From: Anaerolineales bacterium
Lineage (GTDB): Bacteria; Chloroflexota; Anaerolineae; Anaerolineales; UBA4823
NCBI GenBank assembly: GCA_025057645.1
Contig: JANXBJ010000002.1
Coordinates: 62,001-126,000 of the forward strand
Length of the DNA: 64,000 nt
Reading direction: 5' to 3'
Every line of letters begins with the position of its first letter. The first letter of the stretch is position 1. This document shows positions 1 to 64,000 of this stretch, piece after piece. Made by a program: the position numbers and the translations under genes. A model generated the notes under the pieces. The model was not told where the DNA came from and did not search any database. It worked only from the letters and a program-made list of their open reading frames with translations.

Positions 1-810
1 ACGGAAGGCATTGATGCTGGAGAGCGGCGGGGCTTGGGGAGCTCCCCAAAAAGGAGCTTCGAGAACTGTTGCTTCCTCTAGCAGATAGACGCGATAGGCT
101 TCATAGGCCTCATCGAGCACGCCGAGCATATTTGCCACTTGGTCCCCTACTTTGAGCGCTTGGCCGAGTTCGTAGTCTCCCCTATCGTCAACGGCAAGTA
201 CTCCTCCTGTGCCGCGTGGGTCGTTGTAGAACAGGCGCTTGACTTCCATTGCAGCCGGCATCAGCCACGTTGAGTCGTAGGAGTCGGTCGGTCCGACAAC
301 GTTAGCCAACGGGACCTGGACAAGCATCCCTTCGAGGGATTCAAAGTAGAGTTTGGATTGGGAGTCCCTTTGAGGAGGCAATAGCGTGGTAGCTTCGGGT
401 AAAGGGTTGTCGCTTGAGAGGTAGGTGATCTGAGCGTAGGTGGTCTCAATCTCTGTGCGGCCGAAATACTCTGTGACGATCCCCCCAACTTGGATATGAT
501 CTCCTCGGCGCACAACCTCCACCTTCTGCTGCAGATGGATCCAGAGGGCGTCAGAGGTCCTAGGGTCTTGATCGCAGGTGGGTTGGTAAATGGCGATTAG
601 GCCCTGTCTCCGATCGAAATCTGCAGTCACAATCCCTTGAACATAAACAAATTGGTCTTTCCAAGCCGAAGTGAATCCCCTGCCCTGAATCTGGCAAATC
701 GCTACGGTGGAGGAGGTGTGAGTCCTAGCCGGTATAGCTGGCAGGGTAATCAGCAAAAGGAAAACCAGCCCGAAGCCAATCGAGGAGTCGGATGCCCACC
801 AAAGTGGCAA
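1..810 (-). CDS. Secreted endonuclease/exonuclease/phosphatase-type nuclease, N-terminal part
   Basis: This frame stays open on the minus strand from a TTG at 810 to the window edge, so the C-terminal part is missing. The first 30 residues form a signal peptide: a short start, the hydrophobic run IGFGLVFLLLITLPA, then a polar turn. Next comes an OB-fold-like segment (ICQIQGRG, FVYVQGIVTADFD, VGGIVTEYFGRTEIET) like the one preceding the catalytic domain in extracellular ExeM/NucH-type nucleases. The catalytic domain would lie outside the window. No ATG occurs early in the frame; the TTG is preceded by a purine-rich stretch (GGGGGAAG). The role (degrading external DNA) is inferred from the family and the catalytic residues cannot be checked here. 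Confidence 0.6.
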   Translation of the reverse strand, partial: MPLWWASDSSIGFGLVFLLLITLPAIPARTHTSSTVAICQIQGRGFTSAWKDQFVYVQGIVTADFDRRQGLIAIYQPTCDQDPRTSDALWIHLQQKVEVVRRGDHIQVGGIVTEYFGRTEIETTYAQITYLSSDNPLPEATTLLPPQRDSQSKLYFESLEGMLVQVPLANVVGPTDSYDSTWLMPAAMEVKRLFYNDPRGTGGVLAVDDRGDYELGQALKVGDQVANMLGVLDEAYEAYRVYLLEEATVLEAPFWGAPQAPPLSSINAFR

Positions 811-983
811 TAATTTTCTTCCCCCTACAGGGGAGATGCCCATACACGCTCCTTTTTTCGTATTTTACGCTTAATGCCGGATGGCGCAAGGGGGAAAAAG
901 AGGTTTTCTCTCTCCAATTTTCGCCAACTCTTCAAGGAGAGATAGTCCAGAGCTTTCGGGAAAGTTCCGGAGCATCGGATTTC

Positions 984-992
984 TGTTACAAT
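984..992 (+). promoter_or_regulatory. Probable extended -10 promoter for the SAM hydrolase/ECF operon
   Basis: TGTTACAAT is an extended -10 element (TG-n-TACAAT) with only a weak -35. Transcription would start near 999, leaving a leader of about 100 bases before the GTG at 1099. The rest of 811-1098 holds nothing else I can support; its reading frames overlap each other and look random. Confidence 0.35.
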
Positions 993-1098
993 GTATATAT
1001 AGCCTGTGATGATTCGAAGGATGCTGCTTCGGAGGAGAATCTGAGGCGGTTTTTGGCTTGTGCAGATCGCTCGCAGCGTCTGTTCGGGAGAGAGTGGT

Positions 1099-1893
1099 GT
1101 GGCCATCATTACCCTGACGACCGATTTTGGCCTGAGGGATAGTCATGTCGGCGCAATGAAGGGAGTGATTTGGAGCATTGCGCCCCAAGCCCAAGTGGTG
1201 GATATTACCCACCTGATCACCCCTCAGAATATTCAGGAAGGCGCCCAGATTTTACGTCGAGCTGCGCCCTATTACCCTGCTGGGACAATCCACGTCGCTG
1301 TCGTCGATCCGGGGGTGGGGACGGCAAGGCGCCCGATTGCCGGCCGGTTGGGCGATCATTATGTTGTCGGGCCGGACAATGGGATCTTCACTGCCCTGCT
1401 GGAATATCACGAAAGCCTGGGAAATCCTGTCGAATTTGTCCACCTTACTCGTAGTCAGTACTGGCGGGCCCAGGTTAGCTTTGTCTTTCACGGCCGGGAT
1501 ATTTTTGCCCCAGTGGCGGCCCACCTAGCCAACGGAGTTTCATTGGAAGCCTTGGGCGATCCAATTACCGATGTGGTGCGGCTTGTCTTTGCCAGGCCCT
1601 TGCCTATTCCCAATGGGTTGAGGGGTGAGGTCACCCATATTGACCATTTCGGGAACATCTATACGAACGTGATGCGCACCGACATAGGCGGACGGGCCGT
1701 GAGCGAGGTGCGCTTGGCTGGATGCACTATAAGCGAGTTTGTCAACACTTTCGGGGAGCGCCTGCCCGGAACTTTGGTCAGCTTGTTTGGAAGTAGCGAG
1801 CATTTGCTGGTTTGCGAGGTCAACGGGAATGCCGCTCGGCGGCTCGGAGTGAAGTTGGGCGAGCCGGTGGATGTAATTTTGGCGCAAAGTTGA
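1099..1893 (+). CDS. SAM hydroxide adenosyltransferase (DUF62 family)
   Basis: This enzyme family hydrolyses S-adenosylmethionine to adenosine and methionine. The start MAIITLTTDFGLRD, the DPGVGT segment, VGPDNGIF and the later DHFGNIYTNV segment are hallmarks of the family and match its usual length of about 265 residues. The frame also offers a GTG at 1060. I prefer the GTG at 1099 because a GGAGAG ribosome site lies just upstream and the family normally begins with this beta strand. The gene ends 2 bases before the ATPase gene of an ECF transporter, so it is almost certainly co-transcribed and functionally tied to that importer. Fluorinase and chlorinase are relatives, but nothing here suggests halogenation. 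Confidence 0.88.
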   Translation: MAIITLTTDFGLRDSHVGAMKGVIWSIAPQAQVVDITHLITPQNIQEGAQILRRAAPYYPAGTIHVAVVDPGVGTARRPIAGRLGDHYVVGPDNGIFTALLEYHESLGNPVEFVHLTRSQYWRAQVSFVFHGRDIFAPVAAHLANGVSLEALGDPITDVVRLVFARPLPIPNGLRGEVTHIDHFGNIYTNVMRTDIGGRAVSEVRLAGCTISEFVNTFGERLPGTLVSLFGSSEHLLVCEVNGNAARRLGVKLGEPVDVILAQS

Positions 1894-1895
1894 AC

Positions 1896-3539
1896 ATGTC
1901 CTACCCCCTTGTTTGGGTCAATGATCTGACTTTTCGCTACCGGGATCGTGCGCAGCCCGCTATCCAGGATATCACCTTTGAGGCGCATGCCGGTGAGTTG
2001 CTCCTAATCGCCGGAGCAAGTGGCTGTGGGAAGACCACGTTGCTGCGTTGCCTGAATGGGTTGATTCCGAGGAGCTATAAGGGGGAACTCAAAGGGGAGA
2101 TTCGGTTAGATGGCAAGCCGATCGCTCCTCTGCCCCTCTCGCGCATTTCGCAAATCGTTGGCACTGTATTGCAGGACCCCGAACGCCAAATTCTGGGCAC
2201 ACGCGTACGTAATGAGGTGGCCTTTGGTTTAGAGAACCTCGGTTTGCCCAGGGAGGAGATGCTCCAGAGGATTGATGAAGCGCTCTGCTATCTGGGCATC
2301 CGCCACTTGCGCGACCGGGAAACCTTCTATCTCTCCGGCGGCGAAAAGCAGAAGGTTGCTTTGGCAGGAGTGCTGGCCATGCGTCCGAAGATTCTCTTGT
2401 TGGACGAGCCGCTGGCCAGCCTAGACCCAGCCAGCGCTCAGGAGACCTTGCGGATCGTGCGCCAAATGGTGGATGAAGGGATGTGTGTGCTGATGGTCGA
2501 GCACCGAGTCGAGGATGTGCTGAAGGCTCGGCCAGATCGAGTGATGTTGCTAGAAGAAGGGCGCATTCGTTACCTCGGAGATGTAGCGGGGTTATATGAA
2601 GTGGTGAATTACCGTGAGATTAAACTGCCTGCTCTCGAGATCTTGAAACGCGCTCGTCATGATCCACCGCTGCCGGTCCTAAGGGTTTTACCTTCTGTCC
2701 GATCGGGGGCTAACAACGATAGGGCCCCGCTTGTGCGCTTTGAACGGGTTTCGTTCGGCTACGAAACCAAACCGGATGTTTTGCGCGAGGTCAGCTTTGA
2801 AATTCACCGTGGGGATGTGATCGCCATTTTGGGGGCGAACGGAGCGGGGAAGACTACTTTGGTGAAACAGGCTATCGGGTTGCTCAAGCCGACTTCTGGG
2901 AGGGTGCTGGTCAACGGCGTTGACACTCGCCAGCTCAGCGTCGCAGAGATCGCGCGCACCCTAGGGTATGTCTTCCAGAGCCCCAGCCACATGTTGTTTG
3001 CTCCGACCGTTTATGAGGAACTGGCCTTTGGGCCGCGCAATCTTGAACATCCCCCAGATCAAATCGAAAAGGAGGTGAGGGAAGCCCTCGAGATCGTTAA
3101 TCTCTCTGGCAAAGAGAAGGAGCCACCGCTGGCACTTTCCTTTGGGCAACAGAAGCGGGTGAGCATCGCTGCCATTTTGTCGATGCGTTCGCGTATCTTG
3201 ATCATGGATGAACCCACGGCAGGACAGGATTACCGAAACTACATGGAATTCATGGATGCGATTGTGCAACTGCCGAACATTGAGGCAATTCTGTTTATCA
3301 CCCATGACCTCGATTTGGCGATCACCTATGCTAACCGTATAGTGGTGATGTCCGAGGGCCGTTTGGTTGCAGATGGCGCTCCCCAAGAGGTGTTGGGCGA
3401 TGCGGAGCGTTTACACCAGTGGCGGCTGGTGCCCACTTCGTTGCTTCGTCTTAACCTTGAAATGTTGCCGGCCAGCGGGAAGTTTCTGCGCGCTGAAGCG
3501 CTTGCCCACTTGGATTCTCCCGGTGTAAGGGAAGGATAA
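1896..3539 (+). CDS. ECF transporter ATPase, two fused ATP-binding domains
   Basis: Energising subunit of an energy-coupling factor importer, with EcfA1- and EcfA2-like halves in one 547-residue chain. Domain 1 (about 5-255) has Walker A ASGCGKTT, Q-loop LQDPERQ, signature LSGGE, Walker B LLLDEP and a switch histidine in MVEHR. Domain 2 (about 280-520) has GANGAGKTT, FQSPSHM, LSFGQ, ILIMDEP and FITHD. Both composite ATP sites therefore look complete. The start is the ATG at 1896; an upstream in-frame extension runs inside the SAM hydrolase gene and is not credible. It is followed by the S component (3582) and EcfT (4624). Confidence 0.88.
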   Translation: MSYPLVWVNDLTFRYRDRAQPAIQDITFEAHAGELLLIAGASGCGKTTLLRCLNGLIPRSYKGELKGEIRLDGKPIAPLPLSRISQIVGTVLQDPERQILGTRVRNEVAFGLENLGLPREEMLQRIDEALCYLGIRHLRDRETFYLSGGEKQKVALAGVLAMRPKILLLDEPLASLDPASAQETLRIVRQMVDEGMCVLMVEHRVEDVLKARPDRVMLLEEGRIRYLGDVAGLYEVVNYREIKLPALEILKRARHDPPLPVLRVLPSVRSGANNDRAPLVRFERVSFGYETKPDVLREVSFEIHRGDVIAILGANGAGKTTLVKQAIGLLKPTSGRVLVNGVDTRQLSVAEIARTLGYVFQSPSHMLFAPTVYEELAFGPRNLEHPPDQIEKEVREALEIVNLSGKEKEPPLALSFGQQKRVSIAAILSMRSRILIMDEPTAGQDYRNYMEFMDAIVQLPNIEAILFITHDLDLAITYANRIVVMSEGRLVADGAPQEVLGDAERLHQWRLVPTSLLRLNLEMLPASGKFLRAEALAHLDSPGVREG

Positions 3540-3581
3540 ATAGATGTTGTTTGACCAAGTTACTAGAGAAAGGAGAAACCC

Positions 3582-4520
3582 ATGGACCGCCGTTTGACGT
3601 ATCTAACCGTTGCTCTTGTCGTCATTTTGGCCATCTTTCTTTTGTTGGTTTATGTAGGGGGTACGGTTTTGGGAATTGAGCGCCTGCAGACCGGGGAAAA
3701 TCCGCTCCTGCGGTTTGCCTTTGTTGTCTTGGGCTTGCTGATCGCATTAGTCATCTATTGGCTAACACGCGAAAATCCAGTTTGGGAGATCGGCACTCGT
3801 CAGGTGGTCTACATGGCGATTGGCGCTGCGCTCTACGCAATTTTTTCCTATCTGTTCAATGGCACCGTCTTTGTTGTGCCCTCGGTGAGTCAGGTAGCGT
3901 TGCGCCCAGCGATTGCCATTCCCATGTTCTTCGGTTATGCCTTCGGTCCTGTGGTGGGATTTTTCACCGGCGCGGTGGGCAATATGTTCGGAGATGCCCT
4001 GACTGGCTTCGGCTTATCGCCTCAATGGAGCATCGGCAATGGGTTGGTCGGTCTAATTGCCGGAATGGTGAATCTCTTCCCTGACAGGAGGAAGAGCATG
4101 AACACGGTATTGGTTCTCAGCGTGATTCTGGCTGTGCTTGCCACTGTGGTTTTCTTCCTCAACCGCAATGTCCCTAATATGCTCTATTTTGCTCCTGAGC
4201 AGGGGATTTTTGGTGATCAGCAGATTTCCCTCTTTGCCGGTTTATCAGCGATCGTCGGCTTGATTTTAGTTGTGGCTGTGCGCTATCTCTTTGCCTCCAA
4301 TGAAGATGTCGCTGCAGCCGTGACCTGGAGCATGTTAGGCAATCTGTTGGGGATCGGCTTTGCTGCCATCTCGGATATTTGGATCAATGGCTTCCCGTTT
4401 GCGGTGGCTATTGTGGGCGAGTTTCTGCCGGCTGCCGGTCCGAATTTGATCTTTGCTGCGATTTTGGTCCCGCTTTTGGTGGCGGCTTACAGTGCGGTGC
4501 AAAGACAAGCTGGTCGATAA
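3582..4520 (+). CDS. ECF transporter substrate-binding (S) component, membrane protein
   Basis: A 312-residue, very hydrophobic protein with roughly eight to nine predicted membrane segments. The segment around residues 105-150 (ALRPAIAIPMFFGYAFGPVV, GFFTGAVGNMFGD) has the glycine-rich layout of ECF S components. The usual S component is near 180-220 residues; this one has two extra N-terminal helices and a long C-terminal half. A clear AAGGAG ribosome site precedes the ATG. It sits between the ATPase and EcfT genes, which supports its role as the specificity subunit. The substrate cannot be read from the sequence; linkage to SAM hydrolase hints at a nucleoside-, methionine- or cofactor-related compound. 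Confidence 0.75.
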   Translation: MDRRLTYLTVALVVILAIFLLLVYVGGTVLGIERLQTGENPLLRFAFVVLGLLIALVIYWLTRENPVWEIGTRQVVYMAIGAALYAIFSYLFNGTVFVVPSVSQVALRPAIAIPMFFGYAFGPVVGFFTGAVGNMFGDALTGFGLSPQWSIGNGLVGLIAGMVNLFPDRRKSMNTVLVLSVILAVLATVVFFLNRNVPNMLYFAPEQGIFGDQQISLFAGLSAIVGLILVVAVRYLFASNEDVAAAVTWSMLGNLLGIGFAAISDIWINGFPFAVAIVGEFLPAAGPNLIFAAILVPLLVAAYSAVQRQAGR

Positions 4521-4547
4521 TGGGATGCCTATCCCACAGCCTGCTAA

Positions 4548-4576
4548 GGCATCCCTCTCCTCGAGAGAGGGATGCC
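4548..4576. repeat. Intergenic hairpin of a repeated family
   Basis: A perfect 12-bp inverted repeat (GGCATCCCTCTC) with a 5-base loop lies between the S component and EcfT genes. It is followed by C/T-rich sequence rather than a run of T, so it is more likely a mobile intergenic palindrome or an mRNA-stability element than a terminator. The core CCCTCTCCTCG recurs near 52043. Confidence 0.6.
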
Positions 4577-4623
4577 CCCTTTCCCCTTCGCTCCGAGGTC
4601 AAGAGGGAGCTGAGGAAAGTTAG

Positions 4624-5478
4624 ATGTTGGTTGCGTGGCGGTATCGGGAACGGCGCTCGTTAGTTCAGTGGTTTGACCCGCGCGCCTGGTTTATTTTCTA
4701 CGCTTCTTTTTTGGCTTCCACTTTGCTTTTTTGGGACTTTCGGTTTCTGGCAGCTTTTGCTCTGGTCGCCTTACTCGTGCTGCTGACTTCCGGAATTACT
4801 TGGCGGGAGATGCGCCGTCCCTTGCTCTTTATTTTTGCTTTTATCACCTTTTTTGCCTTGTTGACCTTTTTGACCGGGCGCGGGGGCATCGAGGTCTATC
4901 GTCAGGAGCACCTTATTGGCAAAGTTGTCTTTCCCTTCTCTTTGTTCGGCTGGCAGCCCACAATTCACGTCACCTGGGAGCGCACCTTTTTTGCTCTCAG
5001 TCAGTTCTTACGGGTGTTTAGCCTAGCGTGCATGACGATTGTGATACCCTACACGATTAACCCGGCTCACTACGGCATCACCTTCCGTGGTCTGGGGCTG
5101 CCCGATAAAATTGCCTACGCCATTGACCTGACCATGCGCTTTATCCCCACCTTTGGGCGCGATTTCCAGCTTACCCTGGATGCCCAGCGGGCGCGAGGAT
5201 ACGAGTTGGAAAAAATTCGCGGTGGCCTGATCGCTCAGGTGCGTAAGATGGCTCCGCTGATCATTCCGGTAACGATCCACGCTATTATCGCCAGCGAGGA
5301 CATTATCGATGCTATGGACTTGCGTGCTTTTGGGGTTGGGCCGCGCGTGTGGTTGGAAACTCTCGAATATCGTCTGCGGGATAAGCTTCTGATTGGCTTC
5401 TCCATCTTTCTCTTTCTGGCCTGCCTTACGCTCTCCTTTTTCTCCTATGGAAAGTTTTGGGTGCCGCCGGTCTTTTGA
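4624..5478 (+). CDS. ecfT: ECF transporter transmembrane component EcfT
   Basis: Membrane scaffold that couples ATP hydrolysis to the S component. About five to six hydrophobic segments are visible, plus a long cytoplasmic region. That region carries the two coupling-helix motifs of EcfT: QRARGYEL near residue 190 and LRAFG near residue 237. The length of 284 residues is normal. The gene closes the transporter operon; no ribosome site is strong, but GAGGAAAG lies just before the ATG. The next gene, an acyl-CoA synthetase, follows after 57 bases and could be read through. Confidence 0.87.
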   Translation: MLVAWRYRERRSLVQWFDPRAWFIFYASFLASTLLFWDFRFLAAFALVALLVLLTSGITWREMRRPLLFIFAFITFFALLTFLTGRGGIEVYRQEHLIGKVVFPFSLFGWQPTIHVTWERTFFALSQFLRVFSLACMTIVIPYTINPAHYGITFRGLGLPDKIAYAIDLTMRFIPTFGRDFQLTLDAQRARGYELEKIRGGLIAQVRKMAPLIIPVTIHAIIASEDIIDAMDLRAFGVGPRVWLETLEYRLRDKLLIGFSIFLFLACLTLSFFSYGKFWVPPVF

Positions 5479-5535
5479 GGTCAGGGGAGGGTTTTGGCAT
5501 AAGGGAGTGGTGTTCGCATATTTGGGGAGGACGAG

Positions 5536-7695
5536 ATGGATGAAGAGATCCGCCTTGATCCCTCTTTAACCCCCTTCTTCAACCCTCAGGGGATCGCCCT
5601 CATTGGGGCGAGCGCAAATCCGAATAAGCTGGGGTATGCCCTTGCGCGCAACTTGATCCAAGGTAACTATCCGGGCGCAATCTATTTCGTCAATCCCAAA
5701 GGGGGCAGTTTGCTGGGGCGCAAGGTCTACACAAACATCCTCGAAGTGCCGGAGCCAGTTGATCTAGCTATCCTCTTGGTCCCGGCACCCTATATCCCCA
5801 ATTTGCTGCGCGATTGCGGGCGGCGCGGCATCAGCGCGGCGATTATCGGCGCCGGCGGTTTTCGGGAAACGGGCGAGGCCGGTGCCGCTCTGGAGGAAGA
5901 ATGCGTTGCCATTGCCCGTAAGTACTTTATCCGTTTACTAGGCCCGAACTGCATTGGCATCATGGATACCCACTTACCGTTGGATGCTACTTTCTTGCCT
6001 CCCCCTCCACCTCGGCCGGGCGATGTGGCCTTTGTTTCGCATTCGGGGGCGATTATAGCTGCTGTAGTGGATTGGGCGCGGGGTCAGGATTTGGGGCTTT
6101 CGCGCCTGATTAGCCTAGGCAATCAGGCAGACATTTGTGAAGCCGATGTTTTGGCGCCATTAGCATTGGATGCGCATACTCGGGTGATCACCCTATATTT
6201 GGAGGGAGTGCGGGACGGTCGGCGTTTTGTGCGTGAGGCAGCCAAAGTGGCGCGCGTGAAACCGATTGTTGCCCTCAAAGTTGGCCGTTTTGCCAGTGGT
6301 CAGCGCGCTGTTGCTTCGCATACCGGCGCCTTGGCCGGCCGGGAAAGCGCCTTTAACGCTGCCTTTTGGCGGGCAGGGGTGATCCGTGCTGAAACCAGCG
6401 AGGAGATGTTTGACTGGGCGAGGGCCTTAGCCTGGTCTCCTTTGCCCAAAGGGCGCTCTATTGCCATCTTAACTAGCGCAGGCGGTCCCGGGGTCACCGC
6501 TGCTGACGCTCTGGAGGCCAACGGTATGCGATTAGCCGAACTCAAGCCAGAAACTGTCGCTCGCCTTAGGCAAATCTTACCCGCGGCAGCAAGTTTTTAC
6601 AACCCGGTGGATATGCTTGCCACAGCCACACCCGAACAATATGCTGCTTGTCTTCAGGCTATGCTTGAGGATGGAGGGGTGCATGGCGCTTTGGTGATCG
6701 TTCCCCCCTTGCCGATGCAGGCCGCCGGGGCAATAGCCAAGGCTCTGATCCCGGTCATTTATAACTCGGATAAGCCAGTGGCTATTACTTTAATGGGCGA
6801 CCGTTTGATCCAAGAAGCAATTGAGCATTTCCGCGCTGCGCGCATTCCTGAATACCGCTTCCCGGAGCGCGCAGCTTCGGCTCTGGCGATTCTAGCTCAG
6901 CGGGCTGACTTTCTTGCCCGTCCTGTGGTGGATCCGCAGCCGGTTGAGGATATCGACCGTGAGAAGGTTGAGCGTTTGCTTCGCCCCTACTTGGAAGAGG
7001 CGAAGGCCTCGGGCACGACAGTGCCCTTGCCAACAGAGGTAGTTGCCCAAATCTTAGAAGCTTACGGTATCCCCACGCTGGCCGTTCAGTTGGTCAGAAC
7101 CGCCCAAGAGGCAGTGCAGGTAGCCGAGCGAATGGGATACCCCGTAGTGCTAAAGGTGGCTTCGACGACCGTAACCCACAAATCGGATATCGGCGGCGTT
7201 TTGCTCAATCTGCTCGATGCCGATTCAGTTGCGCAGGGTTTTGAGGTGGTTCTGCAGAACGTGAGTCGAGCTTATCCGGAGGCAGAAGTTGAAGGGGTGT
7301 ACTTGCAACGCATGCTTCCATTAGGCCAGGAGGTCATTGTCGGAGCAATTCAGGACGAACAATTCGGTGCTCTGGTAATGTTTGGCTCCGGCGGTGTAGA
7401 AGTGGAAGCCTTGCGAGATGTTGGATTTGCGTTAGCGCCGATCACTGATCACGAAATCGAACATCTCTTGTCCACTACTTGGGCAGGACGCAGGTTGTGC
7501 GGCTACCGCAACCTTCCGCCGGCCGATCGTCAAGCCGTGGTTGAGGTCTTGAGGCGTGTGGCGCAACTAGCAGCAGACTTTCCCCAACTGGCGGAGATCG
7601 AAATTAACCCCCTTAAGGTGTTCGAAGAGGGAAAGGGAGCTACTGCCATCGATGTGCGGGCAAGGGTAAAGGGCGAATCGTCAAGTTCGGCATAA
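5536..7695 (+). CDS. Acyl-CoA synthetase, ADP-forming (acetate-CoA ligase type, fused subunits)
   Basis: Makes ATP from an acyl-CoA (acetyl-CoA or a related one), ADP and phosphate, or runs in reverse. Domain order in 719 residues: CoA-binding Rossmann domain (about 10-140, IALIGASANP), succinyl-CoA-ligase-like domains (about 150-460), then an ATP-grasp domain (about 500-715, YPVVLKVAS, THKSDIGGV). The phosphohistidine is expected in VASHTGALAG and a partner glutamate in NQADICEADV. Alpha and beta subunits are fused in one chain, as in many anaerobic bacteria. Substrate choice cannot be read. The start has a GGGGAGGAC ribosome site. Protein lysine acetyltransferases share this core but carry an added GNAT domain, absent here. 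Confidence 0.85.
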   Translation: MDEEIRLDPSLTPFFNPQGIALIGASANPNKLGYALARNLIQGNYPGAIYFVNPKGGSLLGRKVYTNILEVPEPVDLAILLVPAPYIPNLLRDCGRRGISAAIIGAGGFRETGEAGAALEEECVAIARKYFIRLLGPNCIGIMDTHLPLDATFLPPPPPRPGDVAFVSHSGAIIAAVVDWARGQDLGLSRLISLGNQADICEADVLAPLALDAHTRVITLYLEGVRDGRRFVREAAKVARVKPIVALKVGRFASGQRAVASHTGALAGRESAFNAAFWRAGVIRAETSEEMFDWARALAWSPLPKGRSIAILTSAGGPGVTAADALEANGMRLAELKPETVARLRQILPAAASFYNPVDMLATATPEQYAACLQAMLEDGGVHGALVIVPPLPMQAAGAIAKALIPVIYNSDKPVAITLMGDRLIQEAIEHFRAARIPEYRFPERAASALAILAQRADFLARPVVDPQPVEDIDREKVERLLRPYLEEAKASGTTVPLPTEVVAQILEAYGIPTLAVQLVRTAQEAVQVAERMGYPVVLKVASTTVTHKSDIGGVLLNLLDADSVAQGFEVVLQNVSRAYPEAEVEGVYLQRMLPLGQEVIVGAIQDEQFGALVMFGSGGVEVEALRDVGFALAPITDHEIEHLLSTTWAGRRLCGYRNLPPADRQAVVEVLRRVAQLAADFPQLAEIEINPLKVFEEGKGATAIDVRARVKGESSSSA

Positions 7696-7865
7696 CGGGT
7701 CTTGAGTAGGGTAAAACCCTCTTCTGTCTGCCTGCCCGTTGCGCAGATCAGTTATTCTCCATTGAGCGGGGAGGGCAGATGTGGTCCGGCGGAGTAAGCC
7801 ACTTAAGAGGAGTGTCCTCTCTACACTCGTGAGAGAATTAACTAACGCTCCCCTGCCCGTGGGGA

Positions 7866-7871
7866 TATAAT
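7866..7871 (+). promoter_or_regulatory. -10 box (TATAAT) upstream of hutH
   Basis: A consensus TATAAT with a poor -35 gives a leader of about 55 bases before hutH. The remaining gap 7696-7932 contains small inverted repeats (for example AGGGTaaaACCCT) but no convincing terminator. Confidence 0.4.
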
Positions 7872-7932
7872 ACAAGCCGGTAAACTCACCCAGATAAGCC
7901 TAGAGGGTTAATCACAAGAGAGGAGTAAAAGC

Positions 7933-9456
7933 ATGACGATTGTTCTTGACGGCTCAAATTTGACAATCGAGAAGCTGGTGCGCATCGCTCGCTACGGCGA
8001 GAAGGTGGAACTTCACCCTGAGGCGCTAGAGCGCATTAAGGCCTGCCGCGAGATGTTAGAAGAGAAAATCCGTGCTCGGGAGATTATGTACGGCATCAAT
8101 ACCGGGATTGGTGAATTCTCCGAGATCGTGCTGAGCGATGAACAGGTGATGCAATTCCAGCGCTACTTGATCTACAACCACGCTGCTGGCATTGGTGAGC
8201 CGCTATCTATTGAGCAGGTGCGAGGGGCGTTGGCGAGTCGCATCAATGTGCATGCGCATGGCAATTCGGGTTGTCGTCCGGAGATCACTCTCACGATGGT
8301 GGAGATGCTCAACAAAGGGGTGACGCCGGTAGTATGTCAGAAAGGATCGGTGGGTGCTTGTGGTGATCTCGCTCCGATGGCACAGATGGCACTGTTGCTG
8401 ATGGGCGAGGGGGAAGCGTGGTACCAGGGGGAGCGATTGCCGGGCCGAGTGGCGATGGAGCGAGCAGGAATTCCCATTCCGGACTTACAAGCCCGGGACG
8501 GCTTGGCGGCGATCAACGGCTCGAACGTCTTAACTGCGATGAGCGCTCTACAGCTCTATGACATGAATCGCTGGCTGAAGCAGGCAGAAATCGCCTGTGC
8601 AATGAGTTTAGAGGCTTTGTTGGCTAACCTTAAGCCCTACGATGTGCGTTTACACGAGTTGCGCGGCTTTCCCGGGGCCATCCGTAGCGCCAAGGCGATT
8701 ATGAAGTGTATCGAAGGATCGGATTTGACCACCGGCAAGATCAAAACCAAAGTCCAGGATGCTTATTCGATGCGCTCCTCCCCGCAGGTGATCGGTGCTG
8801 CACACGACGCAATTGCCTTCGCCCGTCAGCAGGTGGAGATTGAGCTAAATGGGGTGGGCGATAATCCGATCTTTCTCCCTGAGTATAAGCTAACCCTTAC
8901 GGGCGCAAACTTTCAGGGCACTCCGGTATCTTTGCCGATGGACCTAGCCGGAGCAGCTATTACTATGGTGTGTGTGCTTTCGGAGCGGCGCCTAAACCGA
9001 CTGACCAACCCTGCACTCAGTGTAGGATTGCCGGCCTTCCTGACCAAAGGCGCAGGCATGTTCTCCGGGATGATGCTCAGCCAATACACTGCCGATATGC
9101 TGATTGTTGAACAGCGCATCCTTTCGATGCCGGCTTCGATCCAGTCTATCCCCGCTGCTGCCGATCAAGAAGACTTCGTTTCGATGGGCATGAATACTGC
9201 GCTCAAGAATGAACAAATCTTGGATAACGCCTACGGAGTTCTGGGCATTGAATTTATGGCCGCAGCTCAAGCGCTGGATTTTCGAGATTTCAAGCCCGGC
9301 CGGGGCGTGCAAAAGGCGCGTGAGGTTATCCGCCGCTATGTCGCCCACCTTGACGAAGATCGTCCGCTTTACCCCGATCATAACATCATGAAGGAATTGG
9401 TGAAACGGGGCGAAATCCTCGATGAGGTCGAGAAAGAAATTGGCAGTTTGGAATAA
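7933..9456 (+). CDS. hutH: Histidine ammonia-lyase, MIO triad with cysteine
   Basis: Removes ammonia from histidine to give urocanate, the first step of histidine catabolism. At 507 residues it has the normal length, with YGINTGIGEFSE near the start, the GSVGACGDLAP loop, and PAAADQEDFVSMG near residue 408. The MIO cofactor triad, normally Ala-Ser-Gly, reads Ala142-Cys143-Gly144 here (codon TGT at 8359). The residues before the HAAGIGE segment (Asn-His) resemble the Ser-His of histidine lyases rather than the Phe-Leu or His-Leu of phenylalanine and tyrosine lyases. Glu413 matches the catalytic glutamate, but the usual following His is Phe415. No other hut gene is nearby, so another aromatic amino acid cannot be excluded. 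Ribosome site: GAGAGGAG. Confidence 0.88.
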   Translation: MTIVLDGSNLTIEKLVRIARYGEKVELHPEALERIKACREMLEEKIRAREIMYGINTGIGEFSEIVLSDEQVMQFQRYLIYNHAAGIGEPLSIEQVRGALASRINVHAHGNSGCRPEITLTMVEMLNKGVTPVVCQKGSVGACGDLAPMAQMALLLMGEGEAWYQGERLPGRVAMERAGIPIPDLQARDGLAAINGSNVLTAMSALQLYDMNRWLKQAEIACAMSLEALLANLKPYDVRLHELRGFPGAIRSAKAIMKCIEGSDLTTGKIKTKVQDAYSMRSSPQVIGAAHDAIAFARQQVEIELNGVGDNPIFLPEYKLTLTGANFQGTPVSLPMDLAGAAITMVCVLSERRLNRLTNPALSVGLPAFLTKGAGMFSGMMLSQYTADMLIVEQRILSMPASIQSIPAAADQEDFVSMGMNTALKNEQILDNAYGVLGIEFMAAAQALDFRDFKPGRGVQKAREVIRRYVAHLDEDRPLYPDHNIMKELVKRGEILDEVEKEIGSLE

Positions 9457-9482
9457 GTCTTCGGTTAGAACGGTTTCGGAGG

Positions 9483-9507
9483 GCGGGCATCTTTGCCCGC
9501 TTTTTTT
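9483..9507 (+). terminator. Rho-independent terminator after hutH
   Basis: A 7-bp stem (GCGGGCA/TGCCCGC) with loop TCTT is followed directly by seven T. It lies 27 bases after the hutH stop codon. Confidence 0.9.
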
Positions 9508-9716
9508 GTGTATTCTGTACCTAGGAAGCCTGTGCTTCCGGGTGAAAACTCAACAGACGCAGGAAAAGTGTAGGGTGTATCCATTCGACGCTTCTGATTG
9601 TAACCCGACAGTCAAATCTTAGAACCTTAGACGGTTACCTCTCACTATAGCTAGGCGCTCGGTGAACACGTCAAACCTCCTCCAAAACTTAATACGCAGG
9701 ACTCGTCAAACTTTGT

Positions 9717-9722
9717 TATACT
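9717..9722 (+). promoter_or_regulatory. -10 box directly before the Sua5 gene
   Basis: TATACT ends 7 bases before the ATG at 9730, so transcription should begin at or next to the start codon and the mRNA is probably leaderless. No ribosome site is present. The -35 region is weak. Confidence 0.55.
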
Positions 9723-9729
9723 GCGCTCG

Positions 9730-10782
9730 ATGAAGACTAAAGTTTGGCGGGTTGACCCGAACATCCCCGACCCTAGACTTCTTGCCGAGGCGGCTCAGGC
9801 CATCCTCGAGGGGAAGCTAGTCGCTTTCCCCACTGAGACCGTCTATGGTCTCGGCGCCAACGCCCTGGATCGCCAAGCGGTGCAGCGCGTCTTTGTGGCC
9901 AAGGGACGCCCGGCACAGGACCCCCTGATTGTTCACCTTGCCTCCGCGGAGCTGCTCTCGCAGGTGGCGCGCGACATCCCCCCACTAGCCGAGAGGTTAG
10001 TCAAGCAGTTCTGGCCCGGGCCCCTGACACTTGTGCTTTGGAAACAGCCCCATGTGTTGGACGAGATCACCGCTGGGTTGCCTACCGTGGCGGTGCGTGT
10101 GCCTGCTCACCCCGTGGCGCTAGGTCTTTTGCAGGTCAGCGGAGTGCCGATTGTCGCTCCATCTGCCAACCGGTTTGGTCATGTCAGTCCGACAACTGCC
10201 CAACATGTGCTAGAGGATTTGGAAGGCCTCATTGAAGGTATCCTAGACGCCGGGCCGACGCCGGTGGGAGTAGAATCGACTGTCCTAGATGTGACCGGCT
10301 CGCCGCCGCAGGTGCTCCGACCGGGGGGTATTTCTTTGGAGGCGTTGCAGTCGTTGATCGGGCCGGTTGTTTATTCGGCCCGGTTCGCCGAGGCGGGCGA
10401 CCAGCTTGCTCCGCAACGTTCGCCTGGGCTGTTAGCCAAGCATTATGCGCCCCGAGCAGAACTATGGCTGTTCCTTGGAGGTAAAGAGCAGGCGCTGGGG
10501 AAGATGCGTGAAACCGCAGAGCGTCTCTCTTCAACCGGGCGGCGCTTGGGGTTGTTGGTCAGTGAGGAGGACCGTGGCCTTTTCTCCGACCTGCCCTTGG
10601 TGGTTTATTCCTTGGGCAGTGAGCGACAACTGGATAAGGTGGCGCAGCGCCTTTATGCCGGGTTGCGCTCTCTAGACCGCAGGGGAGTCGAGTTGATTTT
10701 TGCTCGGGAAATGGCTACGGAGGGTTTAGGGTGGGCGATTTGCGATCGATTGCGAAGAGCGGCGAGTCGGGTGGTCGAGTAA
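9730..10782 (+). CDS. tsaC: Threonylcarbamoyl-AMP synthase, Sua5 type
   Basis: Makes threonylcarbamoyl-AMP from threonine, bicarbonate and ATP for the t6A37 modification of ANN-decoding tRNAs. Residues 10-200 form the YrdC domain (GKLVAFPTETVYGLGANA, KGRPAQDPLIVHL, VPIVAPSANRFGHVSPT). Residues 205-345 form the C-terminal Sua5 domain, joined by a linker containing SPGLLAKHYAP. The length of 350 residues matches the long Sua5/YwlC form rather than the short TsaC. The gene lies just upstream of two tRNA genes. Its start has a -10 box but no ribosome site, as expected for a leaderless message. Confidence 0.92.
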   Translation: MKTKVWRVDPNIPDPRLLAEAAQAILEGKLVAFPTETVYGLGANALDRQAVQRVFVAKGRPAQDPLIVHLASAELLSQVARDIPPLAERLVKQFWPGPLTLVLWKQPHVLDEITAGLPTVAVRVPAHPVALGLLQVSGVPIVAPSANRFGHVSPTTAQHVLEDLEGLIEGILDAGPTPVGVESTVLDVTGSPPQVLRPGGISLEALQSLIGPVVYSARFAEAGDQLAPQRSPGLLAKHYAPRAELWLFLGGKEQALGKMRETAERLSSTGRRLGLLVSEEDRGLFSDLPLVVYSLGSERQLDKVAQRLYAGLRSLDRRGVELIFAREMATEGLGWAICDRLRRAASRVVE

Positions 10783-10791
10783 TCGAAGCCC

Positions 10792-10819
10792 TTGTCAAAA
10801 TTTGTCAATTGACTATAAT
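10792..10819 (+). promoter_or_regulatory. Promoter for the two tRNA genes
   Basis: TTGTCA, 16 bases, TATAAT. It is the best sigma-70-type site upstream of the tRNA pair and would give a 5' leader of about 110 bases. That leader holds a small hairpin (CATGCA/TGCATG). Confidence 0.6.
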
Positions 10820-10938
10820 GTGTGTAGAAATGCATGCAAAAAGTGCATGGTAGTGATTTTAGCACCTGCTAAGCTGGTCTGGTTAAGCTAAAAACTGGCT
10901 ATACGCGGCAGTGTTTCAATCTATAACCCCTATATCCA

Positions 10939-11010
10939 GCGGGCGTCGCCAAGTGGTAAGGCATCAGCCTTCCAAGCTGACATTCGCGGGTTCGAATCCC
11001 GTCGCCCGCT
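10939..11010 (+). tRNA. tRNA-Gly (anticodon TCC)
   Basis: A cloverleaf can be drawn: acceptor stem GCGGGCG/CGCCCGC with discriminator T; anticodon stem TCAGC/GCTGA around loop CTTCCAA, so the anticodon is TCC; T arm CGCGGGTTCGAATCCCG. The 3' CCA is not encoded. Confidence 0.95.
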
Positions 11011-11088
11011 CTCAAAAAGACCTCCCTGGTTGACTGTGGTGGGAAGAGGTAGATTGAGAGATTGAAAGTGTAAGAGAGAACCGCAGTT

Positions 11089-11160
11089 GGGCCCGTAGCT
11101 CAGCGGCAGAGCGGACGGCTCATAACCGTTTGGTCGCAGGTTCGAATCCTGCCGGGCCCA
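11089..11160 (+). tRNA. tRNA-Met (anticodon CAT)
   Basis: Acceptor stem GGGCCCG/CGGGCCC with discriminator A; anticodon loop CTCATAA gives CAT; T arm GCAGGTTCGAATCCTGC. Position 1 is paired and the anticodon stem lacks the three G-C pairs of initiators, so it is an elongator Met tRNA or the CAT-anticodon Ile tRNA that is modified to lysidine. CCA is not encoded. Confidence 0.92.
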
Positions 11161-11637
11161 TTGATGAGAGGGTTTAGTTCTAAGAACAGGGAGCTTACGT
11201 TGGAAATCGCAGAGTATGGCGATTTCAGGCTGGGTTTGAGAATTCGCTCCATAGCTGTGGTTTCGGTTAGGGACTGCTCCTGTTAAGTAAAGGCTACTTG
11301 CTTGTGGCATGGGTTCTCTTTCCGATCCGTTAATACTTCGCATTGGATCAGGGCAGCTGAGTGAAGTTCTCCTTCTAATGTTGGTAAAGGTGTTGCTTTT
11401 TCACAACTAGAGGGGAGCGATAGATGCAGGGGGCTAATACAGCATCGGAGCTTGTCGCAAGAAGGTCGTGGACTTTGTCGTCGTTCGGTGCTAGGGGTGG
11501 CAAGTTGGGGTATGCAAAGATTGAAGGCTGTAGACTGAACTTGCCCCTAGTGTCAACTAATCCGCCAAGCTATTATCCTAAGCACCTTTGGGTCTTGCGC
11601 CATTTAGGGGTTTTTGTTGAGCTATCGGGGCGGGCTT
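11161..11637. other. Gap between the tRNA pair and the two-gene helicase locus
   Basis: No credible gene. The plus-strand frame 11424-11648 has no family features and runs into the next gene. No integrase, no copy of the tRNA 3' end and no terminator hairpin with a T run were found. Confidence 0.5.
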
Positions 11638-14600
11638 ATGCGCCTTGAGGACTGGGAAAACCGACTGAAGCCCTATCTCTCGCAAATCGAGCTTTTAGGA
11701 GAAATTCCCCTCAGTCGAGAGGAACACGCAGAACTGGAAAAGATGTTGGGTAAACTGGTGCAACAATGCGGTCTGACCGAAGCAACGCGCCGTTTACGAA
11801 AGGACTATCCAGCTGTGTTCGTCACCTATCTGGCATTCCAAGCTGCCCTAAACGAGGAGCGAGGCTTTTGGGATCGAGTCGCACAGGGTATTGGCATAGA
11901 TACTCCGTCTCCGCTTTTCCATCCTTCACACCACTGGGGAAAGATTTTCGTCGAGATCCTCCAGAGTTATCCAAACTTGCGCCAATTTGAAGGCGTTTCA
12001 GGACTTAAGTTCGTCACCCCAATCCGCTTGCACGGCGGCATTCCCGCCTTTTCCCTGCCCGATTTCTTCAAGCACATTCTGCTCCCCAGCGTTCAGAATT
12101 CGCACTATTCACAGCTGGAGGACGAGGCTGCTCTGGCTGCTCTGCTTAAGCACTATACGGTAGAACTGTTTGTCGATGACATCGTGCGCTACTTCTTCCG
12201 GCACGGCGGCAAACATGCGCTGAGTTTTTTCCGAAAGTGCCGCCAGATGGCGCGTGCGGCAATCCGAGGTGAACCCTTACCCACAGCAGAAGTGTTGGGG
12301 TTGCGCCCTTATGTGCTCCAGGCATTCGAGCAGTATCTGCAGAACCCGCCTGAACCTTCTCACCGCCGAAGGCTGCCGCGTCTCTTCTTTGAGCCCTACG
12401 AACCGGCTTTTCGGCTGTTCCTTCCCGCCCAACCTGTTGCGTCAGAAGAAGCGGGCTATGCTTTCTTTTGGCGGATAAGCTACGTGCGGGGAGAGATTGA
12501 AGTGACTGCCGCCGATGTGCGCGTGCGCACGCGGCGTACAGGACAGGAATGGCAAACGGAAGAAGTAAGTGAATTTCTGCTCGTCGAACCTGCCGAGCAT
12601 GCACGGGTTAGTCTGATTGCTCGAGGAGAAGAAGAGAAGACCGTCTTGAAACATTCTCTGCGCTTGCTACCTGCAACGGGAGCACCGCCCTTGTTGGCAT
12701 TCCGTTTTGAAGATGGCGCACAGCGAGCCATTAGCCCGTATCTACCCGCCCAAACCACATGGCTTTTCTACCCAGCGGATGTCTCGCTTGACTTTCAAGG
12801 AAAGGCACGTCAGGTTCAGGTGTTGCATCCCTTTGCACCTCCATGGGAGGCTTGGCAAGCACAAGCTTGGGATTTGCAAGGGGTGCACCTTATCCGCTTG
12901 TTGCGGCATGGAGTGGACATTTGTCCACCCCTGTTGGTGCGAGCTACCCAAGAGCCGGCGTTGGAAGGGCATGCTGTACATGCGCAGAGCCTGCCGGTCG
13001 AAGAGAAGCCACTTTTTCTCGGAGCTCCGCGGTTGCGTCTACCATTACGAAATACCCACAACCCTCAAGAGGAATTGGGTCGTTGGCAGCTTAGCATTGA
13101 ATCAAATGGGATGACTCATCCGCAAGGTAGATGGGAAGGGAGAGCAAGCCAACTGCCTGCCCAAATTCAGCCCCAAGAAGGTTGTGCTCGGCTGGATTTA
13201 TCGCCTTGGCTTGGGCAAAAACCAATTGGGAGTTTTCAATTAGTGGCTAGAGGCGCAGCTCGGGAGGAATTTCTGCTGCCGTTTCACGTTTGGCATGAGA
13301 TTCGCATAGAGGGGCTACAGCCCTACTACCTGCCAAGTGCACAGGGCGCAGAGGAAGTTTGCTTCTTGATTTCCCTTCCGGAGGATTGTCGTTTGAGGAG
13401 TTTGCAGGAAGAAGAGGTCAAGGTCAGCAAATCTTCGAGAGGTTGGCAGGTTCGGGTTACTCGTGAAGCAGATCAAGCCTATCTAGCTCTGGAATATCCT
13501 CGGCAATCCGAAATAATATGGGTGCCGCTCAAGCTGGCTGTGCCGCGCCTGTGCTGGACACTGCAACTGGATGCTTCCGCTAAGCCCCAATGGCATAGCA
13601 GTGCACTGCGCATCTCGCTAGCCGATCTGCAGCGAAGCCGGCCGGCACGTTTGCGGGTTGTCTTGCCGCTGGTAGGATCTTATCGGTTGTTAGCTGTGCT
13701 TCATCTTCGCAGTCCCGCTCTTGCGAAGACGCTTCAGTCTTCTAGGGTATGTGAAATCACCTCTCTCCAACCTAAAGCGGAGTTTCAGCTGGATGAGTTT
13801 TCAGACACCTTGCGCCGCCACATCCGAGAAGCGGTTTTTGATTTTGTCTTAGAGCTACGCGACTTATCCCATAATTTATCCCTTCCTGTCTTGCGCTTGA
13901 CGCAGGAGTTGGACATACGGGTTCCACCCTACTTCGAAAGGCTGGCGGATGGCCGCTGGCGCATTCATTGGTTTGAGCGTGATCCCGTGCGTCATCGTCG
14001 CCTGCGCTTGTGGAGCCTTTGGCAACCTTGGGCGCAACCGGTTGAAATTCCTCTACCAGACGATGCACCTGCTAGTAACTCCGCTCCGGCAGAGGGCTGG
14101 TGGATGGTAGAAGTGCCCGAAGAAATCGGCTTGCCTCCGGCGTGGTACCGTGTTCAATTTCTTGCTCTTGCTCCCGATGACGCACCGCCGATCTCTGATG
14201 ATCCACCGCAAGGCTCTATCCAAGTTGAGTTAATCGATCCTAAAGTCAGGCTAAAACAGATCGAACAGGAGCTTATCCAACACCCCAACCGTGCCTTTGC
14301 TCTCCATGCTGAAAAGGCTTGCATCTACGATAGCTTGAAGCTTACTCAGCAACGAGACATGGAGACTCGATGGTGTGTCAGCCATTGGGAGGAGGGAAGT
14401 CTGCTGCACCTATTTGCCTTTCAGCGCTGGCTCGCTGGGCGTGATCCCGACACGCGGCGCGCCCTTTTGATTCATTTGTTTCGGCCGGAGAGCTTGAGAA
14501 AACTAAAAACTTACCCAGAACAGTTTGTTCAAAAATATCTCGACCTGATCTCCGAAGTCCAGATCGTGAAGCCAGAGAGTGCTTGGCTAATTTTGCAGAT

Positions 14601-15264
14601 GGCAAAGAAGTCCGAAGCCCTTTTCAGGGCACTCCAAATTCTTGTCAAGGATCAAGATGCACAAGCTGTTGAGCATATTTGGCGAGAAGTCAAGGCGGGA
14701 CGAGTATCGAAGACCGATGCTATTCAGCTTCTTTCGATAAATGCGGCTTTTGCCGCAAGTGAACTCCTTAGGAAAGAAGACACTCCTTTGCGGTCCGACC
14801 TACTCGTGGAACTAAGCCGCTATTGCCCAATAGAGGGTATCGTGCGGGTTGGATATTGGGTATTTTCAGAAGCTGGGTGGGGGAGGCTGGTTGAGATCCG
14901 GGGTGCAAGGCATGCAGAGGCATTCGAGAAGGAGAAAGAGCAACCTATATTAGTAATCGCTCTATGGGATAGCGCAACAACACTGGATGTCGATCTGGCG
15001 CGTGAGGAGATTTCTATGAGAGGCAGGAGTGGGGCGTACCGGTGTGGATGCAATCGCTTTATTGCCACGAGAGGTGAGGATTGTCAGGAGGCATGGAACC
15101 GCCACGCAGAAGTGTGCGACCAAACCGAAAATATGTCTCCTATTCGCTTCCCCTATGCGATGCGCGAGAGGATCGTCTACTCGCCTACGAAGCCTGAAAA
15201 TATCTACGGTCATTTGCCAACAAGTTGTGGTAATAACCAAAAAGAGCAACCCGCCCCGAGCTAG
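11638..15264 (+). CDS. Large protein paired with a DUF1998 helicase; DruH-like candidate of a Druantia type III-like system
   Basis: A 1208-residue protein without a domain I can name with certainty. Residues 1-230 look alpha-helical (MRLEDWENRLKPYL, ELEKMLGKLVQQCG). Residues 250-870 are rich in short beta strands typical of stacked sandwich domains. Residues 880-1100 are helical again. The C-terminus has a zinc-binding-looking pattern near 1134-1160, C-x-C then a later cysteine, then H-x3-C (YRCGCNRF, DCQEAWNRHAEVC). No signal peptide or membrane segment. The helicase gene starts 14 bases downstream, so the two form one unit. A large unknown protein just upstream of a DUF1998 helicase is the layout of druH-druE. 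The ATG at 11638 follows GGGGCGGG; a TTG at 11614 is possible. Confidence 0.55.
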   Translation: MRLEDWENRLKPYLSQIELLGEIPLSREEHAELEKMLGKLVQQCGLTEATRRLRKDYPAVFVTYLAFQAALNEERGFWDRVAQGIGIDTPSPLFHPSHHWGKIFVEILQSYPNLRQFEGVSGLKFVTPIRLHGGIPAFSLPDFFKHILLPSVQNSHYSQLEDEAALAALLKHYTVELFVDDIVRYFFRHGGKHALSFFRKCRQMARAAIRGEPLPTAEVLGLRPYVLQAFEQYLQNPPEPSHRRRLPRLFFEPYEPAFRLFLPAQPVASEEAGYAFFWRISYVRGEIEVTAADVRVRTRRTGQEWQTEEVSEFLLVEPAEHARVSLIARGEEEKTVLKHSLRLLPATGAPPLLAFRFEDGAQRAISPYLPAQTTWLFYPADVSLDFQGKARQVQVLHPFAPPWEAWQAQAWDLQGVHLIRLLRHGVDICPPLLVRATQEPALEGHAVHAQSLPVEEKPLFLGAPRLRLPLRNTHNPQEELGRWQLSIESNGMTHPQGRWEGRASQLPAQIQPQEGCARLDLSPWLGQKPIGSFQLVARGAAREEFLLPFHVWHEIRIEGLQPYYLPSAQGAEEVCFLISLPEDCRLRSLQEEEVKVSKSSRGWQVRVTREADQAYLALEYPRQSEIIWVPLKLAVPRLCWTLQLDASAKPQWHSSALRISLADLQRSRPARLRVVLPLVGSYRLLAVLHLRSPALAKTLQSSRVCEITSLQPKAEFQLDEFSDTLRRHIREAVFDFVLELRDLSHNLSLPVLRLTQELDIRVPPYFERLADGRWRIHWFERDPVRHRRLRLWSLWQPWAQPVEIPLPDDAPASNSAPAEGWWMVEVPEEIGLPPAWYRVQFLALAPDDAPPISDDPPQGSIQVELIDPKVRLKQIEQELIQHPNRAFALHAEKACIYDSLKLTQQRDMETRWCVSHWEEGSLLHLFAFQRWLAGRDPDTRRALLIHLFRPESLRKLKTYPEQFVQKYLDLISEVQIVKPESAWLILQMAKKSEALFRALQILVKDQDAQAVEHIWREVKAGRVSKTDAIQLLSINAAFAASELLRKEDTPLRSDLLVELSRYCPIEGIVRVGYWVFSEAGWGRLVEIRGARHAEAFEKEKEQPILVIALWDSATTLDVDLAREEISMRGRSGAYRCGCNRFIATRGEDCQEAWNRHAEVCDQTENMSPIRFPYAMRERIVYSPTKPENIYGHLPTSCGNNQKEQPAPS

Positions 15265-15278
15265 AAAGGACAAAAGCG

Positions 15279-18200
15279 ATGGCTTTACATCCTGTAGATA
15301 CCACTCGTTATCTGCGTGACACCTACATCCGTTATCTAAAGACCATCAAGCCTTTCCAGGATGAGCGCCTGCGTAAGGAGTTTGCGCGGGCCTTGGAAGA
15401 AGAAAATTTGCTCTGCAAAGGGCCTTACATCGAGATCACCCCTCCGTTCAAAACCGGTAAAAGTTTGCACGAACTGGTTGCTGAGGGTGTGCTCTCGCCA
15501 CTATTTGCCCAACTTTGCCACCCAGATGGCTTACAGTGGGACCGGCCGTTGTGGAAACATCAAGAGACTGCCATTCGCAAGATAGTCCTTCAGCATCGGA
15601 ATGTCATTGTCACTACTGGCACTGGCAGCGGGAAGACCGAGGCCTTTCTGATTCCTATCCTCAACTCTCTGCTAAGAGAAGCAGAAGCTGGAACGCTCGC
15701 TCAACCGGGGGTGCGCGCTCTACTCCTCTACCCCATGAATGCTTTGGCTAATGACCAAATGGAGCGGTTGCGCAAAGTCCTCGCCTTCTATCCTAATATC
15801 ACTTTCGGACGCTACATTGGTGAGACACTCTCAGGCGACAAAGAAGCCCGTCAAGAGCACGCGCGAATCCACGGCAAACCACCGCTCCCCAACGAACTCG
15901 TCAGTCGCAACCAAATGCAAGCTGCTCCACCCCATGTATTGCTCACCAACTACGCTATGTTGGAATACCTCCTGCTGCGTCCAGAAGATTCGCCTCTCTT
16001 TGATGGGCAAACTGGAAAACATTGGCGCTTTATTGTCCTAGATGAGGCGCACTCTTATGACGGCGCTCAGGCGGCCGAAATCGCTATGCTGTTGCGCCGT
16101 CTGCAAGACCGCGTCACAGAGGGAGGCAAGAAAACTCTGCAGGCGATCCTAACCAGCGCTACCTTGGGGGACGACACTCCGGAGAGTTCCCGCCAGATGG
16201 TCAAATTTGCCCGTGATCTCTTCGGTTTGAATTTCGATTGGGAGGAAAGCGATCCTAATCAACAGGACGTTGTGCGTGGCGAACGGCTGTCTGAAAGTGC
16301 ACTGGGAGACCCGTGGGGAAAGCCATCTGCAGCGGTCTACCATACCCTAGCAGAAATCGCCAAGGCCTGGCGCGAAGGTCAAGGATTTCACGGTGTAGAT
16401 GCTAGTTCCCTGCCAGGGGTTCCAACTGAGATCCTAGAACAAGCTCTCCGTGCAGCGCAAGCCCACACTACACAAGCCGCACCGCTGTTTCTCTTTCATG
16501 TTCTCCGCGGGGATGAAAATCTGCGCACGCTACGCCTTCTCCTAGTTCGGCGACCTGCCCTCTTAAGGGAAGTAGCCAGAGAAGTTTTCCCGGCATTGTC
16601 AGCCGATAAAGCGGAAGCTGCCGTGGCTGATTTAGTCTCTGCGGCTATCCTAGCGCGAGAGAACCCGGAACATGCCCCGCTTTTGCCTGCTCGCTACCAC
16701 GTCTTCCTACGCGCACTGGAAGGCGCATTTATCTGCTTGAACGTCAATGCGCCGGAACATCGAGGCGAGGATGCTAAGCCACTGTTCTTCCTAAAACGTC
16801 ATAAGCTCTGTCCCCATTGTGGCAGCCGCGTGTTTGAGCTGGCAAACTGCACCCGCTGTGGTGTCGCTTATCTAATCGGCGACCTGACTGAGGGTGGGAA
16901 ATTAAGCAAGGAAGATGTTCCCTTTAAGATCGAGGACGAGTGCGAGTATCTTACGCAGAATAGTGTACTCTACCCCAACGAAATCGAGGCGAGGAATCTC
17001 AGATACTTCGCCCTAGAAAAACATCTCACCGATGCCGATGAAGATGCGTTGGTCGAAGGAGAGGCTGAGACCGGAGAACAACCTGAAGTTGAACTGCAAC
17101 AGAAGGAACTTTGCCCACGCTGTGGGGCGGTATACGAGTATAGGGTTATTGCGAACCGCTGTGCGTGCGGCGTCCCCTTGTTTCCTGTTTCAGAGGTCGT
17201 TATGGGCAAGCGCAGTACCCTGCGGCGCTGCGCTTCGTGCTCAACTTATAGTCGCGGCGGAGTCGTCTATCGTTTCCTGACGGGTCAGGATGCGCCGGTT
17301 AGCGTGCTGGCAGGCGCCTTGTATGAAGACGTGCCCCCAGCCCCCAGACGGGAAGAACGAGAATATCCCGGTGAAGGGCGTAAGATGCTCATCTTTACTG
17401 ACAACCGCCAAGAAGCGGCTTTCTTTGCTTCGTACCTCGAGCGAGCGCATGAGCGCAACTTGCACCGTCGTTTAATTGTTGAGATGTTAAGACAGAATTC
17501 ATCGAGCTTGAGGTTATCTGATGCCCATGCTCGCCTTGTGACGCTAGCCGACCGTTACGGGGTTTTTGATGAACGAACAGGCCTCGAGGAGAAACGTAAA
17601 GAGGCTGCTGTATGGCTGATGCAGGAATTCAGTGGATTGGATAAGCACTTGAGCTTAGAGGGGGTGGGTTTGGTGCAATTTTATCTGGTCAAGAAAGAGA
17701 ACTGGCAACCTCCTGATGATTTACTAGAGAGGCCTTGGAATTTCCAACCCGATGAGGTGTTTGCTCTGATCACAATTTTGCTCAACACCTTGCGCCGTCA
17801 GGGGGCAGTCTCTTATTTGCTCCATGACGAAGGCATTGATTTGCTCACTGCCTATCATGCCAGGTTTGTCCCCCGTGCTCGTCCCTTCTATATCCGCGAG
17901 AGCACCGCCGAGAGCAGTTACAAATATGGTGTCTATTCTTGGCTGCCCACCCAGCATAACAATAGTCGTCTGGATTTTGTCACCCGCTTACTCAAGCGGC
18001 GCACGCCAGAGCTGGAGGGTGAAAAGTTGAAAGAAATGGGCATTGAACTGCTCCGGCGACTTTGGTACTATCTCACAGGGATGAACAGTCCAGTTGCAGA
18101 TTGGTGGCTGCAATCGGCTCGATTGCCAAGGGATAGAGGAATTGCGTATTATCTCAACCATCAAGCTTGGGAGATGATCCCCACCCTCGGGGAAAAGGTT

Positions 18201-20255
18201 GATGGCTGGTTTATCTGCAATCGATGTCGCAACCTTTCGGCGGTGAACTTACATGAAGTTTGCCCCACCTATGGGTGTCGGGGAGCACTTGAACCGTTGG
18301 AAAATTGTTGCTCTTGGATACAGGACAACCTTTATCGCTATCAATATCAACAGTCCGCTATTGTCCCTCTTAGCACCCAAGAACACACGGCGCAGTGGAA
18401 ACCGCAAAAAGCTGCTGAAGTGCAAAAGGATTTTATTCTGGGCAAGGTAAATGTCCTTAGTTGCTCGACTACGTTTGAGTTGGGCGTAGATGTAGGCGAC
18501 TTAAACGCTGTAGTTTTGCGCAACATGCCACCTTCGACAGCCAACTACATACAGCGTGCCGGGCGTGCTGGACGGCGTACCGATAATGTCGCCTTTGTTG
18601 TTACCTTTGCCCAGCGCCGCCCCCATGACCTCACCTTTTACGACCAGCCCGAACGCATGATCGCAGGTCAAATTCGGCCGCCCATCGTCTCACTCAAGAA
18701 TGACAAGATTATCCGCCGTCATATACACTCAGTAGTCTTTGCCGAATTCTTCCGCTGGGCGAGAGACCGGTATCGCTTTCGATATGCAACGAGTGGGGAT
18801 TTTTTTGCTCCTGAGGACTCAGTCCGAGATGGGGTGAAGCTGCTGCGGGAATTCTTGCAAAGCCGGCCAGCAGAGCTTGAAGCTGCGTTGTTCCGTGTCG
18901 TGCCTGCTGATCCCGATTTGCAAGATAAATTAGGCTTAAGGAACTGGGCTTGGGTTGAGACCTTAACTGGCAGAGAAGAAGCTATCTTGGATAAGACGGC
19001 GCAGATTCTCCGTGGAGAACTGCAAGAGTTCGAGCGGCTAGAGCAGAAGGCAGCGAAGTCACGCAATTATAAGCAGGCAGCTCAATATAAGCAAATCCAG
19101 AATCAAATCCGCCAGCGCCAGCTGATTGGCTTATTAGGGACTTACAATGTGTTGCCCAAGTACGGCTTTCCGACTGACGTCGTTCGCTTACAAACCGACC
19201 ACTTGAATATTGCAGGAGCGCAAGAGATCGAATTAGAGCGAGATCTAAAAGTTGCTATTACCGAGTTTGCGCCGGGCGGACAAGTGGTTGCTGCCAAGCA
19301 GATTTGGTATAGTCGTGCCATTCGTAAATTGCCTAACAAACTCTGGACGCCTTATGCTTATGCGATTTGTAGCCAATGTCAACGTATGACTCTCTTGCCT
19401 GAAAGCGATCAGGTCCCGACCTCCTGTGACTTTTGTCGTCAACCGCTTTCTAAAACCCGCAATCGCGGGGTGTTTATTGTCCCCGAGCATGGCTTTCTGG
19501 CGGACTATAGGACCGAAAGCCCCGGCGAGAAGCCTCCAGAGCGAATCTACGCCAGCCGGGTATATTTCTCCCACTATAGCTCTAGCTCTGGCGATCCCTC
19601 GAGGGTCATCGAATTGGAACTTGTCCCGGATCGTGCTTTTCCGTCGACCGTAACTGTTTACAAAGGTTACTCAAAGTATGGATGGTTGGCGTTGGTAAAC
19701 AACGGCTATTCTCACGGCTTCAATGTCTGCATAGATTGTGGTTATGCGGATGTAATCGACACTCGTTCAAAGCAAGACAAGAATATTTCCCATAAAAGAC
19801 CACTGGACAGCCAAAATTGTACCGGGACACTTGTCCCATATCGTCTTGGTCATCGCTTTATGACAGACGTACTCGAATTCCGCCTAGAACTTCCCCTGCG
19901 CCGCGAGGAAGAAATATTCTCCTTGCTGTATGCGGTCCTCAACGGCGCTAGCGATGCTTTAGACATCCCTCGCGAAGACATTGGGGGGTTGGTGTATTAC
20001 AGCGCAGGCTCACCCTCTTTCCTCCTATTTGACGATACACCGGGTGGCTCAGGCTATGTGCAACATATTTACGACCATTTTCTATCCGTGTTCCAAGCTG
20101 CATATCGGCGTGTCTCAAGGTGCGATGGTTGCAGTCCGGAGACTAGTTGTTATAGTTGTCTACGTAGCTACGACAACCAGCCGTTCCACGATAAACTAGA
20201 GCGCCGTCTGGCCTGGCAGGTGTTAGGAAGGATCCTCGAAGCGCCTCTTCGGTGA
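15279..20255 (+). CDS. DEAH-box helicase with DUF1998-like C-terminus; DruE-like candidate
   Basis: A 1658-residue superfamily 2 helicase. Walker A is TTGTGSGKTE (about 112-121), the DEAH box is VLDEAHSYDG (DEAH at 255-258), and motif III is TSATLGDD. The second RecA lobe has FELGVDVGDLNAVVL and QRAGRAGRR (about 1065-1100). At least five cysteine pairs lie between and after the lobes (CPHCG...CTRCG, CPRCG...CACG, CNRC, CSQC...CDFC, CIDCG), suggesting zinc ribbons. The C-terminus (LLFDDTPGGSGYVQ, CDGCSPETSCYSCLRSYDN) is the DUF1998 pattern seen in DrmA, DrmB, DruE and MrfA proteins. Ribosome site GAAAGGA. As part of a two-gene unit with the preceding protein it most resembles Druantia DruE; a stand-alone repair helicase of the MrfA kind is shorter. 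Confidence 0.8.
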   Translation: MALHPVDTTRYLRDTYIRYLKTIKPFQDERLRKEFARALEEENLLCKGPYIEITPPFKTGKSLHELVAEGVLSPLFAQLCHPDGLQWDRPLWKHQETAIRKIVLQHRNVIVTTGTGSGKTEAFLIPILNSLLREAEAGTLAQPGVRALLLYPMNALANDQMERLRKVLAFYPNITFGRYIGETLSGDKEARQEHARIHGKPPLPNELVSRNQMQAAPPHVLLTNYAMLEYLLLRPEDSPLFDGQTGKHWRFIVLDEAHSYDGAQAAEIAMLLRRLQDRVTEGGKKTLQAILTSATLGDDTPESSRQMVKFARDLFGLNFDWEESDPNQQDVVRGERLSESALGDPWGKPSAAVYHTLAEIAKAWREGQGFHGVDASSLPGVPTEILEQALRAAQAHTTQAAPLFLFHVLRGDENLRTLRLLLVRRPALLREVAREVFPALSADKAEAAVADLVSAAILARENPEHAPLLPARYHVFLRALEGAFICLNVNAPEHRGEDAKPLFFLKRHKLCPHCGSRVFELANCTRCGVAYLIGDLTEGGKLSKEDVPFKIEDECEYLTQNSVLYPNEIEARNLRYFALEKHLTDADEDALVEGEAETGEQPEVELQQKELCPRCGAVYEYRVIANRCACGVPLFPVSEVVMGKRSTLRRCASCSTYSRGGVVYRFLTGQDAPVSVLAGALYEDVPPAPRREEREYPGEGRKMLIFTDNRQEAAFFASYLERAHERNLHRRLIVEMLRQNSSSLRLSDAHARLVTLADRYGVFDERTGLEEKRKEAAVWLMQEFSGLDKHLSLEGVGLVQFYLVKKENWQPPDDLLERPWNFQPDEVFALITILLNTLRRQGAVSYLLHDEGIDLLTAYHARFVPRARPFYIRESTAESSYKYGVYSWLPTQHNNSRLDFVTRLLKRRTPELEGEKLKEMGIELLRRLWYYLTGMNSPVADWWLQSARLPRDRGIAYYLNHQAWEMIPTLGEKVDGWFICNRCRNLSAVNLHEVCPTYGCRGALEPLENCCSWIQDNLYRYQYQQSAIVPLSTQEHTAQWKPQKAAEVQKDFILGKVNVLSCSTTFELGVDVGDLNAVVLRNMPPSTANYIQRAGRAGRRTDNVAFVVTFAQRRPHDLTFYDQPERMIAGQIRPPIVSLKNDKIIRRHIHSVVFAEFFRWARDRYRFRYATSGDFFAPEDSVRDGVKLLREFLQSRPAELEAALFRVVPADPDLQDKLGLRNWAWVETLTGREEAILDKTAQILRGELQEFERLEQKAAKSRNYKQAAQYKQIQNQIRQRQLIGLLGTYNVLPKYGFPTDVVRLQTDHLNIAGAQEIELERDLKVAITEFAPGGQVVAAKQIWYSRAIRKLPNKLWTPYAYAICSQCQRMTLLPESDQVPTSCDFCRQPLSKTRNRGVFIVPEHGFLADYRTESPGEKPPERIYASRVYFSHYSSSSGDPSRVIELELVPDRAFPSTVTVYKGYSKYGWLALVNNGYSHGFNVCIDCGYADVIDTRSKQDKNISHKRPLDSQNCTGTLVPYRLGHRFMTDVLEFRLELPLRREEEIFSLLYAVLNGASDALDIPREDIGGLVYYSAGSPSFLLFDDTPGGSGYVQHIYDHFLSVFQAAYRRVSRCDGCSPETSCYSCLRSYDNQPFHDKLERRLAWQVLGRILEAPLR

Positions 20256-20276
20256 TGGAGATCCTATTCCTCCTCG

Positions 20277-20307
20277 GCCCTCTTACGAAGGGCGCTGCGG
20301 CCTTTTT
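20277..20307 (+). terminator. Weak terminator after the helicase gene
   Basis: GCCCT/AGGGC hairpin with a 7-base loop, then a short G-C stretch and five T. It lies 22 bases after the stop codon. The stem is short and the T run is offset, so this is tentative. Confidence 0.35.
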
Positions 20308-21050
20308 AGGGGAATAGATGGAGGAACTAGCCCCCTCAGATTTCGGGCCTGGGCTTCTGCAGACCTAACAGCAGACGAAAATCGAAGTCGGGCATTGCTG
20401 CCCCCCGATTGTAGAGCGTCGATGAGATAGACACACAAAGGCAAGGGCTGCAAACGGATCAAGACCGCCCTGCAGGTGCAACGCAAACTTTTATCCACTC
20501 TCCTCCAATCGAAGTCTCGCTTTCCTCGATGCTGCAATGCCTCCATCCTGCAGCTTGCAACTTGGGGGATTGCCCTTTACTAACCTTTTTACACCCCTTG
20601 CTGGATACGGACCTTTCAACCCCCTAACCTCGGCGCGGACTGTTTTCCTCGCTATATCCCTTGCGCTCAATAAGGGCAACGCTGCGGCTAGTTTCACAAT
20701 CCTCTTAACGTCTTGCCTCCGAACTTGCCTAGGGTTTATCCTGCCAATCCACTTCTACTGGGCGATTTTTTCCACTGCGCTTGCTTCAGGGGCTTCCCGT
20801 CTAACACGACTCTGCTCTCGACACTCATCCTAGAGCCCTAACGTCAGCAGTTATTTCAAGCTCCTTAGCTTCGACTTTGGCTAACCTAGTCCCGGGTTTT
20901 GGCGGTCAAGCAAGCTGAGCGTGTGCTCAATCCCTTTAGATCCTTAGGTTGCTTAGGTGAGTCAATAACCCTGGTATGCTCTCCTTCCCCCTCGGCTCAT
21001 ACCCTATCTGTCTCTAAGCTGACAAGAAGCCCTCGGTAGCTTTAAGCCTC
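20308..21050. other. Gene-free stretch
   Basis: No supported gene. On the minus strand, 20491-20829 stays open except for one TAG at 20755-20757 and gives a basic, featureless peptide. A plus-strand frame at 20537-20833 also lacks any family trait. It may be a decayed gene or simply noncoding sequence. Confidence 0.4.
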
Positions 21051-21079
21051 TTGCTTTTTCCGCTGATTTATGATAAAAT
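21051..21079 (+). promoter_or_regulatory. Promoter of the first GntR gene
   Basis: TTGCTT, 17 bases, TAAAAT. The start point would fall near 21086, just ahead of the operator-like sequence at 21091. Confidence 0.7.
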
Positions 21080-21090
21080 ACAGTTAAATA

Positions 21091-21108
21091 GTTGTCTGAT
21101 GACGGACG
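21091..21108 (+). promoter_or_regulatory. Operator-like half-site for a HutC-type regulator
   Basis: GTTGTCTGATGACGGACG contains TCTGATGAC, identical to each arm of the perfect palindrome at 30194-30221. It lies between the predicted transcription start and the start codon, which suggests autoregulation or cross-regulation by the two paralogous GntR proteins. Confidence 0.5.
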
Positions 21109-21112
21109 ACCG

Positions 21113-21898
21113 ATGACCGATGTCCCTAAGGCCTTATCTTTCGAGTCCAGAAAACTCCCGGAAAACTATTCGATTCGCCATAACGAGCCTCTTCGCTACC
21201 AAGTGCGAAAAGCTATTTTAGACTTCCTCGAAAAGGAAAACTATGCTATTGGTGACAAAATTCCCTCTGAGCAAGAGCTAATGGAACTACTCAACGTCAG
21301 CCGCTCGACCTTGAGGGAAGGGTTGCAAATGCTCGAGCAGGAACGTATCTTGATTACGAAACATGGCCTCGGTCGCTACCTAGCTTCTGCTCCCAAGGAT
21401 CTGAAGTTCGATATAACTGAGTTGCTCAGCGTGACCGAAATGCTGGCCAATTACGGCATTCAGGTCAAAACCCATCTTCTCAGCTTGGAAACCCTTCCTG
21501 CCGACCAACGGTTAGCGCACTTGTTAGACCTTCTCATTGGTGAGTCGGTTATTGCTATCGAGAGGATACGTCACGCAGACGCAATTCCGGTCATATACTC
21601 CATTGAGTATATCCCCGCCAAGAAGCTTCCCGGACCAATCGATCCCAAAGAGCTTGAGGGTTCCTTGTTTGCTCTCCTTGAGAATCGGTGGGGTATTAAG
21701 CTGGACTACTCGATTGCAACCCTGCGCGCTGTTGTATCTGAGGGGCATATTCCTTCAGTCGCCGCAGCCGACCCTCATCTCCCGTGGGTTCTGCTGGAAC
21801 AAGTCAATTACACCGAGCAAGGGGAGCCGATTGTCTTCTCTTGCGACTATCACCGCAGCGACTACATTGAGTTTCACCTGAAGCGATACCGGCGCTAG
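21113..21898 (+). CDS. GntR-family regulator, HutC subfamily (UTRA domain)
   Basis: One-component transcription factor. The N-terminal winged helix-turn-helix (about 15-85) has IPSEQELMELLNVSRSTLRE and the wing KHGLGRYL. The C-terminal UTRA effector domain (about 95-260) contains IAIERIRHADAIPVIYSIEY and IVFSCDYHRSDYIEFHL. It is clearly paralogous to the regulator at 29451-30185. The ATG at 21113 is preferred over the TTG at 21092 because the latter lies inside the probable operator. The ECF transporter operon downstream on the same strand is the natural target, but a 720-base gap separates them. Confidence 0.87.
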   Translation: MTDVPKALSFESRKLPENYSIRHNEPLRYQVRKAILDFLEKENYAIGDKIPSEQELMELLNVSRSTLREGLQMLEQERILITKHGLGRYLASAPKDLKFDITELLSVTEMLANYGIQVKTHLLSLETLPADQRLAHLLDLLIGESVIAIERIRHADAIPVIYSIEYIPAKKLPGPIDPKELEGSLFALLENRWGIKLDYSIATLRAVVSEGHIPSVAAADPHLPWVLLEQVNYTEQGEPIVFSCDYHRSDYIEFHLKRYRR

Positions 21899-22620
21899 CA
21901 GTTACCTATCTATGTTTCTACAAAAGCACTAATGAACTATACCTCTTCTGAATCTCTGCAGGAAATCTGTCTCACCTACAAGCTTGTTGAAGAATTTACG
22001 AGATAGAGGCTATATTCTGTGATGGGCATGCCTTTGCTGGTGTTCTTGAGCAGAGTAACTTTCTACTCAGGATAACTCTACATGAAGGCTAGTTCACTGC
22101 AATCCCTCTGGGACTTCGGCACAGGCAGAGTAGAGCGGTTATATCGAGCTGGAATTTCCAAGGCCCAAAAAGGCTCTTTTACCCTTTTCCTCCTTTGCAG
22201 CATCGTTTGCACTCCTTGGCCGAGGAATTACAAACCGGCCTCACCTATAGAAACCCAAAAGTCCAGTCTGCATCAGCGGACTTCAAAAGCAACAATTTCC
22301 GGAAACCTAAGCACACCCTTCCCATCACTGGAGAAACCTTGGGAAGCAACCCGTCGCTTACCTCGGGCAACCGTTTGGGAAAGTTGAGAGCGTGCTTTCA
22401 AGAGCACCTTTTACAAAGCACCTCTGAAAAGATGAAGTGATTCTTCGGGTCCTATTGACACCGATTCGAGTTCACTGCCTCTTCGGGAGTCAAGAGCTAG
22501 TCCATACGAGTAGGATAGAAAGGAGAGTGCTTATCGAGTAAATTCATCAAAACCCTCAAATCACTTGGTGCAGACAGATTTATGAACCTCACCAATACTT
22601 TCGTAGAAAGGAAGAGAGAT
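21899..22620. other. Long noncoding gap upstream of the second ECF operon
   Basis: No gene is supported; the frames at 22082-22387 and 22195-22440 have no family features and overlap each other. There is no match to a riboswitch I know. A TTGACA near 22455 lacks a good -10. The stretch may hold a long leader for the ECF genes. Confidence 0.4.
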
Positions 22621-23487
22621 ATGAACGGCGGTAAGGGTTTCTACAATGAGCGAACTGGCTTGATTCTTATGGTTGTTGGCTTAGTAATCTTTGTCGTAGC
22701 CTTCATCGTAATGAATCCTCTCGGAACCGGCATGGGCGTCTCTGAATCACCCCAGCGGATTGTTTTGTTATACATCTATGCTTTTGCATTTTGTCTACCG
22801 TTTGCCGTTTATTGGATGTATAAGTTTGCCCGGCGTCCGGATTGGCTTGCTATGGCCGGAAGATATATCGAGGGGATGAAAGTGCCTGTCTTCTCGCCGT
22901 ATTCACTCGTAGCTATTGGTATCGTTGGAGCTCTATTTGCTGCGGCTGGATTGGGAGACTTAGGGGGCATTGACCTGCAAGCTATGATTATTGCTGCTTC
23001 TGCTTCTTTGTTTGGCGGCATTGTGTCTTTCTTTGGCTTGTTTGTCGGTCAAATTATCGCCCGCGTCCTGCTCAACCCGGTCTGGGTGGGTGGGGTCTCG
23101 GCTGGAGCGCTTTCTCTTCTCCCCTACACTCTAATGGATGCTTCGATCTGGGCGTATTTCGGTTGGGTCTACTTCCGTTTTGTCCATGACCGAGGCGATA
23201 AGCCTTTCTGGCGCCAGTTTCTTATTGCGTGGGTTCTTGGAGAACCGATACACCAAATTTGGTGGAATCTCACTTACTGGATAATGAATACTCGCGAAGC
23301 TGCTATCCTCGCCGTGCTGAACGACTGGGTAATCCCCGGTGCAGGCACTTTCTTCGGTATACCGTATTGGTGGCTGAGTGGGATTGTGTTCGTACCCGTT
23401 GGTTTGCTGGCCGGTGAAGCGGCTCGGCGTGCCATGACTGCAGGCAGAGGACAGGCTAAGAAAGCCATGACTGCAGGCGGAGGGTAA
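22621..23487 (+). CDS. Putative ECF transporter S component, membrane protein
   Basis: A 288-residue hydrophobic protein with about seven to eight membrane segments (TGLILMVVGLVIFVVAFIV, LIAWVLGEPIHQIWWNL, WWLSGIVFVPVGLLAGEAA). It has no obvious enzyme motif. Its position before a double ATPase and an EcfT gene makes it the likely substrate-specificity subunit, although it is longer than classical S components and the substrate is unknown. The ATG at 22621 follows GGAAGAGAG; an in-frame ATG at 22582 lacks a ribosome site. The C-terminus carries a small duplication, AMTAGRG then AMTAGGG. Confidence 0.6.
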   Translation: MNGGKGFYNERTGLILMVVGLVIFVVAFIVMNPLGTGMGVSESPQRIVLLYIYAFAFCLPFAVYWMYKFARRPDWLAMAGRYIEGMKVPVFSPYSLVAIGIVGALFAAAGLGDLGGIDLQAMIIAASASLFGGIVSFFGLFVGQIIARVLLNPVWVGGVSAGALSLLPYTLMDASIWAYFGWVYFRFVHDRGDKPFWRQFLIAWVLGEPIHQIWWNLTYWIMNTREAAILAVLNDWVIPGAGTFFGIPYWWLSGIVFVPVGLLAGEAARRAMTAGRGQAKKAMTAGGG

Positions 23488-23509
23488 CCTCAAAAATACC
23501 CTGGGAAAG

Positions 23510-23541
23510 GCGAGAGAAGCAGTCCGGGTTGCTTCTCTCGC
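23510..23541 (+). other. Strong hairpin inside the second ECF operon
   Basis: Perfect 12-bp stem GCGAGAGAAGCA/TGCTTCTCTCGC with an 8-base loop, located between the S component and ATPase genes. It is followed by CTCCTTTCGCC, not a true T run, so it may be an mRNA-processing or partial attenuation site that sets subunit ratios. Confidence 0.6.
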
Positions 23542-23582
23542 TCCTTTCGCCTGATGTATTTATTGGTCGCAGGGACATAAGG

Positions 23583-25349
23583 ATGATTTCAATTCAAGCA
23601 AAAGATTTTTCATTTCGCTATCTTCATCAGCCGGAGGGGGAGAAGGCACTCTCGAATCTGTCGTTCGAGATCGAAGAAGCCAGCGTTGTTGGAGTGATTG
23701 GTCGAGCCGGAGCAGGAAAGAGCACCTTGGTCAAGTCGCTGAATGGATTGGTGCCGAAGGTTGACCTGGGTTACCAAGAAGGCGACATAATTGTCGATGG
23801 CTTAAATACTCGGCACTATGATGTCAATCAACTAGCCCGTCACGTGGGGATTGTTCTTCAGAATCCGGAAGTGCAGATATTTTCCCTGACCGTTGGCGAT
23901 GATGTGGCCTTTGGGCCGGCTAACTTGGGTTTGCCCCGTGAGGAGATTTTCCGGAGAGTGTCCGAAGCCATCCAAGCGGCGGAGTTAGAGCACCTAGTGG
24001 ATCGCAATCCAAATGAAATTTCCGGGGGCGAGCAGCAATGTCTGGCTATTGCAGGCATCCTCGCTATGGAACCAAAAATTATGGCTTTTGATGAGCCGAT
24101 TTCGATGCTTGATCCCATTGGGAAACAAAGGGTTATGAGTATCCTGAGACAAGTGACTCGCCGCGCCGGGACTACAAGCATAACCACGGAATCGGGCGCA
24201 GATATTGAAGCTGTAGCAGAAGTCGTTGATAGGCTCATTGCAATTGATCAGGGTGAAATCCTAATAGACGGAGACCCGTCCACGGTACTCCAAGATGAGC
24301 GGATCGAGCAGATCGGCGTCGGGCGTCCTCAAGTTACCGAACTCTTTCTTGAGTTGAAGAAAAGAGGGGTTGACTTTCCACGTATTCCGATAACACTTGC
24401 CGAGGCCAAGCAACTTCTGGAAGAGAAGCTTCGCCAACTTGGAGTAAAGCAACTCTTACGCCCTCCGGATTTTTGTACTCGGCCACCCAAGCACTTTGGC
24501 CCTCCGATTGTCGAGGTTGAGAATATTCATCATTTTTACAACCCACAGGTCCACGCACTTAAAGGAGTCTCTTTCACCATACCTGAGCGACAGATTGTTG
24601 GAATTATTGGCCAAAATGGCTCTGGGAAGACCACTTTGGCTAGGCATCTTGTTGGCCTTCTGAAGCCCACAAACAAGGACGCGATCGTCAAGGTAAAGAG
24701 CATAGATATTAGAAAGTTACGACTGGACAAAATTATTCGGATGATCAATTACGTTTTCCAGAATCCGGATGATCAATTGTTCGCCGAAACCATATGGGAG
24801 GAGATTGCCTTCGCTCCCCGCATGATCGATTTGCCCGAGGAGGAGATCAAAAGGCTGACCGAAGAAGCGATGAAAGTGTTTGATCTGGAGCCACATAAAG
24901 ACCGCTATATTTTCGGGCTGGATGAGGATTTGAAGACGTATTTGTCTATCAGTTGTATCTTGCCTCTCAAGCCCGATGTTTTGCTAATCGATGAACCAAC
25001 GACCGGTTTGGACGAGCAGGGGGAGGTTAAGATGATGCGAAGTCTCAAGAAGCTTAGAGATGAAATGGGAAAAACCATTGTGATCATCACTCACAACATG
25101 AAAACCGTAGGAAACCACTGTGATAGAGTATTGGTTATGTCAAAAGGCCACTTGATCATGGACGGAACTCCTCGCGAGGTGTTCGCTCAAAGCGAAAGGT
25201 TGCTAGAAGCGGACATTCTCCCCCCTCAGATTACCCGCCTAGGTCAAGCGCTGGCTTCCGAGTTCGGATGTCCTAGAGATGTCCTCACAGTCGAAGAAAT
25301 GGCTGAAATCATTGATTTCAGCATCCATCGGGAGATGAGCGGAGCGTAA
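23583..25349 (+). CDS. ECF transporter ATPase, two fused domains, one degenerate site
   Basis: A 588-residue fused double ATP-binding protein. Domain 1 has Walker A GRAGAGKST (40-48), LQNPEVQ, signature ISGGE (146-150) and Walker B AFDEP. Where the switch histidine belongs it reads SITTES, with no histidine. Domain 2 has GQNGSGKTT (343-351), FQNPDDQ, LLIDEP and IITHN (His504), but its signature position reads LDEDL (446-450) instead of LSGGQ. The defects fall in the same composite site, since Walker A and H-loop of one half pair with the signature of the other. One ATP site should therefore be dead and one active. The start ATG follows AGGGACATAAGG; EcfT begins 2 bases after the stop. Confidence 0.87.
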   Translation: MISIQAKDFSFRYLHQPEGEKALSNLSFEIEEASVVGVIGRAGAGKSTLVKSLNGLVPKVDLGYQEGDIIVDGLNTRHYDVNQLARHVGIVLQNPEVQIFSLTVGDDVAFGPANLGLPREEIFRRVSEAIQAAELEHLVDRNPNEISGGEQQCLAIAGILAMEPKIMAFDEPISMLDPIGKQRVMSILRQVTRRAGTTSITTESGADIEAVAEVVDRLIAIDQGEILIDGDPSTVLQDERIEQIGVGRPQVTELFLELKKRGVDFPRIPITLAEAKQLLEEKLRQLGVKQLLRPPDFCTRPPKHFGPPIVEVENIHHFYNPQVHALKGVSFTIPERQIVGIIGQNGSGKTTLARHLVGLLKPTNKDAIVKVKSIDIRKLRLDKIIRMINYVFQNPDDQLFAETIWEEIAFAPRMIDLPEEEIKRLTEEAMKVFDLEPHKDRYIFGLDEDLKTYLSISCILPLKPDVLLIDEPTTGLDEQGEVKMMRSLKKLRDEMGKTIVIITHNMKTVGNHCDRVLVMSKGHLIMDGTPREVFAQSERLLEADILPPQITRLGQALASEFGCPRDVLTVEEMAEIIDFSIHREMSGA

Positions 25350-25351
25350 AC

Positions 25352-26191
25352 ATGGATTCTGTCTTCTCCTATCGGAAGGGTACGAGTTTCTTACATACGA
25401 CTCTTCATCCTTTCACGAAAATGGTGATGTTTTTGGTTGTAGTAATTTTGTCCGGGCTGTGGCTGGATATTCGCTACTTGCTTCCCCTGTTGGCTACCGG
25501 ACTGGTTCTGGCGTATATTGCGAGAGTGCCGGCAAAATTATTCCTTTTCATCGTCCTCGCTCTAGGACTAACCTGGTTTCCTACCGTACGCAGCACGGTA
25601 GCTCAAGCTCGACCAGAATATTTCAAGGTGCTCGACCCTGAGTGGGCTTCAACAGGAATCCTAACCATCAACGTCCCTTTTCTAGGTCTTGATCGGCTTG
25701 GGCTTACCTATGGCAGCCTATATTGGCTTGCAGGTCGGGTGTGCCGATTTGCCGCTGTAGTGACGTGGGGGATCGTGTTCCTGTATACGACACCGATCAG
25801 CGATATTGCAAACACTCTTTACGCCTTGAGAGTTCCCCCATCGGTGGTGTTTGTTGTTCAAATCACGTATAAGTTTATACCTTACATGGCGTCGATAATC
25901 AACCAAATCCAGGATGCGCAAAAGCTGCGGGGTTGGAATTTGCGCACCCTGAATTTGGTTAAGGTGTTTAAGCGCTCCCTGCCCCTAGCGAATCCCTTGA
26001 TGAGGCGCACGGCGATGATCGTGGAACAAGTGACCATTGCCTCCCAGATCCGTGGCTTTGGTTCAGGAAAAGTTACCCCCCTGCGCGACTTAACCTTGTC
26101 CTGGCTTGACAAGCTCATCATCGTTCTTTTCATCGGTGGTCTGATCTTTGCTTTTATTGCTATGGCTATTTGGAGGGCGGGAATGATTTGA
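25352..26191 (+). CDS. ecfT: ECF transporter transmembrane component EcfT
   Basis: A 279-residue membrane protein with about five to six hydrophobic segments and the EcfT coupling motifs DAQKLRGWNL (near 192) and SQIRGFG (near 233). The first motif has Lys-Leu-Arg-Gly in place of the common Arg-Ala-Arg-Gly. It is only distantly similar to the EcfT at 4624-5478. It starts 2 bases after the ATPase gene and completes the transporter. Confidence 0.85.
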   Translation: MDSVFSYRKGTSFLHTTLHPFTKMVMFLVVVILSGLWLDIRYLLPLLATGLVLAYIARVPAKLFLFIVLALGLTWFPTVRSTVAQARPEYFKVLDPEWASTGILTINVPFLGLDRLGLTYGSLYWLAGRVCRFAAVVTWGIVFLYTTPISDIANTLYALRVPPSVVFVVQITYKFIPYMASIINQIQDAQKLRGWNLRTLNLVKVFKRSLPLANPLMRRTAMIVEQVTIASQIRGFGSGKVTPLRDLTLSWLDKLIIVLFIGGLIFAFIAMAIWRAGMI

Positions 26192-26440
26192 TCCGATCTC
26201 CTGGGCTCTCTCAGATTTTTGCACTGGCAGGTATAAATGCGGCAAGTTTCTTCACGGTAAAAAATCCAACCCTCGATCTCTCGCCTACGGTATCGCCTGT
26301 TCGTACTAAGTTAGCTAGAACGACATCCCTAAAGCTTAGTAGGGTAAAGCAGTTTGTATCGAGAGCCAGTGCGTTGTCGCATTAACCCTTGGGGGTTGCC
26401 GTTGCTCGAGACCGCTGTGCGATCCCTCGTCCAATTTTTC

Positions 26441-26471
26441 AAGGGAGCAGAGTAAAAGACTCTGCTCCCTT
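26441..26471. terminator. Bidirectional terminator between convergent operons
   Basis: Perfect 13-bp stem AAGGGAGCAGAGT/ACTCTGCTCCCTT with loop AAAAG, sitting between the end of ecfT (26191) and the end of the aminotransferase gene (26491). Nothing else is evident in 26192-26440. Confidence 0.75.
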
Positions 26472-26490
26472 TCGCAAGTCGAGATCAAGT

Positions 26491-27873
26491 TCACTGTGCC
26501 CCTCTGGTTGGGGTAACTTCCACCCAAATTCCGCGCGTGGAGGGTGCTAGGATTGACCACGGCGGCGAGTATTCCATCTTTTCTGCATAAGCGACAACTT
26601 CGTCAAGGTTTTCCCACACTTTGCGGAAACCGTCGAGATATAAATCCATTGTCTTCCGGTTGCGGAAGTACCACGGTCCCGCACTTCCGTTCTTCCCAAT
26701 GCACCTTGTTGTTTCCAACACCTCAAGGGTTGTCGTAAACTCTTCAAAGTCGTACTTAATTGGGTTTGTTCCCGGCAATGACCATGGTACTCCGTTACCG
26801 AAGCCTTCTTTCGTGCGAAACATGGCTTGACCGGGAATCGGTGCATTCTGATACAAGCGTAGCGGCAATCCTTCAGCAGCCATTGCATCCTCGATGGCTT
26901 TGGTAAACCTTCCCGGGTGAACATCATAGCCCGCAGCTTTCGGGTCAAACTTGATCCGATACATGTGATATACATGGGTGCTCCCCTCGGGCACATAGGG
27001 TGGGATAACGCCGGGAAGCTCTGATAGGCCTTTGCTTAAGTATGTGCCGTTCGAGATAAAGAGTTCGGTGTAGTGATCGAGGCGTTTCAACTGCGTTCTT
27101 AGAAAAGCAGCCATAATCGGATTGATACGGTAGTTCCAACCTAGGGTGAAAGCATTATATGCGCGAGGCTTGTCTTTTAAGATCACTTCACCAAATGAGC
27201 GCACCATGCTGGCACGATTGTAGAAATCAACGTTATTGGTAAAGAAAATTCCACCTTCGCCGCAAGTAGCTAGCTGCTTTACCGGCATCAAGCTGGTACC
27301 GGCAACGTCACCCAGAGTGCCAGCCTTTTTCCCCCGATAAGTTGCTCCCATGGCATGAGCTGCATCCTCGATTATTACGAGATTGTATTTGTCTGCAATT
27401 TTTCGCAGGGCTTCGTAATCTGCCGGTAAACCGTGTAAATCCACCGCCATGATAGCCCGAGTGCGGTTTGTTATTTTACTCTCCACTGACTTTGGATCAA
27501 TGTTATACGTGAGTGGGTCGATATCGGCAAAGACCGGTATACATACGTGGTGTAACACAGCGGAAGCTGAAGCGAGGAATGTGAGTGCTGGCACAATTAC
27601 CTCATCACCCGGCACGCACCCTGACGCTGCAACCGCCGCATGTAGCGACGCTGTGCCACTTCCCATTAGTAATACGTAATCTACCCCGAAATATTCAGCA
27701 ATCTCGCGTTCTGCAGCTTCAATTTCGGGATGATTGATCCCGAGAAATTGGCCGCTATCGATGACGCGATGAATTGCTTCTAGGTCTTCCGGTAACACTT
27801 CGGGCCAGCGGTCCTCTAGTGGGCGCTCGTTTTTGAACAGTGGCTCACCACCAAACAATGCTAACTTCGACAT
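26491..27873 (-). CDS. DegT/DnrJ/EryC1/StrS-type PLP aminotransferase
   Basis: A 460-residue sugar/cyclitol aminotransferase-fold enzyme. The start LALFGGEPL, EVIVPALTFLASASAVL, FADIDPLTYNIDP, IIEDAAHAMGA and the PLP lysine in MPVKQLATCGEGG are clear family marks. This subgroup includes enzymes aminating keto-sugars and keto-cyclitols such as scyllo-inosose. The chain is longer than typical, with an insertion near 335-400. It lies 5 bases after a FGGY kinase gene in one operon with a GntR regulator, so a catabolic role on an amino sugar or aminocyclitol is plausible. Direction of reaction and substrate are unknown. Confidence 0.85.
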   Translation of the reverse strand: MSKLALFGGEPLFKNERPLEDRWPEVLPEDLEAIHRVIDSGQFLGINHPEIEAAEREIAEYFGVDYVLLMGSGTASLHAAVAASGCVPGDEVIVPALTFLASASAVLHHVCIPVFADIDPLTYNIDPKSVESKITNRTRAIMAVDLHGLPADYEALRKIADKYNLVIIEDAAHAMGATYRGKKAGTLGDVAGTSLMPVKQLATCGEGGIFFTNNVDFYNRASMVRSFGEVILKDKPRAYNAFTLGWNYRINPIMAAFLRTQLKRLDHYTELFISNGTYLSKGLSELPGVIPPYVPEGSTHVYHMYRIKFDPKAAGYDVHPGRFTKAIEDAMAAEGLPLRLYQNAPIPGQAMFRTKEGFGNGVPWSLPGTNPIKYDFEEFTTTLEVLETTRCIGKNGSAGPWYFRNRKTMDLYLDGFRKVWENLDEVVAYAEKMEYSPPWSILAPSTRGIWVEVTPTRGAQ

Positions 27874-27878
27874 GACTT

Positions 27879-29423
27879 TTACTCCTTTCCTTGATGGAAC
27901 TTTGTGACAAGACAGTAAAGTGGCTCCATGATCTCATGAGCCTTGATAAATCGGGCATATCCCTCTTCATAAGCCTCGCAGTGTTCTGGTTGAGGAAAAA
28001 CCATCTCACCGGGGGACAACCAGCGGTTGAGTAGAACACTGAAGTCGCTAAAGTAACCGATTGCCATTCCGGCAAGGTATGCATCTGCAACAGCGCCTTC
28101 AGCGTAGGGGGCGTATTCCTGTGGGATACCGGTAATATCGGTCACAATCTGTCGCCAAAGCTTGCTCCGTGCCCCCCCGCCCGTGGCAATTAGCCGCTTC
28201 AGCGGATGCCCGTCCGGATAGTAGGTTTCCAGTCCGAATCGTATTGTATATCCCCACGCTTCGAGCAGCGAACGCAGTATGTGAGAGCGCGTGTGGGAAC
28301 GACGCAAACCGAGGAAGGCACCGCTCGCATACGGCTTGAAATTTGGGCTTCGTTGGCCTAGCATATGGGGGAGGAAAGTTAAGCCTTCGCATCCCGGAGG
28401 AGCGTTTTCTGCAATTTGATCAAATTGCGCATAAGCGGAGATTCCAGTCTGGGCTTCAATAAGCCTTTGCTCGTATCCAAACTCGTCTCGAAACCAACGC
28501 AAACTATCCCCTGTAGTTAGGCAATATGCCGGGTAGTCAAATAAGTAACCATCTTGCGGCTTGCCTCCTCTTTCCTCGTAGGGGTAGGGCTGGCGCAGGG
28601 CGATGTCCATATCGATCTTCATCACTGGCAATAACCCTGCAGTTCCGTAGTAAGCCATGGCTTCGCTGGTCTTTGTAGCGCCTCCACTAATAGTGGAAGT
28701 GGTTACATCGTTCGTACCTGCGGCAACCGGTGTTCCTTTTGAAAGCCCGGTCTCTTGGGCTGCTTGGGAGTGAACCTCCCCTACTATGCTCAACGGTGGA
28801 ACGACACGCGGCAATAACTTCAGGTCAATCCCTAATTGTTCACACCTCTCTTCTTTCCATTGCATTGTCGGGCTATGGTAGATAGCCCCCCAGCCGCCCA
28901 CTGAAATTGTATCGGTTACATATTCTCCGCAGAGCTTATACACAAAATATTGTGCCGCGTCGAAAAAACGTTTCATCCGGGATGCAGCTTCCTTTTCACG
29001 TCTTAGAAACCAAACCAATTTAGGAGTAAGCTCCTCGCTTGTGAGCTTCAGCCCGTATCTTTGGTTGATCTCATTGAGTTCAGTTATTGCCCGGTTATCC
29101 GAATATAAAATTGCCCCATAAACCGGCTTGCCGTTTTCGTCTGTTGGGCCGAAATTCGGGTGTAGTCCACTTGGGAACACAGCTTTTATTCGCCCTGGAT
29201 TCACCCCGCTTTGGCTGAGCATTTTACGGATAACTAGGCAGGGATTCTGCCACCAATTCTGGTTCATATCGTGCTCGACCCAACCTGCCCTTGGGTATTT
29301 ACAGCTTTGTTCGACAGATGCTTCAGCTATAACCTTCCCATCAAGGGAAACAATTGCTCCTTTTACGCCTTGCGTCCCAATGTCGATCCCTAAGAGCAGA
29401 TCTTCGTTGGAGACAACCATCAT
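27879..29423 (-). CDS. FGGY-family carbohydrate kinase
   Basis: Phosphorylates a sugar or polyol with ATP. The N-terminal domain starts LLLGIDIGTQGVKGAIV (phosphate 1 loop). The C-terminal domain has TGGGARSKLWRQIVTDITG, the adenosine-binding glycine-rich motif, followed by EGAVADAYLAGMAIG. The length of 514 residues fits xylulokinase-like members. The FGGY family covers xylulose, ribulose, gluconate, glycerol and erythritol kinases, so the substrate is not assigned. It lies between the regulator and the aminotransferase, with a 27-base gap to the former. Confidence 0.85.
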   Translation of the reverse strand: MMVVSNEDLLLGIDIGTQGVKGAIVSLDGKVIAEASVEQSCKYPRAGWVEHDMNQNWWQNPCLVIRKMLSQSGVNPGRIKAVFPSGLHPNFGPTDENGKPVYGAILYSDNRAITELNEINQRYGLKLTSEELTPKLVWFLRREKEAASRMKRFFDAAQYFVYKLCGEYVTDTISVGGWGAIYHSPTMQWKEERCEQLGIDLKLLPRVVPPLSIVGEVHSQAAQETGLSKGTPVAAGTNDVTTSTISGGATKTSEAMAYYGTAGLLPVMKIDMDIALRQPYPYEERGGKPQDGYLFDYPAYCLTTGDSLRWFRDEFGYEQRLIEAQTGISAYAQFDQIAENAPPGCEGLTFLPHMLGQRSPNFKPYASGAFLGLRRSHTRSHILRSLLEAWGYTIRFGLETYYPDGHPLKRLIATGGGARSKLWRQIVTDITGIPQEYAPYAEGAVADAYLAGMAIGYFSDFSVLLNRWLSPGEMVFPQPEHCEAYEEGYARFIKAHEIMEPLYCLVTKFHQGKE

Positions 29424-29450
29424 TTCCTAGTCCCAGTGGTGAAATTTGGA

Positions 29451-30185
29451 TTAACGCCGTATGCGGCGTATATGGAATTGAATTCGATCTGCGCGATGAT
29501 AGTCTCTGGAATAGATAAATGGTTCAGGCAATTCAGTGTAGATCAGTTGCTTTAGGAGAATCCAGATCAGATCCTTTGTCTCGAAGGGCAAATTTGCATC
29601 TTCGAGTCGACAGGCGTGGATAGTTGCTTGAGAGTAATGTAGCGGTTTGCCTAATTTCTTTTCGATATATTCAAACAAGGAACCCTTGAAATCCTCTTCG
29701 CTCCACTCGCTGGGTAAAAACTTTATTGGGATTGTATCGATCGAGTAGATAATCGGGGTGACGTCAGCATAACGGATGCGCTCAATGGACAATACTCTCT
29801 CGTCAGGCTCTAGTTGGAGTAAAGAACATTCCTCTGCGTTTGGGTAGTGTGCCTCAACTCTGAGAAGCTTGTTTTCGGTCGAAATTTTATAGCTGTTTAG
29901 TAGCTCTGTGACACTCTGTAAATTTGAGATGTCAATGTCTAGATTGGAAGGCAAAGATAATACATACCGCCCTGAGCCATGTTTAGTCACGATAATTCGC
30001 TCTTCTTCCAATAGCTGCAAAGCCTCTCTCATGCTCAGGCGGCTGACATTGAAAATTTCTTGTAACCGCTCTTCGGAGGGCAATTGGTCTCCGGGTCGAT
30101 AACCCTTCTGGCGAATGAAATCAAGAAGGGCATCTCGAATAAGGTAGCGGATGGGTCTACCATCAGAGAACAAGACTTGCTTCAT
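29451..30185 (-). CDS. GntR-family regulator, HutC subfamily (UTRA domain)
   Basis: A 244-residue one-component regulator, first gene of the minus-strand operon with the kinase and aminotransferase. The winged helix (about 5-75) shows LPSEERLQEIFNVSRLSMRE and KHGSGRYV. The UTRA domain (about 85-240) shows SIERIRYADVTPIIYSID and FIYSRDYHRADRIQFHI. It shares many residues with the regulator at 21113-21898, for example the RYADVTPIIYSI and RHADAIPVIYSI blocks. The gene is headed by a near-consensus promoter and a perfect palindrome, which fits repression released by a sugar-like ligand. Confidence 0.9.
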   Translation of the reverse strand: MKQVLFSDGRPIRYLIRDALLDFIRQKGYRPGDQLPSEERLQEIFNVSRLSMREALQLLEEERIIVTKHGSGRYVLSLPSNLDIDISNLQSVTELLNSYKISTENKLLRVEAHYPNAEECSLLQLEPDERVLSIERIRYADVTPIIYSIDTIPIKFLPSEWSEEDFKGSLFEYIEKKLGKPLHYSQATIHACRLEDANLPFETKDLIWILLKQLIYTELPEPFIYSRDYHRADRIQFHIRRIRR

Positions 30186-30193
30186 AACGCACG

Positions 30194-30221
30194 AAAAGTC
30201 ATCAGATATCTGATGACTTTT
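30194..30221. promoter_or_regulatory. Perfect 28-bp palindromic operator
   Basis: Both strands read the same across 28 bases; the central 20 are GTCATCAGATATCTGATGAC. It begins directly after the -10 box of the minus-strand promoter and ends 8 bases before the GntR start codon, so a bound dimer would block transcription start. Confidence 0.88.
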
Positions 30222-30250
30222 AGTATAGCAATAATCGTGCGAGATGTCAA
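30222..30250 (-). promoter_or_regulatory. Promoter of the GntR-kinase-aminotransferase operon
   Basis: On the minus strand: TTGACA (30250-30245), a 17-base spacer, TATACT (30227-30222). This is the best sigma-70-type match noticed in the window. Confidence 0.9.
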
Positions 30251-30493
30251 GTTTTTGGGGAATTTCCCAATAGGATCTGTTTTGATTGAGGACCGGCTAA
30301 GGTTACGTAGAGTCGTTGTCCGGTTTGAGAGATTTATCATTGCGTAATAACGACAGGAGCTATTTTTCGGCTCTACGGACTAAGTGCCGGTCCTATTTAG
30401 TGGCCTTACTGCGGGCGAAGGTCGACATTCTCAAACTTCGGCACTTAAGTGGCCTTCGACTCGGAAAGACGGGGGGCTCTGGCTGAGTAGTTA

Positions 30494-30499
30494 TATAAT
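30494..30499 (+). promoter_or_regulatory. -10 box (TATAAT) for the mannosidase gene
   Basis: TATAAT without a good -35, about 36 bases before the ATG at 30536. The stretch 30251-30493 has partial repeats (AAGTGCCG and CGGCACTT; TAGTGGCCTT and AAGTGGCCTT) of unknown meaning. Confidence 0.4.
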
Positions 30500-30535
30500 T
30501 GCGTCGCCGATTCTTGCTTCAGGAGGTCAACGGAA

Positions 30536-33500
30536 ATGGCGCTCACACCGGAGTGGAGACGCCGTATTCAATTGTGGGAAAAAGCTTTGTGGAACGCTTG
30601 TTATCGCCCAGTCCAACCCCTTCTGCTAGAAGGTTTCGTTACCACCGAACACCTAACTCCTCAGCAAGCAGCCCGGCGCACCTTTCGACCCATGCCTCCC
30701 GGGACGCCCTGGGGAGCGAAGTGGGAATATGGTTGGTTTCGCACCTCCGTGGTCCTTCCACCAGAGACACAAGGAAAGCGGGTTGTTGTTCGTCTCAACC
30801 CGGGGGGAGTCGAGGGCCTGGTTTGGATCAATGGGCTTGCAGCCGGCTCTTTGGGTTGGGGGCGTTCGGAAATAACCCTGACCCGCCAAGCAACCGCCGG
30901 TCAATGTTATGATCTTCTACTTGAGGTTTATGCGGGTCATGGCCCGCTTTCCGTGGGCGGTGGCCCTTATCCATACGGAGTAGAATCGCTGTCTGGGGCG
31001 GGGCCGACTCAGTGCACGGTTGGCGAATCCACTGTAGGAATTTGGTATGAGGAGGTTTACCAAGCTGCGGTGGATTTTACGACCCTCTTTGAACTCAGCC
31101 AATTGCTCGATCCCTTAAGTTTGCGCGCCTCTCAGATCGACGAAGCGCTTATGGAGACCACTCTGTTGATCGACCCCGAACTCCCAGAAGAGGAGATGAT
31201 GGAGACCGTCCGATCTGGAAGAGAACGGATGCGTCCCTTGCTGGAAAAGCGAAACGGTCCTACAATGCCTACCCTGTTTGCCTTCGGCCATGGTCACATC
31301 GATGTCGCATGGCTCTGGCCGCTGCGCCAAACCGAGCGTAAGATTGCTGCCACCATTCTAAACCAATTGCATCTCTTTGAAGAGTACCCGGAACATCGTT
31401 TCCTGCAGAGCCAACCCCACCTCTACTGGATGCTTCGGCGGTGTTATCCTGAAATTTATGCTCGCCTAAAAGAGGCTGTAAAAGCAGGAAAAGTTATTGC
31501 CGACGGGGGCATGTATGTTGAAGCGGATACAAACCTGAGCGGTGGCGAGAGTTTGATCCGCCAAATTCTTTACGGCCGTGCGTTTTTCCAGAGCGAATTC
31601 GGTGTGGAAAGTCGCATCCTGTGGTTGCCAGATACCTTTGGCTTCTCCGGCGCCTTGCCCCAAATCCTGAAAGGATGTGGCATGATCGGCTTTGCCACGC
31701 AGAAACTCAGTTGGGCCTATACCGGAAGTGAGCCCTTCCCCTACAACACTTTCTGGTGGGAGGGCATTGATGGCACTGCTATCCCTGCCCACATCTTCAC
31801 TAATTATAACAGCGAGATGCGGCCACGCGAGCTGGTGGAACGCTGGAACTCTCGCCTGCAAAAGAATGGCATTCAGTCGATGATCATGGCCTTCGGATGG
31901 GGAGATGGAGGGGGCGGACCGCACCGCGACCACCTTGAATTCTACCGACGCGTGCGCGACTTAGAGGGACTCCCTCGAGTGCGCATGGCCTCGCCGGCAG
32001 AGTTCTTTGCCGATCTTCTTTCACACGGGTTGCCGAGAGAACGCTATGTAGGCGAGCTATATTTTGCAGCGCATCGCGGTACCTACACCTCCCAAGCTCG
32101 CACCAAGCGCAACAATCGGCGCAGCGAGTTCGCTCTGCGCGAAGCTGAGTTTTGGGGATGTGCCGCTCGAGTCCTGCGAGGATTTGAATTCGATGCCACG
32201 ACCTTGCAAGAACAGTGGCGCCAGCTCCTGGTTAACCAGTTCCATGACATCTTGCCCGGTTCTTCCATCGCTCAAGTGTATGAAGAAGCCGAGGCTTCCT
32301 ATGCTGAAATTCTGAGCGTGGCTCAGAAAACAGCTCAGCAGGCTGCAAGAGCTTTGGTTTCCGCTGGAAAGGGATGGGTGGCCTTCAACTCTCTGCCTTG
32401 GGCTCGGCGGGTTTTGATTGACACGCCCGATGGAGAGAGAGAAGTCGATTTACCCCCTTGCGGTTGGGCCGCAGTGGATGAGAGCTCAGAGTGCGGAAGT
32501 CCTGCGGAGGAAGCTCTTGCCAGGGAGAGCGAAGAAGGATTTGTGCTGGAAAACTCTCTTCTGCGAGCAGTGTTCAATCGGCGAGGTGAATTGATCGGAG
32601 TGTGGGACAAAGAGGGTGGACGTGAGGTTTTGGCCGGCCATGCCAACCGGTTTTACCTCTACAAAGATGTGCCGACCGATTGGGATGCTTGGGATATTGA
32701 CAGTATGACCGAGTTGCTCCCTGTAGAAACGAACGAGCCCGTGGCAATGGAAGTGCTCGTTCCTAGAGGGGTGGCCGCTCGCTTGCGTCTGCGTCGTCGC
32801 TTGCACCATTCTCTCATCGAACAAGTGATTACCCTACGGCGCTGGCATCGCCGGATTGACTTCGAAACCCGTGTAGATTGGCAGGAGCGCCATAAGTTGC
32901 TAAAGGTAGCATTTCCGCTCAATGTTCATACCAACGAGGCTATTAGTGAAATTCAGTTCGGACACCTGCGCCGTCCTACCCACCGTTCTCGTCAGCATGA
33001 CGCTGATCGTTTCGAGGTCTACAATCATAAGTGGACGGCACTCGCTGAGGAGGGACGCGGTGCGGCGATCTTGAATGACTGTAAGTATGGCCTAAGCGTA
33101 AAGGGGAACACCATCAACCTGACCCTGCTGAGGGCAGCCATGGCGCCGGACAAGTATGCCGATCGAGGCGAACACCGCTTTACCTACGCTCTATACTTCT
33201 GGAACGGCGGCTTGCTCGAGAGTGGTCTCTTGCAAGAGGCCTACGACCTGAATGTCCCTCCGTTGATAGTGGGAGGTGCAGAGGCTTTGCATCCGTTCTC
33301 GCTTTTCATCCTGGACAAACCAAATATTGTCTTAGAGACCCTCAAGCCGGCCGAAGACGGCAGCTCAGACTTGATCCTGCGTTTGTATGAAGGCATGCGC
33401 ACCGCTACTCGATGTACTTTGCAAACCACCTTGCCCGTTCGGAGCGTTTATCAGACGAACATGTTGGAACAAGAACCCCAACCCTTAACTTTCGCTGGAG

Positions 33501-33559
33501 GTAGGGTGGCCTTGGACTTTAGGGCATTTGAGATCAAGACCTTGCGACTTGTAATCTAG
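30536..33559 (+). CDS. Alpha-mannosidase, glycoside hydrolase family 38
   Basis: A 1007-residue zinc-dependent retaining alpha-mannosidase. An N-terminal beta domain (1-240) is followed by the catalytic domain with the metal motif FGHGHIDVAWLWP (His254, Asp256) and the nucleophile in WLPDTFGFSGALPQ (Asp366). Further landmarks are FGWGDGGGGP and LLVNQFHDILPGSSI, then C-terminal beta-sandwich domains. No signal peptide is seen, so it acts on alpha-mannosides in the cytoplasm. Start: ATG after AGGAGG. It is divergent from the GntR operon and ends in a terminator, so it is probably transcribed alone. Confidence 0.92.
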   Translation: MALTPEWRRRIQLWEKALWNACYRPVQPLLLEGFVTTEHLTPQQAARRTFRPMPPGTPWGAKWEYGWFRTSVVLPPETQGKRVVVRLNPGGVEGLVWINGLAAGSLGWGRSEITLTRQATAGQCYDLLLEVYAGHGPLSVGGGPYPYGVESLSGAGPTQCTVGESTVGIWYEEVYQAAVDFTTLFELSQLLDPLSLRASQIDEALMETTLLIDPELPEEEMMETVRSGRERMRPLLEKRNGPTMPTLFAFGHGHIDVAWLWPLRQTERKIAATILNQLHLFEEYPEHRFLQSQPHLYWMLRRCYPEIYARLKEAVKAGKVIADGGMYVEADTNLSGGESLIRQILYGRAFFQSEFGVESRILWLPDTFGFSGALPQILKGCGMIGFATQKLSWAYTGSEPFPYNTFWWEGIDGTAIPAHIFTNYNSEMRPRELVERWNSRLQKNGIQSMIMAFGWGDGGGGPHRDHLEFYRRVRDLEGLPRVRMASPAEFFADLLSHGLPRERYVGELYFAAHRGTYTSQARTKRNNRRSEFALREAEFWGCAARVLRGFEFDATTLQEQWRQLLVNQFHDILPGSSIAQVYEEAEASYAEILSVAQKTAQQAARALVSAGKGWVAFNSLPWARRVLIDTPDGEREVDLPPCGWAAVDESSECGSPAEEALARESEEGFVLENSLLRAVFNRRGELIGVWDKEGGREVLAGHANRFYLYKDVPTDWDAWDIDSMTELLPVETNEPVAMEVLVPRGVAARLRLRRRLHHSLIEQVITLRRWHRRIDFETRVDWQERHKLLKVAFPLNVHTNEAISEIQFGHLRRPTHRSRQHDADRFEVYNHKWTALAEEGRGAAILNDCKYGLSVKGNTINLTLLRAAMAPDKYADRGEHRFTYALYFWNGGLLESGLLQEAYDLNVPPLIVGGAEALHPFSLFILDKPNIVLETLKPAEDGSSDLILRLYEGMRTATRCTLQTTLPVRSVYQTNMLEQEPQPLTFAGGRVALDFRAFEIKTLRLVI

Positions 33560-33643
33560 CCAAGGGCTATGCTCAGCGGATTGTGTCCCCGCAAGTGGAG
33601 TCTTTATATAGCTGCGCAATGATGCCGGGCGGGCAATAATTTC

Positions 33644-33666
33644 GCCGGTTTTGTCCGGCTTTTGTT
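33644..33666 (+). terminator. Terminator after the mannosidase gene
   Basis: GCCGG/CCGGC stem with a 6-base loop followed by TTTTGTTT. The remainder of 33560-33933 holds a TATAAT at 33822 and no gene. Confidence 0.65.
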
Positions 33667-33821
33667 TGCGCTAGAGGGAGAGTGTTTCGGGATTGACTTG
33701 GCTGGCAACACAGTGGAGCTTTTTACCAGGGATAGAGAATCGCAAGGCGGCTTGCTGCAGTCGGCCATTGGCAAGAGTTTTTAGGTGATTTTCAACGAAA
33801 CCCACCCTTTTCCCGTCATGA

Positions 33822-33827
33822 TATAAT
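33822..33827 (+). promoter_or_regulatory. -10 box (TATAAT) upstream of the purine phosphorylase gene
   Basis: Consensus TATAAT about 105 bases before the ATG, without a convincing -35. Confidence 0.35.
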
Positions 33828-33933
33828 CTTCAACGATCTGGGCGGGCTAGAGACCAACGCTCGGGATGAAGACGCTCATAGAATGCAGAGAGTATACCCT
33901 CCAGATTGAACTTTGTGCTTTTGAGAGTTGAGG

Positions 33934-34779
33934 ATGAGCGAGTGGATTGGTTTAGACCAGATTGATGAGACGGCGGAGTTCTTATGTTCTCGCTTGCCCT
34001 TTCGGCCTTTTGTCGGGCTCATCCTAGGCTCTGGACTTGGGGAAATTGCGGAGTCGGTCCTCGAACCAACCACCGTCCCATTTCGTGAGATCCCAAACTG
34101 GCCTCGCTCGACAGTGGAAGGTCATAAAGGGCAGTTGGTTCTCGGGGAGTTGGAGGGGCAAAGGGTGTTGGTTTCTCAGGGACGTGTGCACTACTACGAA
34201 GGATATAGCATGGCACAGGTTGCTTTTCCGGTACGGGTGATGCAGCGATTGGGGGTGAGAGTTCTGATCGTTACCAATGCCGCCGGTGCAGTGAACCCTG
34301 AGTTTGAGCCCGGGGATCTCATGCTGATCACGGATCACATTAACCTGGTTGGAATGGCTGGCCTCACGCCCTTGCGAGGAGCGAATCTGGATGAGCTTGG
34401 CCCTCGCTTCCCGGATATGAGCCAAGCCTACGATCGAGAGCTTTGCGAGTTTGCCCGTCAGGCGGCTCTGGAGCACGGCATCCGCTTGAGAGAAGGGGTG
34501 TATATTTGTCTTGCCGGGCCTTCCTTTGAAACACCCGCCGACCTGCGCTTCTTGCGCCTGATCGGGGCAGACGCCGTGGGGATGTCTACAGTTCCTGAGG
34601 TGACTGCAGCTCGTCACGGAGGGATGCGAGTGCTGGGTCTCTCGGGTATCAGTAACAAAGCAAATCTGGATGGCAGCACTGTAACCACGCACGAGGAGGT
34701 CCTACGAGCGGGGCAGATGATTGTGCCCCAAATGAGCCGGATACTTCGGGGTGTTCTTCGTCGTCTCGCTTTTCCCTGA
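33934..34779 (+). CDS. punA: Purine nucleoside phosphorylase, trimeric type
   Basis: Splits inosine or guanosine with phosphate to the base and ribose 1-phosphate. Family marks are VGLILGSGLG, EGHKGQLVLGEL, GRVHYYEGYSM, VLIVTNAAGAVNP, CLAGPSFETPADLRFL with VGMSTVPEV, and GISNKAN. The length of 281 residues fits the trimeric type with guanosine/inosine preference. An in-frame TTG at 33928 exists, but the ATG at 33934 has the better spacing to GAGAGTTGAGG. Methylthioadenosine phosphorylases are similar; the Asn in SGISNKAN favours PNP. Confidence 0.9.
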   Translation: MSEWIGLDQIDETAEFLCSRLPFRPFVGLILGSGLGEIAESVLEPTTVPFREIPNWPRSTVEGHKGQLVLGELEGQRVLVSQGRVHYYEGYSMAQVAFPVRVMQRLGVRVLIVTNAAGAVNPEFEPGDLMLITDHINLVGMAGLTPLRGANLDELGPRFPDMSQAYDRELCEFARQAALEHGIRLREGVYICLAGPSFETPADLRFLRLIGADAVGMSTVPEVTAARHGGMRVLGLSGISNKANLDGSTVTTHEEVLRAGQMIVPQMSRILRGVLRRLAFP

Positions 34780-34835
34780 TCAGATATGCGTTTGTCCTTG
34801 GGGAGGGGCGTTGCACTCGATTGTGACTGGAACTG

Positions 34836-35558
34836 ATGCAAGAAGCGCTCCGTTTTTTTCAAACCTATGAGCTCTGGATTTATCTTCTGCTTGGCCTAGT
34901 AGGGCTTTTCTACCTGCGTAAGTTTTTGATGGCGTGGAACGAGCTAAAAGGAGCTATTTTTGGTTTGGAAAGGGAGAGTGCTCAAGGACGCTTGAACCAA
35001 GCTGCAGCGATGTTGGTCCTAATCCTCTCACTCATGCTAGCTGAATTCATCTTGACCTCGTTTGTTCTGCCTAGCTTCCCCGCTGCTTTTCCGCTTTTCA
35101 CCCCGACTGTGAATCTGCTGGCTACCCCCACGGTCACCCTCGAGGCAGCGGAGCCTGCTCAGGCCGGTCTAGGTGCGCCTACCTCTCCCGAATCTTCCTC
35201 TCTCCTCGAAGAAGCTGCTTTGGAAGCAGGTTCGTGCATTGCGGGGCAGATTAACATCTCCTCTCCTCAGAATGGAAGCGAGGTGAGAGGAATCGTTGAG
35301 GTTCGAGGCTCTGCAAACATCCCGAATTTTGGCTTTTACAAGCTGGAAATGCGCCGCACGGACGAGCAAAACTGGCTAACAATCCTTGCAGGCAACCAGC
35401 CTCAGTCGGAGGGCGTCCTCGGTGCTTGGAACACAGTTCTTTTGCCCCCGGCTGTTTATCAGCTTCGTTTGGTGGTAGTTGACTCTCAAGGGATTGCCTC
35501 CCCCCCTTGTGAAATTCAAATCCGCGTAGCACCCAACGACGAGACCCCTCGACCTTAG
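34836..35558 (+). CDS. Membrane-anchored protein with extracytoplasmic Ig-like domain
   Basis: A 240-residue protein of no named family. Residues 13-33 and 58-82 are membrane helices. A Thr/Pro/Ser/Ala-rich linker (88-130) leads to a beta-rich domain (135-235) starting CIAGQINISSPQNGSEVRG and containing VEVRGSANIPNF and VVVDSQG, which reads like an Ig or fibronectin-type fold. The repeat domain would sit outside the membrane. The next gene, an acetyltransferase, follows 11 bases downstream, so they may be co-transcribed. Confidence 0.6.
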   Translation: MQEALRFFQTYELWIYLLLGLVGLFYLRKFLMAWNELKGAIFGLERESAQGRLNQAAAMLVLILSLMLAEFILTSFVLPSFPAAFPLFTPTVNLLATPTVTLEAAEPAQAGLGAPTSPESSSLLEEAALEAGSCIAGQINISSPQNGSEVRGIVEVRGSANIPNFGFYKLEMRRTDEQNWLTILAGNQPQSEGVLGAWNTVLLPPAVYQLRLVVVDSQGIASPPCEIQIRVAPNDETPRP

Positions 35559-35569
35559 CGAAAATACGC

Positions 35570-36115
35570 ATGCCTCAGATTGAGATCCGTCCTTCTCTGG
35601 TTTCCGACCTCGACCAACTGCTTGCGTTGGAGAGAGACTACATTACTCAGTATGTTTGCCAAATTGAAATTGAGGAAAACGGAGACGATGAAATCCAGAC
35701 GATTCGTTTACGCCGAGTTCGCTTGCCGCGGCTCGTGCGGGTAGAGTATCCACGCAATCGCCAACAGCTTTTAGATGAATGGACGAATAGCGCAGGACTT
35801 TTGGTCGCCGGCCAAGGGGAACAGATTGTCGGTTATGTGGCCTTTTGCCTTCAGAAAGCTCCCTGTTCGGTTTGGATTACAGATTTGGTTGTCGGCCGCC
35901 CCTTGCGTCGACAAGGCATTGCCCGAGCTCTAGTTTTGGCAGTTGAGGAATGGGCGTTGGCAAAGGAACAGCAGCGTCTTGTATTAGAGATGCAATCTCG
36001 TAACGATCCGGCGATCCAAATGGCAAAGAAGTTCGGCTTTGAGTTTTGCGGCTTTCAAGAGGCCTATTATCCCAACGGGGATGTAGCTTTGTTTTTTGCT
36101 AGGAGCATTCGTTAA
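35570..36115 (+). CDS. GNAT-family N-acetyltransferase
   Basis: A 181-residue acetyl-CoA-dependent transferase. The core motif A is visible as WITDLVVGRPLRRQGIARAL (about 104-123), followed by VLEMQSRNDPAIQMAKKFGF (motif B region) and the C-terminal strand GDVALFFARSI. The acceptor is unknown. The stop codon lies 17 bases before the next start, suggesting an operon with the membrane regulator that follows. Confidence 0.85.
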   Translation: MPQIEIRPSLVSDLDQLLALERDYITQYVCQIEIEENGDDEIQTIRLRRVRLPRLVRVEYPRNRQQLLDEWTNSAGLLVAGQGEQIVGYVAFCLQKAPCSVWITDLVVGRPLRRQGIARALVLAVEEWALAKEQQRLVLEMQSRNDPAIQMAKKFGFEFCGFQEAYYPNGDVALFFARSIR

Positions 36116-36131
36116 GTGCAGAGGGTACGAA

Positions 36132-38069
36132 ATGATCCATTCCCTAATTGAGGTTCTCAGAACTCTTAACCAACTGCTGACGGCGGGGATCGCTATTACC
36201 GCTTTTTCGTTGTTGATTTACGCTCTCTCTTTCAACTTGCGCGAGCGAGTCACTCGTTCGTTTGCCACGATTTTGGCCTGCGTAACCATCGTTTCGGTTA
36301 GCGAGGCCTTAAGCAGCGTTGCCGAGAGCGATTTTTGGCGCGAACTCTGGTTGCGTGCTGAGTGGATCGGGATCGCCATCTTGCCGGCGGCCTATTTGCA
36401 CTTTTCGGACGCAGTGTTGACCACCACCGGCCGTCCTTCGCGCGGACGGCGCAAACTGGCAGTGCGAATTGCCTATTTCGTTTCACTGGGATTTTTAGCC
36501 GCTCTTCCTCTCTCTCTGTTGGTTGGGCCTCTGGTGAACACGAGTAGGCCTGCTCCTCACTTGCAGCGAACTTGGCTGACTAATCTGTTTACTGTCTATT
36601 ATCTACTTCTGAGTGTGGTCGCTTGGGTCAACCTCGTTCGCGCATATCGACGTACAATTACAAAAGCTAGCCGGCGGCGCATGGGCTACCTATTGGTCGG
36701 ATCCCTCGCCCCCGCCCTCGGTTCTTACCCGTATTTGCTCTACGGTTCGGAATTTGCTCAGGACCATACGTTACTCTTTTGGTTGGCTTCAGTGACGAGC
36801 AATGTTGTGGTCTCTTTTTTGCTAGTCCTTATGGCCTATGCCGTTGCCTTCTTTGGCGTGCCTTGGCCAGACCGAGTGGTCAAGCGGCGGTTAGCAAAGT
36901 GGATTTTACGTGGTCCGGTGGCTGCCTCCACCGTGCTGGCGGTCACGACCCTCGCTCGCCGCGCCGGAGAACGATATGGAATGCCCTATAACGCTGCAGT
37001 CCCTTTCGCAATGGTAGGGACAATGCTTTTACTCCAGCATCTGATCACCCTTTCTGCACCCCTATGGGAGCGCATCCTAATGATCGGGAGCGACCACAAG
37101 GATATCGAGCGTTTGCAAGCCATCGAAGAGCGTCTGCTCACCAGTGGGGACGTTCGCCAACTGCTTGAAGCGATTTTAGCGGCTATTTGTGATCGGCTGC
37201 AAATTCGTCAAGCCTTTATCGTGACGCTCGCTCCCAGCGGAATGGAGACCCTCATCCCTATCGGCGATGTCGATTTCCTCGACAAACCTAACCTTGCCGG
37301 AGAGGTTCTCACCCAGGTCCAGCTCAATCAAGAGAACTCTTGCTTCGAGTGGGGAGAGTTTTGGCTCTTTCCCCTGTATGCCGAGAACACCGCAGAAAGA
37401 CCGCTCTTGGGTCTAATAGGTGTGAAACATCCCTCCGAAAAGCATTTGGACCCAGAGCAAGCTCAAGCGTTACAGGTTTTAGTCGAGCGAGCAGCTTTAG
37501 TCCTCGAAAACCGCTATCTCCAAAGTGAAGCCTTTTCTTCCTTAGAGGCATTTTCGCCTCAGATGGAATGGATTCGCAGACTCCATGCCCGAACCCGCTA
37601 CGACTCTAGTGCCTCCTTTGTGCCGACAGAAGCCCTAAATGCAGACTTGCCCCCTTCAGAGAATATTGCCCGTTGGGTCAAAGAAGCCCTAACTCACTAC
37701 TGGGGCGGGCCGCGGCTTTCCCAAAATCCGCTGATCAGACTGCGAGTGGTCCAGCAAGCTCTGCGCGAGCACGGGAACAATCCGACAAACGCTCTAAGGG
37801 CGATCCTAAAGCGCGCAATCGAACAGGTGAGACCCGAAGGAGAACGGCGCTTTACGGCAGAGTGGATATTGTATAATATACTAGAAATGAAGTTCATCGA
37901 AGGCAAAAGCGTGCGCGAGGTTGCCAAACGCCTTGCCCTTTCCGAAGCGGATTTGTACCGAAAACAGCGTGTAGCAATCGAAGAAGTAGCTCGGGCGATC
38001 TTGGAAATGGAAAGGCAAGCAACGGGAGAGGGACAGCCTTCTTCGAACCCAGCTCATGTTCCTGAGTGA
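36132..38069 (+). CDS. Membrane-anchored GAF-domain protein with C-terminal helix-turn-helix
   Basis: A 645-residue protein. Residues 8-320 contain about eight membrane helices, arranged like the 7TM input domain of bacterial histidine kinases. Residues about 330-465 form a GAF-type sensor (IEERLLTSGDVRQLLEAIL ... LQVLVERAALVLENRYL). No histidine-kinase ATPase domain follows. The end instead has a helix-turn-helix like sigma region 4 (GKSVREVAKRLALSEADLYR, near 600). It looks like a membrane-tethered regulator. Start: ATG at 36132 after GAGGG; the longer frame from 36096 overlaps the previous gene. Confidence 0.65.
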   Translation: MIHSLIEVLRTLNQLLTAGIAITAFSLLIYALSFNLRERVTRSFATILACVTIVSVSEALSSVAESDFWRELWLRAEWIGIAILPAAYLHFSDAVLTTTGRPSRGRRKLAVRIAYFVSLGFLAALPLSLLVGPLVNTSRPAPHLQRTWLTNLFTVYYLLLSVVAWVNLVRAYRRTITKASRRRMGYLLVGSLAPALGSYPYLLYGSEFAQDHTLLFWLASVTSNVVVSFLLVLMAYAVAFFGVPWPDRVVKRRLAKWILRGPVAASTVLAVTTLARRAGERYGMPYNAAVPFAMVGTMLLLQHLITLSAPLWERILMIGSDHKDIERLQAIEERLLTSGDVRQLLEAILAAICDRLQIRQAFIVTLAPSGMETLIPIGDVDFLDKPNLAGEVLTQVQLNQENSCFEWGEFWLFPLYAENTAERPLLGLIGVKHPSEKHLDPEQAQALQVLVERAALVLENRYLQSEAFSSLEAFSPQMEWIRRLHARTRYDSSASFVPTEALNADLPPSENIARWVKEALTHYWGGPRLSQNPLIRLRVVQQALREHGNNPTNALRAILKRAIEQVRPEGERRFTAEWILYNILEMKFIEGKSVREVAKRLALSEADLYRKQRVAIEEVARAILEMERQATGEGQPSSNPAHVPE

Positions 38070-38083
38070 TGTGAGGTGAGTTA

Positions 38084-39052
38084 ATGGTGAGCGGAGCTCG
38101 TCAGGTTACCCAAAATGAACCGCCACCACTTGACGAAGGGTGGTGGCGCTCAGTACTTGCTGAAGACCCTATATGGGTGGAGAAACCTTCCCGGGGAACA
38201 GAAAAAAGTCGCTTTGCTCTCCCTTCTGCTTCGGGCACTCCTGCTGCACAAGAAAGTGTTAACTGGGAGCTTGCCGAAGCCCTGTTCCGTGCCGACCAAG
38301 TGATCGAAATGCGCGTTACCGGCTATAACAAGGGAGGGCTTCTGGTCAACGGTGCCCAACTTCAAGGGTTTGTGCCCGTGTCTCATTTGGTCGACATGCC
38401 GAACAACCTGACACCTCGAGAGCAGGAGCAGTGTTTGGCGGCATACCAGGGGCATACTTTGCGTCTGAAGATTATCGAATGCGATCCCCAGCGCGGGCGT
38501 GTGGTGCTTTCGGAACGGGCGGCCTTGGCGGATAGCGGACGTCGAAATTTGCTCTTTTCTCAGTTGAAGGCCGGCGAATGTGTTCAGGGCACGGTGACTA
38601 ACATCACGGACTTCGGCGTGTTTGTCGACCTCGGGGGCGTTGAGGGGCTGATCCATGTCTCGGAGCTCTCGTGGGGGAGAGTGCGGCATCCTAGGGATGT
38701 GGTGAAATTGGGCGAAAGAGTCTATGCTTATGTGCTCCAAGTCGATCCTGAACGGTGTCGCATTGCCCTCAGTTTGAAGCGTCTGTGCGACAATCCCTGG
38801 GAAACGGCCGAAGAACGCTATCGACCGGGTCAGATCACCGAAGCGGTGATCACGGGTATCGTCCCCTTTGGGGCATTCGCTCGCCTAGAAGAAGGGATCG
38901 ATGGCCTGATCCATATCACCGAATTCGGAGACCATCAAGAGGGGCACGAACAGCTTCAGTCGCTGCGGGAGGGAGACCGGGTTCAAGTTCGTATTCTCCA
39001 TGTAGATGCCTCTAGACAACGACTTGGGCTCAGTTTGCGGCTAAAACCCTAG
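38084..39052 (+). CDS. S1-domain RNA-binding protein (RpsA-like, three S1 repeats)
   Basis: A 322-residue protein with an acidic/proline-rich start and three S1 OB-folds: about 78-150 ([20 protein letters not shown]), 168-236 ([20 protein letters not shown]) and 254-320 ([18 protein letters not shown]). Short S1 proteins of this kind serve as ribosomal protein S1 equivalents or general RNA-binding regulators. It lies 14 bases after the GAF/HTH gene and 11 before comEA, all in the same direction. Confidence 0.85.
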
Positions 39053-39063
39053 TCGCTCACCCG

Positions 39064-39639
39064 ATGAAAACGGTTGGGGTCCTCTTTCTTGGAGTGCTCT
39101 TCGGTTTGCTTGCCGCCGGGGTGCTTTTATTGATTCTCAGCTCCCCGCGCGGTCAACCTGTAACCTTGGTGTCTCCCCCAACTCCACCCGGCTTGGTGGT
39201 CTACGTTTCGGGGGCGGTGCAGCAAAGCGGAGTTTACACGTTGCCGTATGGCAGCCGAGTTCGGGATGCTCTGCAGGTCGCCGGGGGGCCGAATCCGGAA
39301 GCCTACCTAGGCAGTCTCAACCTTGCAGCACCCCTGCGGGATGGGCAACATATCTTCGTCCCGGTCACCTTTGATACCCCGACGCCAACCCCGGAAAAAC
39401 CGATCGCAACCTTTACTCCCACGCCGACCAAGAGCCCCTTTATCAACATTAACTACGCGACTCAAGAGGAACTTGAGTCTTTGCCCGGCATCGGCGAAGT
39501 GCTGGCTAAGCGTATTATTGCCTATCGCACCCGGCATGGCTTTTTCAATTCCCTGCAGGACTTGCTGAAAGTTTACGGAATCAAGCCCAAGACCTTGCAG
39601 CTTATTGAGCCGTACGTCACTTTCGAGAGCACTCCCTAG
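39064..39639 (+). CDS. comEA: ComEA-like DNA-binding protein
   Basis: A 191-residue membrane-anchored protein: N-terminal membrane helix (5-27), SLBB domain (45-100, VVYVSGAVQQSGVYTL), Thr/Pro linker (103-125), then a helix-hairpin-helix domain (126-188, ININYATQEELESLPGIG, AKRIIAYRTRHGFFNSLQDL). ComEA binds incoming DNA during natural transformation. comEC is not next to it in this window, so competence is an inference only. Confidence 0.88.
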   Translation: MKTVGVLFLGVLFGLLAAGVLLLILSSPRGQPVTLVSPPTPPGLVVYVSGAVQQSGVYTLPYGSRVRDALQVAGGPNPEAYLGSLNLAAPLRDGQHIFVPVTFDTPTPTPEKPIATFTPTPTKSPFININYATQEELESLPGIGEVLAKRIIAYRTRHGFFNSLQDLLKVYGIKPKTLQLIEPYVTFESTP

Positions 39640-39648
39640 ACGGTGCGC

Positions 39649-40695
39649 TTATCTCTCGACTGCACTCTCATCCTCCCCAAAAGAAAGAAAGCCCAGTTGG
39701 CGAGCTTGATCATGGGGGAGGGTTTGGGAATCCCCAGGTGCTGACCAGTCTCCGCTGGCCACGCTCTGCTCCCAAAACTCCTCTGCCCTTTTTAGTTGGG
39801 TGGGGTCAATGGTCGAGGGATTCTTGAAAAGCTGCTCAAACAAAGGATCGGCGGTTTCCTCCGGTCGAAGGTGCTCTGCGGAGGGGAGAGACATCTGATT
39901 TAGGGAGTTGTATACCTCCTGTGCTTTTTGGAGAGCCAGCCGTTGCATTTCTTGAGCGTTAGTAGGAAGGTCTGCTCTTGCGATCCAGAAAGTGACCCTT
40001 AGGGGCTCTGAGGTCAACCGGGCTACCAAGTACTCTGGATCGAGATAGAAAGAGAGAGGAGGGAATTTTTCTGAGCCGTATTGGGCCTGCAACGATTCAA
40101 TTTGCCGTTCTACCTGAGCAAAGTACTCTTTCGCTCGGCCAAGCTGAAATGGGGTTGGGGCAGAGCCTGATTGCGCAAGTAAGTTACCTCGGGAGTCCTC
40201 GATCCACATCCCTCCTAAACCTAAACGTAAGCCGATCTCCCCCAAAATTTCGGAAGGTGCCTCCTCTTGTCGACCGGAGGGAATAGGCATTTCTTGCGTT
40301 GCGGAAGAAGGGATATTCTCGACCAAGCCCTTCACGCACGTCAAGAAATCTTCCACCGGCACGGGTTTGCGAAACCAAGCACGAAACGGAGCTTGTGCCA
40401 GTTTTTGCTGAATCGAGGGATCGTCTAGTCCTGTGATGGCCACGATCGGAAGATCGGGTTGTCGGCGCAGGGCTTTCTCTGCCATCTCTAGACCGCTCAT
40501 GCCTGCTAGCCGAACATCAACAACCAGCAAGTGAAAAGCCTCGCGAGAAAGTAGGACTATGGCTTCCTCAGCCGAGGGCACATCGAGAACATGGGCGTTT
40601 GAGAATTCGGACTCGAGTGCAGCTTTGAGCATGCGGCGCACTTCTCGTTGATCGTCGACGATCAGAACCTTAATTGGAGAGGCAATTTCCATCAT
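39649..40695 (-). CDS. Response regulator with an unrecognised C-terminal domain
   Basis: A 348-residue protein. Residues 6-125 form a receiver domain: KVLIVDDQ with the acidic pair, phospho-acceptor Asp in LLVVDVRLAGMSG, and the conserved Lys in FRKPV. After a linker, residues 150-275 (GEIGLRLGLGGMWIEDSRGN, PPLSFYLDPEYLVARL) resemble a small sensor fold. The tail (290-348) is polar. No DNA-binding domain is evident. The ATG-ATG start at 40695 follows GGTGGAGTAGAG and lies 2 bases after the oppF-like gene's stop. No histidine kinase is adjacent. Confidence 0.75.
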   Translation of the reverse strand: MMEIASPIKVLIVDDQREVRRMLKAALESEFSNAHVLDVPSAEEAIVLLSREAFHLLVVDVRLAGMSGLEMAEKALRRQPDLPIVAITGLDDPSIQQKLAQAPFRAWFRKPVPVEDFLTCVKGLVENIPSSATQEMPIPSGRQEEAPSEILGEIGLRLGLGGMWIEDSRGNLLAQSGSAPTPFQLGRAKEYFAQVERQIESLQAQYGSEKFPPLSFYLDPEYLVARLTSEPLRVTFWIARADLPTNAQEMQRLALQKAQEVYNSLNQMSLPSAEHLRPEETADPLFEQLFKNPSTIDPTQLKRAEEFWEQSVASGDWSAPGDSQTLPHDQARQLGFLSFGEDESAVER

Positions 40696-40697
40696 CT

Positions 40698-41714
40698 CTA
40701 CTCCACCAACCAGCAAGCCACCCAATGCTCCGGGCTGACTTCGCGAAAAGGGGGCTCGTGAAGTGAGCAGTGCTCGATTGCAACCGGGCAGCGGGGATGA
40801 AAACGACAGCCACGAGGGGGATTCAGGGGACTAGGAACGTCACCCTGCAGGATAATCCGTTCCCTTTTCAGTTTCGGGTCTGGGATGGGAATAGCAGACA
40901 TTAGGGCTTGGGTGTAGGGGTGCAATGGATTGCGAAACAATTCTCGCCGATCAGCCAACTCTACAATTTTTCCCAAATACATAACTGCAATGCGGTCGGA
41001 AATGTGCTCGACCACGCTCAGATTATGGGCGATAAAGAGATAGGTCAAGCCGAACTCCTGCTGGAGCTCCTTAAGGATGTTTAGAATCTGAGATTGGATG
41101 GAAACATCCAAGGCCGAGACAGGCTCGTCAGCTACAATAAACTTAGGCCTGAGGGCTAGGGCACGGGCGATTCCGATGCGCTGCCGCTGTCCACCGGAGA
41201 ACTCATGGGGGTAGCGGCGCGCGTGGTAATCCTCCAGGCCGACCTTCCTTAACATCTCCATCACGATTTCGAAACGTTCTTTGGGGGTGCCAATGTTGTG
41301 GATGTAAAGACCTTCTGCAATCGATTCTCCAATCGGCATTCGCGGGTCGAGAGAAGAATACGGGTCTTGGAAGATAATCTGAATGTGGCGGCGCATTTTT
41401 TTTAGTTCCTTGCCGCGCAAACTGAGGATATCGACGCCGTCAAAGAGGATCTTGCCAGATTGGGGCTCGATCAGGCGCAGAATACAACGCCCTACGGTGG
41501 TTTTGCCACAGCCGGATTCACCAACTAGCCCCAGAGTCTCTCCTTCGCGAATAGTGAAAGAGACGTGATCGACTGCCTGAACCCACCCTACGATTCGGTG
41601 AAAGATCCCTCCTCTGACAGGAAAGTATTTGACCAGGTCGTAGACTTGAAGCAGATCTTTCTTTTGAATTTGATTTTGTGTTTGCTCTTGGGGTGTCAGG
41701 AGGGGGTAGGCCAT
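40698..41714 (-). CDS. oppF: Oligopeptide/dipeptide ABC transporter ATPase, OppF/DppF type
   Basis: A 338-residue ATP-binding subunit. Walker A is GESGCGKTT, signature LSGGQ-like [19 protein letters not shown], Walker [13 protein letters not shown], switch histidine IAHNL. The C-terminal oligo_HPY segment ([23 protein letters not shown]) is the mark of Opp/Dpp ATPases. The usual partner genes (oppA, B, C, D) are not in the window, so it is an orphan or the last remnant of a transporter encoded elsewhere. It is preceded by its own extended -10 promoter. Confidence 0.9.
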
Positions 41715-41829
41715 TCTCTACTGTCTCAGGGTTGCGAGGGGTCGGCGTAGTCACAAAGAAGATCAGGCAGGCAGCTAGTGGCAGACTCTTAACCTCACAC
41801 CGGGGTTGCACCTGAAGGACTTATATGTC

Positions 41830-41838
41830 ATTATACCA
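41830..41838 (-). promoter_or_regulatory. Extended -10 promoter of the oppF-like gene
   Basis: On the minus strand TGGTATAAT, an extended -10 with a poor -35, about 116 bases upstream of the start codon. Confidence 0.5.
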
Positions 41839-41919
41839 TGTCGGATTTGAGCGCTTGGGCGGTATTTAGGAGGCAAGGGTTTACACTAAGTGTTTCTGAA
41901 AAATTGATTGACAAAACAC

Positions 41920-41948
41920 TTGCTTTGAGGCATCAATTCTTGTACAAT
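41920..41948 (+). promoter_or_regulatory. Promoter of spoVS
   Basis: TTGCTT, 17 bases, TACAAT, giving a leader of about 85 bases. A TTGACA just upstream (41908) is too far from the -10. Confidence 0.6.
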
Positions 41949-42040
41949 AGTATGTGCCAGAGGATATAGCGAGAAACCCGCTCGCCGCAGAGCATCGCTT
42001 ACCCGGCCAGACAACATGTTCTTGGGAGGAGGGAGGGCCC

Positions 42041-42301
42041 ATGGATATCATCAAGGTATCGGGCAAGTCCCGCACCGCTGCTGTAGCGGGTGCGATCGCC
42101 GGAGTGGTGCGGGAGCACCAACACGCCGAAGTGCAGGCAATCGGCGCTAGCGCCATTAACCAGGCGGTCAAGGCAATTGCACTAGCCAAGAATTATCTGA
42201 TCGAGGATGGCTATAACATTGTCATTGTCCCTGAATTTGTCGATGTAGAGATCGATGGTAAAGTCCGAACTGCGATCCGCTTTGTTGTAGAACCGCGCTG
42301 A
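42041..42301 (+). CDS. spoVS: Stage V sporulation protein S homologue
   Basis: An 86-residue protein beginning MDIIKVSGKSRTAAVAGAIA and containing QAIGASAINQAVKAIALAKN, nearly identical in layout to SpoVS. The Alba-like fold is thought to bind nucleic acid. Homologues occur in many non-sporulating thermophiles, so it does not imply sporulation. A very strong GGGAGGAGGGAGG ribosome site precedes the ATG; a longer in-frame start at 41954 is unlikely. It is monocistronic. Confidence 0.93.
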   Translation: MDIIKVSGKSRTAAVAGAIAGVVREHQHAEVQAIGASAINQAVKAIALAKNYLIEDGYNIVIVPEFVDVEIDGKVRTAIRFVVEPR

Positions 42302-42417
42302 CCCGATCCCCTTTTTGACTATAGAAAGGGACAAGTCTGGAAAACCAAAACCTGGCTTCGGAGAAGCTTTCGCGCGCCAAAGGTCCTCCGGCGGGTTTTG
42401 GTGGCCAAATTATCCGC

Positions 42418-42423
42418 TACAAT
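42418..42423 (+). promoter_or_regulatory. -10 box directly before the esterase gene
   Basis: TACAAT ends 7 bases before the ATG at 42431, so the message is probably leaderless. No strong -35 is present. Confidence 0.5.
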
Positions 42424-42430
42424 AGAGAGC

Positions 42431-43399
42431 ATGAAATACTTGCTCTCGAGGGGTCTGCTGCTTAGTTTCGCTCTGGCGATTGCATTGCGATGCACCTCGG
42501 GTGTTCCTAATTTGCCGTCCCGCTCCATCCCAACAGAGGCCTCGGTTTCGCCTCCTATCCTAAATGCCAGGGAATCTCTCTCGCCTGTTTTGAGTGCAAC
42601 ACCGACAAAAGTCAGTCCAACAGCCTTGCCTTCAACGCTGCGAATGGAGACTTCTCCACTCTCTCCTTGCCGAGCTAGGGGGTTGATGGTCCGAGGTTCC
42701 TTGGAGAGCGAAAAGCTCCGACAACCGATGGAGTATCGCGTTTACCTCCCTCCTTGTTATGCTAACCGAATTGACCAGCGGTATCCTGTCCTCTATCTGA
42801 TTCATGGTCAGAGCTTTACCGATGACCAATGGGACCGTCTTGGCGCCGACGAGACCGCCGAACAACTGATTCTTCAGGGGGAAATTGCCCCTTTTTTGAT
42901 TGTTATGCCAAGGGATCGTTCGTGGGGACAACCGGAGGAGGATCCCTTTGGAGAGGTGCTGGTCCACGAGCTGATTCCCCGAATTGATCAGACTTACCGC
43001 ACTCTTCCTTCTCGCCACTATCGAGCGATTGGCGGGCTCTCGAGGGGCGCGGGCTGGGCAGTACACCTAGGCTTGCGCTATTGGGAGCTCTTTGGCGCTA
43101 TCGGCGCTCATTCTCTAGCTGTTTTTCAGAGTGATGCTCCCAGAATTGGGCGGTGGCTTGAAGCAATTCCGGCTGAGTCTAGGCCGCGGATCTTTCTGGA
43201 TATCGGCGACCGCGACCGACCGCCGATTTTGCATTCCGCCATTTGGTTTGAGGAATTGCTGACGCGCAAGCGGATTCCCCATGAATGGTATTTGTATACC
43301 GGTTATCACCAAGAGGCTTATTGGCAAGCTCATATGAAACAATATATTCGCTGGTATGCTGCGCCTTGGTCTGAAGCTGAGTTTGATATAATAGAGTGA
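42431..43399 (+). CDS. Secreted esterase, alpha/beta-hydrolase (esterase D/enterochelin esterase type)
   Basis: A 322-residue protein. The start MKYLLSRGLLLSFALAIALRC resembles a lipoprotein signal, with Cys about 21, followed by a Ser/Thr/Pro-rich linker to residue about 80. The hydrolase domain has YPVLYLIHGQ, the nucleophile elbow in IGGLSRGAG (about Ser205), an Asp in IGDRDRP and a His in YTGYHQEAYW. These give the expected Ser-Asp-His triad. The substrate is unknown. The first ATG matches the leaderless promoter; an upstream in-frame GTG at 42398 lies before the predicted transcription start. Confidence 0.8.
   Translation: MKYLLSRGLLLSFALAIALRCTSGVPNLPSRSIPTEASVSPPILNARESLSPVLSATPTKVSPTALPSTLRMETSPLSPCRARGLMVRGSLESEKLRQPMEYRVYLPPCYANRIDQRYPVLYLIHGQSFTDDQWDRLGADETAEQLILQGEIAPFLIVMPRDRSWGQPEEDPFGEVLVHELIPRIDQTYRTLPSRHYRAIGGLSRGAGWAVHLGLRYWELFGAIGAHSLAVFQSDAPRIGRWLEAIPAESRPRIFLDIGDRDRPPILHSAIWFEELLTRKRIPHEWYLYTGYHQEAYWQAHMKQYIRWYAAPWSEAEFDIIE
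43387..43392 (+). promoter_or_regulatory. -10 box for gatC inside the end of the esterase gene
   Basis: TATAAT at 43387 places transcription start at about 43399-43402, on or next to the gatC ATG. It overlaps the last esterase codons. Confidence 0.5.
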
Positions 43400-43401
43400 C
43401 C

Positions 43402-43692
43402 ATGAGACTAACTCGGGAACTTGTCGATCACATTGCCCATCTGGCGCGCTTGGGTTTGAGCGAAGAGGAACGCGAACGCTATCGCGAACAGCTCTCGGCG
43501 ATCCTCGACCACTTTCAGCGGCTGCAAGAGCTTGACACCGAGGCGGTTCCGCCCACCTTCCGAGCGGTAGAGGCGCGGCGCCCCCTACGTCAAGATGAAG
43601 TTCAACCCTCGCTCTCGATCTCCGAATTGCTTGCCAATGCTCCGGATGTGGAGCAAGATCAATTTCGCGTGCCCCCGATCTTGGATACGTAG
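43402..43692 (+). CDS. gatC: Asp-tRNA(Asn)/Glu-tRNA(Gln) amidotransferase subunit C
   Basis: A 96-residue GatC with the family pattern HIAHLARLGLSEEERERY near the start and VPPILDT at the end. It stabilises GatA and GatB in the complex that converts Glu-tRNA(Gln) and Asp-tRNA(Asn) to the amidated forms. The ATG at 43402 is preferred over the GTG at 43396, which lies before the predicted transcription start. gatA follows after 12 bases. Confidence 0.93.
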   Translation: MRLTRELVDHIAHLARLGLSEEERERYREQLSAILDHFQRLQELDTEAVPPTFRAVEARRPLRQDEVQPSLSISELLANAPDVEQDQFRVPPILDT

Positions 43693-43704
43693 AGCGTTTC
43701 AGAG

Positions 43705-45177
43705 ATGAGTGAGTTGACGAAGCTGAACCTTCAAGGCGTCATTCAAGGCTTGCGCAGAGGCGAGTTTTCTTGCCGTGAGCTGATTCAGGCATACTTTGAG
43801 CGTATTCAGAGCTTAGATTTTACGATCAATGCTTACCTGTATACGGATGAAGAAGGTGCGCTCAGAAAAGCCGAAATGGTCGACCGAACACTAGCCGAAT
43901 GGCGCAGGTCTCCGCAAGGAGAACTGCCTCCCCTCTTAGGCGTCCCTTTGGCAGTTAAGGATGTGCTTTGTGTGAAAGGAATGCCCTGTACTTGTGGCTC
44001 TAAGATTTTAGAAGGCTTCGTCCCCCCTTATAACGCTACCTCAGTGCAGAAGTTGCTGGAGGCAGGAGCGATTGTCCTGGGGAAGACCAATACGGATGAA
44101 TTCGCTATGGGGTCTTCCACAGAGAACTCCGCCTATGGAGTCACCCGCAACCCCTGGAATCTCAACCGTGTGCCGGGGGGGTCTAGCGGTGGGAGCGCAG
44201 CAGCAGTTGCCGCTCGTCTGGCACCCGTTGCGCTTGGAACCGATACCGGTGGCAGCGTGCGACAACCGGCCTCTTTTTGTGGCGTAAGTGGTATCAAGCC
44301 CACTTATGGTCGGGTCTCGCGTTATGGGTTGGTGGCCTATGGGTCCTCCTTGGATGTGGTGGGGGTGTTGGGCAGGAATATGGAAGATCTTGCCTTGGTC
44401 TTTGAGCTGATGGCCGGGGTTGACCCGCGCGATGCAACTACAGTTGATTTGCCCGTACCCCATATCCACCTCGATCGGAGCACTGACCTTAGTGCAATTC
44501 GAGTGGGTGTTCCCAAAGAGTACTTTATCCCGGGGATGCAACCGCAAGTCGAGGCGGCTATAAGACAAGCGATCCTCCACCTGCAGGAATTGGGAGCAAC
44601 AGTTCTCGAAGTCAGTTTGCCTCATACGGAATATGCGCTGCCGGTATATTACCTAATTGCTCCAGCGGAGGCCTCGGCAAACTTGGCGCGCTATGATGGC
44701 ATTCGCTACGGTCCTCGCTTGGGTGGTGAGGCAATGTGGGAAATTTTCTTCCGCACGCGCGGCGAAAAATTTGGCCCCGAGGTCAAGCGGCGGATTATGT
44801 TAGGTACATATGCCCTCTCTGCTGGCTACTATGACGCATATTATGGGAAGGCTCAGAAAGTGCGCACCCTGATCAAGCAAGACTTCGAGCGCGCTTTTCA
44901 AATCGTGGATGTCATCGCTGCCCCGATTGCCCCAACCACAGCATTTGCAATTGGCGAGCATACCGATGACCCCCTGGCGATGTACCTCGAAGATGTCTTT
45001 ACTCTGCCGGCCAACCTAGCCGGGGTGCCCGGAGTAGCGTTTCCGGTGGGCTTTGACCAGCAAGGACTGCCAATCGGAATGCAATTGATGGGCAATTATT
45101 TCCAAGAAGAGCTGCTATTTCGCATTGCTCACGCCTATCAATTGACCACCGATTGGCATTTGCGCACTCCCCAATGA
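43705..45177 (+). CDS. gatA: Glutamyl-tRNA(Gln) amidotransferase subunit A
   Basis: The glutaminase subunit, 490 residues. The amidase signature is plain: catalytic Lys in [12 protein letters not shown], cis-Ser and nucleophile Ser in [15 protein letters not shown] and [12 protein letters not shown]. It liberates ammonia from glutamine or asparagine and channels it to GatB. It follows gatC closely; gatB lies 1.4 kb downstream behind two other genes. Confidence 0.95.
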
Positions 45178-45223
45178 TTTTGGCCTCGCTTTTTTCAATC
45201 CCAAGGCGGAGATCTTAAGGGAA

Positions 45224-46234
45224 ATGCAGAAAAAAACGCTGAAAATCGTTATCCCCATGGCAGGTTTAGGGACACGTTTACGTCCGTTGACTTACAGCAA
45301 GCCGAAACAGTTGGTCACGCTCGCCGGAAAAGCAGTGTTAGACCACGTGCTCGACACGCTTTCGGGGATCCCCGATTGTTATGAGATCGAGCTAGTTAAT
45401 ATCGTAGGATACCTGGGTGAGCAAATCGAGGCTCACATCTCAAAGCACTATCCGCATCTGCGCGCCCACTACGTGGTTCAGGACGACCCGCGCGGTCAGT
45501 CGCATGCGATCTACCTAGCACGGCATCTTTTGGATGGCCCGATGTTAGTGATCTTCGCAGATACGCTTATTCGCACTGACCTTTCCTGCTTGCTCACAGA
45601 GAAAGAAGCGATCGCTTGGGTAAAGCCGGTGGCCGATCCTCGGCGCTTTGGGGTTGCAGAGCTGGATCAGAATGGCTATGTGCGCCGCCTGGTCGAAAAA
45701 CCCCAGGACTTTGTGAACAATCTAGCAGTGGTTGGGTTTTATTACTTCAAGGAAGCAAAGCAGCTCGTTGAAGCTATCGAAGAGCAAATGCGACGCGGGA
45801 TTGCTATTAAGGGGGAATACTTCCTCGCCGATGCAATCAATATTCTGCTTGAGCGGGGTCTCAAGATGAGCACACAGACAGTGGAGGTGTGGTTAGATGC
45901 CGGCACTCCGGAGGCGCTCCTCGAAGCTAACCGCTACCTGCTGGAGAACGGTGCCGATAATAGCCAAGAGGCTAGGATGCGCTCTGATGTTGTGATCGTC
46001 CCCCCGGTTTTTATTCATCCTACCGCAGAGGTGAAGTATTCCGTTATTGGCCCCCATGCTTCTTTGGCAGAGGGATGTAGGGTTCACCGCAGTGTGATCC
46101 GTGATTCGATCTTAGCAGAGGCAGCAGAAGTGACCGATGCCATTCTGGAAAGCTCTTTGATCGGCCGCAAGGCTCAAATCAAGCGCCGTCCCGGGGTGAT
46201 CAATGCCGGTGACCAGACCAGTGTCTCTTTCTAA
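45224..46234 (+). CDS. Sugar-phosphate nucleotidyltransferase with left-handed beta-helix tail
   Basis: A 336-residue enzyme making an NDP-sugar from a sugar 1-phosphate and NTP. The N-terminal domain has IPMAGLGTRLRPLTYSKPKQ with the catalytic arginine and lysine, FADTLI for the metal aspartate, and RRLVEKPQDFVNN. From about residue 265 hexapeptide-type repeats begin (FIHPTAEVKYSVIGPHAS, ILESSLIG). It is like glucose-1-phosphate thymidylyltransferase; sugar and nucleotide are not certain. It sits between gatA and gatB. Confidence 0.85.
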   Translation: MQKKTLKIVIPMAGLGTRLRPLTYSKPKQLVTLAGKAVLDHVLDTLSGIPDCYEIELVNIVGYLGEQIEAHISKHYPHLRAHYVVQDDPRGQSHAIYLARHLLDGPMLVIFADTLIRTDLSCLLTEKEAIAWVKPVADPRRFGVAELDQNGYVRRLVEKPQDFVNNLAVVGFYYFKEAKQLVEAIEEQMRRGIAIKGEYFLADAINILLERGLKMSTQTVEVWLDAGTPEALLEANRYLLENGADNSQEARMRSDVVIVPPVFIHPTAEVKYSVIGPHASLAEGCRVHRSVIRDSILAEAAEVTDAILESSLIGRKAQIKRRPGVINAGDQTSVSF

Positions 46235-46246
46235 GGAGCCTTAGCT

Positions 46247-46456
46247 ATGGAGGTGGTAGAGTGCCGTTCTGAATTCGCATATCCCGAAAGGCCTCTGGCA
46301 CTGTGGTGGCAGGAGCAGCGCCTAGAGGTGCGCGAAATCCTAGCTCAGTGGCGCACTCCGGAAGGGAAGGGCTTCTGGGTTCGCACTTGGGATGGTCGAG
46401 TCTTTGAGCTTTTCTATGCGGAGCTGAGTGAACGATGGTCTGTGACTCAGGTTTAG
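46247..46456 (+). CDS. Small conserved protein, DUF6504-like
   Basis: A 69-residue protein rich in Trp and Arg: RPLALWWQEQRLEVREILAQ, then WRTPEGKGFWVRTWDGRVFE. The pattern is like the DUF6504 proteins found in Deinococcus and Chloroflexota (small beta-barrel proteins of unknown role), but this is from memory of the pattern only. It starts 12 bases after the nucleotidyltransferase gene, with AAGGAGCC as ribosome site. Confidence 0.6.
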   Translation: MEVVECRSEFAYPERPLALWWQEQRLEVREILAQWRTPEGKGFWVRTWDGRVFELFYAELSERWSVTQV

Positions 46457-46620
46457 AGCCTTTTCTCTATCGCCTGCCACGGAGGAGAAGGCCGATTCGC
46501 AAGCTCGGGAGGACAGGCAGAGGATAGAGGTGATGAACGCGGCGAGCAGAGAATCATCTCGAGCGAATGTCAGACGCACTTTCAACCTACTAAGACCAGT
46601 GGAAAGGTTTGTGAGGTCGT

Positions 46621-48105
46621 ATGGTCGAAGTTGAGTGGATGGCGGATTACGAAGCTGTGATTGGAGTTGAGGTTCATGCAGAGCTTGCCACCCGCTCCAA
46701 GATGTTTTGCTCTTGTGCAGTGGTGGACTCTACCATTGCCGAGCCGAATATTGCCGTCTGTCCGGTTTGTGCCGGGATGCCGGGAGTTTTGCCGGTGGTA
46801 AACCGGGCGGCGGTTGAGCTAGGAGTGCGGTTGGCGTTGGCGTTGGAGTGCGAGATTTTGCCCCAGAGCTTTTTTGCTCGCAAGAATTATTTTTACCCCG
46901 ACCTTCCTAAGGGCTATCAGATTTCCCAATACGAACAGCCTCTGGCTCGAAACGGCAGGTTGGTCATCTTGACTTCTAAGGGCGAGAAAACGGTTCGTAT
47001 TCGTCGCGTCCATTTGGAGGAAGATACCGGGAAGCTAACCCACATTCTCAAGGATGGGGTAAGTTATTCCCTAATCGACTTGAATCGCGCCGGGGTGCCC
47101 TTGTTGGAGATTGTCACTGAGCCGGATCTCAACAGTGCCGAGGAAGTGCGCGCCTATGCGATGACCTTGCGCAATATCTTGCGTTACTGCGGCATCAACT
47201 CCGGAGATATGCAAAAAGGGGTGATACGGATAGAGCCCAATGTCTCGGTGCGCAAACGGGGGAGCGAACAGCTGGGAACGCGCACGGAGATCAAGAACCT
47301 AAATAGCTTCCGAGCCCTCGAGCGTTCGGTAGCATATGAGATCGAGCGTCAGGTGAGGTTACTACGGGAGGGCAGAGAAGTGGTTCAAGAGACGCGAGGG
47401 TGGGATGAATCACAGGGCAAGACAGTCTCGCAGCGCTCTAAAGAGGAGGCCCACGACTATCGCTACTTCCCAGAACCGGACCTCCCCCCTTTGACCCTCG
47501 ACCCGGCTTGGTTAGAGGAGATTCGGCGTAGTTTGCCCGAATTGCCAATGGCTCGCCGACGGCGCTTTCAAACCCAGTACGGTCTGAACGCTTACGATGC
47601 GGAGGTGCTCACCAATGAACGTGTAGTGGCCGACTACTTTGAGGCAGCCGTTGCACAAGCTCCGCATCTATCTCCAAAAACGATTGCTAATTGGATTTGC
47701 GGTGAGCTTTTCGGGTTGATGAACCAAGTTGGAGGAGAATTTGACCCAGGCCGTGTGCCGGTTGAGTCCTTGGTTGAGCTTCTGAGCGTCCTGGACAAAG
47801 GAACGATCAATCAGCTAACTGCAAAGGCGATCCTAGCTGAGATGTTTACTAGCGGTAAAAGGGCGCCAGAATTGATTCGGGAGAAAGGTCTAGAGCAAGT
47901 GTCTGATCAGAGCCAAATTGCAGGTTGGGTTTCCCAAGTGCTGGGCGAAAACCCTGAGCAAGTGCAGACTTATCTAAAAGGGAAAGAAGCTTTAGAGCAG
48001 TGGTTTTTCGGTCAAGTGATGCGTCTAGCGGGTGGGAAAGCTAATCCCAAGGTTGTCCAGCAGATTCTGAGAGAGCAATTGAACAAACTTAAGGAACAAG
48101 CATAG
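46621..48105 (+). CDS. gatB: Aspartyl/glutamyl-tRNA amidotransferase subunit B
   Basis: A 494-residue GatB: kinase/amidotransferase domain ([54 protein letters not shown]) followed by the helical and YqeY-like tail domain from about 340. It phosphorylates Glu-tRNA(Gln) or Asp-tRNA(Asn) and amidates it with ammonia from GatA. The start has GTGAGG upstream; an alternative ATG lies 6 codons later. Confidence 0.95.
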
Positions 48106-48189
48106 GAACAACGCTATCCCGGACATCAAAGTACAAGCTAAGGACAGAATGTGAATTATGTCACTATTAGAGTGGGTAAAATCTGTCAC

Positions 48190-48218
48190 TTGACGTTTAG
48201 GGTGGCTTCGGCTAAAGT
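48190..48218 (+). promoter_or_regulatory. Promoter of the glutamate dehydrogenase gene
   Basis: TTGACG, 17 bases, TAAAGT. Transcription would start near 48225, leaving a leader of about 133 bases that contains the structures described next. Confidence 0.55.
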
Positions 48219-48230
48219 GAAGGCAAGAGA

Positions 48231-48345
48231 AGGTTTATGGCATGAGGTGATCTTTTGATCCTGAAGCAGCGACAAGACCCCCCGGTATTGTAGTTCAAAA
48301 ACGGGCATGTTTCCGTCATGCCCGTTTATTCTTTTCCATAAACCT
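48231..48345 (+). ncRNA. Structured leader RNA of glutamate dehydrogenase (candidate)
   Basis: AGGTTTATGG at 48231-48240 is the exact reverse complement of CCATAAACCT at 48336-48345, giving a 10-bp closing stem. Inside it lies a strong hairpin (48300-48326) plus small helices such as GATCttttGATC. The ribosome site begins 5 bases after the closing stem. It matches no riboswitch class I can name. Confidence 0.45.
48300..48335 (+). terminator. Terminator-like hairpin in the leader
   Basis: Perfect 10-bp stem AACGGGCATG/CATGCCCGTT, 7-base loop, followed by TATTCTTTT. It can end the gatB transcript. Because the gdh promoter lies upstream of it, it can also act as an attenuator. Confidence 0.6.
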
Positions 48346-48357
48346 GGTTGAGAGGAG

Positions 48358-49650
48358 ATGTCTATGGCCGAACCGATTAATGCCTTCCAAATGGCACAAG
48401 CCCAGTTTGACCATGTGGCCAAATTGCTTCAGCTCGACCCCGCCATTGCCGAAATTTTACGCTGGCCGATGCGCGAGTTTGCTTTTCGCATCCCTGTCCG
48501 GATGGATGATGGTTCAATTCGCGTTTTCCAAGGCTTTCGCGTTCAGCACAACGACGCTCGAGGTCCGAACAAGGGTGGCATTCGCTTTCATCCCTCTGAG
48601 ACATTAGATACCGTGCGCGCTTTGGCCACCTGGATGACTTGGAAATGTGCCGTTGCCGATCTACCCCTTGGCGGTGGCAAAGGTGGAGTGGTTGTCGACC
48701 CGGCAACGCTCTCTACCGCTGAAAAGGAACGTCTCTGTCGGGGTTGGGTTCAAGCAATGTGGCGCAACCTCGGACCGCGCATCGACGTTCCCGCTCCGGA
48801 TGTGGGCACCACGCCGCAGATGATGGGGTGGATGATGGATGAATACTCCAAGCTGGTTGGGCAGTATACCCCCGGAGTGGTTACTGGCAAGCCGCTTGGC
48901 AGCGGCGGCTCCGAAGGCCGGACCGAAGCCACAGGCTTTGGAGTGATCTATTGCGTGCGGGAGGCTATGAAGCATTTGAAGATGGACCCCACCAAGTGTG
49001 TGGCAGCCATTCAAGGGTTTGGAAATGTTGCTCAGTATGCGGCTATCGGCTTTATCGAGATTTTAGGAGGAAAAGTGGCCTGCGTTTCCTGTTGGGATCG
49101 CAAGGACAAGACAGCTTATACCTATAGCCATAAGGAAGGAGTCAATCCTCATTTTTTGCTGACTATCACCGACCAATACGGCACAATCGACAAGGATAAG
49201 GCTGTTGCTGCCGGTTACATTGTAGAAGACGGCGATGCTTGGATTAGCAAAGAGGCGGACGTCTTGATTCCAGCGGCATTGGAAGGCCAAGTTAACGCCG
49301 AGACGGTGAAGCGCATCTCCAGCCGAGTTCGCATCGTCGCCGAAGGGGCGAATGGTCCTTGTACTCCGGAGGCGGACGAGTTCTTCAAGCAGAATAATAT
49401 CTTTAACATCCCGGACTTTCTCTGCAATGCCGGCGGCGTAACCACTTCTTATTTCGAGAGCGTTCAGAACGATATGAACTTCTACTGGACCAAAGAAGAG
49501 GTGTTGCAGAGATTGGACGTCAAGCTCACCCAAGCTTTCCATGCCGTTTTAGCGATGAGCGAGAAGGAGAAAGTGTATATGCGGGATGCCGCCTACATGG
49601 TTGCTATTGACCGGGTTGTCAAGGCGATGCAGTTGCGCGGCTGGGTGTAA
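48358..49650 (+). CDS. gdhA: Glutamate dehydrogenase
   Basis: Interconverts glutamate with 2-oxoglutarate and ammonia using NAD(P). At 430 residues it is a hexameric-type enzyme: GPNKGGIRFHP, the catalytic lysine region KCAVADLPLGGGKGG, PAPDVGT, the nucleotide loop IQGFGNVAQYAA, and AEGANGPCTPEAD. It links to the amino acid and polyamine genes that follow. A GAGAGGAG ribosome site sits between the leader stem and the ATG, so translation may depend on leader folding. Confidence 0.94.
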   Translation: MSMAEPINAFQMAQAQFDHVAKLLQLDPAIAEILRWPMREFAFRIPVRMDDGSIRVFQGFRVQHNDARGPNKGGIRFHPSETLDTVRALATWMTWKCAVADLPLGGGKGGVVVDPATLSTAEKERLCRGWVQAMWRNLGPRIDVPAPDVGTTPQMMGWMMDEYSKLVGQYTPGVVTGKPLGSGGSEGRTEATGFGVIYCVREAMKHLKMDPTKCVAAIQGFGNVAQYAAIGFIEILGGKVACVSCWDRKDKTAYTYSHKEGVNPHFLLTITDQYGTIDKDKAVAAGYIVEDGDAWISKEADVLIPAALEGQVNAETVKRISSRVRIVAEGANGPCTPEADEFFKQNNIFNIPDFLCNAGGVTTSYFESVQNDMNFYWTKEEVLQRLDVKLTQAFHAVLAMSEKEKVYMRDAAYMVAIDRVVKAMQLRGWV

Positions 49651-49674
49651 TTCTTATCTTATAGTTCAGAAGGA

Positions 49675-49710
49675 ACAGCAGGTTGAGCACCCTCGACCTG
49701 CTGTTTTTTT
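49675..49710 (+). terminator. Rho-independent terminator after gdhA
   Basis: Stem ACAGCAGGT/ACCTGCTGT extended by GAG/CTC, followed by seven T. Confidence 0.9.
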
Positions 49711-50128
49711 GTCCTCGAGATAGCCAACGATCTCCTGAGACTAAAGCTTGAGTCGTCCGGTTCCGTCTGGGTCGAAAAGGGGGGCTCTTTGGGCGTTTAG
49801 AGCTATTGCCGCGTAGAGTTGGCTTTGGGGTAAAAACTTGAAGACGTTTAGGGAAGAGCGGAGCAGTTCGAACCCAGAGGGCTGCGCAAGCCTTAGGGGA
49901 GTTGCCTCTTCCGGTGAGGGGTTGCGCAGAGCACCGGGTTGTCGGGCCAGCCCGGTTTCAAAAAGCCCAACCGAGATCACCACCTTGAATCTAAGGAGAG
50001 CCCATAGCTGCAGCATTCCTCTTGCGGCGCGAGAAGTCTTCTTTCCCGTTTTCTGACCGGTTCTACTCGGTGAATGGGTTTTGCCACCGGCTTCTTTGTG
50101 AGCTGGTTATCGCATTTCCTGAAACCCC
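49711..50128. other. Gap before the Lrp-type gene
   Basis: No supported gene; small overlapping frames on both strands have no family features. The end carries the Lrp promoter. Confidence 0.4.
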
Positions 50129-50157
50129 TTGACATTCATTCCGATTTAGGATATACA
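50129..50157 (+). promoter_or_regulatory. Promoter of the Lrp-type gene
   Basis: TTGACA, 17 bases, TATACA. The start point falls near 50164, next to the palindromes below. Confidence 0.75.
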
Positions 50158-50166
50158 TATAGCATG

Positions 50167-50196
50167 TTCGGAATTGTTCTGTTCCGAAACGGAACA
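50167..50196. promoter_or_regulatory. Operator with two overlapping palindromes
   Basis: TGTTCCGAAACGGAACA (50180-50196) is a 17-base palindrome. TTCGGAA at 50167 and TTCCGAA at 50182 form a second one. Together they span the transcription start to 2 bases before the start codon, which is typical of autoregulation. Confidence 0.65.
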
Positions 50197-50198
50197 AA

Positions 50199-50687
50199 AT
50201 GCCTTCTCGTTCTCCCTCTTTTGACTCCCTAGACTATCAGATTATCCTCGCCCTGCATAAAAACGCGCGCGCTAGTGCGGCAGAGATCGCTCGTCGCATC
50301 GGTGCGAACGAGCGCACGGTCAGAAAACGAATTGAGCATCTTGTCCAGAGTGGGGCCATGCGTCTGACCGCAATTCTTGAACCCTCTGCCTTCGGCTACG
50401 TAACCGCTGCCGATATTTTCCTTGAAGTCGAATCTCAACATGAAGAGGAAGTGCTCAAAAGACTTATGGAGATGCCAATGGTTACCTATGTGGCCTTCGG
50501 ACAGGGCACGCAGGAGGTTTCGATCGAAGCACGTTTTAAGGATAACGACGAATTGCGCGAGTTTATCCGTCATGTGTTGCCTTCCCTACCGGGCGTGACA
50601 GTTACTCGTTATACTCTTGTGCCACGCATCTTGCGCAATATCGATGAATGGCTGCCACCCCCAGAAGACTTCGTGCCTTCCGAGTAG
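50199..50687 (+). CDS. Lrp/AsnC-family transcriptional regulator
   Basis: A 162-residue feast/famine regulator. Helix-turn-helix at about 9-60 (LDYQIILALHKNARASAAEI, RRIGANERTVRKRIEHL), then the ligand-binding RAM-type ferredoxin-like domain (70-155). It is probably autoregulated through the palindromes overlapping its start. It lies 100 bases upstream of the LIV-type transporter operon and is the best candidate for its control by an amino acid or polyamine signal. Confidence 0.88.
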   Translation: MPSRSPSFDSLDYQIILALHKNARASAAEIARRIGANERTVRKRIEHLVQSGAMRLTAILEPSAFGYVTAADIFLEVESQHEEEVLKRLMEMPMVTYVAFGQGTQEVSIEARFKDNDELREFIRHVLPSLPGVTVTRYTLVPRILRNIDEWLPPPEDFVPSE

Positions 50688-50730
50688 GGAGGAGAAAGGA
50701 GTGCCGTTGACCCAAGCTCAGCCTAAGAAA

Positions 50731-50760
50731 TTGTCAATTTGACCCCTCTCTCCATATAAG
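50731..50760 (+). promoter_or_regulatory. Promoter of the LIV-type transporter operon
   Basis: TTGTCA, 18 bases, TATAAG, about 27 bases before the ATG of the binding-protein gene. Confidence 0.5.
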
Positions 50761-50787
50761 TGAGACTCTCAAGAAAGGAGAAAAGGA

Positions 50788-52026
50788 ATGAACCCTCGAC
50801 AATTCCCCTTCTGGCTCTTTATGACGATCGTGGTCATAATGGGGCTGCTGCTCTCCGCGTGTGGCGGTGGCACGACCGAGATCAAAGTTGGAGCACCGCT
50901 GCCGCTCACTGGGCCGTATGCCAGCGATGGCGAGCAGATGCTCAAGGCCCTGCAGATGGCAGTCGATGAGCAAAATGCGAAGGGCGGCTTGTTAGGCCGT
51001 CCGCTCAGGTTGATCACCGGCGATGTCGGTGCACTGGAAGCAGAAAAGATCAAAGCGGTTGGGGAGCGCTTGATCGGAGAGGGCGTGGATGTTGTGATCA
51101 CAGGATATGCCGACTCCGGCGTGGATGCGCGCGTCTTCGGTGAGTACGATATGCCTTTCCTCCATGCAGACGCAATGACCTTGAACACCGAGGTGGTGGC
51201 TCAGGACCCGGAGAAATACGGCAACGTCTTTCAATATTGTCCTAGCGAAGTCTCGTACGGCATCGATGCCGCAGCCAATCTTTTCAAAATGGGGGAGAAG
51301 ATGGGATGGAAAGAGCCCAACAAGAAGATCGCTATCGTCAAAGTGGATTATAGCTACAACATCTTAGCTGCGGATAAGTTCGCTGAGTTGGCTAAGGATC
51401 AGGGCTACGAAATTGTCGTAGACGAAGTCACCCAATTCGGTGTTGTAGAATGGGGGCCGATCCTATCAAAGATTGACAATGCACAACCGGCTTACGTCAC
51501 CTTTTGGAATCTTGACCCCACTGATGCGGCACGCTTTATTGTTCAATTCAAAGAGAGATTCGGCGAAAAAGGCCTAAATGCACTGGTGTTTATGCAATTC
51601 ACCCCCTCCATCCCAGAATTTTTGGAACTGGCCGGTTCGGCCGCCGAGGGATTGCTATGGACGGCAAGCATCAACCCAGTCGGCGCAGGGGTGGAAGACT
51701 ATAAGCAGCGCTGGATTGCAAAGTATAAGGAAGAGCCCAAATCGATCTATGCCTATGTGACTCGCGACGGCTTTGATATTTGGGTGACCGCAGTCGAAAA
51801 GGCCGGTTGCGTGGACTGTTACGATAAGGTCGTTGAAAACATTCGCAATATCACCTACGAGGGCCTGGCAGGTGTCCATGTTTTCACTGCCACCGACCAG
51901 CAGTCTAAATATGGCGATGATTTCATCCCCACCCTATGGTATCAGATCTGGGGAGGAGAACACCTCGTGGTCGGCCCGAGTAAGTATCAAAAGGCGCAAC
52001 CGCAAATGCCGCCATGGATTAAGTGA
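50788..52026 (+). CDS. ABC transporter substrate-binding lipoprotein, LivJ type
   Basis: A 412-residue extracytoplasmic binding protein. The start is a lipoprotein signal with lipobox LLLSAC (Cys29), then the periplasmic-binding fold of the branched-chain amino acid type (IKVGAPLPLTGPYASDGEQM, VIGEGVDVVITGYADS-like segments). Many such proteins bind ligands other than Leu/Ile/Val. Because the operon continues into polyamine enzymes, an agmatine- or acetylpolyamine-like ligand is possible. Ribosome site AAAGGAG. Confidence 0.85.
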   Translation: MNPRQFPFWLFMTIVVIMGLLLSACGGGTTEIKVGAPLPLTGPYASDGEQMLKALQMAVDEQNAKGGLLGRPLRLITGDVGALEAEKIKAVGERLIGEGVDVVITGYADSGVDARVFGEYDMPFLHADAMTLNTEVVAQDPEKYGNVFQYCPSEVSYGIDAAANLFKMGEKMGWKEPNKKIAIVKVDYSYNILAADKFAELAKDQGYEIVVDEVTQFGVVEWGPILSKIDNAQPAYVTFWNLDPTDAARFIVQFKERFGEKGLNALVFMQFTPSIPEFLELAGSAAEGLLWTASINPVGAGVEDYKQRWIAKYKEEPKSIYAYVTRDGFDIWVTAVEKAGCVDCYDKVVENIRNITYEGLAGVHVFTATDQQSKYGDDFIPTLWYQIWGGEHLVVGPSKYQKAQPQMPPWIK

Positions 52027-52042
52027 TTTTTTTCCTCCAACC

Positions 52043-52102
52043 CCCTCTCCTCGCAGAGAGAGGAGGTAGCTTCGCCCGGGCTTTCCTTCTCCGAGGAGAG
52101 GG
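52043..52102. repeat. Compound inverted repeat between transporter genes
   Basis: CCCTCTCCTCG and CGAGGAGAGGG are exact reverse complements 38 bases apart, enclosing a smaller stem (CCTCTC/GAGAGG) and CCCGGG. It shares its core with 4548-4576 and resembles an intergenic palindrome family. Confidence 0.6.
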
Positions 52103-52187
52103 TGTAAGAGTTGCTCCGGTGCCCTGCTTCGTTCGGGAGGCGCAGGGACGTGCATAGACAGTAGACTCATTGCCTTGAGGAGTGTTT

Positions 52188-52910
52188 ATGTTTGCCACCA
52201 AAGGGCTTTCGAAGAGCTTCGGCCGATTGACTGCTCTGCTAAACGTCTCTTTCGAGGTCGAGGAAGGGGAAATCTTCGGCATTGCAGGTCCGAACGGGGC
52301 AGGGAAATCCACATTATTCAATGTGATTACGGGGATTTATCCTCCGAGTTCGGGGAGGATTTTCTTTCGGGGAAAGGACATCACCAACTATAAGCCGGAT
52401 CAGATTTGCCACTTGGGGATCGCCCGCACCTTTCAGATCCCCACCACGTTTCATACCTTGAGTGTTTATGACAACCTGCGTGTCGGGGCGATTTTTGGGG
52501 CAAGACGGCCCCAAAGTGCCGATGAGGTGCTGGAACTGCTAGGGTTGGAAGCAGTGCGTCATCGCCCGGCGCGCAACCTCGATTTGTATACCACCAAGTT
52601 GGTCATGCTCGGAGCGGCGTTAGCCACGGACTGCAAGTTGCTCATGTTGGACGAGCCCATGGCAGGGCTTTCGATGGCGGAGATCAACCAGTTTTTGGAG
52701 ATCGTGCGCCGAATCAATCAAGAGAAAGGGGTCACAATTATCATTATCGAGCACTTGCTGGATATCTTGATCAGCCTGACCAAGCGAATGCTGATTCTGA
52801 GCGATGGACAGGTCTTGTATTTGGGGGACTCGAAAGAGGTAACCGCAGACCGCCGCGTGGTCGAGGTTTATCTGGGTGGCAAGGGAGGGATCGCTCATGC
52901 TCACCGTTAG
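52188..52910 (+). CDS. livG: LIV-type ABC transporter ATPase, LivG type
   Basis: A 240-residue ATP-binding subunit: Walker A GPNGAGKST, LGIARTFQIP, Walker B LLMLDEPMAGLS, switch histidine IIEHLLD. The signature region (LDLYTTKLVMLGAALATDC) lacks a canonical LSGGQ and reads LYTTK, as often seen in LivG proteins. ATG at 52188 follows GAGGAG; the GTG at 52182 is less likely. It overlaps the start of livF by 14 bases. Confidence 0.87.
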   Translation: MFATKGLSKSFGRLTALLNVSFEVEEGEIFGIAGPNGAGKSTLFNVITGIYPPSSGRIFFRGKDITNYKPDQICHLGIARTFQIPTTFHTLSVYDNLRVGAIFGARRPQSADEVLELLGLEAVRHRPARNLDLYTTKLVMLGAALATDCKLLMLDEPMAGLSMAEINQFLEIVRRINQEKGVTIIIIEHLLDILISLTKRMLILSDGQVLYLGDSKEVTADRRVVEVYLGGKGGIAHAHR

Positions 52911-53595
52911 GGAGCTGGACTGTTTTTATTCCGATTTGCAGGTGTTGCGCGGGGTCAGCTTGGATGTTGGGGAGGGCGAAGTAGTTGCCCTATTTGGGCC
53001 AAACGGGCACGGGAAAAGCACTTTGCTCAAAGCCATTTGCGGCTTGCAACCTCCAAAACGGGGTTCTATCCGTTTCAAAGGGGAAGAGATCGCCGGCTTG
53101 CCGGCACATCAGATTGTCGAGCGTGGTCTAGCTTACATTCCCGAGGAACGCCACCTCTTTAGCGATATGACCGTGCTCGAAAATCTCTACCTGGGGGCGT
53201 ATCCGCGGCACGCCCGCCCAGTGCTAAAGAAAAATTTGGAATTTGTCTTTCATATCTTCCCCCGCTTGGCAGAGCGGCGTCATCAGCTCTGCTCGACGCT
53301 GAGCGGTGGAGAAGCGCGCATGGTTGCTATCGGACGCGGTTTGATGAGCGAGACTTCGCTTTTGATGGTTGATGAGCCTTCCATTGGGCTTTCGCCGGGC
53401 ATGAAGATGGCTGTTTTCGATGCCATTCGTCAAATTCATTGCGAGCGCGGCATGACCATCTTGATCGTTGAGCAAGAGATTCAACATGCCCTAGAGATGT
53501 CCGACCGCATTTACTTGATCAAGAAAGGGCAGATCGCTTTTGAACGCAGGCGTGAAGAAGTCCAGGTAGACGAAATTGAGAGGGCGTATTTCTAG
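52897..53595 (+). CDS. livF: LIV-type ABC transporter ATPase, LivF type
   Basis: A 232-residue ATP-binding subunit: Walker A GPNGHGKST, RGLAYIPEERHLFSDMTVLE, signature LSGGEARMVAIGRGLM, Walker B LLMVDEPSIGLSP, and IVEQEI in the switch position, where LivF proteins carry Glu-Gln rather than His. The ATG at 52897 has GGGAGGG upstream. Confidence 0.88.
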   Translation: MLTVRELDCFYSDLQVLRGVSLDVGEGEVVALFGPNGHGKSTLLKAICGLQPPKRGSIRFKGEEIAGLPAHQIVERGLAYIPEERHLFSDMTVLENLYLGAYPRHARPVLKKNLEFVFHIFPRLAERRHQLCSTLSGGEARMVAIGRGLMSETSLLMVDEPSIGLSPGMKMAVFDAIRQIHCERGMTILIVEQEIQHALEMSDRIYLIKKGQIAFERRREEVQVDEIERAYF

Positions 53596-53606
53596 GAGGC
53601 GGCAGC

Positions 53607-54473
53607 GTGGAAAACTTGGTCAATGCTCTGGTTAGCGGTCTGATCTCCGGCTCTTTATATGCAACGATGGCGCTGGGATTGACGATTATCTATGGTGTGA
53701 GTCGCGTGTTCAATTTTGGTCACGGGGTGATCGCAGTGATCGGTGCCTACATCACTTGGTATCTACTTTCCGTCTTTGGGGTGCCGTTTTTGCCGGCAAC
53801 ACTGCTGTCGCTAGCTTTTATGGCTTCATTTGGTTGGTTAGTCTATCGCTTTACGATGAGTCCTCTGCTCAAGAAGCCCAACTGGGAATTCTCAACCGTG
53901 CTTTTCATGCTCGGAGCGGGCATCTTGCTGGAGAACGTGGTCTTGCAAGTTTTCGGCCCGCGGGTGAAGTCTATTCCGGTATTGGTTGACGGAGCACTAA
54001 AAGTCGGTTTTATCCAGATCAACTGGCACGAAGTTGCCTTGATGGGCATTGTCTTGGTGGTGATCGCTGCCCTAAGTTTGTTCTTTAAGTATACCCGCAC
54101 CGGGCAAGCCATGCGCGCTGTGGCTCAATCTATCCCCGGAGCTCAAGTGGTTGGGATTAATATTGAGCAGATTTTCGGATTGACCTTTGCCCTCGCCTTT
54201 ACGGTTACCGGTTTCAGCGGCATCCTGTTGGGCACTAAATATTACCTCAACCCCCATGTCGGTTGGGAGTGGATGGTGAAAGGCTTCGTGATCGTGACCT
54301 TCGGGGGGTTAGGCAGCACCAGCGGTGCTGTGGTGGCCGCATTAGTCCTGGGCTTGGTTGAAGCGGTGGCTACGCTTTACTTCGGCGCCATCTGGGTCTG
54401 GCCGATCTGGTTTGTGCTCTTTTTGATCGTTCTGTTGTTACGCCCGCAGGGCATTCTTGGCGGGAGAACTTAA
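53607..54473 (+). CDS. livH: LIV-type ABC transporter permease, LivH type
   Basis: A 288-residue permease with about eight membrane helices. The start NALVSGLISGSLYATMALGL, SRVFNFGHGVIAVIGAY and MRAVAQSIPGAQVVGINIEQ are standard LivH landmarks. The start is a GTG at 53607 behind AGGAGG. It pairs with the LivM protein encoded next. Confidence 0.88.
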   Translation: MENLVNALVSGLISGSLYATMALGLTIIYGVSRVFNFGHGVIAVIGAYITWYLLSVFGVPFLPATLLSLAFMASFGWLVYRFTMSPLLKKPNWEFSTVLFMLGAGILLENVVLQVFGPRVKSIPVLVDGALKVGFIQINWHEVALMGIVLVVIAALSLFFKYTRTGQAMRAVAQSIPGAQVVGINIEQIFGLTFALAFTVTGFSGILLGTKYYLNPHVGWEWMVKGFVIVTFGGLGSTSGAVVAALVLGLVEAVATLYFGAIWVWPIWFVLFLIVLLLRPQGILGGRT

Positions 54474-54493
54474 CTTAAGGAGGCAGACCGGCC

Positions 54494-55456
54494 ATGAAGC
54501 ACGTCAATTGGAAGTTCGCCCTTGCCGTTCTCGTTCTCGTCTTCATCTTGCTCTACCCTTGGTTGGGTGCCTCAAGTTATACCAAACATCTCTTCATCCT
54601 TTTCTTCATCTGGTCAATCGTAGCTGCCAATTGGAATCTGATGATGGGCTATGCCGGGATCAATTCGTTAGGCAACATTGGTTTTATGGCGATTGGGGGT
54701 TATACCGCCGGCATCCTAGCCAAATCGCTCGGGGTGCCGCCGTTCTTGACGATCCCGATCGCCGGAATCGTTACTTCGGCTGTGGTCACCCTAGCTTTAG
54801 GGTTGCCCGCTCTGCGTTTGAGTGGCATTTACATCGCTTTGCTAACCCTGATCTTTGCCGATACTTTGCCTTCTTTGCTGACCCAAACGCGTGAGATCAC
54901 CGGCGGCGCAATGGGGCTGCACGAAATCCCTCCCTTTTACCCCGGGATGGATAAAACCGGGGCATATTACATCTGCTTTGTCTTCTTCCTGGTCGTGTTG
55001 TTCATTATCTATCGGATAGTTCACTCCCCTACGGGCATGGCTTTTGTGGCTTTGCGCGACTCAGAAAATTTCGCCTATTGTCTGGGGGTCAACAAATTTA
55101 GGGAGCGACTCAAAGTCTTTGCTCTTTCCTCGCTTCTGACCGGCGCTGCGGGTGGGATGTATGTGCACGCTTTGGGTGACATCTCACCCACGACTTTGGG
55201 GATCGAGCCTTTTCTTCTGACCATTGCCATGATCGAGCTGGGCGGGGTGGGCACTTTTTTAGGGCCGATTCTGGGTGCTGCGGTGATCGTCTTTGGCAAC
55301 GAGTTCTTGCGGCTGGCCGGAACGTTGCGCCTGACCTTGTTAGGTGCGCTGATTTGTACCATTATCCTTTTCTATCCCGGCGGCGTCATTCAGTTGTTTC
55401 ACACCATAGAGCATCGAGTTGAAAGACTGCTGAATCGAAAGACACCGACTACTTAG
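54494..55456 (+). CDS. livM: LIV-type ABC transporter permease, LivM type
   Basis: A 320-residue permease with about eight to nine helices. Landmarks are NWNLMMGYAGINSLGNIGFM, GLPALRLSGIYIALLTL, TGMAFVALRDSENFAYCLGV and GGVGTFLGPILGAAVI. The gene ends only 11 bases before the acetylpolyamine amidohydrolase-like gene, which ties the transporter to polyamine chemistry. Confidence 0.88.
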   Translation: MKHVNWKFALAVLVLVFILLYPWLGASSYTKHLFILFFIWSIVAANWNLMMGYAGINSLGNIGFMAIGGYTAGILAKSLGVPPFLTIPIAGIVTSAVVTLALGLPALRLSGIYIALLTLIFADTLPSLLTQTREITGGAMGLHEIPPFYPGMDKTGAYYICFVFFLVVLFIIYRIVHSPTGMAFVALRDSENFAYCLGVNKFRERLKVFALSSLLTGAAGGMYVHALGDISPTTLGIEPFLLTIAMIELGGVGTFLGPILGAAVIVFGNEFLRLAGTLRLTLLGALICTIILFYPGGVIQLFHTIEHRVERLLNRKTPTT

Positions 55457-55467
55457 GGGAGGGAAGA

Positions 55468-56541
55468 ATGCGCGTCTTCTATACCCCGCAATTAGAGGAA
55501 TTTCAGCCCCCATATCAAATCCATTTCGGTCGAGTGGTCGAAGCCTCCGAAGTTTCCGGCAGGGCGCGCTGCGTTGTGAAAGCCCTGCACGAGGCGGGAT
55601 TAGCTGAAATAGCAGAGCCGTGTCGCTTTCCCCTAGAGGCAATTGAGGCAGTGCACGCACCAGAGTACGTGCGTTTCCTACAAAACGCCAATCAAATGCC
55701 TTTCTTGGATCCCGAATCGGATGGAAAGCCCTTTGAGGTGATTTTTCCCACCGTTTTCCCCTATTCCGACCGCTGGCAGCAACGCGCATCGGCGGTGATG
55801 TCCCTGGCGAGTTTGTATTGCTTCGACACCTATACCCCGATCACCCCGCAGGTTTTTGAGGCCGCCCGCCTTTCGGCGGAATGTGCTCTGAGCGGTGCGG
55901 AAGCCCTTCTAAGTGGAGAACAAACCGTTTTTGCCGCTTGCCGTCCACCGGGGCATCACGCCACCCGCCGTCAGTGTGGAGGCTATTGTTATTTCAACAA
56001 CGCCGCGGTTGCGGCGCACCGTTTGTCTTGCGCCGGGCGAGTGGTGGTATTGGATGTGGATTTCCATCACGGGAACGGCACTCAGGAAATCTTTTACGCC
56101 AGTGACGCAGTCGGTTATATCTCGCTGCATGGGGATCCGGCGACAACTTATCCTTATTTCAGCGGCTATGCGGATGAGCTGGGTGAGGGAAAGGGCAGAG
56201 GCTATACTCGCAACTTCCCCTTGCCCCCGCAGACCGATGACCGAACCTACCTCAAAACCCTGGAAGAAGCTTTGAGCGCCCTGCGCCAAATGTCACCCCG
56301 CTTTCTCATCCTCTCGCTGGGTTTAGATGCGCACGGAGAAGATCCTTTGGCAAATTTGGCACTGACTACAGAGTGCTATGCCGCAATGGCGCAACGCATT
56401 GCCTATCTGGGGCTGCCTACCCTGATTGTTCTGGAAGGAGGGTATAACCTCAACCGTCTGGGCGAGTTAGCGGTCACTTTTTTCCGCGCTTGGGAAGAGA
56501 CCCGAAATTCGATTTCACCAGAAAAGGAGAAAAGCGTATGA
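55468..56541 (+). CDS. Histone-deacetylase-fold amidohydrolase, acetylpolyamine amidohydrolase-like
   Basis: A 357-residue zinc hydrolase. Active-site marks are RPPGHHATRRQCGGYCYFNN, zinc ligands in DVDFHHGNGT, and LGLDAHGEDPL for the second Asp. The start (MRVFYTPQLEEFQPPYQIHFGR is close to known acetylpolyamine hydrolases), the segment YPYFSGYADELGEGKGRGY, and the neighbours favour acetylpolyamines over acetoin-type substrates. It would release acetate and a free polyamine such as putrescine. Its stop codon overlaps the start of the next gene (ATGA), so translation is coupled. Confidence 0.8.
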   Translation: MRVFYTPQLEEFQPPYQIHFGRVVEASEVSGRARCVVKALHEAGLAEIAEPCRFPLEAIEAVHAPEYVRFLQNANQMPFLDPESDGKPFEVIFPTVFPYSDRWQQRASAVMSLASLYCFDTYTPITPQVFEAARLSAECALSGAEALLSGEQTVFAACRPPGHHATRRQCGGYCYFNNAAVAAHRLSCAGRVVVLDVDFHHGNGTQEIFYASDAVGYISLHGDPATTYPYFSGYADELGEGKGRGYTRNFPLPPQTDDRTYLKTLEEALSALRQMSPRFLILSLGLDAHGEDPLANLALTTECYAAMAQRIAYLGLPTLIVLEGGYNLNRLGELAVTFFRAWEETRNSISPEKEKSV

Positions 56542-57551
56542 GTCTACGGCATTTTATCGATACTCAGGACTATTCCAAACAGGAACTTTTGGATATTATT
56601 GAGTTGACGCGCAAGATCAAAGCTGCCGATAAGCAGGGTTGCACGCCCAAACTCCTGCAAGACGCCTCGCTAGCAATGATCTTTGAGGAACCCTCCACGC
56701 GCACCCGGGTTTCGTTTGAGGTCGCTATGACCGAGCTGGGTGGACACGCACTGTATCTCAAGCCGGGTGAAATCCATTTGGGGGTGCGAGAGTCGATGTA
56801 TGACACCGCAAAGGTTCTCTCGCGCATGTGTGATGCGATCTTTGCCCGCACTCTTAAGCACGAGACGATCACTGAACTGGCAAGATATGCCGAAGTGCCC
56901 GTGATCAATGGCCTGACAGATTACAATCATCCTACGCAAGTGGTTTGTGATGTGCTGACCATGATGGAGCACATGCCGCAGGGAAAGAGGTTGGAGGACT
57001 TGAAGGTTACCTTTATTGGGGATGCCACCAATGTGCTCTCCTCGCTCATGTTTATCTGCACCCGTATGGGGATGCACTTTACTCATGCTGCGCCGCGCAA
57101 ATATCAACCTCCGGAAGCTTGGTTGCAAATTGCCCGAGCCAACTGTGCCGAATCGGGCGGCAGTTTGACCATCACCGAAGACCCCGTTGAAGCAGTTCGC
57201 GAGGCGGATTTCATCTACACTGATTTGTGGTGGTGGATTGGGCAGGAGGATCAAATTCCCGAACGACGGGCGGCATTTATGCCCAAGTACCAGGTCAATC
57301 TGGACCTGTTCAACAGAGCCCCCTCGCACTGCAAGTTTATGCATTGCTTGCCGGCTTCGCGCGGTGTGGAGGCGACGGATGAGGTGATGGACCATCCGCG
57401 CTCAATCATTTTCGATCAGTCGGAAAACCGTTTGCATACCGAAAAGGGTTTGCTTGTGTATCTTCTCTATCCACGTCTCAAGCGTCCGTCTGAGGAACTC
57501 AAGGCCTACCATAAAGGGCAGATCGAGGCCTTCTTGCAAAATATCGTATGA
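56538..57551 (+). CDS. ptcA: Putrescine carbamoyltransferase-like (ornithine carbamoyltransferase family)
   Basis: A 337-residue carbamoyltransferase. Carbamoyl-phosphate site: EEPSTRTRVSFE (Ser53 onward) and HPTQVVCDVLTM; C-terminal FMHCLPASRG (His269). Where ornithine enzymes have a Ser-Met-Gly loop for the amino acid, this one reads YTDLWWWIGQE (about 227-237), so ornithine is unlikely. The segment PKYQVN and the tail ENRLHTEKGLLVYLL resemble putrescine carbamoyltransferase. With agmatine deiminase next door it would turn N-carbamoylputrescine and phosphate into putrescine and carbamoyl phosphate, a source of ATP through carbamate kinase (not in the window). Confidence 0.7.
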   Translation: MSLRHFIDTQDYSKQELLDIIELTRKIKAADKQGCTPKLLQDASLAMIFEEPSTRTRVSFEVAMTELGGHALYLKPGEIHLGVRESMYDTAKVLSRMCDAIFARTLKHETITELARYAEVPVINGLTDYNHPTQVVCDVLTMMEHMPQGKRLEDLKVTFIGDATNVLSSLMFICTRMGMHFTHAAPRKYQPPEAWLQIARANCAESGGSLTITEDPVEAVREADFIYTDLWWWIGQEDQIPERRAAFMPKYQVNLDLFNRAPSHCKFMHCLPASRGVEATDEVMDHPRSIIFDQSENRLHTEKGLLVYLLYPRLKRPSEELKAYHKGQIEAFLQNIV

Positions 57552-57726
57552 GATCGTCGATCCTTCGCCAAGGTTTGGATGACGTTTGGATTCGTTCTGC
57601 GCGGCTGTCTAGCTTGCTAGCTCAGGGCAAGGCTTCGAACGCCGGTATAGCCGTTGGGATCACAGGCCTCATTGCTTGCAAAACTGAAGAACGATGGCGT
57701 CCGTCCCTTACGAGCTTCACCCCCGG

Positions 57727-57749
57727 CCCCTTGCCCTTTGGGCAAGGGG
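57727..57749. repeat. Intergenic hairpin upstream of aguA
   Basis: Perfect 10-bp stem CCCCTTGCCC/GGGCAAGGGG with a 3-base loop inside 57552-57797, preceded by TTCACCCCCGG. It resembles the other C/T-rich intergenic palindromes (4548, 52043). The rest of the 246-base gap has no gene. Confidence 0.6.
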
Positions 57750-57797
57750 AGACAATCGCCCACTTCCCCACAAAAGGGTTAATGTAGAGGAGGCGAA

Positions 57798-58895
57798 ATG
57801 GTTTACACGCTACCTTCCACTCCCCGTCGAGATGGTTTCTACATGCCTGCCGAGTTTGCCCCGCATAAACAAACCTGGATGCTCTGGCCGGAACGTCCCG
57901 ATAATTGGCGGTTAGGGGCCAAGCCAGCGCAAAGGGCTTTTGTCGCTGTAGCCCAAGCGATTGCCCAGTTTGAACCGGTGGTGATGGGAGTCAATCCGCG
58001 TCAGTTTCTCAATGCGCGGGCTATGCTTCCGCCAGAAATTCGAGTGGTTGAGGTTTCCAACAATGACGCGTGGATGCGCGATGTCGGTCCTACTTTTGTG
58101 ATTGATGGCAAGGGGAATGTGCGCTTGGTGGATTGGAAGTTCAATGCTTGGGGAGGCATCAAAGAAGGCTTATATTTCCCATGGGACTTGGACGATCTGG
58201 TGCCGCGCAAAGTGGCGGAAATCGAAGGGATCGAGCGGTATGCTGCGCCTTTGGTATTGGAGGGAGGTTCGATTCACGTTGACGGCGAAGGTACCTTGCT
58301 GACCACTGAGCAGTGCCTGCTTAACCCGAATCGCAATCCGGAGTTGAGCAAAGAAGAGATCGAGACCTACCTCAAGGAATATACGGGAGTTGAATGCGTC
58401 CTGTGGCTGGGTGAAGGGGTGTATAACGATGAAACCAACGGGCATATAGACAACCTGGCTTGCTTCTTACGCCCCGGGGTGGTGGCTTTGACCTGGACGG
58501 ACGACCATAACGATCCGCAGTATCCGATTTCCAAAGATGCTTATGATCGCTTGTCTCACTTCAGGGACGCAAAAGGACGCTCCCTCGAAGTGGTCAAAAT
58601 TCACCAACCCAGCCCGGTGCTGATCACTGCTGAAGAGGCGGAAGGGGTGGATGCAGTGGAAGGCACTTTGCCGCGGCGGGCTGGGGACCGGATGGCAGCC
58701 TCGTATATTAACTTCTATTTTTGCAACGGCGGAGCGATTGTCCCCCTCTTCGGCGATCCCTATGACCAGTTGGCTCTCGAAACCTTGCAACGCCACCTCC
58801 CCGATCGGCGGGTTATCGGCATCCCGGCTCGTGAGATATTATTAGGCGGGGGGAATATTCACTGCATCACGCAGCAGCAACCCTTGGGAGGATAA
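57798..58895 (+). CDS. aguA: Agmatine deiminase
   Basis: Converts agmatine to N-carbamoylputrescine and ammonia. At 365 residues it has the normal length and motifs: start [68 protein letters not shown], and the catalytic cysteine in [13 protein letters not shown] (Cys356). RBS: GAGGAGG before the ATG at 57798. It completes the polyamine set with ptcA and the deacetylase, though a 246-base gap with a hairpin separates it from ptcA. Confidence 0.95.
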
Positions 58896-58903
58896 GCGCA
58901 TCC

Positions 58904-59887
58904 TTAGGGAACCAATGCGGCTGCCCCGAGAATTCCGATATCTTTCCCTAATTGAGTGACAGTGATGAAGTCGGGCTCTGACAGATGGCGGGAAACCCAA
59001 CTCTCCTCGGAGAGTTGCTTGATAACGTGCATGAGATTTTCAAAAAATAGAGGGGTTGAGTACACTACCCCCCCTCCGAGAACAATTCGTTGTGGATCGT
59101 AGGCCAGGGCGAGGAATTGAATGGCGTTAGCCAAGAAACGGCTCACTTCATCAACGGTTTCCCGAGCCGCATTGTCACCGGCAGACGCAGCTTCGTATAC
59201 CTCTTTTGGACTTAATAGGTGGTTCTCAGCGACGAATTCTGCTAGGGAAGTTTTACGACTGCGGTTTTTTTTCTCTTGAAACTTCCTTACGATCGCCGGT
59301 CCTGATATGAGTGCTTCAAGACAGCCTCGCCCACCGCACTGACATCTGGGGCCATGGATATCGACAACCGCATGACCGATTTCGCCCGCTATGTTATGTT
59401 GCCCCCTATGGATTTTGCCGTTCAGTACGATCGCCGCAGCTACCCCTGTACCTATGTTGAGATAAATCAGGCTTTCTACCCCCTTGCTTTTCCCGTAGCG
59501 TATTTCTCCTAGAGCTGCAGCCTTGACGTCGTTTTCGATCACACAGGGAAGGCCAACGCGCTTCTGGATTTCATCCTTGACGAACACGTTTTCCCACCGG
59601 AGATTCACCGAGGCGATCCCGATGCCTCGATGCGGATCTACCAACCCGGGAATTCCAAGTCCGATTCCCCTAATTTCGGCGCTCTTTATGTTTTCCTTGT
59701 TCAGGATTTCAAGGATTAGTTCCGCAATTGAGTCTAGTGTTGCTTCCGGACTGAGTATGTTCGTGGGTCGAGTCTGGCACCCTCGTAAATGACCTTCCTC
59801 ATCGACCAAAGCCGCTGCAATTTTTGTCCCCCCTACATCCACTCCGACAACTATTGGCTTTTGCGATCCTATGTCTGAACGATGCAT
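58904..59887 (-). CDS. ROK-family sugar kinase
   Basis: A 327-residue ROK protein without an N-terminal helix-turn-helix, so a kinase rather than a repressor. ATP loop VVGVDVGGTKIAAALVDEEG, catalytic Asp in ENDVKAAALGE, GTGVAAAIV, and the zinc motif CQCGGRGCLEALISG. Glucose and N-acetyl-amino sugars are usual substrates; the choice is not visible. It is the last gene of a minus-strand cluster with an oxidoreductase, an amidotransferase-like protein and a DUF5107 protein. Confidence 0.9.
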   Translation of the reverse strand: MHRSDIGSQKPIVVGVDVGGTKIAAALVDEEGHLRGCQTRPTNILSPEATLDSIAELILEILNKENIKSAEIRGIGLGIPGLVDPHRGIGIASVNLRWENVFVKDEIQKRVGLPCVIENDVKAAALGEIRYGKSKGVESLIYLNIGTGVAAAIVLNGKIHRGQHNIAGEIGHAVVDIHGPRCQCGGRGCLEALISGPAIVRKFQEKKNRSRKTSLAEFVAENHLLSPKEVYEAASAGDNAARETVDEVSRFLANAIQFLALAYDPQRIVLGGGVVYSTPLFFENLMHVIKQLSEESWVSRHLSEPDFITVTQLGKDIGILGAAALVP

Positions 59888-59922
59888 CCGTTAGAAGGTT
59901 CCCTCCCCTTGGGGTAGGCAAT

Positions 59923-60972
59923 TTATGCCTTGAATAACTCTATTTCCACGATTGAATGATCAACGATTGATTTTTCGGCAGCTAAAACAATCTCTAGGAC
60001 ACGCAATCCATCTTCACCGCGCACCAGGGGTTGTTTATCTTCAGAGATGCAACTGAAGAAATGCTCCACTTCTAATTTTACCGCACCAGCCAGTCTGTCA
60101 TGAACAAGTGGCCAATGACGGGTGTCTGGAAGCATCCACCCTTCCATCCCGACTCCGAAGAGGTTCATTGGGGTAAAATCTAAGCTGAGATTGCCATGGG
60201 TGCCGATTACATTCATCCGCACATCCCCGAATCCACCCCAACTGGATGGCTTGCTCCATCTTGCCCAACTCTCTGGTAGGCACCATCCAACCTCATGGAT
60301 GCCAAGAGCTCCGTCTTCAAACTCGATCATCACCCAAGCCGAGTCGTAGGTACCGAGCAGTTCAGAGACTCTTCCATATAAGGCGCGAGCATAGACGGAC
60401 TTAGCCGGGACAGGGTGATACCACAGCATTTGATCGATATCGTGAACGCCGATATAGGTGAGAGGAGTCACCCGGCCATTTAGTCTCTTCGCTTCATTGA
60501 TGGAGGTAATCCTGCGTGCGTACATGGAAAGCAGCTTACCAATACTGCCCTCTCGAATTGCCGAGTGGATTAAGGCATAGCTTGCTTCAAACCTCAAGAT
60601 ATGGCCGAGCATTAGCTTAATGCCTGCCCGGTTGCTGGCCTCAATAATCTGGACGGCATCCTGAAGAGTAGTTGCAATCGGCTTCTCTAAAAAGATATGA
60701 CACCCGGCATTTGCGGCGCAGAGAGAGGGGGCGAGGTGATCGAATTCAGGGGTGGCAATAAGGACTGCGTCAGGGCGGTGGTTCGATAGCATCTCTTCGT
60801 AACTACCGTAAGCTTGGCCTCCGTATCGAGTAGCTAGACGCTTGGCTCGCTCTACCTCTAGATCCGAGGCCGCAACAAAGCGGGTGTAGGGTAGCTCGCT
60901 GGCTGCTCTGCTCAGTAAGCTGCCCATGAATCCGCTACCGATAACTGCAAATGTAATTTCTCTCATTGGCAT
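59923..60972 (-). CDS. Gfo/Idh/MocA-family oxidoreductase
   Basis: A 349-residue NAD(P)-dependent sugar or cyclitol dehydrogenase. The Rossmann start FAVIGSGFMGSLLSRAA, then FLEKPIATT with the conserved Glu-Lys-Pro, and a C-terminal catalytic domain with VHDIDQMLWYH. Family members act on inositol, scyllo-inosose, sugars and N-acetyl-sugars. The substrate is unknown. The ATG at 60972 is used; an in-frame ATG at 60966 is equally possible. It lies 12 bases after the preceding gene. Confidence 0.85.
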   Translation of the reverse strand: MPMREITFAVIGSGFMGSLLSRAASELPYTRFVAASDLEVERAKRLATRYGGQAYGSYEEMLSNHRPDAVLIATPEFDHLAPSLCAANAGCHIFLEKPIATTLQDAVQIIEASNRAGIKLMLGHILRFEASYALIHSAIREGSIGKLLSMYARRITSINEAKRLNGRVTPLTYIGVHDIDQMLWYHPVPAKSVYARALYGRVSELLGTYDSAWVMIEFEDGALGIHEVGWCLPESWARWSKPSSWGGFGDVRMNVIGTHGNLSLDFTPMNLFGVGMEGWMLPDTRHWPLVHDRLAGAVKLEVEHFFSCISEDKQPLVRGEDGLRVLEIVLAAEKSIVDHSIVEIELFKA

Positions 60973-60984
60973 GAATCTTGGAAA

Positions 60985-61755
60985 CTATTCTCCTGCGAGC
61001 CACTGAACTGCTTGACGCCAGAACTGTCCATAATATTCCCAAGGTTGGAAATATTCTGCCCAGTGGGGGCTACAATCGCTTGCAAAGGCCATGGCGCGTC
61101 CTTTTCCAAATTCCCAAGTTACAATCAGGGGGGATTCGTCTTCGCCTTCCCCGATGGTAGCTAATACCTCGGCACCTTCTTTAGGAAAAATCCGGTTATA
61201 ACCCTCGAAGACGGGGCAGTCGTCCCATGGGATTCCTTTTAGGATCGGATGATCGGGTTTGTGGATGTGAACCCTAACCCCTTCTGGTGTTTCTACACGG
61301 TCATCCATTCCTTTCATGCAAGTAACCGGCAAGGCTTCTTCAACAGGGGTGTTGTAATATCCACCGTGCCCAAAGCGACCACTAAAGGACGACCAGCCGC
61401 CAATCATCAATAGCCCGCCTCCGTTGCGGGTGAATTCGCGGATCGCTTTCAATCGGTTCGTGCGCGGTAGAGGAGTACCCGGTATCCAGAAAGGATATAG
61501 AGCGAGAACCTCGCACTCACAATCGCTAAGGATCAGTACATCGTATTCAGACAATCCTTCCACTGTGCGCGGGAACTCAGAGATTGCTTGCTCGTTTGTC
61601 ATGTGGGTAACTTCAATCCCGCCCTTTTTGAGGGCATCAATTAGGGGTTGCCCCCAAATGTGGTGGGAGAACCCCTTGACCTCTAAGTTGAAAGGGGAAG
61701 CTACGAACAAGGGGCCGATCTTCGAACACGCATCTCCGGCATAGAGGACTTTCAT
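60985..61755 (-). CDS. Glutamine-amidotransferase-like protein (DUF1355/ThuA-like)
   Basis: A 256-residue cytoplasmic protein with a class I glutamine amidotransferase-like fold: MKVLYAGDACSKIG, YDVLILSDCECEVLAL, FTRNGGGLLMIGGWSSFSGR, PDHPILKGIPWDDCP, WEFGKGRAMAFASDCSPHW. It resembles the DUF1355 and ThuA-like proteins in carbohydrate-use clusters, whose activity is mostly undefined. It sits in the minus-strand cluster between the oxidoreductase and the DUF5107 gene. Confidence 0.7.
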   Translation of the reverse strand: MKVLYAGDACSKIGPLFVASPFNLEVKGFSHHIWGQPLIDALKKGGIEVTHMTNEQAISEFPRTVEGLSEYDVLILSDCECEVLALYPFWIPGTPLPRTNRLKAIREFTRNGGGLLMIGGWSSFSGRFGHGGYYNTPVEEALPVTCMKGMDDRVETPEGVRVHIHKPDHPILKGIPWDDCPVFEGYNRIFPKEGAEVLATIGEGEDESPLIVTWEFGKGRAMAFASDCSPHWAEYFQPWEYYGQFWRQAVQWLAGE

Positions 61756-61790
61756 GTTTTCACCTCCGCAATGGAAGAATTTGGGTATTG

Positions 61791-64000
61791 CTAGGATAGT
61801 TCTAATCCTAACTCACTATATCGACTGATCTTGTCTAGGGCCTTCTCAACGTATTGGTAATGTTCACTCCGACTCGGATGGAATTCACGTGCTGCGGAGT
61901 GCCAAGCTTTCAAAGCCTCTTGGTATTGCCCAATGGTTTCATACGCTAGGCCTAATAAGTAATAGACCCGCGCTTGTCGTAGGTCGGGTGGCTGCCCAAC
62001 CCCCAAATTGACCGGATATTCTAGAGCCCTGAGGTAGTCCTCGATAGCCTGCTCTACGGAACCGGCAGCTAGGTGTCGTTCTGCTCTTTGAAGATAAGCC
62101 TGCACATAAACATCATGGAACGTTTGGTCCATCTCTAGCGGCACAAATCTTTCGTTCGCCATGATTTGAATCGCTTCATCTTCGCGACCTAACTCGACAA
62201 GCATCAGCACACGTCGCTTGCGCACATCTTCTCGCAGATAAGGCAATGAGGTAATTTTCTCAAGGAGGTTCTCTCTTTTTTCTCGCAGATTTTGCTGTTT
62301 ATAGAGTTCGTCAAGATGGAGGTATAAGTCTTGATTGTGGGGATTCAAAGAGAGAGCAAGTTCGAAATATTCAATGGCCTTTTGATGATCGTTCTCGTGT
62401 TTCCACTTTGCCCATCCCAGATTACGGAAGAGGACGTCAAAGTCGTTTATTTTGACTGCAGCTTCCTCCCATAGCTTGATAGCCTCCTCATACCTCTGAC
62501 GGGCATAGAGGAAGTTGCCGAGGTAGTAACGGGCAAAGTTGTCGTCTGGATAATGTTCGAGAGCGGAGGTTAGTGCCACAATTTCCTCAAGACGACTTGG
62601 GAAGCACAAATCCGGCTTGCAGCTTGTTGCAAATTGGTGCCATTCTCTAGCTTGTTCAAGGTTGCCCATTGAAATGCAAAGCCACCACCCTAAATACCCC
62701 ACCATCGGGTAGGGGAAATCAGCCTTGTAGTTCTCCAATATCTCTAACGCATCATCGAGTAGACCAATCCCGATATAAAAACAAGCTAAATCTAAGATAT
62801 ATTGAGGATCGTCCTTTAGATGTCTTTCGAGAGCCTGAGAGAAGCTTAGCTGCCCGGTTAGAAGGGATAACTCCCTTAGGACAGCATGGCTTAGAGGATC
62901 AGCGTTGAAGGTTTGTTGTAGCAGCTCTATTGCTTCTTTTGACTTCCCGGCTTTCCGATAAAGAATGGCGAGCAGGGTGCGGAGGGTGGAGGGTTCTGAA
63001 GCTGTTTGAATCAAGCCTTCTAGTCTTCCAATAGCCTTTTCAATGTTTCCTTGCCGCACCTGAATCCCGACTTGGACGATCTCGCCAGCAAGGAGGTAGG
63101 ATGAGTTGGAAGATAGATTGGCAAAATGCTGCAGGGCCTGCTGAGCAGAGTTCTCTAGTGTTTTGATAAACCCGAGAAAGTAGTCTGCATCGCGATATGC
63201 ATGGGCTAGTGCATTCTGAAAATGAGAAGATGCACTAGAAAAGTCAGCAGCGCGTAAATAGAGGAGTGCTAACCGGAAGTGTGCTTCGGCTTGATGAGAT
63301 GTCTCCTTAAGGGCTTCTCGGTAGTGAAAAAGGGCTTGATCTCGCCGATCGAGCTTTTCAAAATAAAGGCCTTTGTGGTAATGCCCGTCCTTGGCGACGG
63401 TGCTTTTGTCCTTATCCTCAATCGCTCTCGAGGTCTGCTCACTCTCTCGATCAAAGGTGTAGTCTAGCAGCACCTCCCCTAACGAAGTGAGGATTTGGAT
63501 CGAGAGAGGTTCATTGCCGAGTTTTCTAGAATTCACCCTCCGGCTCAAAACGAAGGGAACCTCAGGCGATAGCGAAATGACTTCCTCTACAAATCCGTGA
63601 TGGGGCGTAAAGACCTTGACAGTTGCTTGGTCAATCTTGTAGGCAGGGCATATGCCTAGAAATAGTTCGTATTCATCGCTCTGCCCCGTGGGTTTTAGGC
63701 GCAGATTAGCGGCTACATCTTGTGCGGCACAGGTAAATCCGTGGATGCCTCGTAGAGGGATCCACCATTCTCGCCAGGCTCTTGTTTGGAAAGGTTGTAG
63801 AAAATCAAAATCGAGTTGGGTCTCCATTGCACCGCACTGTGTTTCGGCATACAAAGACCCATCGTCAGTGAGCGCGCTTTGGTTGACTATCCCAATAGGA
63901 GCGTTTCCCCAAGACCATAGCTTCATTCCGGCAACATCGTGGTGATCGGCGTAGTGAGCATAACCATAATTCCCGGAGTGTTGCCAAGCACCGAAGAAGT
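61791..64000 (-). CDS. DUF5107 and TPR-repeat protein (5' part outside the window)
   Basis: At least 736 residues. The frame stays open upstream of the internal ATG at 63926 to the window edge and reads FFGAWQHSGNYGYAHYADHH, which matches a DUF5107-type domain, so the gene starts outside. After a beta-rich part, about ten to twelve TPR units follow, for example HYHKGLYFEKLDRRDQALFH, ARYYLGNFLYARQRYEEAIK and YLLGLAYETIGQYQEALKAW. Proteins of this layout occur in sugar-catabolism clusters; the biochemical role is not established here. It is followed on the same strand by the amidotransferase-like gene. Confidence 0.75.
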   Translation of the reverse strand, partial: FFGAWQHSGNYGYAHYADHHDVAGMKLWSWGNAPIGIVNQSALTDDGSLYAETQCGAMETQLDFDFLQPFQTRAWREWWIPLRGIHGFTCAAQDVAANLRLKPTGQSDEYELFLGICPAYKIDQATVKVFTPHHGFVEEVISLSPEVPFVLSRRVNSRKLGNEPLSIQILTSLGEVLLDYTFDRESEQTSRAIEDKDKSTVAKDGHYHKGLYFEKLDRRDQALFHYREALKETSHQAEAHFRLALLYLRAADFSSASSHFQNALAHAYRDADYFLGFIKTLENSAQQALQHFANLSSNSSYLLAGEIVQVGIQVRQGNIEKAIGRLEGLIQTASEPSTLRTLLAILYRKAGKSKEAIELLQQTFNADPLSHAVLRELSLLTGQLSFSQALERHLKDDPQYILDLACFYIGIGLLDDALEILENYKADFPYPMVGYLGWWLCISMGNLEQAREWHQFATSCKPDLCFPSRLEEIVALTSALEHYPDDNFARYYLGNFLYARQRYEEAIKLWEEAAVKINDFDVLFRNLGWAKWKHENDHQKAIEYFELALSLNPHNQDLYLHLDELYKQQNLREKRENLLEKITSLPYLREDVRKRRVLMLVELGREDEAIQIMANERFVPLEMDQTFHDVYVQAYLQRAERHLAAGSVEQAIEDYLRALEYPVNLGVGQPPDLRQARVYYLLGLAYETIGQYQEALKAWHSAAREFHPSRSEHYQYVEKALDKISRYSELGLELS

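What the first reader, a model, noticed from the sequence alone, without database searches (positions are those of the whole stretch)
11638..20255. Two-gene locus: large unknown protein plus DUF1998 DEAH helicase, Druantia type III-like
A 1208-residue protein without a recognisable domain is followed 14 bases later by a 1658-residue helicase with a complete RecA pair, several zinc ribbons and a DUF1998-like end. The Druantia type III antiphage system has this layout (DruH then DruE). The upstream protein could be a divergent DruH or a new partner, which would make this a new subtype. Only gene order, size and helicase motifs support this.
Basis: partly seen in the sequence, partly recalled or inferred. 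Interest (0 to 1): 0.75.

Follow-up and report, generated by a model that had tools for sequence, protein, structure and literature searches.

The report
Divergent Druantia III-like phage-defence gene pair
Two neighbouring bacterial genes form what is very probably a phage-defence pair, a distant cousin of the known Druantia type III system, and in related bacteria the same pair sits inside another defence system (BREX), at the place where that system normally keeps its own helicase.

Summary
A 1208-aa protein (UP, 11638-15264) is followed after 14 nt by a 1658-aa YprA-family helicase (HEL, 15279-20255). HEL lies among Druantia DruE proteins, away from MrfA/YprA repair helicases and ARMADA. 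It ends just after DUF1998 and lacks the C-terminal nuclease domains of E. coli DruE. No PADLOC, Pfam, NCBIfam or PDB model recognises UP, but profile-profile comparison shows it to be a remote DruH homologue over about 450-650 residues (E 1e-6 to 1e-7; decoys negative). The pair is strictly linked wherever contigs allow (17 loci), co-evolves (Mantel r 0.96) and is sporadic (6-8% of genomes). UP diverges faster than HEL in all 78 comparisons. The window copy is solitary, beside a tRNA pair. In about seven relatives the pair is embedded in type-3-like BREX operons, where BrxHII would be expected; in one a DruH-like domain is fused to a type ISP restriction enzyme. I read it as a new, deeply divergent variant of Druantia III. 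Nuclease-free two-gene Druantia systems are already reported (mycobacteria, 'type III-B'); their sequences could not be fetched, so this may be an outlying branch of a known group. No phage protection was tested.

The parts
11638..15264 (+). UP: 1208-aa DruH-like protein, first gene of the pair
   Evidence: ORF; family in 30/396 genomes of the class; profile-profile homology to DruH
11638..13728 (+). UP residues 1-697: largest stretch that aligns with DruH residues about 14-693 (the core match is residues 1-480)
   Evidence: hhalign prob 84-94%, E 8e-6 to 1e-7
11638..12357 (+). UP residues 1-240: all-helical N-terminal domain with the conserved HGG(I)P motif (132-136)
   Evidence: AlphaFold2 model, pLDDT mostly 70-90 here; conservation
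12370..12687 (+). UP residues 245-350: Ig/fibronectin-III-like beta sandwich
   Evidence: Model; Foldseek probability up to 1.0 to Ig/FNIII/C2 domains with weak E-values, VIA Z 6-7
14830..15132 (+). UP residues about 1065-1165: C-terminal 'GWGR' segment plus zinc finger (CxC/CxxC ... H ... C/H); also found joined to or beside UvrD helicases
   Evidence: Invariant C1136 and C1138, G1080; module in L062, L065
15279..20255 (+). HEL: 1658-aa DruE-like YprA-family SF2 helicase without a fused nuclease
   Evidence: PADLOC DruE1 692 bits, DruE3 634 bits; tree; ends where E. coli DruE has about 380 further residues
15555..16175 (+). HEL RecA1 (Pfam DEAD, residues 93-299; Walker A K119, DEAH 255-258)
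18372..18578 (+). HEL RecA2 core (Pfam Helicase_C, residues 1032-1100; motif VI 1092)
19929..20162 (+). HEL MZB / DUF1998 zinc-binding domain (residues 1551-1628)
10939..11161 (+). tRNA-Gly(TCC) and tRNA-Met(CAT), the conserved left border of the variable site; not part of the pair
   Evidence: same Sua5-tRNA-tRNA order without the pair in four same-genus genomes

Best explanation
UP-HEL is a two-gene anti-phage system of Druantia type III kind, from a branch so diverged that current DruH profiles miss it. Inferred mechanism: UP (helical N-domain, at least one Ig-like domain, C-terminal zinc finger) is the sensor and adaptor that recognises infection, possibly a phage tail or baseplate protein as proposed for DruH. 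It licenses HEL, a DNA helicase/translocase of the DruE/YprA family that loads on single-stranded 3' tails of phage replication intermediates. HEL has no fused nuclease, so the outcome would be a block of phage DNA circularisation or replication, as reported for the nuclease-free mycobacterial pair. Alternatively, cleavage would be supplied by UP or by partner proteins such as the BREX proteins beside it in some genomes. Shown here: gene pair, linkage, clade, remote DruH homology, defence context in relatives. Inferred: sensing, activation, target and outcome.
For: HEL best PADLOC matches are DruE1/3/2/4. It lies in the Druantia-side radiation, outside the YprA and ARMADA clades. UP vs DruH hhalign: prob 84-91%, E 8e-6 to 9e-7; score 63-72 against at most 29 for 20 shuffled, and about 18 for reversed, decoys. 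Adding cyanobacterial UP relatives raises it to 94%, E 1e-7, 625 columns. UP vs DruA-D, PglX, BrxC, BrxHII, PglZ and helicases: under 1%. Model of UP: helices then an Ig-like domain, the order described for DruH (PMC13192584). The pair is linked in 17/17 loci with room for both. Mantel r 0.957, UP 31% vs HEL 54% mean identity, UP lower in 78/78 pairs; faster divergence is also noted for DruH. Embedded in BREX in about seven genomes, fused to type ISP R-M in one.
Against: No phage test. Homology to DruH rests on profile-profile comparison; single sequences mostly do not detect it. The fold model of UP is weak beyond residue 350, and DruH itself (9tud) did not appear in the fold search. Catalytic residues of a nuclease were not found in either protein. 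The window copy is not in a defence island.
Confidence: 0.72

Rival explanations
1. It is simply an Anaerolineae member of the nuclease-free Druantia III branch already in the literature (mycobacterial MSMEG_1253/1254; 'Druantia type III-B'), with nothing new but its host and divergence.
For: MSMEG DruE is 1667 aa with DEAD, helicase C and DUF1998 only, and DruH is 1132 aa (PMC13316683); HEL is 1658 aa and UP 1208 aa. Bell et al. describe a separate Druantia III-like branch, most often without a nuclease (PMC12458937).
Against: No PADLOC model matched UP apart from a marginal, unrelated JetC2 hit (E 0.013). Canonical DruH was found in 0 of 400 genomes of the phylum, though that search had no positive control. 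The BREX embedding and ISP fusion are not mentioned in the passages I read of those papers.
Confidence: 0.4
2. UP-HEL is an accessory or replacement helicase module of type-3 BREX, and solitary copies such as the window's are remnants or orphan modules.
For: NERD-UvrD/BrxC/PglXI/UP/HEL/BrxA in G439 and G274; BrxF/BrxC/UP/HEL in G458; UP/HEL/PglZ/BrxA in G482; partial loci in G483, G175, G027. BrxHII is the usual type-3 helicase, present in 77% of systems (PMC12839542).
Against: More than half of the loci, including the window, have no BREX neighbour; the own genome has no PglZ or DUF6079 match. Solitary copies are intact and co-evolving. No single contig shows the complete order; PglZ was not found in G439 or G274.
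Confidence: 0.2
3. HEL is an MrfA/YprA-type DNA-repair helicase and UP a housekeeping partner.
For: HEL shares the YprA-family core and MZB domain; a DECH_helic match in this genome falls on HEL itself.
Against: HEL clade is separated from YprA by a long, fully supported branch. Congeners carry a separate 852-874-aa YprA. Sporadic presence and changing neighbours.
Confidence: 0.04

Closest known systems
Druantia type III (DruH-DruE; E. coli, PDB 9tud and 9tu7-9tuc, PMC13192584)
   Same: Two genes in the order DruH-like then DruE-like; YprA-family helicase with DUF1998; upstream protein with helical N-terminus followed by Ig-like domain; remote homology over 450-650 residues; upstream protein diverges faster.
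   Different: [quoted passage not shown] UP carries a C-terminal zinc finger within a region not matched to DruH. DruE clade is separate (a joint clade is neither supported nor rejected, p-AU 0.18). No DruH profile recognises UP.
Mycolicibacterium MSMEG_1253/1254 Druantia III (PMC13316683) and 'Druantia type III-B' (PMC12458937)
   Same: Sizes, gene order, and a helicase without nuclease; phage protection shown for the mycobacterial pair.
   Different: Sequences not available here, so identity unknown; host phylum differs; BREX embedding and ISP fusion not mentioned in the passages read.
Type-3 BREX (BrxF, BrxC, PglXI, BrxHII, PglZ, BrxA)
   Same: In about seven relatives the pair lies in such an operon, between PglXI and PglZ/BrxA or after BrxC.
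   Different: HEL is a YprA/DruE helicase, not the RapA-like BrxHII; the window copy has no BREX genes.
ARMADA type I/II (PMC12458937)
   Same: YprA-family defence helicase; associated with PglX-like methylase in some relatives.
   Different: HEL falls outside the ARMADA clade; no BrxHII-PglX pair beside the window copy; no C-terminal Vsr nuclease found by Pfam. The same genus carries separate ARMADA-like 1734-1772-aa helicases.
MrfA/YprA repair helicases
   Same: Helicase core plus MZB domain.
   Different: Twice the length, several extra zinc ribbons, different clade, different partners.

Membership tests
Druantia (any type) | DruE helicase of the YprA defence branch with DUF1998/MZB | tested here: met
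   PADLOC DruE1-4 top hits, 436-693 bits; MZB; tree
Druantia type III | Two-gene operon, DruH-type gene directly before DruE | tested here: met
   14-nt gap; same order in 17 loci
Druantia type III | Upstream protein homologous to DruH | tested here: met
   Profile-profile prob 84-94%, E 8e-6 to 1e-7, decoys negative; remote homology only
Druantia type III | Upstream protein recognised by a curated DruH model (PADLOC) | tested here: not met
   No DruH match at E<=1 for UP; none in 19 family members
Druantia type III (E. coli kind, III-A) | C-terminal PLD nuclease domains on DruE | tested here: not met
   HEL ends at the position of E. coli DruE residue 1737 of 2118; no HKD motif. Absent in the mycobacterial pair too (PMC13316683)
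Druantia type III-B / mycobacterial Druantia III | HEL groups with GIH50614.1 or MSMEG_1254 | not testable with these tools
   Those records are not in the collections reached; three actinobacterial plasmid loci were fetched, two read as ARMADA-like and one is unannotated
Druantia type III | DruH fold (9tud) | tested here: inconclusive
   Only residues 1-350 of UP modelled usefully; helices then Ig-like sandwich; 9tud not listed among matches
Druantia | Protection against phage | not testable with these tools
   Needs an experiment
Type-3 BREX | PglZ and BrxC with the pair in the window's genome | tested here: not met
   No PF08665 or PF19557 match in G000; met in several relatives
ARMADA | YprA helicase in ARMADA clade with BrxHII and PglX neighbours | tested here: not met
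   Tree; neighbours of the window copy are tRNAs and a GntR regulator
MrfA/YprA repair helicase | Groups with about 850-aa YprA of the same genus | tested here: not met
TALON | Neighbouring NERD nuclease, TPR-CSD and TBP genes | tested here: not met
   No such Pfam match in the flanking genes

The most novel reading that the evidence does not exclude
The DruH/DruE-like pair is an interchangeable helicase-sensor cassette. Alone it is a minimal, nuclease-free Druantia. Inserted into type-3 BREX it takes the place of BrxHII, and fused to a type ISP restriction enzyme it serves as a targeting module, so one lineage links Druantia, BREX and restriction-modification.
Probability: 0.35. Interest if true: 0.75.

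Novelty: new variant of a known kind. Interest (0 to 1): 0.6.

Why it matters
Profile-based tools miss the sensor half of these loci, so a whole lineage of Druantia-like systems in Chloroflexota-type bacteria, and probably cyanobacteria, goes uncounted. A helicase without a nuclease, linked to a fast-evolving DruH-like partner, is a simple natural test of whether Druantia stops phage by cutting DNA or by blocking its processing. Loci in which the pair sits where type-3 BREX normally keeps BrxHII make a direct swap experiment possible.

Tried and rejected
MrfA/repair reading: rejected by tree and by separate YprA genes in congeners. ARMADA reading: rejected by tree. The early label 'DruII' for cyanobacterial plasmid loci L071-L073 in the tree was my mistake: they have no DruM/F/G and their first gene is a UP relative. 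BrxA-like insert in HEL (expected from PMC12458937): not detected by hhalign with only three BrxA sequences, inconclusive. Direct attachment repeats around the island: only weak chance-like repeats; base composition drifts only slightly. Promoter and terminator scans at chance level. Viral contigs and plasmid/phage collections: no UP relatives by direct search. Fold search with the 480-residue model: no E below 0.001, DruH not listed. Second model (residues 335-700): pLDDT 41, not used. Canonical DruH in 400 genomes of the phylum: none, without a positive control.

Full report
Observation. The window (G000:C22:62001-126000, a 3.1-Mb, 96%-complete assembly) holds UP at 11638-15264 (1208 aa) and HEL at 15279-20255 (1658 aa), same strand, 14 nt apart. 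HEL has a complete RecA pair and a C-terminal MZB/DUF1998 domain, the motifs GTGSGKT, DEAH, SATL and QRAGRAGR, and ten CxxC pairs. UP has no Pfam or NCBIfam match, no PDB match, and no PADLOC match apart from a marginal, unrelated one to JetC2 (E 0.013).

The helicase. PADLOC ranks DruE1 (692 bits), DruE3 (634), DruE2 (490) and DruE4 (436) far above DrmA, BrxH and DpdJ. In a 42-row tree the window helicase sits in a clade of pair helicases (SH-aLRT 96-100), together with three longer-partner relatives and, more weakly (81-86), cyanobacterial plasmid helicases. YprA/MrfA and ARMADA helicases are separate, fully supported clades. A tree joining this clade with gammaproteobacterial and alphaproteobacterial DruE III is not rejected (p-AU 0.18), nor supported. 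HEL stops where E. coli DruE has about 380 further residues, the region described as two PLD domains (PMC13192584). Two same-genus genomes carry a separate 852-874-aa YprA helicase in addition to HEL, so HEL is not the repair orthologue.

The upstream protein is a remote DruH. I built a UP family (19 sequences) and a DruH family (9 sequences from loci where an 'STY4851/ECs_5259' or PADLOC DruH3-matching gene precedes DruE). hhalign gives one co-linear match from the N-termini: UP 1 to about 480-697 with DruH about 14 to 513-693, probability 84-91%, E 8e-6 to 1.3e-6, score 63-70. Reversed and 20 block-shuffled DruH alignments scored at most 29. Unrelated defence or helicase families scored under 1% probability. 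One other family matched: an 855-967-aa protein encoded before DruE-like helicases on cyanobacterial plasmids (L071-L073) aligns with UP at 96.7-97.7% (E 3.5e-10 to 2e-12; decoys at or below 30.5). Adding it raises the UP-DruH match to 94% (E 1e-7, 625 columns). DruH is described as a helical N-terminus with Ig-like domains from residue 257 (PMC13192584). The C-terminal region of UP, with a zinc finger, was not matched to DruH.

Linkage and evolution. UP relatives occur in 6 of 101 near genomes and, with a profile, 30 of 396 genomes of the class (the latter count includes a few hits to the C-terminal module alone). In every contig with room for both (17 loci) UP is directly followed by HEL. 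Distances of the two proteins correlate (Mantel r 0.957, 0 of 2000 permutations), and UP is less conserved than HEL in all 78 pairs (31% vs 54%).

Location. Sua5, tRNA-Gly(TCC) and tRNA-Met(CAT) precede the pair. Four same-genus genomes keep Sua5 and both tRNAs but have no pair there; two of them carry it elsewhere. Presence is therefore variable and the site is beside tRNAs, but no attachment repeats were found.

Defence context in relatives. Flanking genes shared between loci are BREX genes. G439 and G274: NERD-UvrD helicase, BrxC (DUF6079), PglXI, UP, HEL, BrxA. G458: BrxF, BrxC, UP, HEL, then the start of a PglX-like frame. G483: BrxF, BrxC, UP (contig end). G175: BrxC fragment, UP, HEL. 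G027: PglX, UP (contig end). G482: UP, HEL, PglZ, BrxA. BrxHII is the usual helicase of type-3 BREX (PMC12839542; that paper does not contain the words Druantia, DUF1998 or YprA), so the pair appears to stand in its place; no single contig shows the whole order. In G404 a DruH-like domain is fused behind a type ISP restriction-modification enzyme and sits before a DruE-like helicase. The window's genome has neither PglZ nor DUF6079, so its copy is solitary.

Mechanism. Druantia III is reported to use DruH as likely phage sensor and DruE as a helicase that loads on 3' single strands (PMC13192584). A mycobacterial DruH-DruE pair with a nuclease-free 1667-aa DruE protects against phage and blocks DNA circularisation and replication (PMC13316683). 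By homology I infer the same division of labour here: UP senses and licenses, HEL engages phage DNA. Because HEL lacks a nuclease, I favour a processing block, or cleavage supplied by UP or partners. None of this was measured.

Known or new. It works like Druantia III and meets its gene-order and homology criteria, but fails the DruH-model test and lacks the PLD domains, so I do not file it as canonical type III. Nuclease-free Druantia III-like systems are already described (PMC12458937; PMC13316683), and I could not obtain those sequences. The safe claim is a new, deeply diverged variant of a known kind, with two features I did not find described: profile-invisible DruH and embedding in BREX.

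Noticed in passing
L145/L146 (G439), L147 (G274), L149 (G458), L150 (G482), L055, L047, L009: The UP-HEL pair is embedded in type-3-like BREX operons (BrxF, BrxC/DUF6079, PglXI, PglZ, BrxA, often with a NERD-UvrD helicase upstream) where BrxHII would be expected.
   Followed up: yes
L067:2754-11456 (G404): A 2901-aa protein joins a type ISP restriction-modification enzyme (HSDR_N, N6_Mtase, Type_ISP_C), two RNA polymerase alpha C-terminal domains, a sigma-70 region 4 and a UP/DruH-like domain; a DruE-like helicase follows.
   Followed up: partly
L062:4701-7526, L065:7401-10293 (also L063, L066): The C-terminal module of UP (about 977-1212, GWGR segment plus zinc finger) is also fused to, or encoded beside, UvrD-type helicases; a portable defence-associated module.
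   Followed up: partly
L071-L073, cyanobacterial plasmids: A UP-like protein, a roughly 308-aa protein and a 2083-2123-aa DruE-like helicase form a three-gene unit on Nostoc, Pseudanabaena and Fremyella/Tolypothrix plasmids; the UP-like protein is annotated 'chromosome segregation ATPase-like' or hypothetical.
   Followed up: partly
L010:3154-8244 (G006): A 1697-aa partner has a degenerate helicase-like N-terminus (about 270 residues) before the UP-like region and matches PADLOC C3a139 ('HKD+Snf2'); UP itself does not.
   Followed up: no
window 10930-11343 (-): The 137-aa ORF listed there lies over the two tRNA genes on the opposite strand and is spurious.
   Followed up: yes
own genome G000: No separate 850-aa YprA/MrfA helicase was detected in the window's own assembly, although congeners have one; may be incompleteness of the assembly.
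   Followed up: no
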